Below the pieces are notes generated by a model. That model worked only from the letters and a program-made list of their open reading frames with translations. It did no database searches and was not told the origin of the DNA. The translations under genes were made by a program, and so were the position numbers. Positions 1 through 64,000 of a stretch of 64,000 nucleotides of DNA are shown here, piece after piece (within the stretch, counting starts at the first letter, position 1; every line of letters starts with the position of its first letter). This DNA comes from Petasospora fabianii (lineage: Eukaryota > Ascomycota > Saccharomycetes > Phaffomycetales > Wickerhamomycetaceae): positions 332,371 through 396,370 of the forward strand of contig CP048724.1 in assembly GCA_022641835.1 (NCBI GenBank), in the 5' to 3' direction.

Positions 1-48
1 TGGCGCCCTTCGATATGAGATCTGTCATACAAAGTTAGCAACAACACC

Positions 49-1251
49 ATGGCCTTCGTTGAAGACTTTAAGCCAATTCCCCTCAAGGACACTACACTCT
101 TAACTCCAATTACAGTGGGCGCAGTAACTCTCCAAAACAGAATCGCATATTCCCCATGCAACAGGCTTAGAAACCCCAACTACATCCCATCCGACTTGAC
201 CGTTGAATACTACGCTCAGAGAGCTGTCACACCTGGTACGCTACTCATTGCAGAGGGTACTACTGTTTCTCCAAGCGCTGGAGGATACCCTGATTCCCCA
301 GGTATCTGGTCCGATGAACAGATTGCTGCCTGGAGACGGGTATTTGATGGTGTTCACGCTAGGGGCTCTTTCATCTTTCATCAGATCTTCCATATGGGTA
401 GACAGGCCAGCAGTGCTGATCTTGCGGCTAAAGGATACAAGTTTGATGGCGTTACAGATGACTTGTACATGGATGAGGCTTCCAAGAAGGCTTCTTTAGC
501 GGCAGATAACCCTCTGAGGGGTCTTACTAAAGATGAGATCAAAGAAGTGATCAATGACCACGTCCAAGCTGCTAAGAACTCCTTGAACGCTGGTGCTGAC
601 GGCATTGAGTTGCATGCTGCGAATGGATTTTTACACAACCAGTTCCTTGACCCAATCTCCAACCAGCGTACTGATGAGTACGGTGGAAGCATTGAGAACA
701 GGGCCAGGTTTGTATTGGAGACAGTCGACGCTATTGTTGAAGCTATTGGTGCTGAAAAGCTTGGTTTGAGAATCTCCCCATATGGAACATTTGGCAATAT
801 GTCTGGTATTAGTGACCCAAACTATCTAGCTCAGTATGCTTACCTTGTGGGTGAGTTGGAGAAGAGAGCTTTGAAAGGTAAGAGGCTTGCTTATATCCAT
901 ATCCTTGAACCTCGTGCTCTGGCTGCCGCTAATTCAGATGAGGTGGATCCTTCTCTTGAAAACTCTACAGAATGGAGTGACTTCATTTACACCGTATGGA
1001 AAGGTGTTGTCATCAGAGCGGGTGATTACGGCCGTAATCCAGAGGTGGCACAACGTCACTCTGAGAAGCCAAATACTATCATTGCTTATGGAAGATTCTT
1101 CATCTCTAACCCAGATCTTGTTGAAAGACTTCAACATGGTTATAAGTTGACGGCCTACGATAGAAATACATTCTACACTCACACTAAGGAGGGTTACACC
1201 GACTACAAGACCTACAAAGAAATCTTGGCTGATCAGACTGCTGCCAACTAA
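49..1251 (+). CDS. OYE2: Old yellow enzyme-type NADPH dehydrogenase / ene-reductase
   Basis: A 400-aa flavoprotein of the OYE family (FMN-dependent TIM barrel), the usual family length. It is expected to take hydride from NADPH and reduce activated alkenes or quinones. Visible family features are the substrate-binding pair His189 and Asn192 in HAANGF, the DEYGGSIENRARF motif near residue 209, and the C-terminal GRFFISNPDLV phosphate-binding segment near residue 348. The S. cerevisiae proton-donor Tyr (HxANGY) is Phe194 here, encoded by TTT, so alkene protonation may be altered. The ATG at 49 is the first in frame and starts the normal N-terminus. The symbol marks the family only; OYE2, OYE3 or a paralogue cannot be separated. 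An (AT)n run follows at 1301-1315. Confidence 0.93.
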   Translation: MAFVEDFKPIPLKDTTLLTPITVGAVTLQNRIAYSPCNRLRNPNYIPSDLTVEYYAQRAVTPGTLLIAEGTTVSPSAGGYPDSPGIWSDEQIAAWRRVFDGVHARGSFIFHQIFHMGRQASSADLAAKGYKFDGVTDDLYMDEASKKASLAADNPLRGLTKDEIKEVINDHVQAAKNSLNAGADGIELHAANGFLHNQFLDPISNQRTDEYGGSIENRARFVLETVDAIVEAIGAEKLGLRISPYGTFGNMSGISDPNYLAQYAYLVGELEKRALKGKRLAYIHILEPRALAAANSDEVDPSLENSTEWSDFIYTVWKGVVIRAGDYGRNPEVAQRHSEKPNTIIAYGRFFISNPDLVERLQHGYKLTAYDRNTFYTHTKEGYTDYKTYKEILADQTAAN

Positions 1252-1300
1252 TCGAGTCGGTGCCTCCATTGAAGTCTTCCAGTCAGTAGTGCTTATCGAC

Positions 1301-1315
1301 ATATATATATATATA
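1301..1315. repeat. (AT)n microsatellite
   Basis: About 7.5 AT units 50 bp after the OYE stop codon. Confidence 0.9.
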
Positions 1316-1502
1316 AGATCTTAATGCGATTATGTAAGCTGGTGCAAATTCGCGAGGGCGACTCATAAAGAAGCGCCCGCCTAATTCATGGTGCCTGTCA
1401 TGTCTTTCAACTGAATTTACGGGACAGAGTTTTGAGAGACACCATTTGATCCTCTCCAATTCGATACTCATCTGTGCTTCTACTTCTAACGCTTATCACA
1501 CG

Positions 1503-2798
1503 ATGTCTCTCAACGAACCGTCGGTGGACATGCACGTCCGCATGCTGGAGTCGTCGTTCCGGATACCCCACGAAGCAATCAAGCGTAACCTCAAGACCGT
1601 GCAAAAGCTCGATGAAAAGCAGTTCAAGAAGACTGATGAGCTAGTGAAGAACCTATCCAAGTGCAAAACACAGAAGGACAAACTTGCCAAGCTAAAACAG
1701 ATGATCACCAATGCCAAACAGTATGAGAAGAAGATGAAGGCCCGTGTCGCAGTTGAACAGGATCACCGTGAAAGAATCGAAGCCAGAATTGAGAAGATCA
1801 AAGAACTCAAAGAACTGAAAGAGGCAGAGAACTCTGATGAAGAAGATGCAAGCTCCACTGAACTCCATCAGAACAGGCTACTGAAGTGGTACAGAGATCG
1901 CACAAATCTGCTGATTGCAGACTACCTCCTTAAGAACCATGAATCGATCGAGAACAACCCAGGCATACTTCTTTTGAAAAATCTGGGTTTTGAGAAACTC
2001 GTCGACTCTGATATGATACTCGTTTCCAACAGGATCTCCAAATCTATCCTTAATAAGGACCTTTCACAACTCATTACCTGGATCAATGACAACAAGTCCT
2101 ACTTGAAGAAGATCAAATCCAATCTCGAGTTTGAGGCACGATTCCAGCAATACATTGAGCTTATTAAGGCCAATGACATCTCATCTGCTCTATCAGTCTT
2201 CTCTGAAAACTTGACACCGTTCACAGACTCCAATTTTGAAGAGATTAAGATAGCAGCCGGTATGCTTGTCTTCACGAAGAAGATCATCAACGCCCCAACA
2301 TCAGGAAACTACGACCGTTATAACCACCTTTTATCGCCAACACGCTACAAACGAATCTCTGATCTCTTTCTCAAGATATTCTACCGTCTTCACTGCATCC
2401 CTGAAGATGATCCACTGCTTGTGTACCTCTCCATCGGTATATCCTCCCTCAAGACCAGATCCTGTATATGTGTTGATGAGTCCACCGCCCCAATGGACCT
2501 CGAAACAATCCTCACACAGAAGCTCAACAATTCCCAATGTAAAACCATGCAGCACAACTCATGTCCCGTCTGTGCACTCGAATTCCAACAACTGTCTGGA
2601 CAACTACCATACTCGCACAATGTCAATTCACACTTGTTCGACGACCCAGTCATGTTGCCAACTCACAATATCTTCGACAAGGCCAAGCTAAGTGCATACA
2701 CTGAAACACTTTTAGGGCCAGATAGTGGTGAAGTGGTGGATCCTATCACTGGTGACCAATTTGACATTGGGTCTCTTGAAGTTATGTATCCTGCTTGA
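1503..2798 (+). CDS. FYV10: GID/CTLH E3 ubiquitin ligase subunit Gid9 (Fyv10)
   Basis: A 431-aa homologue of Gid9/Fyv10 (human MAEA), half of the Gid2-Gid9 RING heterodimer. In S. cerevisiae this complex ubiquitinates gluconeogenic enzymes after glucose return. An N-terminal charged coiled coil (about residues 30-110) is followed by a LisH/CTLH-like helical region with WYRDRTNLLIADYLL, a CRA region, and a degenerate C-terminal RING starting at CPVC (residues 354-357) with LPYSH downstream. The ATG at 1503 is chosen because the in-frame upstream extension has no ATG. The gene is convergent with BMT5; the stops are only about 80 bp apart. Assignment rests on overall domain order and the family-specific C-terminal motif. 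Confidence 0.9.
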   Translation: MSLNEPSVDMHVRMLESSFRIPHEAIKRNLKTVQKLDEKQFKKTDELVKNLSKCKTQKDKLAKLKQMITNAKQYEKKMKARVAVEQDHRERIEARIEKIKELKELKEAENSDEEDASSTELHQNRLLKWYRDRTNLLIADYLLKNHESIENNPGILLLKNLGFEKLVDSDMILVSNRISKSILNKDLSQLITWINDNKSYLKKIKSNLEFEARFQQYIELIKANDISSALSVFSENLTPFTDSNFEEIKIAAGMLVFTKKIINAPTSGNYDRYNHLLSPTRYKRISDLFLKIFYRLHCIPEDDPLLVYLSIGISSLKTRSCICVDESTAPMDLETILTQKLNNSQCKTMQHNSCPVCALEFQQLSGQLPYSHNVNSHLFDDPVMLPTHNIFDKAKLSAYTETLLGPDSGEVVDPITGDQFDIGSLEVMYPA

Positions 2799-2877
2799 TC
2801 TACAAATGTTGGTCCCGTATACATTCGGCCCCCTGTGTAATGCCATAATGAAATGCTATGCTATTATGAATTATTCG

Positions 2878-3819
2878 TTACTCATCATCACTGTCACTAT
2901 CAGCAGCCTTCTTCTTTGATGCCCTTTTAAACTTCTCAAAGACATAGATACGTGCCTTTCTCTCGTTGGCCTTCTTAGTCGTATCTTGTTCACTGTTTGT
3001 TCTTCTGTGATGGTAGTGTGGGAACAGCTCCCATTGGAAGGCACCCGACCTCTCAACATGTAATCCAAGAGTCTTTGAAAGAGATTTGATGGCCCACGAG
3101 TCATAGGGTTCACCTTCGAATACCGATAAGACGATCTTTGGTTCCGTGGCCGTGTGTTGCGTCACGACGTTCAAACTAACATCGTTTTTCATGGCCGTAG
3201 AGTTATATAGCTTGAAAAGTTCAATACTGGACTTGAAGTATCCAAGCACAAGCATCTGGTGATCTCTGATGTTTCTATCTTGGTCTTTCATACCACGGCC
3301 AGTGTGTGGGAAGTTAAACATAATGACATCGATCTTCGGCACACCTAGGGTCTTCCAGACTGTCTTCGGCGTGAGTTTCAAAGACTTGAGAATGGACGTA
3401 GCGTCAACTTTGAAGAACATCTTGACTTTATGAATATTCAGAAGATCGTTGTAGTTCGATTCAAATGTGTGTGGATACTTGAGTTTGAGCTCTGATGGGG
3501 AGTTATCAAAACTCGTAACGATGAGCCTCGTAGGTTTGACATAACCTTGCTCCACAATACTCAGAGCAAACGAGAAATCACCCTCTCCGACAAGCATGAC
3601 ATAATCGTCCTTCGTGAACGGCAAGAACTCCTTCTGATTCTGCTTCTGGGCCTCCTGGTTCTCCCTTACCTTCTTAGGCACTGACTTTTTCTGCTCGGCA
3701 ACTTTTGCCTGTTTGGCAACGGTGTCCTTGTGCACTTTCTCTGCGGCCTGGTGACGGGCAAGAGCATTCGCAAGCTTCCCTGAACCCTTTCCAGCTTTGG
3801 CTTTGAGTCTTTTTCCCAT
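2878..3819 (-). CDS. BMT5: 25S rRNA (uridine-N3) methyltransferase Bmt5
   Basis: A 313-aa member of the DUF2431 Rossmann-like methyltransferase family, close to the 336 aa of S. cerevisiae Bmt5, which makes m3U2634 in 25S rRNA in the nucleolus. The N-terminal 70 residues are Lys/Gln-rich and look like a nucleolar targeting tail. The SAM-binding loop GEGDFSFALS is at residues 78-87 and the catalytic-face FNFPHTG motif at 168-174. The C-terminus ends in an acidic stretch DSDSDDE. The start ATG at 3819 has a normal family N-terminus (MGKRLKAK). A 10-bp palindrome, CTCGGCCGAG, lies upstream at 3904-3913. Confidence 0.92.
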   Translation of the reverse strand: MGKRLKAKAGKGSGKLANALARHQAAEKVHKDTVAKQAKVAEQKKSVPKKVRENQEAQKQNQKEFLPFTKDDYVMLVGEGDFSFALSIVEQGYVKPTRLIVTSFDNSPSELKLKYPHTFESNYNDLLNIHKVKMFFKVDATSILKSLKLTPKTVWKTLGVPKIDVIMFNFPHTGRGMKDQDRNIRDHQMLVLGYFKSSIELFKLYNSTAMKNDVSLNVVTQHTATEPKIVLSVFEGEPYDSWAIKSLSKTLGLHVERSGAFQWELFPHYHHRRTNSEQDTTKKANERKARIYVFEKFKRASKKKAADSDSDDE

Positions 3820-4037
3820 TAGATTGACGCTTTATGGCTGATATCTGGTATCGAAGTGCCATGATGGTGGTTTGGATCCTTTGTGTCAAGTTTTTTTTTG
3901 TGTCTCGGCCGAGCACCGCGGAGCCTGGGGATCATAGGGCGATGGAATTATGATCTTTCTAGAAGCTACATCGTCTCTAGAGTGGAATAGTTTTCAATAT
4001 ACTACATGGTATAGATATTCTGTTCAACTTCAATAAC

Positions 4038-4544
4038 TCAGACGTAGGTGGAATAGTTGATGTTTGGATCAACAGTATATGAATCTGACAAGGTGGTGGA
4101 GCATCTAGAGGTACCAGTTAACTCTGTAGCGGTGTAAACAGTGTTTTCAGAAGCACACTCGACCAATGCATTTTCCAGATAGCCAGAGTAGTATTTCCAT
4201 AAGGTCCAGCCACAGCTCATCCAGTTGTCATAGTAGGACAAGAAGGTGGTGTCGTCCGAGCCACAGAGACAGCCTGCTTCATATGGGCCGGAGTAATTGT
4301 CTGTGGTGTTCTGGGAGCATTCAGAATCAGCAGATATCATCAAACCACAGTACATGTGACAGAGAAGGGAAGCACAATCGTCTTCGGAGGCGGCGAGAGC
4401 ATAGGCCTCTGGGTCGGCATGGCCGATTGCCTCGGCCTCCGCGTAGGCTTCAGCATAAGCATCAGCAGCGGCAGCAGCAGCTGGGTTTGCCTTAGCCCCA
4501 GGAAGCAACGGCCAATATCCGGTACTGTTAGCATCGACATTCAC
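4038..4544 (-). CDS. Cysteine-rich secreted-type protein, 5' end unresolved (partial or pseudogene)
   Basis: An open frame of about 168 codons has no ATG near its start: the frame opens at GTG, with an in-frame TAA two codons before it. The translation looks like a mature secreted protein: an Ala-rich AYAEAYAEAEA segment of pro-peptide type, then nine cysteines including the pair in CLCGSDD, and several N-x-T/S glycosylation sites. No signal peptide is in frame. I searched the minus strand back past the tRNA and found no GTATGT, GTAAGT, GTGAGT or GTACGT donor that would supply a first exon. An ATG at about 4582 opens a short frame (MRFYGSLVNL) that stops in another phase, so a frameshift is possible. 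Function not recognised. Confidence 0.4.
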   Translation of the reverse strand: MNVDANSTGYWPLLPGAKANPAAAAAADAYAEAYAEAEAIGHADPEAYALAASEDDCASLLCHMYCGLMISADSECSQNTTDNYSGPYEAGCLCGSDDTTFLSYYDNWMSCGWTLWKYYSGYLENALVECASENTVYTATELTGTSRCSTTLSDSYTVDPNINYSTYV

Positions 4545-4776
4545 AGGTTAACTAAGCTTCCATAGAATCGCATGAGGTCTCAATCAATTGCTGACTCTGA
4601 CTACAAAACCTATTTCATCCTGATGTGAAAATGTATGGAGTCGAGCCCATATATGACAAATAAAAAAGTATCCCAATGTTATATTTAATAAATAATATCA
4701 TTAGAAATGATGTACCAATAACATTTGTGCAGTTCTCATAACTGCTGCTACTATGATGGTAAAAAAAATAAGAATA

Positions 4777-4848
4777 TTCCGGTACGGGGAATCGAACCCC
4801 GGTCTGCTCGGTGAGAGCGAACTGTGCTAGCCACTACACCATGCCGGA
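4777..4848 (-). tRNA. tE(CUC): tRNA-Glu (CTC anticodon)
   Basis: The minus strand folds into a 72-nt cloverleaf. The acceptor is TCCGGCA against TACCGGA, with one C-A mismatch at position 6:67. The D-arm follows, then anticodon stem GTTCG/CGAGC with loop CTCTCAC (anticodon CTC), and a T-arm with GGTTCGATTCC as the B box. It closely resembles S. cerevisiae tRNA-Glu. No intron. A run of eight T on the minus strand follows at about 4760-4767 and would end RNA polymerase III transcription. Confidence 0.97.
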
Positions 4849-5311
4849 TTAAGTTGTACAGTTAAATTTTGCTTTCTTTGTAATGATACCACTAAGGCCT
4901 TCACGTGACATCTTTCTATAAACTACTCTATTACTTCATGGGTTTGATTATATACCACTCTTTGGCTTTCAGTAACTTTAGTGGAGTACAGTCCTAGTAA
5001 AGTGGATCTCTATTCCAAACTGCTTCTCACTTGACAACTCTTCTAAATGAATACGACCGACTGGCCGAACCACTCTTGTTAAGACTGAGTACGGCTAACA
5101 ATGGCAAAGCCCCATCGAGCTTAAAACCTTTACGCGCCATTCAGGTCGACTATGCTACAATTGGATCTTTATCAAATACAGCGTGAAACACAAAGGGCTT
5201 ACTATAAGAAAAGTCTGCAGCGTTTAAGTAGAGTGATGAAAGATGTCCTGAATCCCCTGTGAAACGTAACAGTAGTGGAAGACTCCACACCAAATCTCTC
5301 TTTTCCTTGTA
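4849..5311. other. Intergenic region between tRNA-Glu and the short-chain dehydrogenase
   Basis: About 460 bp without a supportable gene. It holds the 5' flank of the tRNA and the 3' flank of the dehydrogenase. No LTR ends, repeats or long ORFs were seen. Confidence 0.6.
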
Positions 5312-6284
5312 TCACTTGGAGTACTCTGCCAGTGCGTCATCGTTGTATCTCAAGTACTTTCCATTGATGTTTGCGTTGATTCCCTTAATTGCAAGATTGG
5401 CATAGATTGTAGCAGGGACGATTGGATCGAGAAGTTCTTGGTTACGCTTGAGATCTGTGAAACGCTTATGGCCCTCTGGAGTCATATTCTTTCCGACTGG
5501 TATTGATGTTAGTAAAAATTCGGGTGCAGGAAATTGGTAAGATACTTACACTTGTCTCTGATATCCTCTTGCATCTGTGTATCAACAACACCTGGTGCAA
5601 CTGCAACACATTTGACGTCTGTCTCTTCGGAAGCGAGCTGTAATGCAAACTGATTGATAGCAGCCTTTGAAGTTCCATATGCACCCCATCCATAGTATGC
5701 CTTTGTAGAAGCTCCTGATGAGACGAGGATAACGTTTCCCTTTGATTGTTTGACGTAAGGAAGTGCTTGAGCTACTAGAGAGACAATAGAGAAGAAGTTG
5801 ATATCAAAGAGCTTCTTCCAAGCAGGGATATTGGCAAGAGAAATCTGTTCGACGGGTTCCAAGACACCAGCATTGGCAATGATGTTGTCTATGCGTCCAA
5901 AGCGCTCAATACATGTGCTGATGATCTGCTTGACTGTCTCCTCCTCTGCTAGATCACCCTGAACGGTCACAACACGTTCTTCACCATACTTAATTCGAAG
6001 GCATCGAAGAGGCTCCTCAGAACGAGCAACGGCCACAACGTGGCTCTTGGGGTCCTTCAAGAGAATATCTGTGATGCAAGCACCGATACCTATGGCATCC
6101 ATTAGTATTAGATCTGCAAGGAAAGGCATTCCTTTCTCTCTCTCTCAGAAGATGGGAAGTTCATCAGGAGTCCTAGCTAGGTGGGGAAGATCGGAGAATA
6201 GAACACATCCATCACCATGAGAGTATAGAATGCTGGCGATAAAAACGTACCTCTGGATGCACCCGTAACAATTGTAACGTTCAT
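5312..6284 (-). CDS. IRC24: Short-chain dehydrogenase/reductase, Irc24/YIR035C-like (two introns)
   Basis: Three exons: 6251-6284, 5550-6089 and 5312-5496, giving 252 aa. Intron 1 (6090-6250) starts GTACGT and has TACTAAT near a CATAG acceptor. Intron 2 (5497-5549, only 53 nt) starts GTAAGT and has a perfect TACTAAC. Splicing rebuilds the Rossmann motif TGASRGIG across exons 1 and 2, and converts a premature stop after exon 2 into a C-terminus ending KYLRYNDDALAEYSK, as in S. cerevisiae Irc24/YIR035C. NAG is in NANAGVLEP; the catalytic Ser/Tyr/Lys are in VSSGAS and YGTSK. Probable NAD(P)H-dependent diketone or carbonyl reductase; substrate unknown. Confidence 0.92.
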
Positions 6285-6544
6285 TATTGTTCTTCTTCAG
6301 TAACAATACAATCCTTAACCCTTGCGTAGCAAACCAATGACACTCAGTCGCCAAAAAAAAGCTTTAAATGTCCAACGCCTCCCCCGGGTACCCCTCGCGG
6401 TATGTTGTGGGGGCATCGAACGTGTTCGCGACAATCGCGAAAGTTAGCCCAAATTGTAAACAGAAGCCACGGACAACAGAAACGAAGACGAGCTCCGCCA
6501 CCAGCGCTTCCGCCAGACATTGCAATCACATTATCGTTGACGAG

Positions 6545-8645
6545 ATGGAGAAAGGTGAGTTTGCAATAATTTGGTTTCTGGAGGCTTGAATTACTGGGGT
6601 CCGCGCCCGCTGCATGCACGGTTGCCCCTCGTCTTACCGCGTTGCCCTTCATTTCCGGTGAGACAACATCATGGACACACGACTAACACACCGCTCAAGC
6701 GCCTCCAGCAAATCTGGACTGGGCCAAAGATGTACCATGTCGTAACATCACCATCCATGGCTTTTGCAAGTATGAGGGCCAAGGGTGCTCGTTCAATCAC
6801 GACAGAGGTACGAGCAAACCTAAGGCAGATGTTCCATCAACGCCCACATCGGCCACTGTTGGAAGCATCAACGGCGCTTTAGATGATCTTGAAATTGATT
6901 CTAGACAGACTAAATCAGCAGGTGATAAGAAGAAGTTTAATCCAGCAGCATCATCGGTCTTTATGCCTACAGGTTCCGCTGCATTGCCAAAACCATCTGC
7001 CAATAAGTTTTCCGCTCTTTCACCAAAGCTTTCCAACATTCCATCATTTGTTCCATCTGTTGGTCAGGACGGTGATCATGAACAGAGCTCTACCAACTTG
7101 AAGCAGTTCAACGTGATGGAAAGCTCGACTTTCCAGCCAACTTCTGCAACACCTTTGGGAGGTCCATCGCCAACACTTCAGAACCCATATCTTCATCACG
7201 ATACCCCAGTTCCTCCCCCACAGATCAACCCTTACACTGCTCCACCTGAGTCTATTAACCCATACGCTGGAATGGGCGGCTCAGCTGGTCCGGACTTCAT
7301 GTACCCGCCACATCCTCAATCTGCCTTTCCACTACAATATCATCTCTACGCTCCGACCCCACCACCTCATTTGCAGATACCATTGAAGGGCAACCAACAG
7401 AACGCTGAGACGTTATTCATCCCAAACAAACTTCGTGAAGCTCTTCTCCATAAAAATGAAGCAACATTGAAGACCTTGGGACCTTCAAACCTTCCTAATG
7501 TTGTCGGTGTCTACTACGATCTTGTCCCTCTCGATACGGCATTGGAGAAGACAACAAGATCATACAACCATACCAGCTCCATCTACAAAGCCTTCTCCAA
7601 CACAAATGGCCGTGCGTACGCTCTTCGTCGTATTGAAGGTGTTAAAATCTCGAAGGATAAGAGTTTGTCAACCATTCATCAGTGGATAAAACTCAAGAAT
7701 TCGAACATTGGTCAAGTTGTTGATGCATTCACGTCAAGAAGCTTCGGTGATAACTCTTTAATCGTTGTCTACGACTACTATCCAGACTCCAAGACGCTCT
7801 ATGAGAACCATTTCCGCTCTAATATCTCGAAACCGGAACCAATAACGACAGAGGACTTGTGGACTTACATGTGTCAGATATCTGCAGCTATTGCTGCCGC
7901 TCATTCCAAGAATTTACCTGTCAGATCCTTGAGTCTCCAAAAAGTTATTCTTACAAGCAAAAACCGTATTCGCTTGTCTGATTGTGGTGTGCTTGACATC
8001 TTGAACTATGAGAGTGAGTTAACCCCGGATCAGACGAAGGATCTCATGGCTCAAGACATCACTATGTTTGGTAAGCTCATATTCCAGCTCGCCTCAATCA
8101 GACTTCCAGCTGAGATGAGAGCTAGACCAGAGATACAATTGGTGCAACATCTTGATCAGACTGATGACTTCAAGACTGCCTTGAACTACCTTCTTGATTC
8201 CACTAACGCTGGCCGTTCCATCTTTGAGTTCCAAAAACTCATATGCACACGTCTCTTTAAGGAGCTCGACAAGGAGCAGTTAAGTGCTGACTATTATGAA
8301 GCACAGCTCACTCGTGAAATAGAGAACGCTCGCCTTTTCCGCCTTGTCTCCAAGATCAACTTTATTATCGATCGTGCAGAGTATGAGCATAACCCAATGT
8401 GGCAACAGAGTGGGTCTAGATACCCAGTCAAACTATTCCATGAGTTTGTCTTTCACCAAGTTGATGAGAAGGGCAAACCAGTACTCGATTTGTCTCATGT
8501 TTTGCGTACGTTAAACAAACTGGATGCTGGTATAGATGAGAAGATCCTGTTGGTGTCAAAGGATGAACAGAGTTGTTTGATTGTGTCGTACAAGGAGATC
8601 AAAGACCTCATTGAGAAATCATTCAGGGATCTCACGAAGGATTAA
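6545..8645 (+). CDS. PAN3: PAN2-PAN3 deadenylase regulatory subunit Pan3 (one intron)
   Basis: Exon 1 is 6545-6554 (10 nt, ATG GAG AAA G). The intron 6555-6708 has donor GTGAGT, branch GACTAAC and acceptor CCAG. Exon 2 is 6709-8645. The spliced 648-aa product begins MEKANLDWAKD and has a CCCH zinc finger C14-x8-C23-x6-C30-x3-H34, then a disordered Pro-rich linker, a pseudokinase domain (about residues 250-500) and the C-terminal knob domain, as in S. cerevisiae Pan3 (679 aa). Pan3 recruits Pan2 to Pab1-coated poly(A) tails for the first phase of deadenylation. Without the intron the frame would lack the zinc finger, so the splice model is well supported. Confidence 0.94.
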
Positions 8646-10097
8646 TCAATATCATTAAATGTCAAATCAAATGTAGAAATCAGCACCATTCATAAAGGTC
8701 CTCTCTGCCTTAAAAGTAATGCTACACACCTGGACACCTCTGTAAGACCTAGACCGGACATCAGTGTATAAAGAAACCGGGACACCTCAAATTCTTCTTC
8801 TCCTATGAGTCCATAAAAATAGGTTTGAATAATATTCAGATCTCTTCTATCGTTTGGAGCTAAAATTGAACTATATTTCAAGTAGTTTTGAAGCAAATCT
8901 GAGAATCCATAGTGGATCGTAGGGCAGGTTTTATAGGACTGACTTTACCTTCCTAATGTACTTAAAGATCTCAAGATAATCCAAATCTAAAAAAAAAACT
9001 TCTATTTAGGGTGTTTTAATAGCATCAAAAATTACATTAATTTATGTTTATCCCGTCTGATTATTTCCAGATTTTTCACAGGTGTGATTGCGTAGCTATG
9101 CGTAAGTTAATGCTATTCAATATGGGCACAGCTTAGCGTTAAAACCTCACTCTTATCGCGGATAAGCAATATTTGATCTAAGCGCACTACCTCATCGGTA
9201 TCATCGGTATGAGGCGTATACGTCATATGCTGTTGATGTGTAACTTTTCTTTTGGTAACAGTGAGACAGACGGGTAAAAGTCTAATAAGAATCACAACTT
9301 TATGACCGTTATCGTTCTCGGAAGCGATACCGGAAAAAGGTATCCAGAGATGCATATTATAGACATCGCATATACAGAAGAATGATGATCTTTCCTCACT
9401 ACGAGTGGCCTCGGTGCGCTTCGATCAGCTGCGGTCATCTTTCGAAGAGTAGACAGAGACAAGTAAGTACCCTTTAATAAATGATTTAACTTGTAAACTG
9501 CGATCTCGATGAAGTCTCGTCGAAAAAACTCACTATCAGTCACTATGACATCATGCAGTTTGTCACGTAGCTCTTCCCATCGCCACCATCGGCACCATCG
9601 CAAATGTCATCCCGATCTGTGAGCCTGATGCTTTCACAGAAATCCTCTTGGATAAGTGTTCTTGGAGCAAGACGACTGCGTTCATTTCTATGGAGAACAA
9701 AGAACTGTTTGGGTGATTAAGTGCTTAGGAGTAACCTGTGTGCTCTCATCCGAGATGTCTATTTAGAAAGTCTCGCTATAACAACAACTGATACTATCAT
9801 ATAGCTTTGAGTATATGTTTAAAGTTATGAAAACGTACTGTGGGGTAGCATCGGATCAATCGTAATAGCGTCGGATCAGAGAACTGTACATTTGCATTTC
9901 GGACACAAAAGCGTGATCATGTTTGGTTGGACAGTAGTATTATAACAGGAGTGAGGATACCCAGTATGTGAATACCTTGCCTTAAAGAGTATCAAGCTAC
10001 TCTCATAAGCACAATAAAAACTCTCGTGTGTAACCAGGCCCTCTGAGTGCAGTTTGTTCGGCATTCATCCAGCACAACAAGTCGACACCGATTCAAT
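8646..10097. other. 1.45-kb region without a recognised gene
   Basis: Only short frames are present, the longest about 100 codons and without an ATG start, on the minus strand at 9292-9603. Two overlapping minus-strand frames (9113-9355 and 9292-9603) could be parts of a decayed or spliced gene, but I could not join them with good splice signals. Small direct repeats are visible: TAGCRTCGGATCA twice near 9846-9879. No tRNA. Confidence 0.5.
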
Positions 10098-11636
10098 ATG
10101 GATGGCATCTATATTCCTCAATGGAGAAACAAGTTTAAACGTTTGATGATTGAGTTCCACCATCATAAGAATAGTACAAGTTATAATGATCGCGTTATAC
10201 ATAACCCAGATCGATCAAGACCTCTCTTTTCCTTAAGAACACCGCCGATAGATCAGGATCCAGATCGTTTAACGTCTTTGAACATAGATCAAGAGCAGTT
10301 TGAAGGATTCTCGGATATTGCGGAGCAAGATACTGAGGTTGAAACCATTTCTGAGAGTAATAGCGATGGTAATGTGGTGAAGAAACTCCACCGTGGAGTT
10401 TCAGGGACTTTGAGGGCGTACACTTCCGAAAGAGCGCCGTCTTCATCGCACCCAGAAGGGGTACCCCAACACGATTGTACTTGTAATGTTTCTGCATCGT
10501 CACATAGTGGTGGTGATCTCAAAGACTGCAACAACCATCAAATTGCCTGTCCTGTTCATCCTGACTTATCACATTGCTTACCCCCTACAGAGGTAATGGC
10601 AAGACTCATGGAAGGAGGTGTCAATTACATCGAGGTGGAGGAGAAACCAACTAAATTGCAGAGGTTCTTCAGGCACTTTTCACATCAATTTCATTTCCTC
10701 AGGATCCACTGGAACTCATCAGTTTCTGCCTCAGGAAATGTGATTGTACCAAAAGAAGATATGCCAGTAGAACCTAGTGATAATTCAGTGTTGGGTCCAA
10801 TTGAGATCATTGCACTGTCAAGTGCCACACCAGGACTGGATGTGCACCATGCGGAGTTTGATCCAATTAAGGAGCATGATAAGATATTTGGACAAGAAAA
10901 TCATGAGATAGAGGAGATCCCAGGTGCAAATAAGAGCTCATCATATGCCAGGAGATGTCAGAAGCCACTTTCATCGATGATAAGTCTTGCTAAGGTTGAT
11001 TCGGAAACAGCACTGGAGAAGAAGATGCAAAAGAAACCAGAATCATGGAAAGTTGTCTTGAATGAAGTTTCATTGTATGCTGCATTACTTTCAACTGGAG
11101 CCAGACCTCTGGTATATTCCAAGTCGGAGTTGCATTTGGTTGCAGACTTTACAAGATCTCAACATCACGAGGCTTCTTCTCTAAGACAGGACCTCTTTGA
11201 GGAAGCAAGCACAGTTAGAACAACCCAAAACAATGAGAATGAGGATCAGGATGATGTAAACCTCTTGGATATGACTTCTGAGGTTGATATTTCTCACAAG
11301 GTTAAAGATATGGGATACCCACTACTCGAGAGAGTCAATGGGGACAATCAGTCCATCAACACTACTACTGCTCAGATTCATAATCTCTTGAAGTCTGAAA
11401 AGCTTGGTAGTACCGAGTTGAGGGATCACTCAATTGATAACGATTCTCAAAACGAATGTGGAGGTTATGGTGATGTGTTTTTGGACTATGCATACTCAGA
11501 GGACGAGGAAGGGTATCTTGAAGATGCAGATACTGCGGATGATAAAGCTGGTAGAGGTCAAATTGGTAACAATTCGCAAGCATCTGTTGTTCTCCCACTC
11601 AACCTTGAGCATAAGACAGTAACGAGGCTCTTTTAA
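10098..11636 (+). CDS. Unrecognised acidic protein (512 aa)
   Basis: I do not recognise this protein. The ATG at 10098 (MDGIYIPQWRNKF) follows an in-frame stretch without another ATG. The product is hydrophilic, without signal peptide or membrane segment, and largely disordered. A basic/aromatic N-terminus is followed by an acidic Ser-rich stretch near residues 70-105, a Cys/His-containing patch (HDCTCN ... CNNHQIACPVHPDLSHC, roughly 130-170), a basic aromatic segment FFRHFSHQFHFLRIHW (about 195-215), a possible short helix WKVVLNEVSLYAALLSTGARPLVYS near 330, and an acidic tail. Length and coding-like composition make it a likely real gene, perhaps a fast-evolving regulator. Confidence 0.7.
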   Translation: MDGIYIPQWRNKFKRLMIEFHHHKNSTSYNDRVIHNPDRSRPLFSLRTPPIDQDPDRLTSLNIDQEQFEGFSDIAEQDTEVETISESNSDGNVVKKLHRGVSGTLRAYTSERAPSSSHPEGVPQHDCTCNVSASSHSGGDLKDCNNHQIACPVHPDLSHCLPPTEVMARLMEGGVNYIEVEEKPTKLQRFFRHFSHQFHFLRIHWNSSVSASGNVIVPKEDMPVEPSDNSVLGPIEIIALSSATPGLDVHHAEFDPIKEHDKIFGQENHEIEEIPGANKSSSYARRCQKPLSSMISLAKVDSETALEKKMQKKPESWKVVLNEVSLYAALLSTGARPLVYSKSELHLVADFTRSQHHEASSLRQDLFEEASTVRTTQNNENEDQDDVNLLDMTSEVDISHKVKDMGYPLLERVNGDNQSINTTTAQIHNLLKSEKLGSTELRDHSIDNDSQNECGGYGDVFLDYAYSEDEEGYLEDADTADDKAGRGQIGNNSQASVVLPLNLEHKTVTRLF

Positions 11637-12072
11637 ATGAACATCATGACATGATTTAAATGCAAAAATAAAATCACCTTCATGTAGATTCGAACCAATG
11701 ACTAAAAAAAATTGACGCGTTAGTGCTGCAGAGCGCATGGGACTTTTTGAGGCTCAAGCAGATCCAAGACGAAACAACGGTTAGGGAATGGCTAGGGGTT
11801 TTGGGTCCTCACGAATTATGAGATTTGTATTTCATTATTCCTTGACTCATATAGTAGTCTTGGAATCTCATTATCAACTTATCTCACCTTGAAACCCCTC
11901 TGTTTCACACTTGATAAGCCATCCATTGTACAACTGATCACACACTCTCTTTATCTACTATCACTCACTACACATAGCTTTATCCTTGTCGGACTGTATA
12001 CACACAACAGACCCACATATTGATTTGATTAACGCCTTCCTCCCTTTTTTTTGATTGAGAGAAGAGATAAAG
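11637..12072. other. Intergenic region, GPA1 promoter side
   Basis: About 436 bp. It holds pyrimidine-rich 5' leader sequence before GPA1 and one isolated B-box-like string (GGTTCGAATC, minus strand, about 11689-11698) that does not fold into a tRNA. No gene is supported. Confidence 0.5.
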
Positions 12073-13443
12073 ATGGGTTGCACAGCGAGCACACCAGTGA
12101 GCGACGAATCTGACCCATTCCTTCAGAGGAAGAAGGCTAATGCTGCTATTGAGAAGAGGTTACAGATGGAGAAACAACGAGAGAAGAATGAAGTAAAGTT
12201 GTTATTACTTGGTGCTGGAGAGTCAGGAAAGTCCACAGTGTTGAAGCAGATGAAAGTCTTGCATCAGAATGGATTTACTCATCAAGAACGTTTACAATAT
12301 TCTCAAGTGATTTGGGCAGATGCTATTCAAAGTATGAGGATATTGATCTTACAAGCTAGAAGACTTGGGATTAAGCTTGATTCCGATGTTCCAGGGTCAA
12401 ATTTGGCTGCGTATAAACAAGCTATCTTGAGAGCCAAAGTACTTGATCAAGTGGATACCGGTGCTGCTGGTGGAAGTAGCTTTTTGAATGAGTATGTGTT
12501 AAAGTACAGTGAACGTTCGCAGGCTAAGAGACGTGTTCAGAGCACAGGTATGACTGGATCTATTTGGGATTCATCTGAGAAGTTTGGGTCCATAAGGGAG
12601 AAAGAAGAGGAAGTGGAGGAACAAGAAGAATTGGATCTTGAAGGATTGAATGAGAGTGTTAATGGTTCAAGTATACGGCCTGGTGTATCTGCTGTTGATA
12701 GTACTGTGTTACAAAGCACACAACAGAGAATATCTCGAGATGATATGGCTGTTGCTATATCTCAGCTTTGGTTAAATGACACTGGTATTCGTGAATGTTT
12801 CAATAGGGCTAACGAGTTCCAATTGGAAGGTTCAGCACAGTATTATTTTGAAAACATTCAAAAATTTGCAGATCGTCATTATCTCTGTACTAATGAAGAC
12901 ATATTGAAAGGTCGTATCAAGACTACTGGAATCACAGAGACAACTTTCAATATTGGGTCTTCGAGGTTTAAAGTGTTGGATGCCGGTGGACAACGTTCTG
13001 AGAGACGTAAATGGATTCATTGTTTCCAAGATATAACTGCAGTGTTATTTGTATTTGCCGTATCGGAGTATGATCAGATGCTTTTTGAAGATGAACGTGT
13101 TAATCGTATGCATGAGGCCATCATGCTATTTGACTCTCTTTGCAATAGTAAATGGTTTATTAACGTTCCCTTCATCTTGTTTTTGAACAAAGTTGATATA
13201 TTTGAACAGAAGGTGAAGATGTCATCAATTAAACAGTATTTCCCAGACTATACTGGACGCATGGGAGATTCTCAAACTGGGTTAAAGTATTTTGAAGATA
13301 TCTTCTTATCGTTAAACAGAACCAATAAGCCAATCTACGTACACAGAACTTGTGCCACTGATACACAGAGTATGAGGTTTGTGTTGACTGCAGTGACAGA
13401 TATGATTGTGCAACAGAACTTGAAGAAGAGTGGACTATTATGA
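12073..13443 (+). CDS. GPA1: Heterotrimeric G-protein alpha subunit of the mating-pheromone pathway
   Basis: A 456-aa G-alpha (S. cerevisiae Gpa1 is 472 aa). The ATG at 12073 gives MGCTAS with Gly2 for N-myristoylation and Cys3 for palmitoylation, which fixes the start. The P-loop GAGESGKST is at residues 47-55, switch I is in RIKTTGITE, switch II is DAGGQRSERRKW, the guanine-specificity motif is FLNKVD, and TCATDT follows. A fungal Gpa1-type insertion with a long acidic segment separates the helical domain from the GTPase core. The C-terminus, which contacts the receptor, is KKSGLL (KKIGII in S. cerevisiae). It is closer to Gpa1 than to Gpa2. In yeast it holds the beta-gamma dimer until pheromone binds Ste2 or Ste3. 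Confidence 0.95.
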   Translation: MGCTASTPVSDESDPFLQRKKANAAIEKRLQMEKQREKNEVKLLLLGAGESGKSTVLKQMKVLHQNGFTHQERLQYSQVIWADAIQSMRILILQARRLGIKLDSDVPGSNLAAYKQAILRAKVLDQVDTGAAGGSSFLNEYVLKYSERSQAKRRVQSTGMTGSIWDSSEKFGSIREKEEEVEEQEELDLEGLNESVNGSSIRPGVSAVDSTVLQSTQQRISRDDMAVAISQLWLNDTGIRECFNRANEFQLEGSAQYYFENIQKFADRHYLCTNEDILKGRIKTTGITETTFNIGSSRFKVLDAGGQRSERRKWIHCFQDITAVLFVFAVSEYDQMLFEDERVNRMHEAIMLFDSLCNSKWFINVPFILFLNKVDIFEQKVKMSSIKQYFPDYTGRMGDSQTGLKYFEDIFLSLNRTNKPIYVHRTCATDTQSMRFVLTAVTDMIVQQNLKKSGLL

Positions 13444-13811
13444 TTGTGATGCGGAGATGCGGAGGAGATTATATGTGCAGCCACAAGATGGCTGAGAGAT
13501 CTCTTGAGCTTCACATTAATCTCCTCAGAAGATGCTAATTAGTTAATTATATGTGTTTTTTGTACCTTTCTACTTATCATAAGGCCAAAAGCCACCATAA
13601 CTCTTGGTATATTTGTAAAACATTGTCTTATCTAAAATTCTCTTGGTTATAAGCATCCCCCGGATTCCCACCGCATTTTGATCGACAACAAAAATAAACT
13701 TTTTTCGGCTCTGGAGATAAGCCCCACAAACATACATTAGTTTTTGTACTCACTGAAGGATACTGATCAAGAGACAGAGAGAGAAAGAGAGAGAGAGATA
13801 TAGACATATAT
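13444..13811. other. Intergenic region with a purine repeat
   Basis: About 370 bp between GPA1 and the next ORF. It has a (GA)n-rich tract at about 13774-13797 just before the downstream ATG. No gene or RNA is recognised. Confidence 0.5.
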
Positions 13812-14420
13812 ATGCCTAACAAGACACTCAGAGGCATTGCCACTTTTGGGTTTGGTGTGATAATCCCACTTCAACTGGCTTCGCCTGCAGAGCCAGGAGC
13901 TCTGGATAGCAGGACCGACGACTCCACATTTGGTGACGATAAGGAGATGGAACAAGATACACGATCTGTCTTCACTCAAGGATCAAGGACTCATGTGTGC
14001 TCACCGCAGTTAATAGGTTCCACAACACCGACACCTGCCCAGACCCATACACAGACTCCGATACAGAATACGTCGTTCCCCATACAACAGTTTCAGTTCT
14101 CTTCTGCTACTGAATCATTGCATCGCCATCTACAAACATCGGGTAGAGATGTTGGCAGTCGACGTGGCTCACTTGCTGTGTCATCTTTTCACTCACGGGA
14201 CTGCTCACCAAACCAGGGAGTTGTAGATCCATTGAATCCAATGGGGAAGAATTACACTGCAGAGTCTAGACCTCAAGCACAGATACAGAAAGAGATACAG
14301 ACACCGACACATGTACATGGTCATAATCCTCCACAAATCCTCTTCACAGAGCAGATGATTGAACAAGTTGTACAAAAAGCCGAACTGGGACGTGTCATGA
14401 TGGATATTGAAAACATTTGA
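13812..14420 (+). CDS. Unrecognised Ser/Pro/Gln-rich protein (202 aa)
   Basis: An ATG-started frame of 202 codons with a low-complexity, T/P/Q/S-rich middle and a more ordered-looking acidic C-terminal helix (FTEQMIEQVVQKAELGRVMMDIENI region, about residues 176-202). A short hydrophobic N-terminal stretch (GIATFGFGVIIPLQLA) could be a weak signal or anchor. No family recognised. It sits between GPA1 and SRX1, both on the same strand, and ends before the SRX1 promoter repeats. Length and composition favour a real gene, but a chance frame is not excluded. Confidence 0.5.
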   Translation: MPNKTLRGIATFGFGVIIPLQLASPAEPGALDSRTDDSTFGDDKEMEQDTRSVFTQGSRTHVCSPQLIGSTTPTPAQTHTQTPIQNTSFPIQQFQFSSATESLHRHLQTSGRDVGSRRGSLAVSSFHSRDCSPNQGVVDPLNPMGKNYTAESRPQAQIQKEIQTPTHVHGHNPPQILFTEQMIEQVVQKAELGRVMMDIENI

Positions 14421-14476
14421 GCTAATATAAAAGATGTATATATCTATAAGTCATTATGTAATCTTACCACAGTTCC

Positions 14477-14548
14477 ATCAGATTACATAATCAAAAATGA
14501 GATTATCAGATTACATAATCATAACACTACTATCAGATTACATAATCA
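14477..14548. repeat. Three 17-bp direct repeats containing TTACATAA upstream of SRX1
   Basis: Identical copies of ATCAGATTACATAATCA start at 14477, 14505 and 14532, a spacing of 28 and 27 bp. Each has an internal inverted repeat GATTA-N2-TAATC and the 8-mer TTACATAA (reverse TTATGTAA), a bZIP-type site. They lie about 225-295 bp before the SRX1 ATG. SRX1 is a known Yap1/Skn7 target in S. cerevisiae, so a Yap-family or other bZIP factor is the natural candidate. Confidence 0.75.
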
Positions 14549-14551
14549 TCC

Positions 14552-14578
14552 TTCGCGAAAAACAAAAAGAAACGTTTC
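14552..14578. promoter_or_regulatory. Two palindromes in the SRX1 promoter
   Basis: TTCGCGAA (14552-14559) and GAAACGTTTC (14569-14578) follow directly after the repeat array. The second has the GAAn(n)TTC geometry of heat-shock or Skn7-type sites. A TATA-like ATATAAG lies at 14671-14677. Function inferred from position only. Confidence 0.4.
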
Positions 14579-14771
14579 CTTTTGGCACCCGAGTTTAAGT
14601 CCAGACTCAACTTTTGATACATAAGCAATAGTTATTAATGATTAGTGCTTAGTTATCAGTTATCCAGCAATATAAGAGTAGACTTTCCGTTCATTGATAC
14701 AAAGATTGGTACAACAGTTCAGTAGACAAAACAGTCAGACAAACAGACACACACACAAGCAAACACACACA

Positions 14772-15161
14772 ATGTCAATTCAATCAGGTCATATTGGTCA
14801 GATTTCATACCTTCCTCTTGACGATATCAAACGTCCAATCCCACCAGTACTTGATTATTCAAAGATTGATGCTATGGTTTCACAACTTGGTGGTAAACCA
14901 ATGGCATCATCAACATGTACAATTGAACAAGCACGTGATTTAAACGGTGAATTACCACCAATTGACGTTATGGCAATTAGGGATAATGGTAAGACTCATT
15001 ATTTTGCATTTGGTGGATGTCATAGATTTCAAGCATATGAAAAATTTGGTGGTGAAAAACTTGTCAAGTGTAAGATTCTTCCTGCTACAAAGAGACAATT
15101 GAAATTATATCTTGGTGGGTCCGTTGGTGCCTTCTTTGAGGATGAAGATAAGAAGGACTAA
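14772..15161 (+). CDS. SRX1: Sulfiredoxin
   Basis: A 129-aa sulfiredoxin, nearly the same length as S. cerevisiae Srx1 (127 aa). It reduces hyperoxidised (sulfinic) cysteine of 2-Cys peroxiredoxins using ATP and thiol. The catalytic FGGCHR motif is intact, the ParB-like fold motifs IPPVLDYSKIDAM and ELPPIDVM are present, and the C-terminal ILPATKRQLKLYLG matches the family. The ATG at 14772, directly after a CA-rich leader, starts MSIQSGHIGQISYLPL and is preferred over the longer in-frame extension, which lacks an ATG. The upstream repeat array suggests oxidative-stress control. Confidence 0.96.
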   Translation: MSIQSGHIGQISYLPLDDIKRPIPPVLDYSKIDAMVSQLGGKPMASSTCTIEQARDLNGELPPIDVMAIRDNGKTHYFAFGGCHRFQAYEKFGGEKLVKCKILPATKRQLKLYLGGSVGAFFEDEDKKD

Positions 15162-15420
15162 GCTATAGCTTACTCCTCACTGTTTTGCTTAATGATTGAT
15201 GATACTGTTATAGATTTTAAGAAGATAACATTTGAACTATCCTAAAGGGTTGTAGATATGATCTACACTTAAGTGGCATCCTCAAGAACTCTAAGAATCC
15301 ACATTACCCCAGATTCGACTTATTCCTATGGTTCAGAATGATCATTAATGATCTACTATATTCGATAAAAAGTCCTTATGCATGAAATGCCTGTCAAATC
15401 AATTAATGCCTTAGACACCA

Positions 15421-15449
15421 CGGGGGTATACAATTACGATCAACCCCCG
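15421..15449. repeat. Inverted repeat CGGGGGT ... ACCCCCG
   Basis: Seven-base arms (15421-15427 and 15443-15449) are separated by 15 bp in the SRX1-PHO89 intergenic region. It could be a paired zinc-finger site or a small hairpin. No function can be assigned from sequence. Confidence 0.5.
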
Positions 15450-16194
15450 CATATTAAACCTTGGGTACAGATAAACTGTAGAAGTGATATTGATTATGCA
15501 GATGACTACAGATTATATCGTACACGGTCTTTTCTTGTAAATCTCTAGATTGGTGTAGCGTGGATCAAGCACCAAGCAAGTTATTGATATTACCAGATGC
15601 TCCCATAACATGACTGAGTGTAGTCGTAGACTCGTGTACACAAACCACACCATACCCATGATAGTAGTATACAGATAGACCACTATCTATCTGAGTAAAT
15701 CACCATACGGGGCAGTGCCACTGGAGAAACGTGGGCTGCAGGTAAAAGCGCTGTACAATAGAGTAATAACTACCAAGCCCAGCCCAAACGGTCTTATACT
15801 GAGGGGGGGCAAAAAAGAACTTTCGACCGAGACGCCCCGTGGGCCCAGCGGCACAAACCAATGGATAAGAAAAAAAAAAAAGGATCGTGTGCCATTTTGC
15901 CATGTGCGTATGCTAAGCGTGTGCCCTATTCCTTATGCCCTGTGCCATGTGCCATGTGCCATGTGGTAGAGGCAGACGATCAACCCTCGGGACTCCGTGG
16001 ACCCTGCGCCCGCGCGTTAGGGACAGGGTCCTTGGGGGGATGAACAAGTGGTAATGATACTCTATCATAAGACTATATAGAGGTTAGTACGACAATAGTA
16101 ATCAAAATGAAAGCTGGTAACACCCTAAGAAGACTGGGAACACTATACCCAAACACAACCGCAATAAACGAGAGCCCACATGGGCTGGGTTGTC

Positions 16195-16330
16195 GCCAAG
16201 CCCAACGCTGACGCTTACTCTTGGCTCTGACTTGTTGCCTCTCCCACCCACACAATGTTAATCACCGGGCACACGCCAAAACTGGAGGTTCGCTGCTGGT
16301 AAAAGTTTCCAGCTTACAATAAAGCCAAGA
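16195..16330 (+). promoter_or_regulatory. Two GCCAAG (Rim101/PacC-type) sites upstream of PHO89
   Basis: GCCAAG occurs at 16195-16200 and GCCAAGA at 16324-16330, about 200-335 bp before the PHO89 ATG. GCCARG is the PacC consensus, and C. albicans Rim101 binds GCCAAG-type sites. PHO89 is alkaline-induced in yeasts. A 6-mer is common by chance, so this is suggestive only. Confidence 0.4.
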
Positions 16331-16528
16331 CAAAAGTGCCCATGTGTTTGGAAATTTCTTTCTGTATATCCCCGTGGGATGTGTGCGTGTGCTGCTAATG
16401 GGTGATCGTCCCCCTCTATAAGAACCCACCATATCCCACTACATATCTACCGCATCAAAACCAAAATGTAATCTTATCTCTTGCCCACGCCTCTCAAAGA
16501 CATCGTCAGACACACACACATAATCAAA

Positions 16529-18325
16529 ATGGCGAAACTTCATCAGTTTGATTACATCTTCGCCATCACCATGATCTTTGCGTTCTTGGACGCTTGGAAC
16601 ATTGGTGCTAATGATGTCGCTAACTCTTTTGCCTCATCTGTCTCATCTCGTTCCCTTAAATATTGGCAAGCTATGATCCTTGCTGCAATGATGGAATTCC
16701 TTGGTGCAGTCCTCGCTGGTTCTCGTGTCTCTGATACAATTAAATCTAAGATTATCGACGTTAGTGTCTTCTCCGAGGACCCAGCTACGCTTATGCTTAC
16801 TATGGCTTGTGCCCTTGTTGGTTCCTCTGTGTGGTTGTCTATTGCCACTTCTATCGGTATGCCAGTCTCTACTACACATTCGATTGTTGGTGCCGTTATT
16901 GGTGCTGGTATTGCCGCTGTTGGTGCTGATCATATTCATTGGGGTTGGGGTGGTTTCTCACAAATCGTTGCCTCTTGGTTCATTGCCCCACTTATTGCTG
17001 GTGGTTTTGCATCTATTATCTTTTTGGTGTCTAAGTATGGTGTTCTTGAGAGAAAGAACAGACTTAGAAATGGTTTATTCTTTTTGCCAATCTTGATATT
17101 TATCACTTTTGCCATTTTGACTATGCTTATCGTTTGGAAAGGTGCTCCAAACCTTAACTTGGATGATTTGTCTGAAGGTGCCATTATTGGTTCCATCTTT
17201 GGTGTTGGTGCTGTTGCTGCCACTTTGCACATGATCTTCTTGCACCCATACTTGAAGAGAAGAATTATTCATGAGGATTGGAGACTTAAATGGTACCACG
17301 CCTTTGCCGGTCCAATTTACTACTTCAAATCCACTGATGACATCCCACCAATGCCAGAAGGTGTTGATATCGTTCCAGATTACTATAAGGGTAAGAGACA
17401 TCTTCAAGAAGATGGTAGTACCACTGGTGAAACTGATGCTGATTCTGTTAACAAGAACAATGCTCAAGTTGATGTTTCATCCGAGGATAAGAATGTTGCC
17501 TTTGACCAAGATTTGGAGAAATTGCAATCTAAGTATGAATCTGTCGATTCCACTAATGCTGCTAATGCTAGATCTGGTGATGATAAGACAAATGTTTCCC
17601 CATTGGAGAAGAAGCAAACCACAAGACAACTTTGGTGGTCTATGCTTAAGGTTCCATCCCAGTGGCCAAAGCTTATTTGGTTGGTTTTGATTCATGGTTG
17701 GACTCAGGATGTTATTGGAAGTCAGATGAATAACAATGCTCTTTCTGGAAACATGGCTGATATGCATGGAAGAGCCAAGTATTACGATAACAAGGTTGAA
17801 TATCTTTTCTCCTTGCTTCAGGCTGTTACTGCTTGTACAATGTCCTTTGCTCACGGTTCTAACGATATTGCTAACGCTGCTGGTCCATTGTCTACTGTTT
17901 ATCAGATTTGGACTACCAACGTTGTTGACTCTAAGGCTCAAGTTCCAATTTGGGTTCTCTGTTACACCGCTGGTGCACTTGTTATTGGTATCTGGACTTA
18001 TGGTTACAACATTATGAGAAATTTGGGTAACAGATTGACTTTGCAATCTCCATCTCGTGGTTTCTCTATTGAACTTGGTGCTGCTGTTACTACTGTTATG
18101 GCTACACAATTGGCTATTCCAGTCTCCACTACACAATCTGCTGTTGGTGCCACTGTGTTTGTTGGTATTTGTAACAAGGATCTTAAGGCTGTTAACTGGA
18201 GAATGGTTTCCTTCTGTTACTTGGGTTGGTTTGTCACATTGCCATGTGCTGGTCTCATTGCTGGTATCTTGAACGGTATCATTTTGAATGCACCAAGTGC
18301 TGGTGAGCAGTACACTATGTCCTGA
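16529..18325 (+). CDS. PHO89: Na+/inorganic phosphate cotransporter Pho89
   Basis: A 598-aa plasma-membrane symporter of the PiT family (S. cerevisiae Pho89 is 574 aa). The two inverted family signatures are GANDVANSFA near residue 28 and GSNDIANAAGP near 450. Hydrophobic segments fill both halves, joined by a long hydrophilic cytosolic loop (about 260-390). The ATG at 16529 (MAKLHQFDYIFAI) aligns with the S. cerevisiae start; the upstream extension is leader. It takes up phosphate with Na+ under phosphate starvation and at alkaline pH. Strong codon bias suggests high expression. The promoter has a TATA-like element at 16417 and two GCCAAG sites. Confidence 0.96.
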   Translation: MAKLHQFDYIFAITMIFAFLDAWNIGANDVANSFASSVSSRSLKYWQAMILAAMMEFLGAVLAGSRVSDTIKSKIIDVSVFSEDPATLMLTMACALVGSSVWLSIATSIGMPVSTTHSIVGAVIGAGIAAVGADHIHWGWGGFSQIVASWFIAPLIAGGFASIIFLVSKYGVLERKNRLRNGLFFLPILIFITFAILTMLIVWKGAPNLNLDDLSEGAIIGSIFGVGAVAATLHMIFLHPYLKRRIIHEDWRLKWYHAFAGPIYYFKSTDDIPPMPEGVDIVPDYYKGKRHLQEDGSTTGETDADSVNKNNAQVDVSSEDKNVAFDQDLEKLQSKYESVDSTNAANARSGDDKTNVSPLEKKQTTRQLWWSMLKVPSQWPKLIWLVLIHGWTQDVIGSQMNNNALSGNMADMHGRAKYYDNKVEYLFSLLQAVTACTMSFAHGSNDIANAAGPLSTVYQIWTTNVVDSKAQVPIWVLCYTAGALVIGIWTYGYNIMRNLGNRLTLQSPSRGFSIELGAAVTTVMATQLAIPVSTTQSAVGATVFVGICNKDLKAVNWRMVSFCYLGWFVTLPCAGLIAGILNGIILNAPSAGEQYTMS

Positions 18326-18862
18326 GTTTTTGAGTGTCATCCTTTATACTTTTTGTCTTTTTTTCAATTCTTGCATCATTACGAGGCAGCTAATGCCTCT
18401 GTGATGTATATTCATTCTTTGTCTTGTCAGATTTGTTTCATTTCGTTCACTTACTCACTCACTCACTCACTCACTCACATATATACTGACCTCGCCAAAT
18501 TTTCACATGGGGGTTTTCTTTCTTATATAACACACAAAAGGTTGATGTTTAATTCCTATAGATTTCCTTGGGTTTACTTTATATCTTGTAGTTTGTTGAA
18601 GAACCCTATACTAAGCTAAGCCCTAGTTTATTTCGGCTATAATCGGAGTATACACTTTAGCTTATGTAAGCTCGCGACTACGCGACTACGCGAAAACGTT
18701 TTATGCCTGTGCAATGGCCTGATGGGATCCGCTGCAGGGCGATAACGGCTGAGACGGAGGGATAGGCCAATGGAAGCAATGGGAAATATAAGCGTGTGTG
18801 TGTTTATATATTGTAGAGTTGTGTTGATTGTTTATTAGTTGGTTGGTGTTTGACCGTAGTCA
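18326..18862. other. Intergenic region with (ACTC)n microsatellite
   Basis: About 540 bp. It contains a six-unit ACTC tandem repeat at 18453-18478 and a CCAAT motif (GGCCAATGG) near 18764-18772. A small ORF here has no coding-like features. Confidence 0.5.
18453..18478. repeat. (ACTC)n microsatellite
   Basis: Six ACTC units in the PHO89 3' flank. Confidence 0.9.
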
Positions 18863-19315
18863 ATGGCATCAGAGACCAAAGAGACTGTCCGATATACCCA
18901 GTACATCACACCCAAATCATACTCTCAAAATAGTGTATATAGCGCACAGCGCACGTCAGGAAGTAAGTCCTCCATCCAGGCGAGGGGTCACGTAACCATC
19001 ACATCAGCCGATGGGGGAGCGAAGGGCTCCCCCAATGGCCATACTACGTTAGTCTGTATCTGTGTCTGTATCGTGTTTGTCTCATTGACACCCATATATC
19101 TGTTCAATACATATAGACTTTTAACTCATCGGAACTTTCTTGCCGAGGTTCACGTTAAACGGTTAAAACTCTCCTCTTTCTTACTCCTTCTTTCCTCCCC
19201 CCCACGTACAGTTAGGATTCAATGTGGCCGTAGGGTTGCGAGCCGGCCCCGTTTGAAGAGTTCGCGATTACAGAGAAAGCGATATGATTGGCTCATAGTC
19301 AAAGTGTTTACGTAA
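18863..19315 (+). CDS. Doubtful ORF (150 aa) with one hydrophobic segment
   Basis: The ATG at 18863 opens 150 codons. The first 60 residues are Ser/Thr/Gln-rich, followed by a hydrophobic stretch (LVCICVCIVFVSLTPIYLF, about 63-81) and a basic tail. The tail looks like non-coding sequence. A GTAAGT at 18963 could be a splice donor, but I see no TACTAAC with a good acceptor downstream. TATATA and a T/G-rich leader precede the ATG. No family recognised. It may be spurious or only the first exon of a gene. Confidence 0.2.
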   Translation: MASETKETVRYTQYITPKSYSQNSVYSAQRTSGSKSSIQARGHVTITSADGGAKGSPNGHTTLVCICVCIVFVSLTPIYLFNTYRLLTHRNFLAEVHVKRLKLSSFLLLLSSPPRTVRIQCGRRVASRPRLKSSRLQRKRYDWLIVKVFT

Positions 19316-19418
19316 GCAGTATACTATAGCTTACACTATGGTGACATAAGCATATCAGGGCTCACAACGCTGGGGTGCAGCGGGAGGTCATTCAACCTTA
19401 GGATTTGGACGGCTCGAT

Positions 19419-19427
19419 TATATAAAA
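19419..19427 (+). promoter_or_regulatory. TATA box of MDH1
   Basis: TATATAAAA lies 117 bp before the MDH1 ATG, a typical yeast TATA position. Confidence 0.6.
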
Positions 19428-19543
19428 GGGCAGCGTCGGATCCATGCGTTGAAATATCATAACAAAATACATAGAAATTGTCTTGTTATCCCATCACCAA
19501 CCCAACTCTTGTCGGATCCCACCACATAAACACAACCAACACA

Positions 19544-20551
19544 ATGTTCAGTAGAATCGCAAAGAGATCCTTCTCCTCCTCCGCCGCCGCTAACTACAAG
19601 GTTGCCGTTCTCGGCGCCGCTGGTGGTATTGGTCAACCATTGTCCCTTCTCCTTAAGCTCAACCACCGTGTTACCGATTTGTCCCTTTACGATATTAAGG
19701 GAGCTAAGGGTGTCGCAGCTGATATCTCTCATATCCCAACAAACTCTAAGGTTGAAGGTTTCAGCCCAGAGGAGCAAGAGGGCCTCTCTAAGGCCCTCTC
19801 TGGTGCCGACGTTGTTCTCATCCCAGCTGGTGTTCCAAGAAAACCAGGTATGACTAGAGATGATTTGTTCAACATCAATGCCTCTATCGTTCGTGACTTG
19901 GCTTCTGCTTGTGCTGACTCTTGTCCAAACGCTGCTGTTCTCGTGATTTCTAACCCAGTTAACTCCACTGTTCCAATTGTTCGTGAAGTCCTTAAGCAAA
20001 AGGGTGTTTACAACAAGGACAAGCTCTTTGGTGTCACCACTTTGGATGTTCTTAGATCCTCTCGTTTCCTCTCTGAGGTCGTCGGTACTGACCCAACCAC
20101 TGAGAAGGTTACCGTTGTCGGTGGTCACTCTGGTCTCACTATTGTCCCATTGCTCTCTCAGACTAAGCACAAGGACCTTAAGCCAGATGTTAGAGATGCT
20201 CTTATCCACAGAATTCAATTCGGTGGTGATGAAGTTGTTCAGGCTAAGAACGGTGCCGGTTCCGCTACACTCTCCATGGCTCAAGCTGGTGCTAGATTTG
20301 CCTCTGCTGTGTTGAAGGGTCTTGATGGTGAGAGAGATATCATTGAGCCAACTTTTGTTGAGAACCCAATCTACAAGGATGAAGGTATTGACTTCTTTGC
20401 TACTAACGTCACTTTGGGTCCACACGGTGTTGCTAAGATTCACGACCTCGGTAACCTTGCTGACTACGAGGAGGAGATGATTAACACCGCTAAGGAGACT
20501 TTGAAGAAGAACATCGTTAAGGGTCAGGAGTTTGTCACTGCTTCCAAGTAA
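19544..20551 (+). CDS. MDH1: Mitochondrial malate dehydrogenase
   Basis: A 335-aa NAD-dependent malate dehydrogenase of the TCA cycle. The N-terminus [19 protein letters not shown] is a typical mitochondrial presequence (basic, Ser/Ala-rich, no acids). Next come the NAD-binding loop [10 protein letters not shown], substrate-binding arginines in [13 protein letters not shown], and the catalytic His in [12 protein letters not shown]. There is no C-terminal SKL or similar, so it is not the peroxisomal isoform. The ATG at 19544 gives the presequence; an in-frame extension upstream falls in the leader. Codon bias is strong, so a long antisense frame exists as an artefact. Confidence 0.96.
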
Positions 20552-20904
20552 ACTGATTTCAACAAGACAAAAGAAAAAATTAGATTTGCTTAATGATGCT
20601 TGATGACTTATACACATGGCTTACAAAGAAAGAAATCATATGATTGATTCTTTTATTTATATTCCAATTTACTCCTACTTTTTTTTCCCTTCCCCCCATT
20701 TCTTCAGATGGGTTGAGAACACTTTCAACCTTTCATATTTATTGGGTATCAAGATTCAATCTTGAGTATTCTTAACTGGGGGTTCGCAAGAAGACCCAGT
20801 TTGTACTTGGATAACTGGATACCAAAATTCACACTGTTCATAGGTTTACACACTGTTAATTGTAGCTGAATGAATTAGAGAGTATCATATAAGACATGTA
20901 ATAT
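20552..20904. other. 3' intergenic region between convergent genes
   Basis: About 350 bp of AT-rich sequence with T tracts between MDH1 and the convergent unknown gene. No feature recognised apart from likely 3' ends. Confidence 0.5.
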
Positions 20905-22251
20905 CTATATCTTGCTACCATTTAGATCACGGCATGAAATTTGACCTGATTCGATCTTCAACTTGTGAAATTTATTCATCATGCTCTCCATTCGTGAGGC
21001 AAAGTCAGGGATGAGATTGACCTGTTGAGTTGTCGGTGCTTTTTTGACACCTGGAAGTCTTGAAGGAATCATGATGAAAGGCGAGGAGTCCACAACCATC
21101 ATTTCCGGAGTAGGCGAGCTAATAGAAGACTCTGTCTCTATAGGACTCATAAGAGGAGCTCCCGACGATGAACCTTGAGACTGAAAGTCAAAAGATGTTG
21201 GACTAGTAGACTTTGCCCGATACTTCAGACTGTCAAAGGGACTATAAACAGATGAGGCCGGTAAAGGTTCATGCTCCAGAACAACCGTCAATCGAGATGC
21301 AATCAGCTTGGGCAGATGCTCATCAAGAATCAATTCGTGACTACTTTGAATAGACCCAGAGAATTCACCAGAGATAATCAGTGGTGAGATGGAACTCGAC
21401 AATAAAGCGCTATCAAAATGTGATATTGCAGTCGGTAGCATCGGTATCATCGAAACATCATCTTTCTCATCTAATGTTACCGAGTGTAGATCTAATTCAT
21501 CATCTTGTTTCTCCTCAAGATGGTCTGCTTCATCAGTAACACTTATATCAATATCTGATCCGGCACTGATTACTGGTAGATCAAAGATTTGCTGTGATAA
21601 CAGATTGAGTTGTTCCAAGTCCAATTCGTGTAAGGGGGCAAATATGGGTATCTGTTGTTGCCTCAGTTGTACTTGAATACCGGACTCCATCTTTTGCAGT
21701 TCAACAACGCTTTGTACTTCTTCAAATAGTTGTTTCATATTGCGAGTCTTGTATTCGTTATAGCAAGAGAGAGCATCACTCAAGGATGCCATGTTCAACT
21801 CACACAGCTTATCATCTTCTTGTTTACGGAATTTCTGGAAAATGTTAAGCTTTTGGAACCAATGCTGTCTTTGTCTTGGATGCAGCTGAGTGTTATCCTT
21901 GTTCCCAGACTCACCACTACGGAGTGTGGTATCGATTCCCTGGACTCCATGATCTCGATGGAAAAGACTGAGCTGTTGCCATTGCAGTTGCTGCAGTTGT
22001 TGATGTTGCCAATTTGCAGAATGAATGGCTCTAGTGGAGGCACATGTACTTGTCAATTCGCATTGTGAAGAGCCAGAGGATGAAACAGGGGAGAGCCCTT
22101 GAATGTTCAAAGTGGCCAAGACGGTTCGATTAGGATTCACGGGGGACACCAGGGGCTTTAGCTGGATCGGTGATTGGTTCTCGGCATCTGATACTTCCGA
22201 AGGAGGATCCTCGAAGAAGATCGGTGGCCTTGAGCCACGAAGATGTGCCAT
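20905..22251 (-). CDS. Unrecognised Ser/Gln-rich protein (448 aa)
   Basis: I do not recognise this protein. The ATG at 22251 starts MAHLRGSRPPIFFEDPPSEV. It is hydrophilic with no signal or membrane segment. It has a Gln-rich patch HQQLQQLQWQQL (about residues 83-94), a basic aromatic stretch QHWFQKLNIFQKFRKQ near 129-144, a predicted helical or coiled region (about 145-215), acidic Ser-rich regions, several SP/TP sites (SPTSFDF, SPIETESSISSPTPEM) and a C-terminal helical segment FASRMESMMNKFHKLKIES. This layout fits a phosphoregulated adaptor or transcription regulator, but that is inference. Confidence 0.65.
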   Translation of the reverse strand: MAHLRGSRPPIFFEDPPSEVSDAENQSPIQLKPLVSPVNPNRTVLATLNIQGLSPVSSSGSSQCELTSTCASTRAIHSANWQHQQLQQLQWQQLSLFHRDHGVQGIDTTLRSGESGNKDNTQLHPRQRQHWFQKLNIFQKFRKQEDDKLCELNMASLSDALSCYNEYKTRNMKQLFEEVQSVVELQKMESGIQVQLRQQQIPIFAPLHELDLEQLNLLSQQIFDLPVISAGSDIDISVTDEADHLEEKQDDELDLHSVTLDEKDDVSMIPMLPTAISHFDSALLSSSISPLIISGEFSGSIQSSHELILDEHLPKLIASRLTVVLEHEPLPASSVYSPFDSLKYRAKSTSPTSFDFQSQGSSSGAPLMSPIETESSISSPTPEMMVVDSSPFIMIPSRLPGVKKAPTTQQVNLIPDFASRMESMMNKFHKLKIESGQISCRDLNGSKI

Positions 22252-22618
22252 GGTCTTATGAAGTCAGGGAGCAAAACACTAAGAGACAGTAAGAAGTAAC
22301 TCTCTCATCTCATCAAACCATAATCACCCATCTCCCATCTCCCAGGTGCACCCATCCACTCAAGAACCACTCGAGATTATAGTTTCTCCACAAAAACCAA
22401 TCTATTACTTTATCAATCATCACCATGGTAACACCCCTTCAAATCTATTACCATGACGATTATTTGCCCGTGAATCTGTCATTTCGGACTTTCAGCGGAG
22501 ATTAAACAAATCAATGATTGTGACTCGAGTTTTCCATCTTCGCCACTTTTCTCCCTTGTGCCAAACCCGTTAATTAGCAGCGACGATAGAGAGAGAGAGA
22601 GAGAGGATCATCAGAAGT
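22252..22618. other. Divergent promoter region
   Basis: About 370 bp between two divergent genes. It contains an (AG)n tract (about 22588-22605) in the leader of the molybdopterin gene. No further gene. Confidence 0.5.
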
Positions 22619-24370
22619 ATGAAACCAACAAGTCTCCTGCGACACGCTTCTGCGGCAGCACAGAGTTCACTCACAAATACCGCCTCACGTCGTTGGGACG
22701 CTATCAGGAACGCCAAACCGTTATCGCACTTCCTTACAGACTCGTTTAACCGCACGCACGACTACCTTCGAATTAGCATCACAGAACGTTGCAACTTGAG
22801 ATGTCTCTATTGTATGCCAGAGGAAGGTGTTCCGCTTCAGCACGAGGATAAGATCTTGAAGACGGATGAGATTGTCGAGCTGGCGAAGATCTTTGTTAAG
22901 CAAGGTGTGAGAAAGATCAGACTCACTGGTGGTGAGCCTACGATTCGCAAGGATATTGTTGAGATCGTGACGAGATTGGGACAGATCCCAGGTGTGGAGG
23001 AGTTGTGTTTGACTTCTAATGGAATCGCATTGCATAGAAAGTTGCCAAAGTTGGCACAGGCAGGGTTGACTGCTGTGAATCTATCGCTTGATACTCTTGT
23101 CGAGGGAAAATTTGTGATGATCACTAGAAGAAATGGATTGCAAAATGTGATGAAGAGTTTGGAAACGGCTCTGCAGTTGGGGATCCCAAAAGTGAAGTTG
23201 AACGTTGTGGTGATAAAAGGGCTCAATGATGATGAAATTCTAAAATTTGTCAGATTGGCTCAGTATTACCCATTAGAGATCAGATTCATTGAATATATGC
23301 CATTCGATGGTAACAAATGGGAACTTGACAAAGTGATGAGCTTCAGTGCAATCATGGATATTATCAGATCCGAGTATCCTGTTGTGAACAGACAGACACA
23401 CAAGTATGGAGAAACTTCCAAAGTGTTTGATATTCCCGGATTTCAAGGCCGTATTGGGTTTATCTCATCCATGACTGATGATTTCTGTGCTGATTGCACC
23501 AGATTGAGACTCACATCAGATGGTAACTTGAAAGTTTGTCTGTTTGATAACGGTGAAGTGTCATTGAGAGACATGCTTAGATCTAATGCTAGTGAGGATG
23601 AGATTTTGAACGTTATCGGCAGGGCCGTAAAGGGTAAGAAGGAGAAACATGCAGATTTAGACGAACTTCATTTGCAAAAGAATAGACCTATGACACTCAT
23701 TGGTGGGTGAGTTTCCGAATAACAGATAATTTTTCCGACAAACTGGTTACTAACAAACATTTTTGCAGGTAATGCTGGACACTACACCACCAAAAGACCA
23801 ATTACACGTACCCTACCACCATTCATGTTGGGTGCCATGACCATTAACAACAGTGTTGGGGGTCAACACCTCCGTTTCTACTCTACCAAGCCTCAACTTA
23901 CACATATAAATGAGAAGGGTGAAGCACGCATGGTTGATATCTCCTCGAAGGAGATCACCAAGCGTCGTGCTAGTGCTGAAGGGTTCATTCGGTTTTCCAC
24001 AACTTTGGCAATCTCTCAAATCACAGAGAACACAAACAAGAAGGGCGATGTCTTAAGCATTGCTCGAATCTCTGGAATCTCAGCGATTAAAAAGACCCCA
24101 GATCTCATTATCCTATGTCATCCATTACCCTTGACCAAAGCTGAGATCTCTGTGGAGATTTTATCAGATACGGAGATGAGAGTGCTCAGTACGGCTCATT
24201 GTCAGGGAAAGACAGGCGTGGAGATGGAGGCACTTGTTGGGTGTACTACGGCGCTATTGAACATCTATGACATGTGCAAAGCCGTTGATAAACACATGGT
24301 GATTCATGGTGTGAGGGTTTTGAGTAAAGCTGGTGGAAAGAGCGACTTTGATGTTGCACAGGATAGTTGA
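22619..24370 (+). CDS. MOCS1: Molybdenum cofactor biosynthesis protein 1 (MoaA + MoaC, one alternatively spliceable intron)
   Basis: The MoaA part has a mitochondrial-type N-terminus and the radical-SAM cluster C58-x3-C62-x2-C65 (ERCNLRCLYC). The second cluster is C290-x2-C293-x13-C307. It reads to LIGG and TGA at 23708. The MoaC part (to 24370) has EARMVDISSK, LCHPLPL, GKTGVEMEAL and YDMCKAVDK. Between them is an intron with branch TACTAAC (23748-23754) and acceptor TTTTGCAG (ends 23768). Donor GTGGGT at 23703 joins the frames (22619-23702 + 23769-24370, 561 aa). Donor GTGAGT at 23707 with the same acceptor, or retention, ends at Gly-Gly. The pair turns GTP into cyclic pyranopterin monophosphate. 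Confidence 0.93.
23703..23768 (+). other. Regulatory-type intron with overlapping donors in the MOCS1 gene
   Basis: Two donors 4 nt apart, GTGGGT (23703) and GTGAGT (23707), share branch TACTAAC and acceptor TTTTGCAG. The first fuses MoaA to MoaC. The second gives Gly-Gly then stop (GGG TAA), and retention gives Gly-Gly then TGA. A weaker AAAAG acceptor ending at 23796 would also fuse the frames from the second donor while keeping the Gly-Gly. Confidence 0.7.
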
Positions 24371-25745
24371 GGGTGGGGGGATCAATTACGAGATCACTTT
24401 ATTGAGTGTTATGATTGTAGATATATACGACCCAAGGACCAGCCCCAATGGAAATCAAATATAGATTCCGATGATTTTGTTTTGCATTGACAAGCGAGGA
24501 GGTGGGCAACCGATCGTTTGTGGAATGTGGAGGTCTTGAATAACATACGAACGCGGTATTTGGTGCAAGAATGGCAATTGAAGCTGTTTACGGAGCCAGC
24601 ATGCCCCTTAGGGTGCCAACTATCCCGCGCGGGATATGGCCAACCGGGTCGGCAAGGTTCCTTGATGAGGCAGCGGACGCAGAGACGCAGGGTACGTAAA
24701 TGGATGTCTGAAAACGGAAACAACAGAAGAGTCAGATGATTACAAACAAACATTGACCCTAGTTTTAGGGTTTGACAGCCTAGACAACCCGGACAACTTT
24801 AAGCTCAAGCTCAAGCTCATGTTCTTAGTAGTGACCTTACCTTCACGCATTACGAAAACAATGACATTCTCTGTAGCGATGAGAATGTTGTTGTTTAGTA
24901 AAGACCTAAAGATCATCGGGTGTTCGGGTAATTATCCTTCCGCGCACGGAAAACCCCGAGGGGACCACTTCCCGGGACCCCATTTCCGGTTAAAAATGAG
25001 GACCGAACTTTATTATGCATATTGACGCAGGTTTCAGCAGAGATTTAAATTTAGCCTTATTGTTGCCAGCCCTCAAGTGTCATCGAGCATCTCTTGAAAC
25101 GGACTTCCGGTGCTTGGATAGCAACGGCGAGTAGTTCGTAAGGAGGCTAAAAAAAGAATCTGTCGGAGATTCCCCCATCAGGGGGAATCATTGTGCAGTT
25201 AGCTGTTGCTCAGGGCGGCATGAGGTGGGGCCATTCCATCACTCGTGGTGTGTTTGTGGTCTCCGTACATATGTTTGTATCAATTTATAGGGCTACTAGT
25301 GGTAGCCTTGATGCGGATGCGCGCGCTTCATACGCTTCTTTGATCTCGAGTTCGTACACGTGTGGAAGACGAGCTTGGATGTTCATCTCATCAATGTCTA
25401 CATATGATCACTCATGAACTGAAACCAGCCTCCTCATTACTCAACGCCTTGCAGATTTGGTTCGTAATGACGGACAAGGGGAAAAATAAACTGCCGCACC
25501 AATGCAGGACAACGAAAAGAAATGTGTAATTCTGCAGGGTGCATGCAGGCATTACGTTTGGAGCCACACTACCAGCGTGGAAAAACATTGACATCACCTC
25601 CCGAAATTTTGGGGTATAAAGAGAGCATTGAATCCCCCCATTTTGATTTCCGAAACTCCGACTGTTTTTGTCTTCTCCTTCATCATCAGCAACACCAGCT
25701 TTCCACTCGCTCAAAAACAAAGCAATCAAACAAAACTCTTATACA
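24371..25745. other. 1.38-kb region before the CWP1-like gene
   Basis: No supportable gene or RNA. It contains a perfect hairpin at 25168-25189, a short CTCAAG tandem repeat at about 24801-24818, and a TATA box TATAAA at 25615-25620 that suits the downstream cell-wall gene. Such long promoters are common for regulated cell-surface genes. Confidence 0.5.
25168..25189. repeat. Perfect 9-bp hairpin GATTCCCCC-ATCA-GGGGGAATC
   Basis: A 9-bp perfect inverted repeat with a 4-nt loop, isolated in non-coding sequence about 560 bp before the CWP1-like gene. No T run follows, so it does not look like a terminator. It could be a dimeric zinc-finger site. Confidence 0.65.
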
Positions 25746-26312
25746 ATGTTCACCAAGACTCTTGCCGCCCTTTCCTTCGCTGCTATTGCCCTCGCTGACT
25801 CCGAGACCTTTGGTTTGGTCATCATCAGATCCGGTTCCCAGTACCAGTACTCCTCCATCTCCGTGAAGGATGGTAAGCTTGCTATCGGTACTGACAACTA
25901 CGTTGAGGGTGTCATCACCGACTCTGGTCTTTTCAAGTTGTCTGACGGTTCTTACGCCGTTGTTAAGGATGATGGTATCTACACCGGTTCTGAGGGTTCA
26001 TCTCCATTCTCCATCTCTGGTGGTTACTTGGCTTACGATGGTTCCCAGGCTTTCACCATCAACAACAACGACCTTGTTGCCGGTTCTGGTAACACCCCAG
26101 TCGCTTTGAGAGCTGCTCTTTCCTCCGGTTCTGCCGCTCCTGACTTCTCTCCAAAGGGTGGTGACTCCCCAAAGAAGCCATCTTCTAACTCTTCTAACGA
26201 CACCACCACCACCACACACACTATTACCTACCAGACCGCGAACGGTGCTAACGCCTTGACTGGTGCTGGTATGGGTGCCGCTATTGCCGCCGCTGCTGCC
26301 TTCTTGATCTAA
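25746..26312 (+). CDS. CWP1: GPI-anchored cell-wall mannoprotein, Cwp1-like
   Basis: A 188-aa secreted protein (S. cerevisiae Cwp1 is 239 aa). The signal peptide MFTKTLAALSFAAIALA is followed directly by DSETFGLVIIRSGSQYQYSS, which matches the mature start of Cwp1 (DSEEFGLVSIRSGS). The middle keeps the Cwp1 pattern of GVITDSGLFKLSDGSYAVV and an APDFSP element. The Ser/Thr-rich stem is short. The C-terminus is a GPI signal with a small-residue omega region and hydrophobic tail (AAIAAAAAFLI). The Ser/Thr-rich stem of Cwp1 with its Pir-type repeat is largely missing. A TATA box is at 25615. It should be linked to cell-wall glucan. Confidence 0.85.
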   Translation: MFTKTLAALSFAAIALADSETFGLVIIRSGSQYQYSSISVKDGKLAIGTDNYVEGVITDSGLFKLSDGSYAVVKDDGIYTGSEGSSPFSISGGYLAYDGSQAFTINNNDLVAGSGNTPVALRAALSSGSAAPDFSPKGGDSPKKPSSNSSNDTTTTTHTITYQTANGANALTGAGMGAAIAAAAAFLI

Positions 26313-27446
26313 ATCAATTAGTATCTAGCTAACGCAAATAACGAACTCATAATGCCCGGTTTTTTCTCTTCTCTTTACTATGTTAAACTATTATATTTAC
26401 TTCTTCGAATGTCTTTTTAGATTAAACGTTTTTGTCCATTAATTCTCTTGCAGTAGTGATCCTTTATATCAAACGCCTTTCCAATTCATCATCAACACCA
26501 GTAGGTCTCTTGCAGTAGCGCACTCGCCTATTACCTTCATATCTCGCTTATTCATCAATCTCATAAGGAGAACTGGAAAACCCTAGCTCTAAACCACACC
26601 ATGCTAACATTCTAAGGTGTACAAAGAAGGTCTCAGATGTGCAGCCAGTAAGCAATTTCAGGCGTCCTATGTCCTATACCCAACCAGGTACACGGCCAGC
26701 ACATCATCAGTAGATCTACATCTGCCTAGACTTTTCAAACAATAACCAAAAACAATAACAGCCAGCACTACACCCCAAGTACGAAGGAAGAACTGCACAA
26801 CGGGGTATACGTATTACCAACCACTGAAAAACCATGAATAGAGGAAGACTCACCAGGTGACTGGAATGCGACCAAAAATAAATTTTCGGGAAAACAAACA
26901 ATATGCAGGACCCCGACGCGCTGTGACGTCACACTAACGTCAAAATCTCCCGAGTGCGGAGTAGCGGACTTTGAGGAAGAAAGGGTTTTGAAAAAAGACT
27001 CTTCATTTTTTCGGGTGGTTCATCTCGAGATGGCTCTCTTAAGCGAAATGTTAGCAAGTACTCGGTTATGGGGTTGAGCATTGGGTCGTATAATCTGTAT
27101 TTACAGCAGTAAGTACACTCCACTGGCGGTATCGTCATACTCGCATCTCAGCAACTGCCGAAAATAGTACATCAGCCAGCACTAAGCACGTTAAATGCAT
27201 CATCCCACTTTAATCACCTGCATGAATCGCCTCAGTGTTTACAAATTGTACAGGGGTTACGCCCTGGATGATCATTTTATCTTCCTTGCTTAATAAAAAT
27301 AAACTGCAACCGACCAGCGAACAATTTCATCGTCTTGTATATATAGTTATCATCCTCAACTGGCTTGGCCTCGAGGTCTGTACTACCTCTCTTCTATCAA
27401 TCTCTATACTCTCAACACCCACTCATTCACAACTCACATAGTGAAA
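26313..27446. other. 1.13-kb region between two secreted-protein genes
   Basis: No gene recognised. It contains a perfect CRE palindrome TGACGTCA at 26924-26931 and a TATATATA at 27338-27345, about 100 bp before the next ATG. Confidence 0.5.
26924..26931. promoter_or_regulatory. Perfect CRE palindrome TGACGTCA
   Basis: TGACGTCA in the gap between the Cwp1-like gene and the small secreted-protein gene, 516 bp before the latter's ATG. ATF/CREB-type factors (Sko1, Aca1/2 in S. cerevisiae) bind this 8-mer. Confidence 0.45.
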
Positions 27447-28025
27447 ATGCTTCCCATCAGAGTAGCCCTTCTCTTGATAAATCTCATAGTGGCTGTGCTT
27501 GCCCTTCCAACAAAGCAGCTCAGGTACTCTCTCATGGTGGAAAGAGAATTCCACTTCTTCAACCAGGAGTCAGTTTTCCTGAAAGATGACCTACTCCTCA
27601 TCGACTCGACTAAGGAAACAGGCATAGAGATACCACAAGAAGATTTGTTCTCCGCTCTCTTTGACAAGACCGGCCAGTTCCATCTCACAGACAAGACCCT
27701 CCACTTTTCAGACACCGGTAATCTTGAACTCACACATGACAACAACTTCGACGATGACGACAAGAAAGCCAAATCCATATTCTCCATCAAAGATGGTAAA
27801 CTCTGTCATGATTCCGTCTGCTACTTCACACTGTGTCCAGCATACAACATCGTTGGACCAGACTCTTCTGCCTTCAGCATCCACCATCCTCATCTAAATC
27901 AGGCAAACTGTGAAGGAAAGATCAAAAACATTGAACTCGTCGTGTTGAACCAAATCGGAATGAAAGCTAAGGATTTTGAAGCCCCTGAGTTCCTCTATGA
28001 TCAGGGCCACAGAAAGTTCCTTTAA
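27447..28025 (+). CDS. Small secreted protein, possibly a diverged cell-wall protein
   Basis: A 192-aa product with signal peptide MLPIRVALLLINLIVAVLALP and no GPI signal or other membrane segment. The body has four cysteines, three of them in CHDSVCYFTLC. The pattern FDKTGQFHLTD ... IFSIKDGKL, then a Cys-containing segment, recalls the modules of Cwp1 and Pir-type cell-wall proteins, and a Cwp1-like gene lies 1.1 kb upstream on the same strand. A common origin is inference. The ATG at 27447 is preferred because the codon two positions upstream in frame is GTG. Confidence 0.7.
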   Translation: MLPIRVALLLINLIVAVLALPTKQLRYSLMVEREFHFFNQESVFLKDDLLLIDSTKETGIEIPQEDLFSALFDKTGQFHLTDKTLHFSDTGNLELTHDNNFDDDDKKAKSIFSIKDGKLCHDSVCYFTLCPAYNIVGPDSSAFSIHHPHLNQANCEGKIKNIELVVLNQIGMKAKDFEAPEFLYDQGHRKFL

Positions 28026-28372
28026 TCAAGTCACAATACGAACTTCATCGCAATATTTCAGACGCTTCATTGACGATGTAATCTGTTGTTACGTCGAATC
28101 TTAGGATTGGACCTACACATCATTTATACCCCACCAACCTTTAACGATCCTTACGACTTTTACACTGCATAACCACTCTTTAATCTAATTTACAACACTT
28201 GCATTCACACAGTCAACTTCCACAAGTCGTAGCATCACTATCTTATGCATGCCCCCCCAGCACTACTCTCTCTTAGTAATCAAAGTAGATAGATATCAAT
28301 TAGTAGTATACAGTGGTTCGTAACATTTTTTTTTGTTCAATTTTTTCTTTTTCTTTTTTGGATCACTCAGCT
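28026..28372. other. 3' intergenic region between convergent genes
   Basis: About 350 bp with T-rich tracts near 28327-28360, probably 3' ends of the secreted-protein gene and POM152. Nothing else seen. Confidence 0.5.
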
Positions 28373-31300
28373 TCACTCGTTTCTAGCAACACAATAAGCA
28401 TCAGAAACTTCAATAGCCTCATAAGTACCTTGCAAGCTCGTCAAAACCCTATACTCATGTGTGTAGATATCCGCAACCTTATGCGTCTCAACAACCTGCG
28501 TCTTCTTCTTTCCTCTTCTCACCTCAACCTCTTCTGTACGCACATATGTGAGTGTGAATGGTGGTGTGCCTTCAAACGAGAAAATAATCTCAGCCTGGTC
28601 ACCTTCATGGATATCCTGGATGATAGAATCACCTTGAGAAACTTCAACAGATGGGATTGGATGCACTGGGATCGAGAGTCTCTCGGACTGTTCAAAGTTC
28701 TCTGGAAGCGTCAAGTTCACAACACAGTTGGATGAAGAGTCCTCGATAGATCTAATAGAGATAGTTCCAGGTTCAGAAGCCAAACGCACAAATTGAGTCG
28801 ATTGTTCAGTGGTCTTGAGTTGAAGGCCATTGAAATCATAGACAATCGTGAATGGTGCCGTTCCGATGAGCTGATAGCCAACGTGGTCTCCAACACAATA
28901 GTTAGCACTGGAATCGAGCTGATGGATCTTTGGGGTATCGGTGATAGAGATGGAAATGTAGTTGTTGTCTGCAAATTCATCACGGAAACAACCATCTGCA
29001 TCAACAATCTTGACTATTGTCACCAGGTGGTTACCAAGCTTTAAGTCACGATAGAGCTCTTTGAAATCAGAAGTTGAATCAATGTTGTTCAAAGTGACAT
29101 ACTCAGACTTTGAACTACTCTCATGGAAGACTTCGAATGTGATACTGAATGGCGAGGCACCCTCAAGTTTCAAGCCAATTGGTTCAAGCACAGAAGGCTC
29201 CAACAAGTTGGTTGTGCATGTTCTGTAAGATTTTCTTTTGCTTTTGAATGAACCATTTGGAGAGGCGTTAGCTTGCTGTTTCACCACAATCTCATCAGGT
29301 CTGTGATGTATCATCTCAAGGTCCTGTTTAGAGTAGATTGCATCAGAGACACGAGTGATGAAGTATTTGTACTCACCACCCTTATCGTTAGGCAATATCA
29401 AAGAAGCAAACTTGGTGGCGACAGACAAGGACTTGGAAACACGGCGTTTATCAGGCGAAACAATAGTATAATCAACAACAAAAGGTGGTGAGCCTTGAAG
29501 GACCAAATCAATGGAGTCCTCCTGATACTGACAGACGCTCTTCTTCTCGAAAACGTTGGAGCTGACCTTAGTGATTTTACCCTGTTCAGCAATGGAGACA
29601 GTTGGCTTTGGAAGATAGGAAATCTCAAACACATCAGAAGCACCAACGATACCAGAACACTGAGAGTCTTTAACGGACTTCAACTTGTAAACACCAGCCT
29701 TGGAAACACTGATAGATGACTTATGAGTGCCTCTAAAGTTGCTTTGGTGACTGGAAATAAAGTTACCATCAAAGTCGTAGAGATCGTAACTGACCTCAAA
29801 GGAGCCATCACCGAGCAATCTCAATGGAAGATCAAGAGAGTCACCTTCCTTGATCTTCAACTTGTTACTCTTCTCCTGAGTACCGAAACTAACAGATGGA
29901 AGCTCACGTCTTACCTTGATATTGGCATCAGCACCATTCAAGTTGACCAAACAGCCAGTGTTATCTTCAACTGCGGTCAAAGACACAATGTACTCACCAC
30001 CAATCTTGAACTCTGGTGTCTTGATGTCAAATTTGTTAGATTTGATATCCTTCACAGTGTATGGAGTTCTCTTGTTTGTCAATGTTTCAATGATGTCATA
30101 GTCCAAGGTGAATGGTGCTTCACCTTTCAAACTCACAGGCACAGTAGCACCAATACCAAGACAGAGATGCTTGAAGTACTTCGGGTCGGCAAGCTCAGCA
30201 TTCGACTTGACTCTCATTGAGGTGGTGAACGTGTAGTCGGAGGATGGGTCAAGAGTGATTGGATCGGAGTAAACACTGTCGCGTAAACTTGTGAAGGCAA
30301 TCTCATAGCTGCCTTCCATTGATGGTTCGTAGGTGAAGCGGTATCTTGTACCCTGGGAGTGGATATTCTTGGTACTGTGTAACAAACGTTTGTCGTTCTG
30401 AATACGATAAACTTTTTGCTCAAGGCTAAATGGTGGGGTACCAACAAAGGAGAGGTCGAACACGAGGCCGACTTGACCAACGCAGGAGTCAGTGACTGGC
30501 TTAGACACAACAGTCAACTGTGGGACAACTGGCAATGAGACAGACACAGAAGAACGGCCGTTGATGAGGGCTGTGCAAAACTTGGACTTGACAGAAACCA
30601 AAGTATAAGTACCTGGGGCCTCAACCTTGAACTCGTCATTAGAGTCTTTGAAAACGTGCTTAATCGTCTCAGTCTTGGACTCATCTTCACTGACAAACTT
30701 AATCTCGGCCTCAAATGGACCCGACTCCTCATCAGAGTGGTCAATGGCAAGGAAGAGAGATCTCTTAGTAGCGGTCTTCTCATTCACTCTCTCATCCAAA
30801 TGGACCTTTGGCAAATCGTGAGAGAAGAAGCTTTGTGAAAGACCGTACTTCTTGAAAAGATCGTCGTTGTCCTTCAAGTACTCAGCATAGTTAACAACAT
30901 TTCCAAGACCGTCAACAATCTCATCAATTCTGAATGTGTAGTCACCGACGTGGTTCACTGGATTTTCCAACTCAACATCAACCACCTGAGTCTTGGCCCA
31001 AGATAAGTCACTCAAGTGCTCTCTAGAGATCATCTTTGTGCTGGTATAACTCAACAGTGGACTCTGGAAGAACTCAGGCTGCAAGGACTGGTCGTTGAAC
31101 TCTTGGACATCGTGGTTGATGAGCTTCTTGTATTTCAACTTGAGAGGTGGGACACCTTCAATGCTGAATTTAACATTGTAGGACTCACCAAGGCACTTAT
31201 CAGCGGCGAGCTTGTCAAAGTTCTTGATCTCAGCAGTTGGACAGTATGGAACAATAAGTGGGGAGCGATACGTCCTCAAGCCAACCTTCTTAGAGTCGGC

Positions 31301-32251
31301 AGCCTGTGTGATCTCATAAAGGCCAGTGGACTTGATTGGGAGGTTGAGATAGTGAATGTTTGGACCAGAAATAGTGTCTCTCTCGTAAAGCGAGTTGACG
31401 TTTCTGCTGTCAAATCTCTTGATGTCCTTTTTAGTGTAGTTCATGTAGACTGGGGTATTGGTGTCAAAGTCGGTGTATTTGACCTGGAGGAAATCAATTT
31501 CAGAACTAGAGTTGAGTCTTATTGGTACATTTAGCTGGTATGTGGAAGCATCTGGCTGTAAACAGAAGCTGTCCTGGAATGGGTTCAGTTGAAGTGTATT
31601 CTCTGGAAGGATTTTGATTGTGTGAGAGCCCTTAAAGTGTTTTCCAGTATCAAGCTTACCAACCTTGACGGAGCTACCTAAGACTGTGAGATCCTTACTG
31701 GTGAGTTTCTTCCATGAAGCTAGCAGCACAGAAGTTATAGGGAAACTCATTTCGCTGGCAAGGAACAAGTTGACGAGGATCATGGTGATGATCTGCAGCA
31801 TGACGAGGGGTCTCTTAAATGTGAGCGATGGGATTCTCAATGCAGGAAGGAAGTAGATGAGTGCCGAGTCGTAGACAATGTGCTTTGTGATGAAATTGAA
31901 ATGCTGACTTGGAAATGCAATGCCCAACAGTGGTGAGATTGGGAGGTTGTTCTTGAAGAGGATGAGATCGTACAGCTTGTACGCTTGACTGATGGCGATG
32001 AGAGCGAGCACGAACGCCCTTTGGGACCCGACATCCAATATTGTGGTCGGGATCAGCGGCTGCTGTGTATTAAGGAACACTTTTGGTACCTCAGATGTCT
32101 TGGTCTCCTCTGTCTTTACGGTAGAACGACGCGGTCTATCACGCTCAAGCTCTTCCTTAGCGAGACGTTGACGCAGTGATCCCGGCGTGCCGGCGTAACC
32201 CACGGGCTGCCCGTACAACTCACTGAGTCGTTGTCGTCTGGATCTCTCCAT
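28373..32251 (-). CDS. POM152: Nuclear pore membrane glycoprotein Pom152
   Basis: A 1292-aa nucleoporin of the transmembrane ring (S. cerevisiae Pom152 is 1337 aa). The N-terminus is basic and cytosolic, followed by hydrophobic segments near residues 65-180. A long lumenal region of repeated Ig-like domains follows, in which the phrase G-x-PPF (for example EGTPPFTLTYVRTEE near the C-terminus) recurs about every 100-110 residues with paired cysteines. ATG 32251 (MERSRRQRLSELYG) is used; the in-frame extension has no ATG. The protein is collinear with the yeast homologue to its end at YCVARNE. It is divergent from SMF3 across about 280 bp. Confidence 0.96.
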   Translation of the reverse strand: MERSRRQRLSELYGQPVGYAGTPGSLRQRLAKEELERDRPRRSTVKTEETKTSEVPKVFLNTQQPLIPTTILDVGSQRAFVLALIAISQAYKLYDLILFKNNLPISPLLGIAFPSQHFNFITKHIVYDSALIYFLPALRIPSLTFKRPLVMLQIITMILVNLFLASEMSFPITSVLLASWKKLTSKDLTVLGSSVKVGKLDTGKHFKGSHTIKILPENTLQLNPFQDSFCLQPDASTYQLNVPIRLNSSSEIDFLQVKYTDFDTNTPVYMNYTKKDIKRFDSRNVNSLYERDTISGPNIHYLNLPIKSTGLYEITQAADSKKVGLRTYRSPLIVPYCPTAEIKNFDKLAADKCLGESYNVKFSIEGVPPLKLKYKKLINHDVQEFNDQSLQPEFFQSPLLSYTSTKMISREHLSDLSWAKTQVVDVELENPVNHVGDYTFRIDEIVDGLGNVVNYAEYLKDNDDLFKKYGLSQSFFSHDLPKVHLDERVNEKTATKRSLFLAIDHSDEESGPFEAEIKFVSEDESKTETIKHVFKDSNDEFKVEAPGTYTLVSVKSKFCTALINGRSSVSVSLPVVPQLTVVSKPVTDSCVGQVGLVFDLSFVGTPPFSLEQKVYRIQNDKRLLHSTKNIHSQGTRYRFTYEPSMEGSYEIAFTSLRDSVYSDPITLDPSSDYTFTTSMRVKSNAELADPKYFKHLCLGIGATVPVSLKGEAPFTLDYDIIETLTNKRTPYTVKDIKSNKFDIKTPEFKIGGEYIVSLTAVEDNTGCLVNLNGADANIKVRRELPSVSFGTQEKSNKLKIKEGDSLDLPLRLLGDGSFEVSYDLYDFDGNFISSHQSNFRGTHKSSISVSKAGVYKLKSVKDSQCSGIVGASDVFEISYLPKPTVSIAEQGKITKVSSNVFEKKSVCQYQEDSIDLVLQGSPPFVVDYTIVSPDKRRVSKSLSVATKFASLILPNDKGGEYKYFITRVSDAIYSKQDLEMIHHRPDEIVVKQQANASPNGSFKSKRKSYRTCTTNLLEPSVLEPIGLKLEGASPFSITFEVFHESSSKSEYVTLNNIDSTSDFKELYRDLKLGNHLVTIVKIVDADGCFRDEFADNNYISISITDTPKIHQLDSSANYCVGDHVGYQLIGTAPFTIVYDFNGLQLKTTEQSTQFVRLASEPGTISIRSIEDSSSNCVVNLTLPENFEQSERLSIPVHPIPSVEVSQGDSIIQDIHEGDQAEIIFSFEGTPPFTLTYVRTEEVEVRRGKKKTQVVETHKVADIYTHEYRVLTSLQGTYEAIEVSDAYCVARNE

Positions 32252-32531
32252 TATTATGTACGAGGGCCTGCTCAATTGGTGTCAAATGCAATAGCACTGG
32301 AAAGATGAGCTCCAAGAGACAAGATCCAGCTTGTTGACACTTTGATTTTTTTTGCCCTGTGCAAAAAACACACCAAAACATCCTTAAACGGAAGTTTCCT
32401 GTTTCGGAATATAACCTCGCGGCTCTCGAATTCCGTGATGGCGATTTATACGTGGAGCAACGTCTTCTCTCTCCCTTCCAAGGTTTATTGTATCATTAAA
32501 ACCTTGAATCAACTCGCAGAAGTCTTCACAA

Positions 32532-33995
32532 ATGGGGATTGTTCAGCAGCTGTCACCACACATCGTGCGGAAGGTCCTTTCGAAGTACCTGAAGTTCGTG
32601 GGGCCCGGTATCATGGTTTCGGTCGCATATATGGACCCTGGTAATTACTCCACATCGGTTTCGGGAGGTGCCAACTACCAGTACAAGCTGCTCTTTGCAG
32701 TGTTTATCTCCAACATCTTTGCGGTTATATTGCAGAGTCTTTGTATCAAGCTCGGATCTGTGACTGGTCTTGATCTTGCTCAGAATTGCCGCAAGCACCT
32801 CTCCAAGAGACTCAACCTCATACTCTACTTCTTGGCTGAGCTCGCCATCATCGCCACAGATCTCGCTGAAGTTGTCGGAACGGCAATTGCTCTGGAGATT
32901 TTGTTCAATATACCTCTCGAATACGGTGTGGTCTTGACAGTGCTAGATGTGCTCATCATTCTCATTGCATACAACACAGAGTCCAACTCAATGAGAAGTG
33001 TACGAGGATTTGAGATGTTTGTCTCTATTTTTGTCTTCCTAACAGTCGGTTGTTTCGTTATGGAGCTTTTCAGAATCGATGTTCCAAACAAATGGGAAGT
33101 CTATCGTGGCTTCTTCCCTTCAAAGGAGCTCACTGAAGAGAAGGGTACATACCTTGCGCTTGGTATCCTCGGTGCCACTGTTATGCCCCACTCACTCTAT
33201 CTCGGATCGTCTTTGGTGCAACCAAGACTTTCAGAGTACGATCAAAAGAATAATAGCGAGAGAGTTGACCCTAAAAGACCATCAGTCCAGGCAATTGAGT
33301 ACTCACTAAAGTATTCCTATGCTGAACTTATCATCTCACTCTTCTTCATTGCTACTTTCGTCAACTCTGCCATTTTAATTGTTGCAGGTGCCACACTGTA
33401 TGGTCAGCCAGACGCAGATGATGCTGACCTTTTATCTATCTATGAAATGCTTACAAGGTACATCTCGCCAGCTGCTGGTCTCATCTTTGCCCTTGCAATG
33501 TTGTTCAGTGGACAGAGTGCAGGTATTGTCTGTACCATGGCTGGCCAAATTGTTAGTGAGGGATTCATCGAATGGTCGTTCTCCCCATGGGTCAGAAGAA
33601 TCGTCACCAGACTCATTGCTATTGCTCCTTGTCTTGTGGTTACGCTCACTATGGGAAGAAAGGGAATTGCTGATATATTAAATGGTAGTCAAGTTGTCCT
33701 GTCCATGATCTTACCGTTTGTTTCTGCTCCACTGATCTACTTCACATGTAAGAAGGAGTTCATGCAAGTTGATGTCCTCGATCAGGGAGGTAACGGCGAA
33801 GCTGAACACCTCGTGACTGATGATAGCCCAAGCTATGCTGCTGCTGGTCAGCCTGCCTTTAGATCTAAGAAAACCAAGGATTATACCAACGGTACATTCC
33901 TCGCATACGCCGGTATCATCACATGGGCCACCATTGGATTCTTAAACTTCTATCTCATCATTTCATTTGCACTCGGCAAGGATGTTCATTTTTGA
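32532..33995 (+). CDS. SMF3: NRAMP-family vacuolar divalent metal transporter Smf3
   Basis: A 487-aa NRAMP transporter (S. cerevisiae Smf3 is 473 aa). The TM1 metal-binding motif DPGNYSTSVSGG and the TM6 motif MPHSLYLGSS are intact, and about eleven hydrophobic segments are visible. It resembles Smf3 more than Smf1/Smf2: it lacks a long N-terminal tail and ends SFALGKDVHF, like Smf3 LLGVDIHF. Smf3 exports Fe2+ (and Mn2+) from the vacuole and is iron-regulated in S. cerevisiae. It uses CTG for Leu in the conserved YKLLF segment. Confidence 0.94.
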   Translation: MGIVQQLSPHIVRKVLSKYLKFVGPGIMVSVAYMDPGNYSTSVSGGANYQYKLLFAVFISNIFAVILQSLCIKLGSVTGLDLAQNCRKHLSKRLNLILYFLAELAIIATDLAEVVGTAIALEILFNIPLEYGVVLTVLDVLIILIAYNTESNSMRSVRGFEMFVSIFVFLTVGCFVMELFRIDVPNKWEVYRGFFPSKELTEEKGTYLALGILGATVMPHSLYLGSSLVQPRLSEYDQKNNSERVDPKRPSVQAIEYSLKYSYAELIISLFFIATFVNSAILIVAGATLYGQPDADDADLLSIYEMLTRYISPAAGLIFALAMLFSGQSAGIVCTMAGQIVSEGFIEWSFSPWVRRIVTRLIAIAPCLVVTLTMGRKGIADILNGSQVVLSMILPFVSAPLIYFTCKKEFMQVDVLDQGGNGEAEHLVTDDSPSYAAAGQPAFRSKKTKDYTNGTFLAYAGIITWATIGFLNFYLIISFALGKDVHF

Positions 33996-34180
33996 ATAGC
34001 ATCTGATCAAGCAGAGGAAGCACAGAGCCATTGACATACACTAACCGTGCAGCTACATGCATGTAGTAAACAACTTTATAGAATACAGTCATTACATTGA
34101 AACAACTAAAGATAAAAACAGTCACCAGCGCCACCCGTACTATATAAAGTCAACTAAAGTCAACCTCAAAAATGGATCGT

Positions 34181-35825
34181 TCATCTCACTCTCTTTTGAT
34201 ACTTTCTCTTTTGAGGTTGTGTGTTCTGTTGAGCCACTGGTAATGTACCTGGATAGATAAACTGTTCCACTGGCAAAAGTGCTGATGGTTTCACATCTGG
34301 GACAGTGTCCTGCACGTAAATGATCTCCTTGAGAAGTCTTGAGCATGTGTAATACACCTTCTCCTCTTCTTTTGAAGGAAGTCTCAATCCCTTTGCGTAT
34401 CTCTCCTTTCTCAATGATTGAAGTTTGGCTAATTGTTTATTGAGATAATCTTGTTCCGTGGAGTTTTCAAATGCCTCAACCTCCTCTTCTTCGATGTCAT
34501 TCTGTGGTGACCATTCGTACAAGTTGAAAAAATCGTCTTTACTTAGTTCTCCATATGTCTCGTCAATGGCGGTGTCCTCAGTGATTTGGGTCGCATCTGT
34601 ACCATTGACATCTTCACTTGCAATATCTTGTGTGGAGGCACTGGCCTCAACGGAGTCGGTCATAACATCATCCTTCGGAGCCACTTCTTTTCTCCATTTT
34701 TCAAGTTTCTTGTGACCAATGGTTTCGAGCCAAAGGCGGCTCTTATCAGCAGAGGACACAACAAACATTTGTTCATCAACAAGTGGGGCAAAACTTTGCA
34801 AGTCACTTGTCTCGAGCCACTTGGAAGTAGGTAGCGAGTACCAATTTGGATGTAGGAACCTACTCAAGATTTCACCTGATTGTGCGTTTGCCTGAGGGAG
34901 TCTTGTGATGTGTGGTGAGAGGTCACCTAATGGACCCGATGTTGCTGATGTTGTTGTTGGGATAACTTTCGTGGACTGGACATTATCAGGAAGAATCACT
35001 TGTCTTTCATCCAGGGCCGAGCGTTCGTTCAAGGATGTGAATACTGGGATGTTGTTTTGTGTGAGTACGACATAGGCCTCGGAATGACCAATGTTGTAAG
35101 ATGTGCTGATTCTATCAAAGTCAGCCGTTAGCATCTCTTCGAATCCGGACGCTTCGTGCTTCTCTGATTGAGTCTCGCTGGAGGCCTTTAGCTCATCGAT
35201 TGTGATATGGAGACGGTAGCATTCTCTGAGGAAAAGCTCAGTGGAGAACTTGTAAAAGCGATCAACTTCAACGTAGTCCTTGGAGCCAATTTCCAAGCTG
35301 TTGATCTGGATGTAGGCCACCACCAGGAGGTCATGGTAGAGTTGATATGGTCTTGTATAAAGCGAATTGTTATGTTTCTCTAAGATGGTAGTCTTGGCGA
35401 AGTCGTTGTTGGATGTGATGTACTGGTTGTATGCTGATGTGATAGCGAGTGGTTCGGGCTCGAAGAGATCGGCCGGGATCTCTGTCAAGAGGACTTCCTT
35501 CTTGTCAGCACTGCAAACTTGTGTTAGTATATTGGTGTCGGTGTGTGTGTGTGTGTGTGTGGGGACTATCTCACCCCAGGAGGAAACTGTTTGTGAACAT
35601 ACCTTGTGAGCACATCGATGACGGCCTGAAGAGTCTGCTTGAAGACCTGAGTCGGCTTTCCTAGTTGCATTGTGTTAGTGCATCGCGGAGAAAGAGAGAC
35701 GCGTTAGCGGGCTTAGGTCTTCGAGGAGCTAGCTTCTGATCCAATGCGCTAAAAAGCGCCCCTAAAAAGCCTGCGCGTGTGTTGTCAGTGGTAAACTTAC
35801 CCGCTTTGGAACCGTTTCTCGCCAT
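34181..35825 (-). CDS. RSC58: RSC chromatin-remodelling complex subunit Rsc58 (two introns)
   Basis: Exons 35801-35825, 35603-35660 and 34181-35510 give 470 aa (S. cerevisiae Rsc58 is 502 aa). Intron 1 (35661-35800) has donor GTAAGT, branch CACTAAC and acceptor CTAG. Intron 2 (35511-35602) has donor GTATGT, branch TACTAAC and acceptor GCAG, with a (TG)n run at 35541-35561. The splices are in frame and begin MARNGSKAGKPTQVF. Family hallmarks are LYHDLLVVA, VDRFYKFSTELFLRECYR, FLHPNWYSLPTSKWL, WLETIGHKKL, NLYEWSPQNDI and a basic C-terminal tail. An ATG inside intron 1 (at 35670) is in frame with exon 2 and could start a shorter isoform (MQLGKPTQ). Confidence 0.92.
35541..35561. repeat. (TG)n microsatellite inside RSC58 intron 2
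   Basis: A 10-unit TG tract on the plus strand (CA on the transcript) between donor and branch point of the second intron. Confidence 0.9.
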
Positions 35826-36082
35826 TTTTGCTCGTGCGTCCAACTGCGCTGCGTTGTTGTTTGTTTCTTCACTGATCCAAGTCTTCGTGCTTTCACGTCT
35901 TCGACTTCGTTTTCGTTGGCAGCTAATAATTCATGGGAAAAGCGCGAAAATAAGGGAAAATGGCCGGATGTGGTAAGTTACTAAAAAGAGAGATAACTCT
36001 TCCTTTGGGTTATCTACTTGTTTTCTACAACCAAACAGTCTCTCTTTATCATAGTCGTGAAACATACATTATAATTATGTGA

Positions 36083-39000
36083 TCATTCGTTGACCCACTT
36101 TCCATTGACACGGTTCTGGATAACCTTGAGTGGCTTCAGATCCCAGCCAACTCCACCGTTGCCAATCAGAGCACCATATCTTGGAACAACATAACACTCT
36201 CTCTTGGTAGATGTGAGCAGCTTTGGAGCATATGGAGGTCCTAATGGCTTCGAGTATGTGATCATGCCACTATTCTTGGCAACATTGGCAAGTCCAACAG
36301 CAGTTATATTGCAAAGAGATCTCATTCTGCGTTTTGGAAGAGTAGAAGAGTCAGGGTTGTTGTTGGCACCCATTGTGACAGATTCATAAACGATGTAGGA
36401 AGGTGGGACTTCACCTGTTGTGCACATGATCGACGAAGGGTGAATGTAGACAAATGGAGAATCTCCGTCTTCATCACCCTTGGTTGGAGTCACGGAAACG
36501 TATGGGATGTTTGTGATGTCAGTCTTGCTTGTGAGCTTGGTGTCTGGGTCAATGAGATCTGCTCTAATGGCAACATGGTCCACAAATCCAGCAGCGACAA
36601 CCTGCTTCAAAAGCTTGACCTGCTCATCCTTTGGCAAACCAACCTTCAGGTCCTTCTCTGTGACATTGGCCGCAACATTCTCCTTGGTGGTGAGAGACTT
36701 GACGATGTAGGTCACCTGCTTTCTGAGCTTCTTGATTTCCTCCATGATCTTCGGTCTCAAGAAATTACCACTCAAGAAGTCATCCTGTTTCTCCATCTTG
36801 ACCCAGTCAAAGGCACAAACAACACTCAAAACTCTCAACACATCACTGTACTTGTCCAACTTGCCAAACATTTGTCTCGACGAATAGTACTTGGAACGAA
36901 GCTTACGCTTGGCCTCAACATCTCTCAGGTCTTCTGGCTCCTGCTCAACTTCTTCTCCTTCCTCATCATGCACAACCTTCTTCACCTCAGCAATACCGAG
37001 CTCATTCTCGTTAATAAATGGATCACCAACTGATAAGGCAGAGACAATGGCAACAACATATGGCATACATCCCCTCTGATTACCTAGCATCAGCATCTTG
37101 GCGAAACGTGGACTCATTGGGAATAAACTCATGTTTTTACCAAGTTCAGTGATTTTGTTTTCCTGCGTAAGAGCACCAAGAACTTGCAATAGCTTCTCAG
37201 CCTTGTGTAATTGGAGTCTCTCTGGCGGTGTTGGGAATGGGAAATTGACAACCTGATGAATACCCATACTCTTCATCGTCAATACAACACTCTCAATTGG
37301 CATTCTCAAAATCTCAGGAATAGAGAACTGTGGGAAATCTCTTTCGAACACAGCTGAGGAATACAATCTATAACAGTGTCCAGGACCTGTACGACCAGCT
37401 CTACCAGCTCTCTGGTTGGCACTGGCCTTACTGACCCAATCAATCTCATAACTTTGAACACCTGTAGTCATATCATACTTTCTCTCTTTCGATCTTCCGG
37501 CATCAACGACATATCTGATACCTGGAATAGTCAAAGAGGTCTCTGCAACGTTAGTGGCCACGATACAAAGACGAGAACCCTTTGGTGGATCGTTGAACAC
37601 CTTCATTTGCTCCTTGGTAGGCAAAAGAGAGTACAATGGCAAGACATAGAGCGGATCTCTATCAGTTTGACCCTCTTCCAAAGTCTCATCGAAACCTTCC
37701 TCCTCATCATCACCATCTAAGTCGGAAATATCACCATCATCAATCTCCTCACCATCATCGTTGACCTTGACACTGAAATCAATATCTTCAGCTTCAGTGT
37801 CAGCATGCTTAGCACTGATACGCACATCAGCGATTTCATCATCTTCTAGAGAGTGGGAAGACTTGATCCCCTTCTTCTTCTTTTCTGGGAATGGGAATTC
37901 ATTTCTGAGACGCTTAACAAGACCCGTGATTTCATTCTGGCCTGTCATGAAGATCAAAATACCACCAGGTGGCAGCTTCTGATGAATCTTGCACGTCTTT
38001 CTGAACACCTCATCAATGTAGTTGGGCACAGTACGTTTGTTGAAGTGAATGGAAACTGGGTATTGACGGGCCTGGACTTCCAGGATTGGTGGTGGGGTTT
38101 CAAAGAGTGTGGTGTTCTCACTAAAGTCTGAGACACGAAGTGTGGCAGACATGATGATGAGTTTGAGTCTCTTGTACTTAGCTGGATTTTCATCACTGAG
38201 CTTGCGACGAAGACGAACGACACGACTGAGCATACCGATAAGAATATCGGTGTTGATATTACGCTCGTGAGCCTCATCGATGATGATGGATGAGTACTTC
38301 TCCAAGATGAAGTCGGTCATCATCTCACGGAGGAGAACACCATCTGTCATGAACTTCATCCGTGTGTTGGATTTGGTGGTGGAGTCGAAACGGATCTGAT
38401 AACTGACCTTGTCACCGTGGTCACCGAGTTCGTTGGAGACACGGTTGGCCATCGACACAGCAGCAACTCTTCTTGGCTGGGTGATACCAATCATGCCCGG
38501 ATTCTCTGGACTCTCTGGTGAACCATACCCGGCCTCGTAAAGGAACTGAGGAACTTGTGTGGTTTTACCGGAACCTGTCTCACCGCAAATGATGACGGTG
38601 TCGTTATGATGGATAGCCTCCATGATTCTGTGTTCTTCACCAAACACTGGTAATTGCATTCTTGTCTCCTGGATCTCATCTGGTCTATTGACAGTCACGA
38701 AGAAAGCTTTACGTTTGCTGTTCTCGTCGATTGGGATATATTCCTCTTTCAAGTCATCTTCAAGATCTTCTGGACGCACAACACGCTCATACTTGGACGG
38801 GTCGTAGTTAGGAAGGTCGACACCATCAGCTTTCTCACGTCCCTCCAGCTTTCTGATCTGTTCATCTGCCCACTGTTTGAAATCATCAGCTCTTGCAGTG
38901 TGGGTAAATTTCCCAGTATCGAGTAGTTCTTCTTCAGATTCATCTTCGGATTCCACTTGACTTGGGGATTCTTCATCCTCGGAGGCATTATTGTCGTCTT

Positions 39001-39895
39001 CTTGTTCCACATCCTCGTCAATGGACTCGACCTCCTCTTGTTCTTCTGCTTCAGAACCAGACTCTAATGATCCCATATCACTGTCATCTTCGCTTGACTC
39101 AAAATCTCTCTCGTCCTCAACCTCGTCCTTCTTCTTATTCTTAGACTTTTTCAGATCCTCCTGCTCAACCTTAGCTCTCCAGGTGTACTTCTTCTTTGGA
39201 GCCCTCTTGATCTTGGTAGCGTTGGCAAAGCCGAATCCCGAGGCCATACCACCTATAGCAGGTCTCATATCGATGAATCCTGAACCTCCTGAGGGACCAA
39301 AGGAGCCAAACTTGTCTTCATTGTCCTCATCACCATCAGAAGCTGATCCACTTTCGTCATCTTCCATATCCTGATCCCAATCACGGACCTCACGTTTCTC
39401 GTAAAGGATCTCGTTGGTCTTATCGGATGCTCTTCCTTGCTTCTCTAACGACAGGGCCTCAGCAAACTCTTCCTTCCTTGTCTGCTTACCGGTACCAAGC
39501 AATCTTGATGACTTCAAGAGTGATGTGTCGAAGGAGGACTGGTTGAGTTTCTCAATGAGGACTTTCTTCTCCTCCCTCTTGAGTTGATGATCAATGTACT
39601 TTTCAAGTCTCTTCTTCTTCTGTCTCGACATCTTGGTCTCCTTTTCCGGCTTTAGCTGTTCTTCGAGCTTTCGCTTTTTGGCCTCACGTTCCTCAGCAGT
39701 CATTGGTTGGAGGATCTCGGCATTTGGATCCTGTTCCTTGTGCTGCTCTGGCTGGGGTTCTGGTTGTGTCTCTGTCTCTGTACCGTCTTCAAGATGACGG
39801 TAGAACTGCTTCTGACGCGCCTTCTTGAGCTTCTCCTGCTTGGCCAGCATGCCTGCACGGGCCTTCTCATTGAATCTGGGTCTGTATTTACCCAT
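36083..39895 (-). CDS. ECM16: DEAH-box RNA helicase Ecm16/Dhr1 (SSU processome)
   Basis: A 1270-aa helicase (S. cerevisiae 1267 aa) that releases U3 snoRNA from pre-18S rRNA in the nucleolus. The N-terminus MGKYRPRFNEKARAGMLAK is diagnostic, and the first 400 residues are highly charged. The helicase motifs are GETGSGKT (I), TQPRRVAA (Ia), DEAH (II), SAT (III), TNVAETSLTIPG (V) and QRAGRAGRTGPG (VI), followed by the winged-helix, ratchet and OB regions. ATG 39895 is used; the longer frame starts at TTG. A PAC-like GATGAG with an A/T tract lies upstream (39949-39974), as often seen at ribosome-biogenesis genes. Divergent from SAS2, 201 bp apart. Confidence 0.96.
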   Translation of the reverse strand: MGKYRPRFNEKARAGMLAKQEKLKKARQKQFYRHLEDGTETETQPEPQPEQHKEQDPNAEILQPMTAEEREAKKRKLEEQLKPEKETKMSRQKKKRLEKYIDHQLKREEKKVLIEKLNQSSFDTSLLKSSRLLGTGKQTRKEEFAEALSLEKQGRASDKTNEILYEKREVRDWDQDMEDDESGSASDGDEDNEDKFGSFGPSGGSGFIDMRPAIGGMASGFGFANATKIKRAPKKKYTWRAKVEQEDLKKSKNKKKDEVEDERDFESSEDDSDMGSLESGSEAEEQEEVESIDEDVEQEDDNNASEDEESPSQVESEDESEEELLDTGKFTHTARADDFKQWADEQIRKLEGREKADGVDLPNYDPSKYERVVRPEDLEDDLKEEYIPIDENSKRKAFFVTVNRPDEIQETRMQLPVFGEEHRIMEAIHHNDTVIICGETGSGKTTQVPQFLYEAGYGSPESPENPGMIGITQPRRVAAVSMANRVSNELGDHGDKVSYQIRFDSTTKSNTRMKFMTDGVLLREMMTDFILEKYSSIIIDEAHERNINTDILIGMLSRVVRLRRKLSDENPAKYKRLKLIIMSATLRVSDFSENTTLFETPPPILEVQARQYPVSIHFNKRTVPNYIDEVFRKTCKIHQKLPPGGILIFMTGQNEITGLVKRLRNEFPFPEKKKKGIKSSHSLEDDEIADVRISAKHADTEAEDIDFSVKVNDDGEEIDDGDISDLDGDDEEEGFDETLEEGQTDRDPLYVLPLYSLLPTKEQMKVFNDPPKGSRLCIVATNVAETSLTIPGIRYVVDAGRSKERKYDMTTGVQSYEIDWVSKASANQRAGRAGRTGPGHCYRLYSSAVFERDFPQFSIPEILRMPIESVVLTMKSMGIHQVVNFPFPTPPERLQLHKAEKLLQVLGALTQENKITELGKNMSLFPMSPRFAKMLMLGNQRGCMPYVVAIVSALSVGDPFINENELGIAEVKKVVHDEEGEEVEQEPEDLRDVEAKRKLRSKYYSSRQMFGKLDKYSDVLRVLSVVCAFDWVKMEKQDDFLSGNFLRPKIMEEIKKLRKQVTYIVKSLTTKENVAANVTEKDLKVGLPKDEQVKLLKQVVAAGFVDHVAIRADLIDPDTKLTSKTDITNIPYVSVTPTKGDEDGDSPFVYIHPSSIMCTTGEVPPSYIVYESVTMGANNNPDSSTLPKRRMRSLCNITAVGLANVAKNSGMITYSKPLGPPYAPKLLTSTKRECYVVPRYGALIGNGGVGWDLKPLKVIQNRVNGKWVNE

Positions 39896-40096
39896 CTTGC
39901 CGTGTGTGATTCGTGAGTGGCGAGCCAAAGGACGTGTGGAGAGAGACCGAGATGAGCTTCACGGAATTTTTTTTGTAAAGAGGACGCGGGCACGTAACCG
40001 GTTTTTGGGGGAGAACGTATAACCCAAAACAATGGGACCCAGGCAATAATCCCGGTTCAACAGGTTCCCAGTTCAGCCATCTCTGCACGTCTTCCA

Positions 40097-41038
40097 ATGG
40101 ACCATAAGCTCGATGTGGAGGAGGGCAGCTATGGCCTCGTCGAGTCCCCGAACATCGCACGCGTACGCTTCGGGCCGTACGAGCTTAACACATGGTACGG
40201 CTCGGCCGTCTACTTCGCCAAAGACCACAAATCCATGGGCTTTCGATACTCCAATCAGGAGCCTGCCTCCAAGAAGAGACCGTCGGTTAACACGAACACC
40301 ACGTGGCTTGACAAGCTGTTTATCTGTGACCGCTGCTTCAAATACACCGAGCTGAAAGAGGAGTTTGATCAGCACATCCTCGCATGCCAACTAGTTGACA
40401 AGCAGACGGGCAAGATCGTCTACCAGGACGAGCCTCACACGATACGACGTGTTAGAGGAAGCACGCACAAGCTGTTCACACAAAACCTCTGTCTCTTCAC
40501 AAAACTTTTCCTCGATAACAAGTCTGTGTTCTTCACAGTAGACTACTTTGAGTTCTACATCATATACGACAACAAAACTAGCAAACCCATGGGTTTCTTC
40601 TCCAAGGAGCTTCTCTCACCAGATCGCAACAACCTCGCATGCATCCTCATCTTCCCTCCATATCAACGACGCCGGCTCGGTACCCTGCTGATTGCGTTTT
40701 CATACGAGCTCTCAAAGGCAGAAAGGCTCGTCTCTGGCCCTGAGAAGCCACTCTCACCATTTGGTCTTGTGGGATACCTCAGATATTGGAGCAACGTTGT
40801 CACACGAGAGCTTGTATTTGGGAATTTTAAGAAGTACACAACAGTCACACTTGAAGAACTCTCAAATTGGACGGGTATACGACCGGAAGACATCACCATG
40901 ACGCTTAAGTACATGAACGTGATAAAGACCAAGGACAATATACTATACATCGAAAGGGACAAACTACACAAGTGGGTGAAGGATAATAATGTCAACATGA
41001 GACCTCTATGTAAACGTGAATGTCTTTTGATTGATTAA
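40097..41038 (+). CDS. SAS2: MYST-family histone acetyltransferase Sas2
   Basis: A 313-aa MYST acetyltransferase (S. cerevisiae Sas2 is 338 aa), the catalytic subunit of the SAS complex that acetylates histone H4 K16 near silenced chromatin. The C2HC zinc finger is C-DR-C ... H-ILA-C (about residues 77-97). The acetyl-CoA loop is PPYQRRRLGTLLIAFSYELSK (about 193-213), and the catalytic Glu is in SGPEKPLSPFG. It is short, without a chromodomain, which distinguishes it from Esa1; it is also much shorter than Sas3. The gene is convergent with RAD5 across 100 bp containing an (AACA)n tract and poly(A). Confidence 0.92.
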   Translation: MDHKLDVEEGSYGLVESPNIARVRFGPYELNTWYGSAVYFAKDHKSMGFRYSNQEPASKKRPSVNTNTTWLDKLFICDRCFKYTELKEEFDQHILACQLVDKQTGKIVYQDEPHTIRRVRGSTHKLFTQNLCLFTKLFLDNKSVFFTVDYFEFYIIYDNKTSKPMGFFSKELLSPDRNNLACILIFPPYQRRRLGTLLIAFSYELSKAERLVSGPEKPLSPFGLVGYLRYWSNVVTRELVFGNFKKYTTVTLEELSNWTGIRPEDITMTLKYMNVIKTKDNILYIERDKLHKWVKDNNVNMRPLCKRECLLID

Positions 41039-41058
41039 TGACAATGCAAGGGAAATAT

Positions 41059-41097
41059 AACAAACAAACAAACAAACAAACAAATAAAAAAAAAAAA
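41059..41097. repeat. (AAAC)n microsatellite and poly(A)
   Basis: A tandem AAAC/CAAA tract of about six units and a 12-nt A run lie between the convergent SAS2 and RAD5 genes. Confidence 0.8.
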
Positions 41098-41137
41098 TGA
41101 TGCATAAAAACAGTACTATCATGATGTATGACACTCT

Positions 41138-44100
41138 TCAGTCAGCCTCGAACAACACCTGAATCTCCTCAACTCTTCTCTTTCTTCTCTCCTCCTCATC
41201 AGCCTCAACAGCTTCACCTATCGTTCTCTTCCTCTCCTGGATTCTCAACATCTTCTCCTCAATACTTCCCTCCATGATGAATCTCACTACCTTCACATTA
41301 GAAGACTGACCAATTCTGTGGATACGATCAATAGCCTGATCCTCGACACTTGGCGACCACCATGGATCACACATAAACGCCCTTGAGGCCTCAGTCAAGT
41401 TCAAACCAACACCACCTGCCTTCAGCGATAGTAATAACACTGTAATGGAGTCACGCTGAGCCTTAAACTCCTTCAAAATCGCACTCCTCTTCTCCAAACT
41501 CATACCACCATGGAACTTCAGCACAGTCACACCATGCTCCTTTGAGATTTCCCTCTCCATCACATCCAAGAACGTGGAAAACTGGGAGAACACAACAACT
41601 TTTTCATTCGGACTTGTATCTCTAATGATACGCAGATGTGAGAGCAGCGCGTTCAGTTTTGAAGATCTCAAGCTGTCATCGTATCTCTGAAGGCCAAACT
41701 TGTTATCAGTGTCAATAACGGCATCAATCTTCTTTGGCTGAAGAAGTCTTGAACTAGAGATCAGGGACCGACAATTTGGACAACGAGATTCATCACCGTG
41801 CATCTCACGATAGTTGCAGTATTCCAAGATACAAGACAAACAGAAAGCATGGCCACACTCTGTAAATGCAATATCATCAAACCCAATCCCCCGCGCCGTA
41901 CAAATGGAACACTCCAAGTTGTCAATGCTTTGATGCATCTCATTAATCTTGGCTTTGGCCATGTTCAGATCGTTCAATGAAAAAGAGTCATCATTCTTAC
42001 CAAGTAGTTCCTCTGGGATGTCCAACGGTGCCACAGTCTTTGAACTGATATCGTCATCCATTTCATCTCCGCCACCACGAATCAGATCCGTATGACAACA
42101 AACTTGTCTGAGTCGAAGAATGTGAACAAGAATCATTGTGTACTTCTTTAACAGATCTCCACGTTTAAGACCATCACGAACAGAATTCTCAGCACGTGCA
42201 AGGAACCAGCCATACAGGTTCTTCTCTCGAGGACTGAATTTGATCTTCTCAATCACCACTTCCTTAGGTGGTAGTTCAACCAGCGCTTTACCATTCTTCT
42301 TCATATTTTTCGTTCTTCTCAATAATACCGGCTCCAAAATGGCTTGCACAACATCAAGAGATTGTTTGTAGTCCTTCTTCTCAAAAGGCGTGGTGACGAA
42401 AGTGTTCCAGTATGAGATGTTGGACCATGGCTCAAGCTCCAGGAACTTAATGAGTGAGTACAAGTCATCAAGTCTGTTGATGATAGGTGTACCTGTTAGG
42501 ATCCACTTTCTTGAGCTCTTCAAGTCATAGATTGCCTTCGTAGTCTTGGCCATTCTGTTTCTAATGTTGTGGCCTTCATCGAGCACGATTCTAAAGAACT
42601 TGACAGAGTAGAGACCACTCTGTGGAACCTCATTACCAACATCATCCTTGACAAGTCTCGACCACTCTGCTTGCACAGTACCATATGTTGTAAAGACAAC
42701 CAATGGCGCATTTGCACGACACAGTTGGCTACGAAGATCGTTACCAGTCTCACCGCCATAGTAAACGAGGAAAGTGTTTTCGTCACCATTGGCCTTCTTG
42801 AACTCATCTTGCCATTGTTGAAGAAGAGACATTGGAAGAATGACAAGTGTCGTAGCGAATGCATATCTTTCATTGCGCGCCTGCTCTGCAGTGTAATCTT
42901 TATCGTAAGGGACAGAATGGAGAAGAGACAAGGTGGAGACGGTCTTACCAAGACCCATTTCGTCCGCAAGAATACCTCCTCTGCCAACACTCTTTAGGAC
43001 CGGCTTCTCGAGAGAGAACTCGCCAGAGTAAAGGTTACCATAGAAGTGCTTTTCCTCAAACTTTGGACGTCTTGTCTCGTCTCTCATCACAATCCATGAG
43101 CGATCCCTTGGCCATTTGAATTCTTTCCAAAGAGGATTAATCAACTCACCAGTGTCTTCCTTCTCCAGCTCTCTCTCTGATCTCATCATCCATGTCAAGC
43201 CCTGCTTCTGGTATGATCTCAATTGAAGCTTGAAAGACTCTTTAGTCTCAGTCTCTGGTAATGTTTCCAATATCTGTTCCGTTTGAGTTCTCCTGTAAAA
43301 TTCTTTGAGCTGGTTCAGATTCATCTGATCAACGGGTTGAGATTCAGGCTTGTCCTGGGAGCCAGCAGACGCAACATCGTCATCATCGTCATCAAGATCA
43401 ATAACTTCAACCTCGTCATTCTTTTCATCACCAGCAGGAGACTGGACCTGGAAGTCAAGCTTGTTGAAGAGCTTCAACATCGCTTCCTGTCGCTTTCTGA
43501 TGGCAATCTCACCAGCTGTTTCATGGGAGTTCTGATTGAATCCACCATTTCTCATCTGCTTCAAGTCATCGTTGAAATCATCACTCTTTTCACGGTTCTT
43601 CTCAAATATCTTGGATGTAAGATAGCAGTCAAGTTGAACGATGAAAGAGTCACCAGTGCTCAGCCTTCCATCACAGAGGACAACTGTAGTCTCGAAATCA
43701 CAGATGTCTTGATCGATGAGTGGGAATAATATGGTGGCAATGTCTTCCGGTAATCTTCCAATTTCTTTCTTCTTTGTTGGAATATGTGCGTCCTGGATCA
43801 ACTTGATGTATGAGGCAACGTGACCGCTTCTTCTTCGTTTGGATTCGGTAGATACAGCACTCTTGGATATCGTAAGAGGGGTTCCAAATGGAATAGCACT
43901 CATAGTTGGCCTTGTGGCCCATGCGACAACTTGTAGAGTTCCAATGAATCGTCTCCATTTGAACTGTTGTGGAGACTGTTGACGGTTCATACCAGCGTCG
44001 ATTCCTCGCTTCTTAGATGGTATCGGACTCGAAGAAAAGGTTGCTGGAGCTGATCTTACTCGTGTCGTTATATCTACCGATTTGGATTGTGGAATGCTGG

Positions 44101-44563
44101 ACTTTTGAAGTACCTCTGTTGCAACATCTCCTGTGGTTTGCGCCCATGGTCGTGATTTTGCAGGAGGGACATAGATATCAAATGCATCAGCACCGTCATA
44201 GTATGCATTCACAGCGGCAATAACGGAGTTTTCCTCATCCTTGAACCTATCAAAGAGGACTTTGCAACGAGAAGTGGGAATATCTGGGATGATTGCCTGG
44301 ATTTGAGACTCGAATAAGATATATCCATCTTCTTGCTCATCTTCACTCTCCGGCACAAACAACGATGAACCCTTGGGGACTATAGACGAGTGATTTTCAC
44401 TTGAATAAGACTGTTCTGGTGAATCAACAACCTCTGGACCACTAGGGAGGGGCTCATTGCTCTGCAGCCGTTCGATGAAATTTTTGTGATGAGCTACCAA
44501 AGATTCCGGAAAGTCGTCTTCATCCTCAGATTCCTTGAAGAACCTGCTGGTGTCTGAGGACAT
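41138..44563 (-). CDS. RAD5: DNA-damage tolerance helicase / ubiquitin ligase Rad5
   Basis: A 1141-aa SWI2/SNF2 ATPase with E3 ligase activity (S. cerevisiae Rad5 is 1169 aa). It promotes Ubc13-Mms2 polyubiquitination of PCNA and fork reversal. An HIRAN domain begins near RFIGTLQVVAWATRPT. The ATPase motif I is ILADEMGLGKT and motif II is DEGH. A C3HC4 RING is inserted (CSIC ... CGHAFCLSC ... CPNC), and the C-lobe ends DRIHRIGQ. ATG 44563 (MSSDTSRFFKESEDED) resembles the short acidic Rad5 N-terminus; the longer frame starts at GTG. An MCB box ACGCGT lies 142 bp upstream (44705-44710). Confidence 0.96.
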   Translation of the reverse strand: MSSDTSRFFKESEDEDDFPESLVAHHKNFIERLQSNEPLPSGPEVVDSPEQSYSSENHSSIVPKGSSLFVPESEDEQEDGYILFESQIQAIIPDIPTSRCKVLFDRFKDEENSVIAAVNAYYDGADAFDIYVPPAKSRPWAQTTGDVATEVLQKSSIPQSKSVDITTRVRSAPATFSSSPIPSKKRGIDAGMNRQQSPQQFKWRRFIGTLQVVAWATRPTMSAIPFGTPLTISKSAVSTESKRRRSGHVASYIKLIQDAHIPTKKKEIGRLPEDIATILFPLIDQDICDFETTVVLCDGRLSTGDSFIVQLDCYLTSKIFEKNREKSDDFNDDLKQMRNGGFNQNSHETAGEIAIRKRQEAMLKLFNKLDFQVQSPAGDEKNDEVEVIDLDDDDDDVASAGSQDKPESQPVDQMNLNQLKEFYRRTQTEQILETLPETETKESFKLQLRSYQKQGLTWMMRSERELEKEDTGELINPLWKEFKWPRDRSWIVMRDETRRPKFEEKHFYGNLYSGEFSLEKPVLKSVGRGGILADEMGLGKTVSTLSLLHSVPYDKDYTAEQARNERYAFATTLVILPMSLLQQWQDEFKKANGDENTFLVYYGGETGNDLRSQLCRANAPLVVFTTYGTVQAEWSRLVKDDVGNEVPQSGLYSVKFFRIVLDEGHNIRNRMAKTTKAIYDLKSSRKWILTGTPIINRLDDLYSLIKFLELEPWSNISYWNTFVTTPFEKKDYKQSLDVVQAILEPVLLRRTKNMKKNGKALVELPPKEVVIEKIKFSPREKNLYGWFLARAENSVRDGLKRGDLLKKYTMILVHILRLRQVCCHTDLIRGGGDEMDDDISSKTVAPLDIPEELLGKNDDSFSLNDLNMAKAKINEMHQSIDNLECSICTARGIGFDDIAFTECGHAFCLSCILEYCNYREMHGDESRCPNCRSLISSSRLLQPKKIDAVIDTDNKFGLQRYDDSLRSSKLNALLSHLRIIRDTSPNEKVVVFSQFSTFLDVMEREISKEHGVTVLKFHGGMSLEKRSAILKEFKAQRDSITVLLLSLKAGGVGLNLTEASRAFMCDPWWSPSVEDQAIDRIHRIGQSSNVKVVRFIMEGSIEEKMLRIQERKRTIGEAVEADEEERRKRRVEEIQVLFEAD

Positions 44564-44704
44564 GCTTAGGTCCGTAGAGTTTGCGTCCGATGTGGTAGCT
44601 GAAGCTGCGGGTGGCAACTGTGGGGTGTAAGTCTTTAGAGAAGTGGAGAGGCTTCCTGTACTTGAGAGACACAGTACATGGTACACTATACGCGAAGAGA
44701 CGCG

Positions 44705-44710
44705 ACGCGT
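44705..44710. promoter_or_regulatory. MCB box (ACGCGT) upstream of RAD5
   Basis: ACGCGT within GACGCGACGCGTAAC, about 140 bp before the RAD5 ATG. This is the MluI cell-cycle box bound by MBF at G1/S genes. Confidence 0.5.
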
Positions 44711-44912
44711 AACTTAGTATATAAGTAGGTGGCGAAACTCAGTGGCGCGAATATCGATATGCCTCTACCAGTGAGACAGTACAACTACAACTAAAACTAC
44801 AACTACATGATCTCGATATCAAAAGTACAATCAGTTACTAATTGCCTTAAACAAATAAGTGGACACCCCTCAATTAATTAGACCTCAAGCCAGGAGGACG
44901 GACACATCATCT

Positions 44913-47910
<2,998 letters not shown>

Positions 47911-48570
47911 TTAGAAGCCAACGAGGGAGCTGATCTGTCTAGCACCGACAGACGTAGCCATTCTGAGACCTTGTGTTCCGAATGGGAAATAACTGACAGT
48001 GTAGTATGCAATTGCCACAATCTCCACAATACTGGAGAACAGTGTAAGAATGGTGGATTTCATGAAGCCGGAGAAATAGATGGTGGCGACCACTGAACCA
48101 AAGAAGAACACTGTGAATGGGAGTCTCTGTTTGGATGTCAAATGGTTGAAATAGGCAACTGGACCTTGAAGAAGACCAAACGAAATGACAAATAAGAGAG
48201 AACCAAGAGACCACAAGAGACCAAATTTACGTGGCTTGATGGCCAGGACTGGGAATAGGAAGAAACACATAGTGAAACATAGTATACTTCCACCAAGACA
48301 AGCGATGAATCCCATTAGACGCTCAAATCTCGAGAGAGTGAACCACGAGGGCTCTTCTTGGGCAATGCTATTGGCATCCTGCTGTGTCATTGGGAGACGT
48401 TGATAAACATCGTTCGCCGTGCTATTTAACGTCTCTGCCCAGCCGCTGAAGAGGGTCTTTGCACTTTCATTGATGGCGCCAGCGCCTGTGGTGGCCGGGG
48501 CGGCAGTGTTGTGTGTAGAAGACCACCTATTCCATTGGTCTCTAAGCGTGGATGTGGACGTATCTTCCAT
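47911..48570 (-). CDS. SFT2: Golgi transport protein Sft2
   Basis: A 219-aa tetraspanning protein of the Sft2/Got1 group (S. cerevisiae Sft2 is 215 aa), acting in retrograde endosome-to-Golgi traffic with Sed5. A hydrophilic Ser/Thr-rich N-terminal half of about 85 residues precedes the family segment WFTLSRFERLMGFIACLGGS. Four closely spaced hydrophobic helices follow, with FGLLWSLGSLLFVISFGLLQGP and SFFPFG-like YTVSYFPFGTQGLR near the end. ATG 48570 is the first in frame. Divergent from RTG3 across about 600 bp. Confidence 0.93.
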   Translation of the reverse strand: MEDTSTSTLRDQWNRWSSTHNTAAPATTGAGAINESAKTLFSGWAETLNSTANDVYQRLPMTQQDANSIAQEEPSWFTLSRFERLMGFIACLGGSILCFTMCFFLFPVLAIKPRKFGLLWSLGSLLFVISFGLLQGPVAYFNHLTSKQRLPFTVFFFGSVVATIYFSGFMKSTILTLFSSIVEIVAIAYYTVSYFPFGTQGLRMATSVGARQISSLVGF

Positions 48571-49171
48571 TTTCTGTTATGTTCGACTTTGTTGAATGGG
48601 TTGTATGTTGTATGTTGTATGTTGTCTATGTTATGGATTCGTGTTTCCATTGATTTTTGGCGAAATAAGTTGTCTGCGCAATCTTCGAAACAATCCCCAA
48701 CTTTTCGCAACTTGGCTGGTGATTGGCGAAACCTTTGGCGCCGATCTCGCCTAAACAAGTAACTCCTTCCGTCTCTGACGTCAAATGACGCGAACCCTGT
48801 TGTAAAATTGCCCTGGTGGGTCTTCGCCAAAAAAATGCGAAAATCTGTGCTGCCCAATTTCCGGAGAAAGTCGCCAGCCTTACAAACAACGTTAATCACC
48901 TTCTATAAGACTCGCTGTCCCTTTGATTGTGAATTCGAATAATCCCAGCTTCTTGTCCAGATAGACAATCCCCCATTCCCTGTCTATCAATTGCAAGCTT
49001 AAACGCACACTTCTCACGACTGCGTTACACCCTTTTATCTCTGAAGTAATAGGTCCCCCCTCGTCTTCCTCTCTGTCTCGGTTCTCTCTGTTTCCCTCTC
49101 TCTTGCTCCACCTCCACCGCAGCGCATCGCATCCCACACTTCATTATAACGTATCGGTTTACGTAGACACC
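48571..49171. other. Divergent SFT2-RTG3 promoter region with TTTGGCGAA-like cluster
   Basis: About 600 bp. Three tandem TTGTATG units lie at 48601-48621 in the SFT2 leader. Four TTTGGCGAA-like sites are at 48656-48665, 48722-48731, 48734-48742 (TTTGGCGCC) and 48822-48831 (reverse). A perfect CRE TGACGTCA is at 48776-48783. No gene is supported here. Confidence 0.6.
48601..48621. repeat. Three TTGTATG tandem units
   Basis: Three 7-bp units in the 5' leader of SFT2, followed by related TTGTCTATG. Confidence 0.8.
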
Positions 49172-50368
49172 ATGACCGACGACTTTCTCAAGTTTGACGG
49201 TGATAAGTTTAACATTGACGACTTCCAATTCGATATCTCCTCGGCAATCCCGGAGAATGAACTGTTGGAGTTCAACTCCACAGCGTTCACGGGGCTTGAT
49301 AACCAGTTCAATAGTGTAAATGGAGAACACCATGATCAGCAGCAACAACAACAGCCACAACAGCTACAACAACAACAATTTGAACAGTTATCTGGCTCCC
49401 ACATTCAGCCAACTTCCATGAACCTCGACAACCTTGCGTTGTTGCGACAGAATAGTATATCCAATGTTGACCCACAAAATTCATTCCATAACAGTTACAT
49501 CTCCCCAATCAATTCCCCTTACACAACACAGTCCCATCTTTCCACATCGTTCCAACCACAAAGGAAAGATTCTATTTATGATACGCTTGAGAGTATGGCC
49601 AGTCCTCAGCAAAACAATGCTGACGCCCTCACGGCGCAATACTTCTCCCCGCCGCCAAACAGATCAATACCTCTCTCCACGTCCCGTAAATCATCACATT
49701 TAGGGCCTTCTTCAATTCAAACATTCAATACTTCACAATCCATGGCCAGTCCGCACTCTTTCAATGACGCGCTAAGTCCCTATTCTTCATTTAATGACTT
49801 CAAGTCTCCGAGAAGTATGGCGGCATCCCCCGCAGGTGTTGGGTCCTTGCCAAAGCAACAATTGTCTAAGGAGGAGAAGTTAAGAAGAAGAAGGGAGTTC
49901 CATAATCAGGTTGAAAGAAGAAGGAGAGATCTGATTAAGGAGAAGATTAAGGAACTTGGTCAAATTGTTCCTCCATCATTGCTCTACGTTGACTCGGATG
50001 GTAAGGAGGTTAAGGCTAGCAAGACTGTCATCATTAACAAGACAGTGGAGTATGTTGTTCATCTACACAAGGTAATGAAAGCACAGGAGGTTAGAAAACA
50101 GGCACTCATCCAGAAAATCGCAGAACTCGAACAACTTCCTGATGTGAACACCCCAAGAAGTCAAACAGGTGAAGAACCTGATATCAAGAGTGAGTCACAG
50201 AGTCAGCCGGATATGAGCGGAATTCCATCACACTCAAACTCAAACTCGTATGCTAATTCCCCAATGGACCAGATTAAGTTCGAAACTGAAGGTGCTGATA
50301 TCACATTCGATGTCAATGAGTTGTTGCAACAGCATTCTGCTGAAGGATGGGATTCCTTTACAACTTGA
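49172..50368 (+). CDS. RTG3: bHLH-zip transcription factor, Rtg3-like
   Basis: A 398-aa bHLH/leucine-zipper protein. The DNA-binding region KEEKLRRRREFHNQVERRRRD leads into a helix-loop-helix (about residues 230-310) with KELGQIVPPSLLY, almost identical to S. cerevisiae Rtg3. A helical zipper follows (RKQALIQKIAELEQL). The N-terminus is acidic and Gln-rich (QQQQQQPQQLQQQQ) with many SP sites, and the C-terminus is acidic. Rtg3 with Rtg1 activates retrograde (mitochondria-to-nucleus) and glutamate-synthesis genes; this is known for S. cerevisiae and may differ here. ATG 49172 (MTDDFLKFDGDKF) is chosen over a longer in-frame frame through the leader. Confidence 0.88.
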   Translation: MTDDFLKFDGDKFNIDDFQFDISSAIPENELLEFNSTAFTGLDNQFNSVNGEHHDQQQQQQPQQLQQQQFEQLSGSHIQPTSMNLDNLALLRQNSISNVDPQNSFHNSYISPINSPYTTQSHLSTSFQPQRKDSIYDTLESMASPQQNNADALTAQYFSPPPNRSIPLSTSRKSSHLGPSSIQTFNTSQSMASPHSFNDALSPYSSFNDFKSPRSMAASPAGVGSLPKQQLSKEEKLRRRREFHNQVERRRRDLIKEKIKELGQIVPPSLLYVDSDGKEVKASKTVIINKTVEYVVHLHKVMKAQEVRKQALIQKIAELEQLPDVNTPRSQTGEEPDIKSESQSQPDMSGIPSHSNSNSYANSPMDQIKFETEGADITFDVNELLQQHSAEGWDSFTT

Positions 50369-50531
50369 GCTTTCTAAGGGTCCATCTTATCCACCAACGA
50401 ATTTCCTGCCTTTGACCTTCAATGTGCTTGACCCTTTTACGACGCCTCTGTGATTAATGTACGTTAACGTTACAAATGAATGTACTCTATAACCTCGAAA
50501 GAAGTGCTAATAGATATTGTGGCTGTCCCCC

Positions 50532-52928
50532 ATGGGGATGCTCCACACCCGCACACGGCTATATGAACTCTTCGCTCTTCTGATTAGATGTTCGCGACTT
50601 TCAAAATGTTTCGTGCGCGCGCGTAGGGATGATTACTTTGGTCTAAACACAACACATCAGCAGCCTTCTCCATCACCGACTAGGATCCTCGGAGACCATA
50701 AGTTCAGATATATCGCTGAGATGGGAAGAAAGATTATGCGTGAAAGAGAACGCGCGGCTCTTCGGGCACAGCGCAAATCACAACAGTACTCAGCAGCACC
50801 GACGCGCTTACAGATCAACCAGGATCCATCACAACCGCGCGAGGAGCATCATTATCATGATTTCTACCCAGATCTTGACGAAGACGAACCTTTACCTGTG
50901 TTTATTAATGATCCTTCACCCAATGAAACTATAAATCATATTCAAGATGTGTCTGAATCGCATGCCAATGGACACCACAACCATCATCATGATGATCATC
51001 ATCAACAACAGCAGTATAACATGCCGTTACCAAGCTCACTCAACAAGCCAACCTTTAAGCAAATACCCAAAGAGATCCTCCCCAATGACAACAGTAAGAT
51101 TCCGAAGAATATTATGAAGCTTGGTTACAAGACCGATTCCCTATCGAAGGTGACAGATACGTATATCCGTGGGAATAACTATTTTGTCCAACGTGAACAA
51201 AATAACGTCTTCTTTGATTCCATATCAAAGAACCAGATGAACTTCAAGTCGATGTATGACATGGACGAGCAAGACAATTACTACCTCGCATATCTTAACG
51301 ATATTCGCCCAGAGGGGAAACCATTAAGTCATGAACTCCTAGAGATTGCCATCACAATCCTAGAGAACGAATGGTATCATCTAGAACGCAAGATCCCACC
51401 AAAGATCCGTAAGACTTTTTCCGAAACAGACCAGATGAGCATGAAGGCATCCGCTGCGATGGCCTTTACAGAGCGGTACGGATCTGATGACGGTATTGGA
51501 TCTTCGCCACATGAGGAACAGCCATGTGCTGTATGTAACGAAAGTGATTGTGACAACTCGAACGCTATCATCTTTTGTGATGGTTGTGACATAGCGGTGC
51601 ATCAGGATTGTTATGGTGTCATCTTTATCCCTGAGGGACAATGGCTCTGTCGTCGTTGTATGGTTAGCAAGAAGAGAAAGATCCGCTGTCAATTTTGTCC
51701 TTCAACCACTGGAGCTTTTAAGCAAACTGCCAATGGTAGATGGAGTCACGTCTTGTGTGGATTATGGATTCCGGAGTTGTATTTCGCCAGTGCTGGACAC
51801 ATGGAACCAATTGAAGGTATTGAATCGATCCCCAAGGGAAGATGGTCATTGGTTTGTTACATTTGTAAACAAAAAATGGGTGCATGTATCCAATGTGCCA
51901 ATCGAAGTTGTTTCACTGCATTCCACCCAACATGTGCCAAAAGAGCCATGTTGTCAATGACAATGACGAAAGGTGTTCAAGGTGCAGTGTTAGATAAGTC
52001 CACCATGGCTGCTTATTGTCATAAACACTCACCACCTGGTTATAACCAGGAACATGATGTTAAGACTGATATTGAAAGGGCAAGGTTATACTTCAGTACC
52101 ATTGGTTCTACGGATCATGAAATGCAACAAAGTTTCAAAGTTGATAAAGGTAAGGAGATCAAGAACAAGAACAAAAAGTTGTTGGATAGGAAAAGATGGA
52201 AGACTGTGAGGGGCACACCAATCCCACCGAATTACTTCATAACCGTTTTGGAGTTGTTCTTCGGGAAATTGAAGATTAAAGATGGATCCAGCCTTGCTCA
52301 AAACATTGTGAAGTACTGGACGATGAAACGTGAGATGAAGAGGGGTGCACCATTGATTAGAAGAACAGATGCTACGGTGTACAGTGCTGGTAATCCAGAG
52401 AAGATCCCAGAGAAGATCAAATTCTCAGAAAGATTGTTGAAAGATATTTCGAGTTTGGAGGAGATTGGTCAGTTGCTCATTCGCAAGGCTAATGTTGAAC
52501 TTGAGAGACATTTAACGGAGACAGAGATGGTTAAGACTGCTTATTTTGCTCATAATATGCTTATCAAAGGTGTCTTGGACAGAATGGTTAAAGTTGATTC
52601 TTCAAAATTGTTAATGGCTGTCAAGACCAAATCCTTAAACTTGGCACAGATCTCTGATAAAGTCAATGGGTTACAATATGAATCTGTTGATGAATTTATT
52701 GGTGATTTGGAGGCATTCTTTGAAGAGACTGAGAGTGTTGATGTTCCAGAGTTGAGGGTTGCAGCACGTCGAGTGATGCGTGAGGTTTATGACTTAATTG
52801 AAGGTATCAGAACCATTGATAAAAATGAACTGGATTTGGACTTTGTCGTTGATGGTTTGAAGATCACACCTGTGGATTATAGGGGTCGTAATGTGATGAA
52901 GGAGAATGATTTGAGTGATGTTGAGTGA
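50532..52928 (+). CDS. NTO1: PHD-finger protein Nto1-like (NuA3 histone acetyltransferase complex)
   Basis: A 798-aa protein (S. cerevisiae Nto1 is 748 aa) with the PHD-zinc knuckle-PHD (PZP) module of the BRPF/Nto1 family. The PHD1 motif is CAVCNESDCDN ... FCDGCDIAVHQDCYG ... CRRC (from about residue 332), the knuckle is CQFCPSTTGAFK, and the extended PHD2 ends FHPTCAKRA. A conserved basic segment GRKIMRERERAALRAQRKS comes first. His-rich and Gln-rich linkers lie between. The start is uncertain: ATG 50532 is the first in frame, but ATG 50721 (MGRKIM) is just before the conserved block. In NuA3 it links Sas3 to methylated H3. Confidence 0.88.
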   Translation: MGMLHTRTRLYELFALLIRCSRLSKCFVRARRDDYFGLNTTHQQPSPSPTRILGDHKFRYIAEMGRKIMRERERAALRAQRKSQQYSAAPTRLQINQDPSQPREEHHYHDFYPDLDEDEPLPVFINDPSPNETINHIQDVSESHANGHHNHHHDDHHQQQQYNMPLPSSLNKPTFKQIPKEILPNDNSKIPKNIMKLGYKTDSLSKVTDTYIRGNNYFVQREQNNVFFDSISKNQMNFKSMYDMDEQDNYYLAYLNDIRPEGKPLSHELLEIAITILENEWYHLERKIPPKIRKTFSETDQMSMKASAAMAFTERYGSDDGIGSSPHEEQPCAVCNESDCDNSNAIIFCDGCDIAVHQDCYGVIFIPEGQWLCRRCMVSKKRKIRCQFCPSTTGAFKQTANGRWSHVLCGLWIPELYFASAGHMEPIEGIESIPKGRWSLVCYICKQKMGACIQCANRSCFTAFHPTCAKRAMLSMTMTKGVQGAVLDKSTMAAYCHKHSPPGYNQEHDVKTDIERARLYFSTIGSTDHEMQQSFKVDKGKEIKNKNKKLLDRKRWKTVRGTPIPPNYFITVLELFFGKLKIKDGSSLAQNIVKYWTMKREMKRGAPLIRRTDATVYSAGNPEKIPEKIKFSERLLKDISSLEEIGQLLIRKANVELERHLTETEMVKTAYFAHNMLIKGVLDRMVKVDSSKLLMAVKTKSLNLAQISDKVNGLQYESVDEFIGDLEAFFEETESVDVPELRVAARRVMREVYDLIEGIRTIDKNELDLDFVVDGLKITPVDYRGRNVMKENDLSDVE

Positions 52929-53218
52929 TGCTTATCTTTTTTTTCTCGGATCACATTTGTTTAACGACTAGGAAATGAATAATGACTGCATAGGACGAAA
53001 ACTACAACAAACTCTGTATGATATAAATAGTGTATCCTGTAATCGTAAAATTCATAACTAAACCCAAAAAAACTGAAAACTTAAGAAAAAGACCGTAAGA
53101 AACGATTGAATGTCTTTATCCTCCCATAATGAAACCAACAAAACAATTATAATATCAACAAGAAACCCCCCAAAAAACAGTATACTTTTTTTCGTAACAT
53201 GAGATCCAGCTCAACCTA
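52929..53218. other. 3' intergenic region between convergent genes
   Basis: About 290 bp of AT-rich sequence between NTO1 and the cyclin gene, with likely polyadenylation regions. Nothing else recognised. Confidence 0.5.
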
Positions 53219-54154
53219 TTAACAGGCAACCCTTGTACTGGCATTGAGGAGATTGAAAGTGCTAGATCTCTTGTGTACATCTTTTCTTGGAGTGTATCCT
53301 GCAGTGTTCATGTTTTTCAACTTGAGTGGTCTTGTTGAAGTGATTGTTTGCTCTTCCAAGATGACTGGTTGTTGTTGTTGTTGGGTGACTCTATATCTTT
53401 CATTTAGAGATGATGAAGATGAACTCATGCTGGAAAGGGTAGATCTAGAGCTTGAGGCAGACATGAGTGATGGCATTGATGGCATGGATGACATGGAGGA
53501 AGATGGTGTAACTGGTGGTGAGAGCATTGAGCTGAGTCTCGTGCTTGAAGATGCGTGTGTAGTAGAGACGTAAAGTTTCTGTTGTTGGAGTAATTTATCA
53601 TGTGCTCTTCTCTTAAGTTGTGCCTTGATTGGTGAAAGGAAGTATGCAAGGGAGTTTGTTAGGTCTTGGTGTGTGATTGTGAGATCCCAGTTGAGATATT
53701 CTAGCAGTTCTCTCTCAATGGTGTTGACCTCATCATTAGAGAGAAGACCATCTGTGTAACGAGCCCAGTGCTTGTTCACAGGAGAAGAGTCATTGAGGTT
53801 CTTAGCAGCAAGGATTAGACAACCGAGGAAGATTCTATGACGCGTTGTCTCGATGCCGTAGCTGTTTGCAGGGAGAATGGTCTTGAGACGTGCTAGGTAA
53901 ACTAGTGTGGACATAAGTGTTGGTGTCTGAACATTTGAATGCTTAATGAGTGCGCAAATGAAGTCAAATAGTGAGACGAGTGGCTTATTATTTGGTGAGT
54001 CAGTGGTGACTGGAGTATGTGGTGGTGATGGGTAAACTCTTGATGGTTTAACCTTGATGAGAGAACTCGTTGTCTCGACGAGGTAGTGAACCATCTCGGA
54101 GTTGACTCTCTTTTGACGGAACTCCATCAGAGCTTCTTCGTCGAACATAGCCAT
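53219..54154 (-). CDS. PCL2: Pho85-type cyclin, Pcl1/Pcl2-like
   Basis: A 311-aa cyclin (S. cerevisiae Pcl1 279 aa, Pcl2 308 aa). The cyclin box spans about residues 15-175, with LVSLFDFICALIKHSNVQTPTL, ARLKTILP, TTRHRIFLGCLILAAKNLNDSS, the WARYTDG segment, and ERELLEYLNWDLTI, which is typical of the Pcl1/2/9 group. The C-terminal third is low complexity (SSMPSMPSLMSASSS, QQQQQ). It activates a Pho85-type CDK in G1 for morphogenesis. ATG 54154 (or Met3 at 54148) starts the frame. ACGCGT boxes upstream fit G1/S expression. PCL1 or PCL9 cannot be excluded. Confidence 0.82.
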   Translation of the reverse strand: MAMFDEEALMEFRQKRVNSEMVHYLVETTSSLIKVKPSRVYPSPPHTPVTTDSPNNKPLVSLFDFICALIKHSNVQTPTLMSTLVYLARLKTILPANSYGIETTRHRIFLGCLILAAKNLNDSSPVNKHWARYTDGLLSNDEVNTIERELLEYLNWDLTITHQDLTNSLAYFLSPIKAQLKRRAHDKLLQQQKLYVSTTHASSSTRLSSMLSPPVTPSSSMSSMPSMPSLMSASSSRSTLSSMSSSSSSLNERYRVTQQQQQPVILEEQTITSTRPLKLKNMNTAGYTPRKDVHKRSSTFNLLNASTRVAC

Positions 54155-56020
54155 GTTGTGTATGTGTTGTATATGTTTGTGTCTTGTGTGTGATTGTAGG
54201 TGAATCGATGAGGAACGGGGATGTATTGTGTTTATAAATTTTCTGGTTGGTAGCTGCGTCGGTCTGAAGGCTTGAGCGTATGTGTGTGCAGGAGTGCGCG
54301 CGACGCGTCAGTGCGATGAAAAGGACCCACGAAGGTACGGTGCGTGCGTGTTAGCGTGTTAAAGTGCGGGCGAAGACTAAAAAAAAGTGGTCTGGGCCCA
54401 AGCGACTATCTGTGTCTTGTGTTGTGCTTAAGAGAGTTGTTTTGACTCTTTATTTGAGGAGAGGTCTATGTATAACTATATACTGGACTAGAGAACGGAT
54501 CTGCTCACTTTTTAATACGAACCGTTGAAGACGCGTAAGACCTTAGAGCCAGCCTTCTTTAGGAAATGTGGCGCGTACCGGATAATTACAGTATGTTACA
54601 CGGCACGCCGGTAGTACTCTATGAGGTGTAGGGTCTATGTATCTCTTATTCCTTTATATCTCTATGTTTCTTTTATCTTTTCTCTTTTTTTGTTATACTC
54701 TTTTGTTTCTATTTACAATGTTGAAGTGTCAATATGATCGACACTTTAAAATCCCCGGTCTGTCGCCTCTCTGCGCAGTTCTGCCGTCCATCTGTTTGTT
54801 TCTTACACCGCGTATCACTTAGTTTGTTGATGTTTCCTGACGCGTCGTCCACTGTGACCCCCCTTTCCCCTGTGCCATTTAACCCATCTCACACGCGCAA
54901 TAAGGCATCCTTCCAGCGTCTGTTTAAGGCCCAGCCCCGCCATTTTAACTGTTTATTGCCTGCTTTATCCTTCCTGCTGTCAATATCCCGGCGCGTGCTA
55001 CCACCTACCCACCTACCGATGATGACGCGCGCCTTTGTTAACCACCCTTCAACTAGCATGACCCACACTCTCTCTTCTGTATAGGGGGAAACATACACTT
55101 TTCCGTACACAATTAGCCAATATTCATGCATATCACCACATACGAAGCATTTGCAGATTTCCTATATTGCTTCTCCGCTGTCTTTTCACCATACATCACC
55201 CGTACCACACGTACCACACATACATTGCAAAACTACACAAGTGATTAAAACTACCAAATCAGACAACTAAACTAGCCTTCATTGTATGCAAGATCAACGT
55301 TATACATGAACAAAGAGGATGGTAGGCATCCATGTGCATCATGCCAATGATCATAACCTAAGCGCATCATCATAATCAGCATCTTACTGATCTTTTCCCA
55401 GAGCCAGCCTCCTAGCGTTTTCCCTATAATTGTTGAGCCAGCGCGATGAGGTGCAGATACGCAACAACGGGAAGTAATGACAATCACCTGTCAAGCGGTT
55501 ACTAAATATCTATTACCAGTGGAGCTTGTGAGATGATATTGTTCCATAATGTTAATCTTTTCAACCCACCGAAAAGTCAACCTATACTAAATCTACCTTA
55601 TCATGTCTGCTTAGTTTACAGTGTAACCGATGAGTCTGGGGTAAAAAAAAAAAAAAAGGCAGGGTAATTACCTGATATGGACATTTTCCTCTGCTTTCGC
55701 GAAAAATGCCACAGTACCTAGAGCCTACTCTTATCATGGTTCCTCTCCACACACAACATTGCTTTTGTGCAATCTATTTGTCCACTATAGTCCAACTCCT
55801 GTTTTCTCATTACCCCAGATTAACGTATACTCTTACTTAGCACAGACTGCGCTGTGAGGTAGAGGGTTTCGTACAGAGCTCACACTCCCACGACAAGATT
55901 GATCATCCTCATCTGTCAACTCTATCTGAGATCATAGATCACATATCACATATTACCACCACCACAACCACCCAAATTCATCCCCGCATAAAGAAATCAT
56001 ACTAAACACTAATAATCATC
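54155..56020. other. 1.87-kb region between the cyclin and glucoamylase genes
   Basis: The longest gap in the window. Short frames of up to 116 codons (for example 54734-55084) have no coding-like features. ACGCGT boxes lie at 54303-54308, 54531-54536 and 54840-54845. A 15-nt A run is near 55643-55657. No tRNA, LTR or repeat array was recognised. It probably holds the two regulated promoters and possibly an unseen non-coding RNA. Confidence 0.5.
54303..54308. promoter_or_regulatory. MCB box (ACGCGT) upstream of the PCL-type cyclin
   Basis: ACGCGT about 150 bp upstream of the cyclin ATG, with another at 54531-54536. PCL1 and PCL2 are G1/S (SBF/MBF) targets in S. cerevisiae. Confidence 0.5.
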
Positions 56021-57742
56021 ATGTTTCGTACACTGGCGCTTTTTTGTGCCTTCATCGTGGCAAATTCTATCGTGTTGCCACTCATCTGGCATGCTTTCAT
56101 CTATGAACACTCGCAATCGTTATCTCCCAACATTGATAACACAAAGAAATACATTGATATCAACGATTTAAAGTCCTTATTACTACTATTGAATCCTTCA
56201 AGGCAAACATCAGAACTTGAAGATACACAAACACATTATAACCTGACAATTGACAACTTTCATACACAATCCCGTTTTAAGTTGCTCCCTGTTTCACCAT
56301 ATAGAGAAGTTAGTAGAGACACTTTTGATAAATGGCTCTCAGAACAGGTGGAAATCTCTTTCAACAAGATCTTGAGTAATATAGGTGATGATAACTGGAG
56401 TTCTGATCTTGTCAATTACGATAACGTTGCCCTCGGTGCTGTCATTGCAAGTCCCTCTAAGGCTGATCCTGACTATTTCTATCAATGGACTAGAGATGGT
56501 GCCATCACTATCAACACAGTCATCAACTACTTGGTCAACAACCAATTTAAGAACACTAGCCTTGTGACAACTGTGGAGAATTACATTGACAATAGCGAAA
56601 ATTTACAAAAGACTAGCAATCCAAGTGGTGATTATAATGATGGAACCTTGTTAAACTTTGGTGAACCAAAATTCAATGTCGATGGAACTCCATTTACAGG
56701 AAATTGGGGTAGACCTCAAAATGATGGTCCACCATTGAGAATAATCTCCATTGATAACTTTTTGAAGAATTTGAAGAAATTCTCTGTATCATCATCCAAT
56801 GAGAGTTACATTTATCACAACATTATCAAGCCAGACTTGGAATTCATATGTCGTTATTGGAAAGCCAACAACTTTGATCTCTGGGAAGAGGTTAACTCTC
56901 AACACTTTTTTACATCTTTGGTTCAATTGAAGGCTTTGAAGATTGGTATAAAGCTTCATAAGCAACTTGATTCAAATGATGAACTGTTCGGTGAGAGACT
57001 TGAAACAACTTTCGAAGAACTTTCAAAATTCATTCTTGTCGAATCTGGTTACATTGACAACTCGTTGACACACATTGTGGAGACTCCATCTATTTTGGGA
57101 TCAAGAAGTGGCTTAGACACCGCAATCATCATTGGTGTCTTACTTACTCATAACGATGATGAAGACAAGATTCCATTTGATGTCACTGATGGATTGGTTT
57201 TAAACACTTTAAGTGCTTTAATCAAGTCAATGAAACTCTTATATCCAATCAACCATAGCAGAGTCAACTTGAATCTTGGTGTTGGCTTGGGTCGTTATCC
57301 AGAAGATATTTATAACGGTAACGGTGTAAGTGAAGGTAATCCTTGGTTCTTGTGTACCCTGGCTGGTGCTGAGATGATGTACAAATTGATCTCTGATCTT
57401 TACCTGTCCCAGCGGGACTTGTTGATTGATTCTTCGAATCAGCTTTTCTACTTTAATCACGTCATTGAAAGACCGACGATGTTTGCGAAAGGATCTTCTT
57501 CTTCATCTTTAAGAATTCCATACAATACACTGGCTTTTAACCAGACAATGGCCAGTCTTTTCCAGTTTGGTGATTCCTTCTTGGATATTGTTAGAGAACA
57601 TGTCGCCGATGATGGTTCTATGAGTGAGCAGTTTGATAAGTACACTGGATACATGAGAGGCGCTACGGACTTAACCTGGAGTTATGGTTCGCTTTGGAGT
57701 GCCAACAGATGGCGTCAGAGGGCCTTGGATTATGTTGCATAA
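56021..57742 (+). CDS. SGA1: Glucoamylase (GH15), Sga1-like, with N-terminal signal or anchor
   Basis: A 573-aa glucan 1,4-alpha-glucosidase. An N-terminal hydrophobic segment (LALFCAFIVANSIVLPLIW, about residues 5-23) serves as signal peptide or anchor. GH15 motifs are DPDYFYQWTRDGA, the general-acid motif FDLWEEV (about 285-291), NPWFLCTLAGAEM, and the base region SEQFDKYTGYMRGATDLTWSYGS near the end. There is no starch-binding domain. Several N-x-S/T sites are present. S. cerevisiae Sga1 (549 aa) is the vacuolar, sporulation-specific enzyme that degrades glycogen; Saccharomycopsis Glu1 is the secreted relative. Destination (vacuole or outside) cannot be decided from sequence. Confidence 0.92.
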   Translation: MFRTLALFCAFIVANSIVLPLIWHAFIYEHSQSLSPNIDNTKKYIDINDLKSLLLLLNPSRQTSELEDTQTHYNLTIDNFHTQSRFKLLPVSPYREVSRDTFDKWLSEQVEISFNKILSNIGDDNWSSDLVNYDNVALGAVIASPSKADPDYFYQWTRDGAITINTVINYLVNNQFKNTSLVTTVENYIDNSENLQKTSNPSGDYNDGTLLNFGEPKFNVDGTPFTGNWGRPQNDGPPLRIISIDNFLKNLKKFSVSSSNESYIYHNIIKPDLEFICRYWKANNFDLWEEVNSQHFFTSLVQLKALKIGIKLHKQLDSNDELFGERLETTFEELSKFILVESGYIDNSLTHIVETPSILGSRSGLDTAIIIGVLLTHNDDEDKIPFDVTDGLVLNTLSALIKSMKLLYPINHSRVNLNLGVGLGRYPEDIYNGNGVSEGNPWFLCTLAGAEMMYKLISDLYLSQRDLLIDSSNQLFYFNHVIERPTMFAKGSSSSSLRIPYNTLAFNQTMASLFQFGDSFLDIVREHVADDGSMSEQFDKYTGYMRGATDLTWSYGSLWSANRWRQRALDYVA

Positions 57743-58135
57743 CTAAGAGCAACGACAACGATGTTACGAGTAATGATGGACAAAGGTTGATAAAGGTACT
57801 TAGCTAGTTAGATTAGATTTTCACATTTTAGACTAGAGTTTGGATAATTGCACATCCCATTTCTTGACAAGACTGTAGTAGTACCTACTCAATGTCATAT
57901 TTTGGTTCTTTATTTAAATTACAAAAGTTTTATGTCATCCTTTCTAACATATCAATAATCATCAAGAGTTACTTAGTTGCCATCTCACTAAGCAAAAGAG
58001 TAGATGCGCGACCATACAAAAACGCGACGCGTCTTGAGCTCTGTGTGTTATGTTGTGTTGAACTTCCTCTGTGTTTATCTTCACCTGTCATCAGAAAAAC
58101 GAGCTGATATTTCACATATTCCATCATTAAAACCA
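57743..58135. other. Intergenic region before ELG1
   Basis: About 390 bp. An ACGCGT (MCB) box lies at 58027-58032. An upstream ATG at 58004 is in frame with ELG1 and would run through the MCB box; the leader-like, hydrophobic translation argues that it is not coding. Confidence 0.5.
58027..58032. promoter_or_regulatory. MCB box (ACGCGT) upstream of ELG1
   Basis: ACGCGT in AACGCGACGCGTC, 104 bp before the chosen ELG1 ATG. The same extended string GACGCGACGCGT occurs upstream of RAD5. Confidence 0.5.
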
Positions 58136-60958
58136 ATGGATCCCGTGATGCCAGACTCGTATGACACTGGTGGGTTGCTGACTTCTGAACCCGCCGTGGG
58201 GTCTTCTCAGTCTACCGTATCCATTGATCTGGCGGATGAGCCGCCGCGGGATGACGATGAGAGAAGAGAGGATCTCCAGGATGATGGAATGGGTGATGGT
58301 ACCGCTTCAGTGGATGAGGCTGAATCTGAAGTTGTGCCCATTCAGGCCAGTGGGAAAGTGTCCATTGCTGACTTGTTCAAGAGATTGAAGCCCTCCGCGG
58401 TACGAAGTGGCGATATGACGAAGGACGTCCTAGCTGATGAGTCCATGGAGAATGAGAACGAGGACCACATCAATCTTGTGACGAGAGATGATACTGTGAT
58501 GACTGATGCGACTACTTCCAGTGATTCACAAGAGAAAGAGGAGGAAAGAGTGGTGATCCCCGTTTCATCCCCGGTCATTGAGGAGATGGTGATGGAGACC
58601 AAGGCCATGGGACAATCATCAGGCGTTGCCTTGAAGGATATCCTCACTGGTGGCCGCAAGAAGAAAGATGAGCAAAAGACACCAGTTCAAACAGAAGCTA
58701 TCCTGATACGTGATACCCCAACGCCTAAGAATTCACGTGGCGGCAAGAAGACAGAACCACATGTTGTTGAGCTGCTGTCATCAGAGGATGAAGCCATCAC
58801 CGTTAAGTCGCTATTACCAGGCAAGGAAAGGAAGAAGAAGAATAAAAGGGTAAAAACGACACCTAACGCACAGAAGGAATATAACAAGTCCCTCTTCATC
58901 ACACTGCATTACAAACCACGACACCAGCGGCTAAAGGAGATTGAACAGAACATGAGAAGCTCATCGACGAGGTCCGTCTCGGCGAGAGACATGCTAATGT
59001 CTTTTGGTCGCAAGAAAGAGGAGCCAGTTGAGATTGATGGTTCTACAGAGCAGATTGAGCTTATTGAGGACGATGAGTTTAAGAGCACAGAAAAGAGATA
59101 CCCTGGGGCTAAGTCATTTATGGATGTCTTATCATACAGACCCGCAAAGCCTTTGAACCCAATCTCCAAGCTGAAAGAGCTTGAGCCACCAACAATCACA
59201 CGAGACCAATTCCACATCATATATGATGAACCAAAGTTCACTCACAGAGATATTACACTCCCACTACGCACACCAATTACATTACCACAACTTGACATGA
59301 ATGAAATTGATACTGGAATCTCGAGTCTTGAGAAGCCAACAAAATACTTCACCTACGAGACCATCGCAGCTGATCGATCCACAGTTGCTCGTCAAAATGT
59401 CAAGACGCTAGGTGAAGACCCTCGCTTTGACAGATTCTTGGAAATGATGGATGATAACGCGGCTTGTTATGACATGTGGACTGATTTCTTCCATCCCACT
59501 TCCGCTGATGATATCCTCCTGGATATCAAGACTGTGCGGCAGATCAAGATTTGGATCCAAAACTCGTATAAGTTGTTGAGGAAGCGAACAAAAAGACATA
59601 ATTTCAAAAAAAAGAGAAATGCAGATGATAGCATGGATGGTTTTATCGTTGATGAGTTCGATGATGAAACCGATGATGAAGAGTATACACCATTGTCTAT
59701 TATTGTTGGTCCTTCTGGTGTGGGTAAAACGAGTGTTGTGTACACTTTGGTTGAGGAGACTGCAGGATACGTCTACGAGATCAATGCAAGTCAAGCTAGA
59801 GGAAAGAAAGACATTGAGGCGAATGTGAGGGAATTGAGTACAACACAGCTCGTTCATCAAAACCAAGAGATCCAGGATGAAAATGAGTTTCAGAAAGGTG
59901 TTATCTTATTTGAGGATGTTGATATCTTGTTTGAATCGGATAAGAATTTTTGGTCGGTCATTGAAAACACTTTATCCATCTCGAGACGTCCAATCATTTT
60001 AACGTGTACGGATACTTCACAGATCCCACGCAACATTATGGAGTGTGCCATGAAGGAAGAAGCGTTATTCGAGTTGAAGAAGCAGAGCACGAGTGAATTA
60101 CGGGATTATCTTCATCTTGTTGCATTGACCAGAGGGTATGAGATTGATAAACGCCTTTTGGAAGATATAATCTCAAAAAACAACCGTGACTTGAGAAAAT
60201 GCTTGCTTGAAGTGCAAGTGACATGTTCTGCTTTGATACCGAGGAGTAGTGAACTAACACGTGTTTCCTTTATTGATGAGACCAAGACGAGCCACATTGA
60301 CGAAGTAATGGACTTGGAGCTCCTCTCTCAATACATGGACACATACTCTGTTGCTGATGTGATTGACCAATCCACATTCTCTCACATCAGACACGATGCC
60401 GAACTCAGTGAAGTAATCTCCGCATACAACTACATCCAACCAGATACCATCAGAACTCCCATTCTCCCATTTGAGCTCAACCTTGCCGACGAGATGAGAC
60501 AGGAACTCCCCAGTTTCGACCCAGCCCCACAGAAGCTCTCTGTTGATAAACTGAGAATGTCAGAGAAACATTTCTGGGCCTCCAAGAAGCGCACAGCGAG
60601 GGTAACAAGACGAGCTGTCTCTAATTTGAATCAGTTGCTAACACCAAGCTTTGAAGTTGAAGGTTGGGATAATTCTGTGTTCGAACTGCTTCCTCCCTCG
60701 ACATACATGGAGGACGTTTCACCGGTACTGAGGGAGCATGCGAGATTTGATCAACAGATATTGGCGTTGAATGAAAACATGCGTCTTGCAGTATTGAATC
60801 AAGGTGGTGATTGTGATGATTATGACGATGACGATAGCATTGTGGTAAAGAAGAGGAACAGGAAAGAGAAGGATGTGTTGCCTCATATTGAAGGGACTAA
60901 TAAGTTTGGTGTGTCTCCCGATGTACTGCTGTTTGGGGCATTTGCATCTTGGAAGTAG
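58136..60958 (+). CDS. ELG1: PCNA unloader Elg1 (alternative RFC large subunit)
   Basis: A 940-aa AAA+ clamp-unloader subunit (S. cerevisiae Elg1 is 791 aa, human ATAD5 much longer), which with Rfc2-5 removes (SUMO-)PCNA from chromatin after replication. The long acidic, disordered N-terminus has a SIM-like VVELLSSEDE segment. Walker A is VGPSGVGKTSVVYTL, then YEINASQARGKKDIE, and Walker B is GVILFEDVDILF. The C-terminal region is helical and basic/acidic (KKRNRKEKD). The start ATG 58136 (MDPVMPDSYD) is preferred to in-frame ATG 58004, which would include the MCB box. Convergent with SPT3, about 90 bp apart. Confidence 0.9.
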   Translation: MDPVMPDSYDTGGLLTSEPAVGSSQSTVSIDLADEPPRDDDERREDLQDDGMGDGTASVDEAESEVVPIQASGKVSIADLFKRLKPSAVRSGDMTKDVLADESMENENEDHINLVTRDDTVMTDATTSSDSQEKEEERVVIPVSSPVIEEMVMETKAMGQSSGVALKDILTGGRKKKDEQKTPVQTEAILIRDTPTPKNSRGGKKTEPHVVELLSSEDEAITVKSLLPGKERKKKNKRVKTTPNAQKEYNKSLFITLHYKPRHQRLKEIEQNMRSSSTRSVSARDMLMSFGRKKEEPVEIDGSTEQIELIEDDEFKSTEKRYPGAKSFMDVLSYRPAKPLNPISKLKELEPPTITRDQFHIIYDEPKFTHRDITLPLRTPITLPQLDMNEIDTGISSLEKPTKYFTYETIAADRSTVARQNVKTLGEDPRFDRFLEMMDDNAACYDMWTDFFHPTSADDILLDIKTVRQIKIWIQNSYKLLRKRTKRHNFKKKRNADDSMDGFIVDEFDDETDDEEYTPLSIIVGPSGVGKTSVVYTLVEETAGYVYEINASQARGKKDIEANVRELSTTQLVHQNQEIQDENEFQKGVILFEDVDILFESDKNFWSVIENTLSISRRPIILTCTDTSQIPRNIMECAMKEEALFELKKQSTSELRDYLHLVALTRGYEIDKRLLEDIISKNNRDLRKCLLEVQVTCSALIPRSSELTRVSFIDETKTSHIDEVMDLELLSQYMDTYSVADVIDQSTFSHIRHDAELSEVISAYNYIQPDTIRTPILPFELNLADEMRQELPSFDPAPQKLSVDKLRMSEKHFWASKKRTARVTRRAVSNLNQLLTPSFEVEGWDNSVFELLPPSTYMEDVSPVLREHARFDQQILALNENMRLAVLNQGGDCDDYDDDDSIVVKKRNRKEKDVLPHIEGTNKFGVSPDVLLFGAFASWK

Positions 60959-61047
60959 TCATGGGATATACAAACTACATTGACGAAAGTTATGTGTCTT
61001 GATATATCATTAGCATTGCATTATACGAACAATCACTTTAGTCCTTT

Positions 61048-62007
61048 TTAGATGATGTTAGTGTTGTATAGGAGTCTTCCACCTCTGAAGTTACGGAGGG
61101 CCTTATGTTTCGGTTTGACATATTGTAGTCTTCTCCATGCCTCAATGATGTGTGCCGGGGAGAGAGGTTTTGTTGACTCGTCCGGTGCGTCAAAGAGACC
61201 TTTTCTCTTTTTACTTCCATCAGTTGGTTTCTTTGAGACGCTGTCTTTGAGCGTAGCCTGTTCCTCATGTTTAACCTCCAGGGCGACTTCTGTTATTGAG
61301 CAAACGATCTCAAAAGTAAGGAAACCAAGGATATCGACAACATCGTCATTGGGTTTACCATCCGTTAGTGTAGATATACCGGCCCACTCTCTAAATCTTC
61401 TTCCCTTTCTAAATGTGAACGATGCCTGACGACACTCAGACCAGTGCACGTATTCATCCTTGGTCATATTTCTTGTTCTCTCGTCAGCCATCTTGAGTCT
61501 CTTTAGGCCCGCTAGTGTTGCTTCTCTCTCATCATCACCCATGTCTTCATTCTCATCATCAAGAGCCTGTTCAGAGAACATAAATTGCAGCTCCCAGGGC
61601 AGTCTTATTGTGGACTTCTTCATCTTCATCATGTCATTTGCATTCTTACCACCGGCACCTCCCTGTCCTACGGAGTCATCGATTAAATCCGTACCTTCAA
61701 CACCACCACTCTCCTGATCCTTGGCGTTCTTTCTAACATCCTTCCACGAGAGATACGTTCTCAGTCTGTTCACCTTGGCCTTGTCATTTCTGATAAGAAA
61801 GATCACGTCCTCAGGTGCCACTGACTTGGAACCACGAGCGTTTGCCGTCTTTGTAGACTGCACTAGCACTTCAATGACCTGACCCCGAACAATGTCCTCA
61901 ATGAGGGATGTTGTTTCAACGGGAGCGTCGATGGTCTCACCAGAGACGAACATCATCTGCTGGATCTCGATACGATAACGGTGCTTATCTGGGTTATTTC
62001 CATTCAT
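61048..62007 (-). CDS. SPT3: SAGA complex TBP-binding subunit Spt3
   Basis: A 319-aa protein (S. cerevisiae Spt3 is 337 aa). It has two histone folds: the N-terminal YRIEIQQMMFVSGETIDAPV, which continues as SLIEDIVRGQVIEVL, and the C-terminal DDVVDILGFLTFEIVCSITE. Between them are the conserved LRTYLSWKDVRKNAKDQ and DERTRNMTKDEYVHWSECRQ segments, and the end is FRGGRLLYNTNII. Spt3 delivers TBP to SAGA-dependent promoters. ATG 62007 starts MNGNNPDKHRYRIEI. It is divergent from THI80 across 187 bp. Confidence 0.97.
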   Translation of the reverse strand: MNGNNPDKHRYRIEIQQMMFVSGETIDAPVETTSLIEDIVRGQVIEVLVQSTKTANARGSKSVAPEDVIFLIRNDKAKVNRLRTYLSWKDVRKNAKDQESGGVEGTDLIDDSVGQGGAGGKNANDMMKMKKSTIRLPWELQFMFSEQALDDENEDMGDDEREATLAGLKRLKMADERTRNMTKDEYVHWSECRQASFTFRKGRRFREWAGISTLTDGKPNDDVVDILGFLTFEIVCSITEVALEVKHEEQATLKDSVSKKPTDGSKKRKGLFDAPDESTKPLSPAHIIEAWRRLQYVKPKHKALRNFRGGRLLYNTNII

Positions 62008-62194
62008 CTCTAATGTCTCCTATCTCTAGAGTGGGCTCCTCTGTGCCTTTCCTCTGTCTTATGCGTTTAGAGACACTCGGATGGGTCTTGATGGTGGCTT
62101 TATCGTCGGTGTTGATCAAGCGCGAAACATTTCTCCCAGTCAACCTAACCACTCACTCACTATCCTAAGGCTATACTATCATATTAAGGAGACA

Positions 62195-63073
62195 ATGGGT
62201 GAAGTTATAGAGAATCCTGAATCACTTGACGTCACAAAGCCTTCCGATGCTAACGTGATCTCTCTGGGTGCGCTATTCGGCCCGGGAGAGCGCAGTGCGC
62301 TCGTGATACTCAACCAGGCCATCACCATACCCATCTTCCCCACGCTGTGGCAACGGTATACGCTCAAAATATGTGCTGATGGAGGTGCCAATCGATTATA
62401 CAGCTATTTTGATGTGGACGAGGAGAGGGAGAAGTACCTCCCACATTTCATCGTTGGGGATCTCGACTCATTAAAGGACGACGTTGCTACTTGGTATAGG
62501 GAGAGAGGGGTCAAGATCATCCCGCAGACAACGCAGTGGGCGACGGACATGAAGAAGTGCCTGGACCTCGTTGAGGTTTATTTCCACTTAGCCGACCGTG
62601 GAGAGACGCTGGACGTGAGTACACTGGATGACTACGATGGACTTGTCCAACTACATAAGACCATTGAACGACAGAGTCTAATTGATGTGCTCATGATTGG
62701 TGCCGTTGATGGTCGATTCGACCATACTATTCAATCCATCAGCGTTCTGCTGCAGCTATCGCAACTCAACCAATCCTTGAGACTAAACTACATGACACCA
62801 ACGGATATTATCGCTCTCATTCCTAAAGGTTTGAACTATCTTGACTATTCCAAAGCCTCATTCTACCATGGTTCCAACTGTGGTCTGCTTCCTCTCGGTG
62901 GAGACATCGTGTTAACCACTAAGGGATTTAAATGGGACGTCAAGGCGTGGCCATCGTCGCTGAAGGGAGATGTAAGTAGTAGCAATCGGCTGGTGGGTAT
63001 ATCAGGTGCCGTTGTGGAAACGGATAATGACTTTGTTTTAAGTGTGGAGATAGACTACAGCAAAACTTCATAA
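62195..63073 (+). CDS. THI80: Thiamine pyrophosphokinase Thi80
   Basis: A 292-aa kinase that converts thiamine and ATP to thiamine pyrophosphate (S. cerevisiae Thi80 is 319 aa). The start MGEVIENPESL aligns with the yeast N-terminus (IENPE). The catalytic motifs are ICADGGANRLY, FIVGDLDSLK, TDMKKCLD, and GAVDGRFDHTIQSI, with the thiamine-binding GLLPLGG ... TKGFKWDV and SSSNRLVG near the C-terminus. An in-frame ATG at 62081 would add 38 residues of leader-like sequence and is not used. Convergent with SPP2, 43 bp apart. Confidence 0.95.
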   Translation: MGEVIENPESLDVTKPSDANVISLGALFGPGERSALVILNQAITIPIFPTLWQRYTLKICADGGANRLYSYFDVDEEREKYLPHFIVGDLDSLKDDVATWYRERGVKIIPQTTQWATDMKKCLDLVEVYFHLADRGETLDVSTLDDYDGLVQLHKTIERQSLIDVLMIGAVDGRFDHTIQSISVLLQLSQLNQSLRLNYMTPTDIIALIPKGLNYLDYSKASFYHGSNCGLLPLGGDIVLTTKGFKWDVKAWPSSLKGDVSSSNRLVGISGAVVETDNDFVLSVEIDYSKTS

Positions 63074-63116
63074 AGACGGTTCGTTAGATCATTAAAAGAT
63101 TTTGATATGATTCAGA

Positions 63117-63902
63117 CTATGTTCTGTCCCTGTAAGATGCAGCTTCCAACCTGTTGGGACTTCTCTCTCGAGTTCTACCACCATTAGAGTTGTCTTTCTT
63201 CACCATCCTAAGAGGAGGCATGTAGTCACGACCACCAACGGCATCGTCACCATCCACGGGCACAGCTTTGGCACCGAGACCAAGCTGTTTTGGTCGTATC
63301 ACAAGTTGTTCTTTCTCCTTTCTCTTTCTCTCGTCACTTTCATCCTCGCCTTTATCCTCATCTTCATCCTTCCACCCCATTCCCCTCAACATGGCGGCAC
63401 CAAACTCCTCAATAGGTACCTCATCGTAATCCTCTTCAGTGGCAGCCTCGGGTCTACTCTCCAGATCCTCTTTGAAAAGCTCTATTTCCGACTTGGGTAC
63501 CACAGATGTTGTGGCCTCTTTAATTTTCTTCTCACTAGCGATGAAATTAATGCCATATTCCAGCTTTTGCGTCTGCTCTTCTTCAACAGCCTTAGACCCA
63601 TTAGGATTGAACCTCTGTTTCGTCTGTTGTCTCCAATCACCATTCCCAGCGTTTTCAATGACAAGTTTCCGCGTTTCTTTCACATCAGGACCAGTCTCTT
63701 TATCATAGGCACCATCTTTACTATCAAATGTGTCAATGTGGACAACTTTATCCTCATCATCTTCCTTCTCCACTTTGCCAAATGGTCTTAGGGGCGCCTT
63801 CTTGATAGGTCCTGACTCCTTTTTCTTTAAAGAGAACCCACCAAACCCGGTCTTCTTTGGAGATGCCTCTTCAGACTTCTTCTTGAATGAAAACCCCACC
63901 AT
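63117..63902 (-). CDS. SPP2: Pre-mRNA splicing factor Spp2 (G-patch, Prp2 cofactor)
   Basis: A 261-aa G-patch protein (S. cerevisiae Spp2 is 185 aa; GPKOW in animals). Spp2 binds and stimulates the DEAH helicase Prp2 before the first splicing step. The diagnostic G-patch VPIEEFGAAMLRGMGWKD is near residues 164-181. It is preceded by Lys/Gly-rich repeats GFSFKKK and GGFSLKKK at the N-terminus and a charged middle. The C-terminal region contains the RPKQLGLGAKA box, also typical. ATG 63902 is the first in frame. It lies near the window end, where only about 98 bp remain. Confidence 0.9.
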   Translation of the reverse strand: MVGFSFKKKSEEASPKKTGFGGFSLKKKESGPIKKAPLRPFGKVEKEDDEDKVVHIDTFDSKDGAYDKETGPDVKETRKLVIENAGNGDWRQQTKQRFNPNGSKAVEEEQTQKLEYGINFIASEKKIKEATTSVVPKSEIELFKEDLESRPEAATEEDYDEVPIEEFGAAMLRGMGWKDEDEDKGEDESDERKRKEKEQLVIRPKQLGLGAKAVPVDGDDAVGGRDYMPPLRMVKKDNSNGGRTRERSPNRLEAASYRDRT

Positions 63903-64000
63903 AGTGAAGCGATAGTCCGAGGAAATAAAGGATCCCTATGGACATTGATGCATGTGCATCTTTGTTTATAAACTTCAAGCATAAGCGGAAAAAAAAAAAA

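Follow-up and report, generated by a model that had tools for sequence, protein, structure and literature searches.

A nit-7-like MoaA-MoaC locus with overlapping donor sites in the yeast Petasospora fabianii, probably expressed by alternative processing

Described MoaA-MoaC genes and the locus of P. fabianii

In Neurospora crassa, the non-spliced transcript of nit-7 encodes NIT-7A, which ends with Gly-Gly and a stop codon in intron 1, and the spliced transcript encodes the fusion protein NIT-7AB (PMC7232280). Growth of Neurospora on nitrate requires both NIT-7A and NIT-7AB, and the non-spliced form increases under nitrate induction (PMC7232280). NIT-7B is freed after mitochondrial import of NIT-7AB, and growth was not wild-type-like when NIT-7A was combined with a separate NIT-7B (PMC7232280). 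The same report describes a second donor 9 nt downstream, which uses the same acceptor and is not essential, and names cnxABC of Aspergillus nidulans as a homolog of nit-7 (PMC7232280). In humans, MOCS1A or MOCS1AB is produced by alternative splicing at exon 9, and MOCS1B is cut from the MOCS1AB fusion in mitochondria (PMC9607355). Among the titles and beginnings of abstracts listed by our literature search, none besides nit-7 (PMC7232280) described a fungal or yeast precedent. The original prediction for the DNA studied here held that the choice between MoaA and a MoaA-MoaC fusion is encoded at one intron of a yeast gene, and it named only metazoan precedents. The former part was supported in this study; the latter was incomplete, as nit-7 follows the same logic (PMC7232280).

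The window, that is, the whole stretch of 64,000 nucleotides analysed, contains a MoaA domain followed by a MoaC domain on one strand (+) at one locus. The MoaA (GTP 3',8-cyclase) frame extends from its ATG to a TGA inside the intron (22619-23710) and encodes 363 amino acid residues, of which the last are Q-K-N-R-P-M-T-L-I-G-G. It matched the NCBIfam profile TIGR02666 over its full length (1-336 of 336, 368.5 bits), with residue 363 as the last matched one, and the Pfam domains Radical_SAM and Mob_synth_C. The terminal Gly-Gly codons are GGT GGG (23702-23707), and the TGA that is read if the intron is kept follows at 23708-23710. The codons at the junction, ATT GGT GGG TGA, and their coordinates agreed with the earlier proposal that the unspliced MoaA frame ends with Gly-Gly and an in-frame stop. 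In all 80 bacterial MoaA relatives kept, which were the best 80 of 485 confirmed ones in the collection genome_contigs and thus biased towards close and full-length relatives, Gly-Gly and a stop were also found at the column of residue 363. By this comparison, Gly-Gly-stop is the natural end of MoaA. Residues 1-26 of the MoaA frame include four basic and no acidic residues, as might suit a mitochondrial targeting segment; a similar criterion, applied to residues 2-26, selected 8 of 90 long ORFs. A run of AG dinucleotides lies directly 5' of the MoaA start codon (22590-22605).

Similar to nit-7 as described in PMC7232280, the P. fabianii locus carries MoaA and then MoaC in one gene with one intron at the Gly-Gly codons. 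In both, retention of the intron gives a MoaA that ends with Gly-Gly at a stop inside the intron, and a close pair of donors shares an acceptor, the donors being 9 nt apart in nit-7 and 4 nt apart here. Different from nit-7, in which removal of 1460-1696 (237 nt) gives the fusion, the intron here is 62 or 66 nt long, its donors do not share a frame, and Gly-Gly-stop is the outcome of the consensus splice as well. Human MOCS1 shares the choice between MoaA alone and the fusion but differs by its ten exons and alternative exon 1, and a retained-intron form is not described for it in the relevant passages of PMC9607355. The two donors also resemble the Delta-4 tandem donors discussed in PMC2423196, which are likewise 4 nt apart and mutually out of frame. 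That source often predicts truncation or decay as their outcome, whereas at the present locus one frame would end a functional protein and the other would join MoaA to MoaC. A similar switch is already known from Neurospora and human, and the layout is different here. Judged from sequence, the locus is most likely of the nit-7 type and makes both forms by alternative processing in a new layout, to which we assign a probability of about 60%.

The intron, its donors and its possible products

Two GT donors in different frames, GTGGGT (23703-23708) and, 4 nt downstream, GTGAGT (23707-23712), precede a perfect TACTAAC branch-point sequence (23748-23754). The AG nearest to the branch point belongs to the CAG acceptor at 23766-23768, which follows TTTTTG. 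With this acceptor the intron is 62 or 66 nt long, depending on the donor. The distance from donor to TACTAAC was 41 nt for GTGAGT and 45 nt for GTGGGT, and that from the T of TACTAAC to the AG was 21 nt. In 11 introns predicted from signals alone in 264 kb (the window and 200 kb of contig C3) of the 12.3 Mb genome, a set of predictions in which the present intron is included, the corresponding distances were 35-49 nt and 16-23 nt. By its sequence signals, the intron is real beyond chance.

Translation reproduced all of the products that had been predicted from these sites. GTGAGT with the acceptor ending at 23768 gave LIGG followed immediately by TAA (GGG TAA, with the TAA at 23770-23772), and GTGGGT with the same acceptor removed the stop and gave the MoaA-MoaC fusion LIGNAGH. 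GTGAGT with a second acceptor, an AAG at 23794-23796 that we judged weak, gave a fusion that keeps Gly-Gly, LIGGPITRT. A total of 25 GT/GC-AG pairs were translated (donors within 23640-23744, acceptors up to 23904 and introns of at least 31 nt), of which seven gave in-frame fusions, four of them with a GC donor. The three GT-AG fusions were 23703/23768 (LIGNAGH), 23707/23796 (LIGGPITRT) and 23707/23853 (LIGGVGGQH). The last option was absent from the original prediction, and its acceptor is distant from the branch point. Splicing from GTGAGT to this CAG (23851-23853) gives LIGGVGGQHLRFYS and skips the MoaC-frame ATGs at 23825 and 23837. Read by eye, the consensus-spliced mRNA continues as GGG TAATG, and a short frame begins at the ATG of 23772. 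This frame stops at a TGA that overlaps the MoaC-frame ATG at 23837, a possible reinitiation chain.

The 4-nt offset of the donors also means that a +1 shift at GGG_TAA on the GTGAGT-spliced mRNA would enter the MoaC frame, by which LIGG-NAGH would be joined to MoaC. Folding of the unspliced strand at 23680-23800 was ordinary (z -0.75), which speaks against such frameshifting, and we regard it as highly improbable. Local RNA structure as the switch was set aside: pairing between the donor region and exon 2 is possible, yet 40 of 200 shuffled sequences folded equally well.

Counts over the whole genome separated the two donors. At 35-65 nt before an exact TACTAAC, GTGAGT occurred 96 times vs 23 in a control with the backwards pattern, an enrichment, and GTGGGT occurred 13 times vs 19, with no enrichment. 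These counts do not support the proposal that the 4-nt donor pair acts as the switch. Given that GTGAGT is enriched and GTGGGT is not, the default products of the locus, spliced or unspliced, are both likely to end with Gly-Gly-stop. Since the consensus splice also yields Gly-Gly-stop, a fusion would depend on an unusual site. Three of the 13 GTGGGT matches, including the one at the present locus, had a strong donor (GTAAGT, GTATGT or GTGAGT) 4 nt downstream, against a background of 4 of 101 GTGGGT in 264 kb, and the downstream strong donor may be the real site at those three.

Pairing with U1 was less discriminating. A U1 gene with the 5' end ATACTTACCTT was found at C1:2184441-2184576, where it scored 55.1 bits, below the Rfam gathering score of 69.5. 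The calculated pairing of this 5' end was -10.1 kcal/mol with GTGAGT and -9.2 kcal/mol with GTGGGT (-9.7 for a test string). Pairing was weaker than for GTGGGT in test strings that contained GTATGT (-6.3) or GTACGT (-6.2), both of which are found before TACTAAC in the genome. Thus, GTGGGT cannot be called weak by U1 pairing alone, and it is the genome-wide counts that speak against it. The gap in U1 pairing is small, so GTGGGT may be used at a low level.

The overlap of the two donors exceeds chance only partly, and the 4-nt overlap is partly automatic. As the donor consensus (GTRAGT) has GT at positions 5/6, a second GT 4 nt downstream of a donor is common; in human constitutive exons it is found in about 47% (PMC2423196). 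A GT 4 nt upstream of a real donor is depleted in the same exons, with ~4% observed vs ~10% expected (PMC2423196), and if GTGAGT is the real donor here, the site falls into this rarer class. The upstream GT derives from the Gly codon GGT, which makes up 1812 of the 2928 Gly codons of 90 long ORFs, and GGG TGA follows automatically when GG precedes GTGAGT in the present phase. What is not automatic is the TAA directly after the consensus splice and the 4-nt shift that enters the MoaC frame.

The same features bear on a pure retention switch as in Neurospora. GTGGGT would then be the sole relevant donor and give the fusion, retention would give MoaA with Gly-Gly, and the GTGAGT/TAA arrangement would be a by-product of encoding GGT GGG TGA. 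An intron that starts at this place and encodes Gly-Gly-stop would have to open with GT GGN TGA, a constraint that could account for the unusual donor; nit-7 itself relies on retention (PMC7232280), and GTGGGT pairs fairly well with U1. However, GTGAGT, which overlaps GTGGGT, is the donor with the enriched context and the slightly stronger U1 pairing, and by our arithmetic the chance of GT after GTGA is ~1/16 and that of an immediate stop at this junction ~3/64. We consider the retention switch unlikely, although less so than the other alternatives to the preferred reading.

The MoaC domain, its linker and the remainder of the pathway

The MoaC (cPMP synthase) domain extends to the stop codon (23897-24370) and matched all of TIGR00581 (1-148 of 148, 183.5 bits) and the Pfam domain MoaC (167.8 bits). 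In the fusion, it would be preceded by a linker of ~42 amino acid residues (23769-23896), which has no stop in the MoaC frame downstream of the acceptor. The 44 codons of 23771-23902 had a codon score of 11.43 bits; 2.7% of open non-coding, 0.5% of open off-frame and 66% of in-frame coding windows scored at least as high. This stretch includes 26 codons from the first MoaC-frame ATG on, which would be coding whether or not a fusion is made. The 18 codons before that ATG scored 3.08 bits, which was reached by 8.9% of open non-coding, 8.9% of open off-frame and 75% of in-frame coding windows. The in-frame windows were taken from the ORFs that trained the codon scores, so that both in-frame rates are somewhat flattering. 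The eight codons exclusive to the GTGGGT fusion were neutral (0.17 bits), and the following ten scored 2.91 bits. Thus, translation of the linker is mildly favoured, but neither fusion route, through GTGGGT or through the AAG acceptor, is favoured over the other.

The linker contains Arg-Phe-Tyr-Ser (RFYS, 23873-23884), a candidate motif match that we take to resemble a mitochondrial processing site. The chance expectation per 40 amino acid residues is 0.05 for R.[FYL][SA] and 0.023 for R.[FY][SA], and the looser form also matches twice inside MoaC (RVLS). On the unspliced RNA, 660 nt lie between the TGA and the MoaC stop, and RNAs with the Gly-Gly-stop could therefore be targets of decay.

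The locus might instead make no fusion at all. MoaC would then start at its own ATG (23825 or 23837), either by reinitiation on a bicistronic mRNA or from its own promoter. This would agree with the strongest splice, which leaves GGG TAATG at the junction, and with MLGAM...RFYSTKP as a possible mitochondrial presequence in its own right. For A. nidulans cnxABC, a bicistronic mode of expression was at one time considered (PMC7232280), and reinitiation on bicistrons is inducible in yeast (PMC11952965). However, a scanning ribosome would have to pass 27 ATGs, with the MoaA start counted, before the first MoaC-frame ATG and would hardly arrive there; leaky scanning to MoaC was set aside for this reason. 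Moreover, the part of the linker 5' of that ATG has no stop in the MoaC frame and looks mildly coding there, and a separate NIT-7B was insufficient in Neurospora as described above (PMC7232280). Separate expression of MoaC thus appears quite unlikely. The opposite case, in which one constitutive junction gives only the fusion, the fusion or a processed form of it provides both activities and Gly-Gly-stop is splicing noise, is less probable still. The fusion alone encodes both domains, but it does not arise from the best-supported donor and the nearest acceptor, and the natural MoaA end is Gly-Gly-stop.

Searches of the genome (12.3 Mb, 16 contigs) identified one match each to Mob_synth_C and MoaC, both at the present locus. 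Among the four Radical_SAM matches of the genome, only the one at this locus adjoins Mob_synth_C, and no further MoaA or MoaC gene turned up in the profile search of the 16 contigs. Both products therefore probably come from here, provided that the assembly lacks no such gene. The sole Oxidored_molyb match belongs to a nitrate reductase (C5:9161-12691) with the domain order Oxidored_molyb, Mo-co_dimer, Cyt-b5, FAD- and NAD-binding, of which the NAD-binding match, at the edge of the locus, scored 21.8 bits against a cut-off of 22. This gene, ~10 kb away from one end of its contig (0.99 Mb), is possibly subtelomeric. MoaE, a ThiS/MoaD-like protein and MoCF_biosynth domains (three matches in two frames) were also found in the genome. 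Downstream of MoaC in the window, a small Ser/Thr-rich ORF (25746-26312) has, by eye, a signal-like start and a hydrophobic end similar to those of GPI-anchored wall proteins; scanned as 25743-26309, it had no Pfam match at E 0.01.

Proposed processing and its significance

In the preferred reading, alternative processing of one transcript would supply both forms. If the intron is kept, or spliced from GTGAGT to 23768, MoaA with a free C-terminal Gly-Gly would be made. If GTGGGT is the donor, or if GTGAGT is combined with the AAG acceptor ending at 23796, the stop would be removed and MoaA would be joined to MoaC via the linker. MoaA with Gly-Gly would probably predominate and act as the GTP cyclase, and the fusion would be a minor product whose MoaA part is presumably inactive. 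By analogy with what is reported for NIT-7AB, the fusion may bring MoaC into mitochondria, where MoaC would be cut free in the linker. Should a fusion be made, GTGGGT is its probable route; the AAG acceptor is a distinctly weaker candidate, and other routes would be surprising. More tentatively, the default splice may have been captured for MoaA, and the sole MoaC may be made only through an unusual splice, at the donor shifted by 4 nt or at the AAG acceptor, so that competition between sites would set the ratio of MoaA to MoaC. This would be the reverse of the arrangement in Neurospora; we find it possible but somewhat doubtful.

According to a comparative-genomics study, most yeasts have lost the use of molybdenum (PMC6147048), and reports of alternative splicing in hemiascomycetous yeasts are few (PMC2911113). 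Use of more than one junction at the P. fabianii locus would extend the nit-7 switch to a compact genome and to an intron of 62-66 nt. The locus would then provide a single-site system for how the choice between donors 4 nt apart sets the ratio of two consecutive enzymes, and growth of this yeast on nitrate would be tied to a splice choice.
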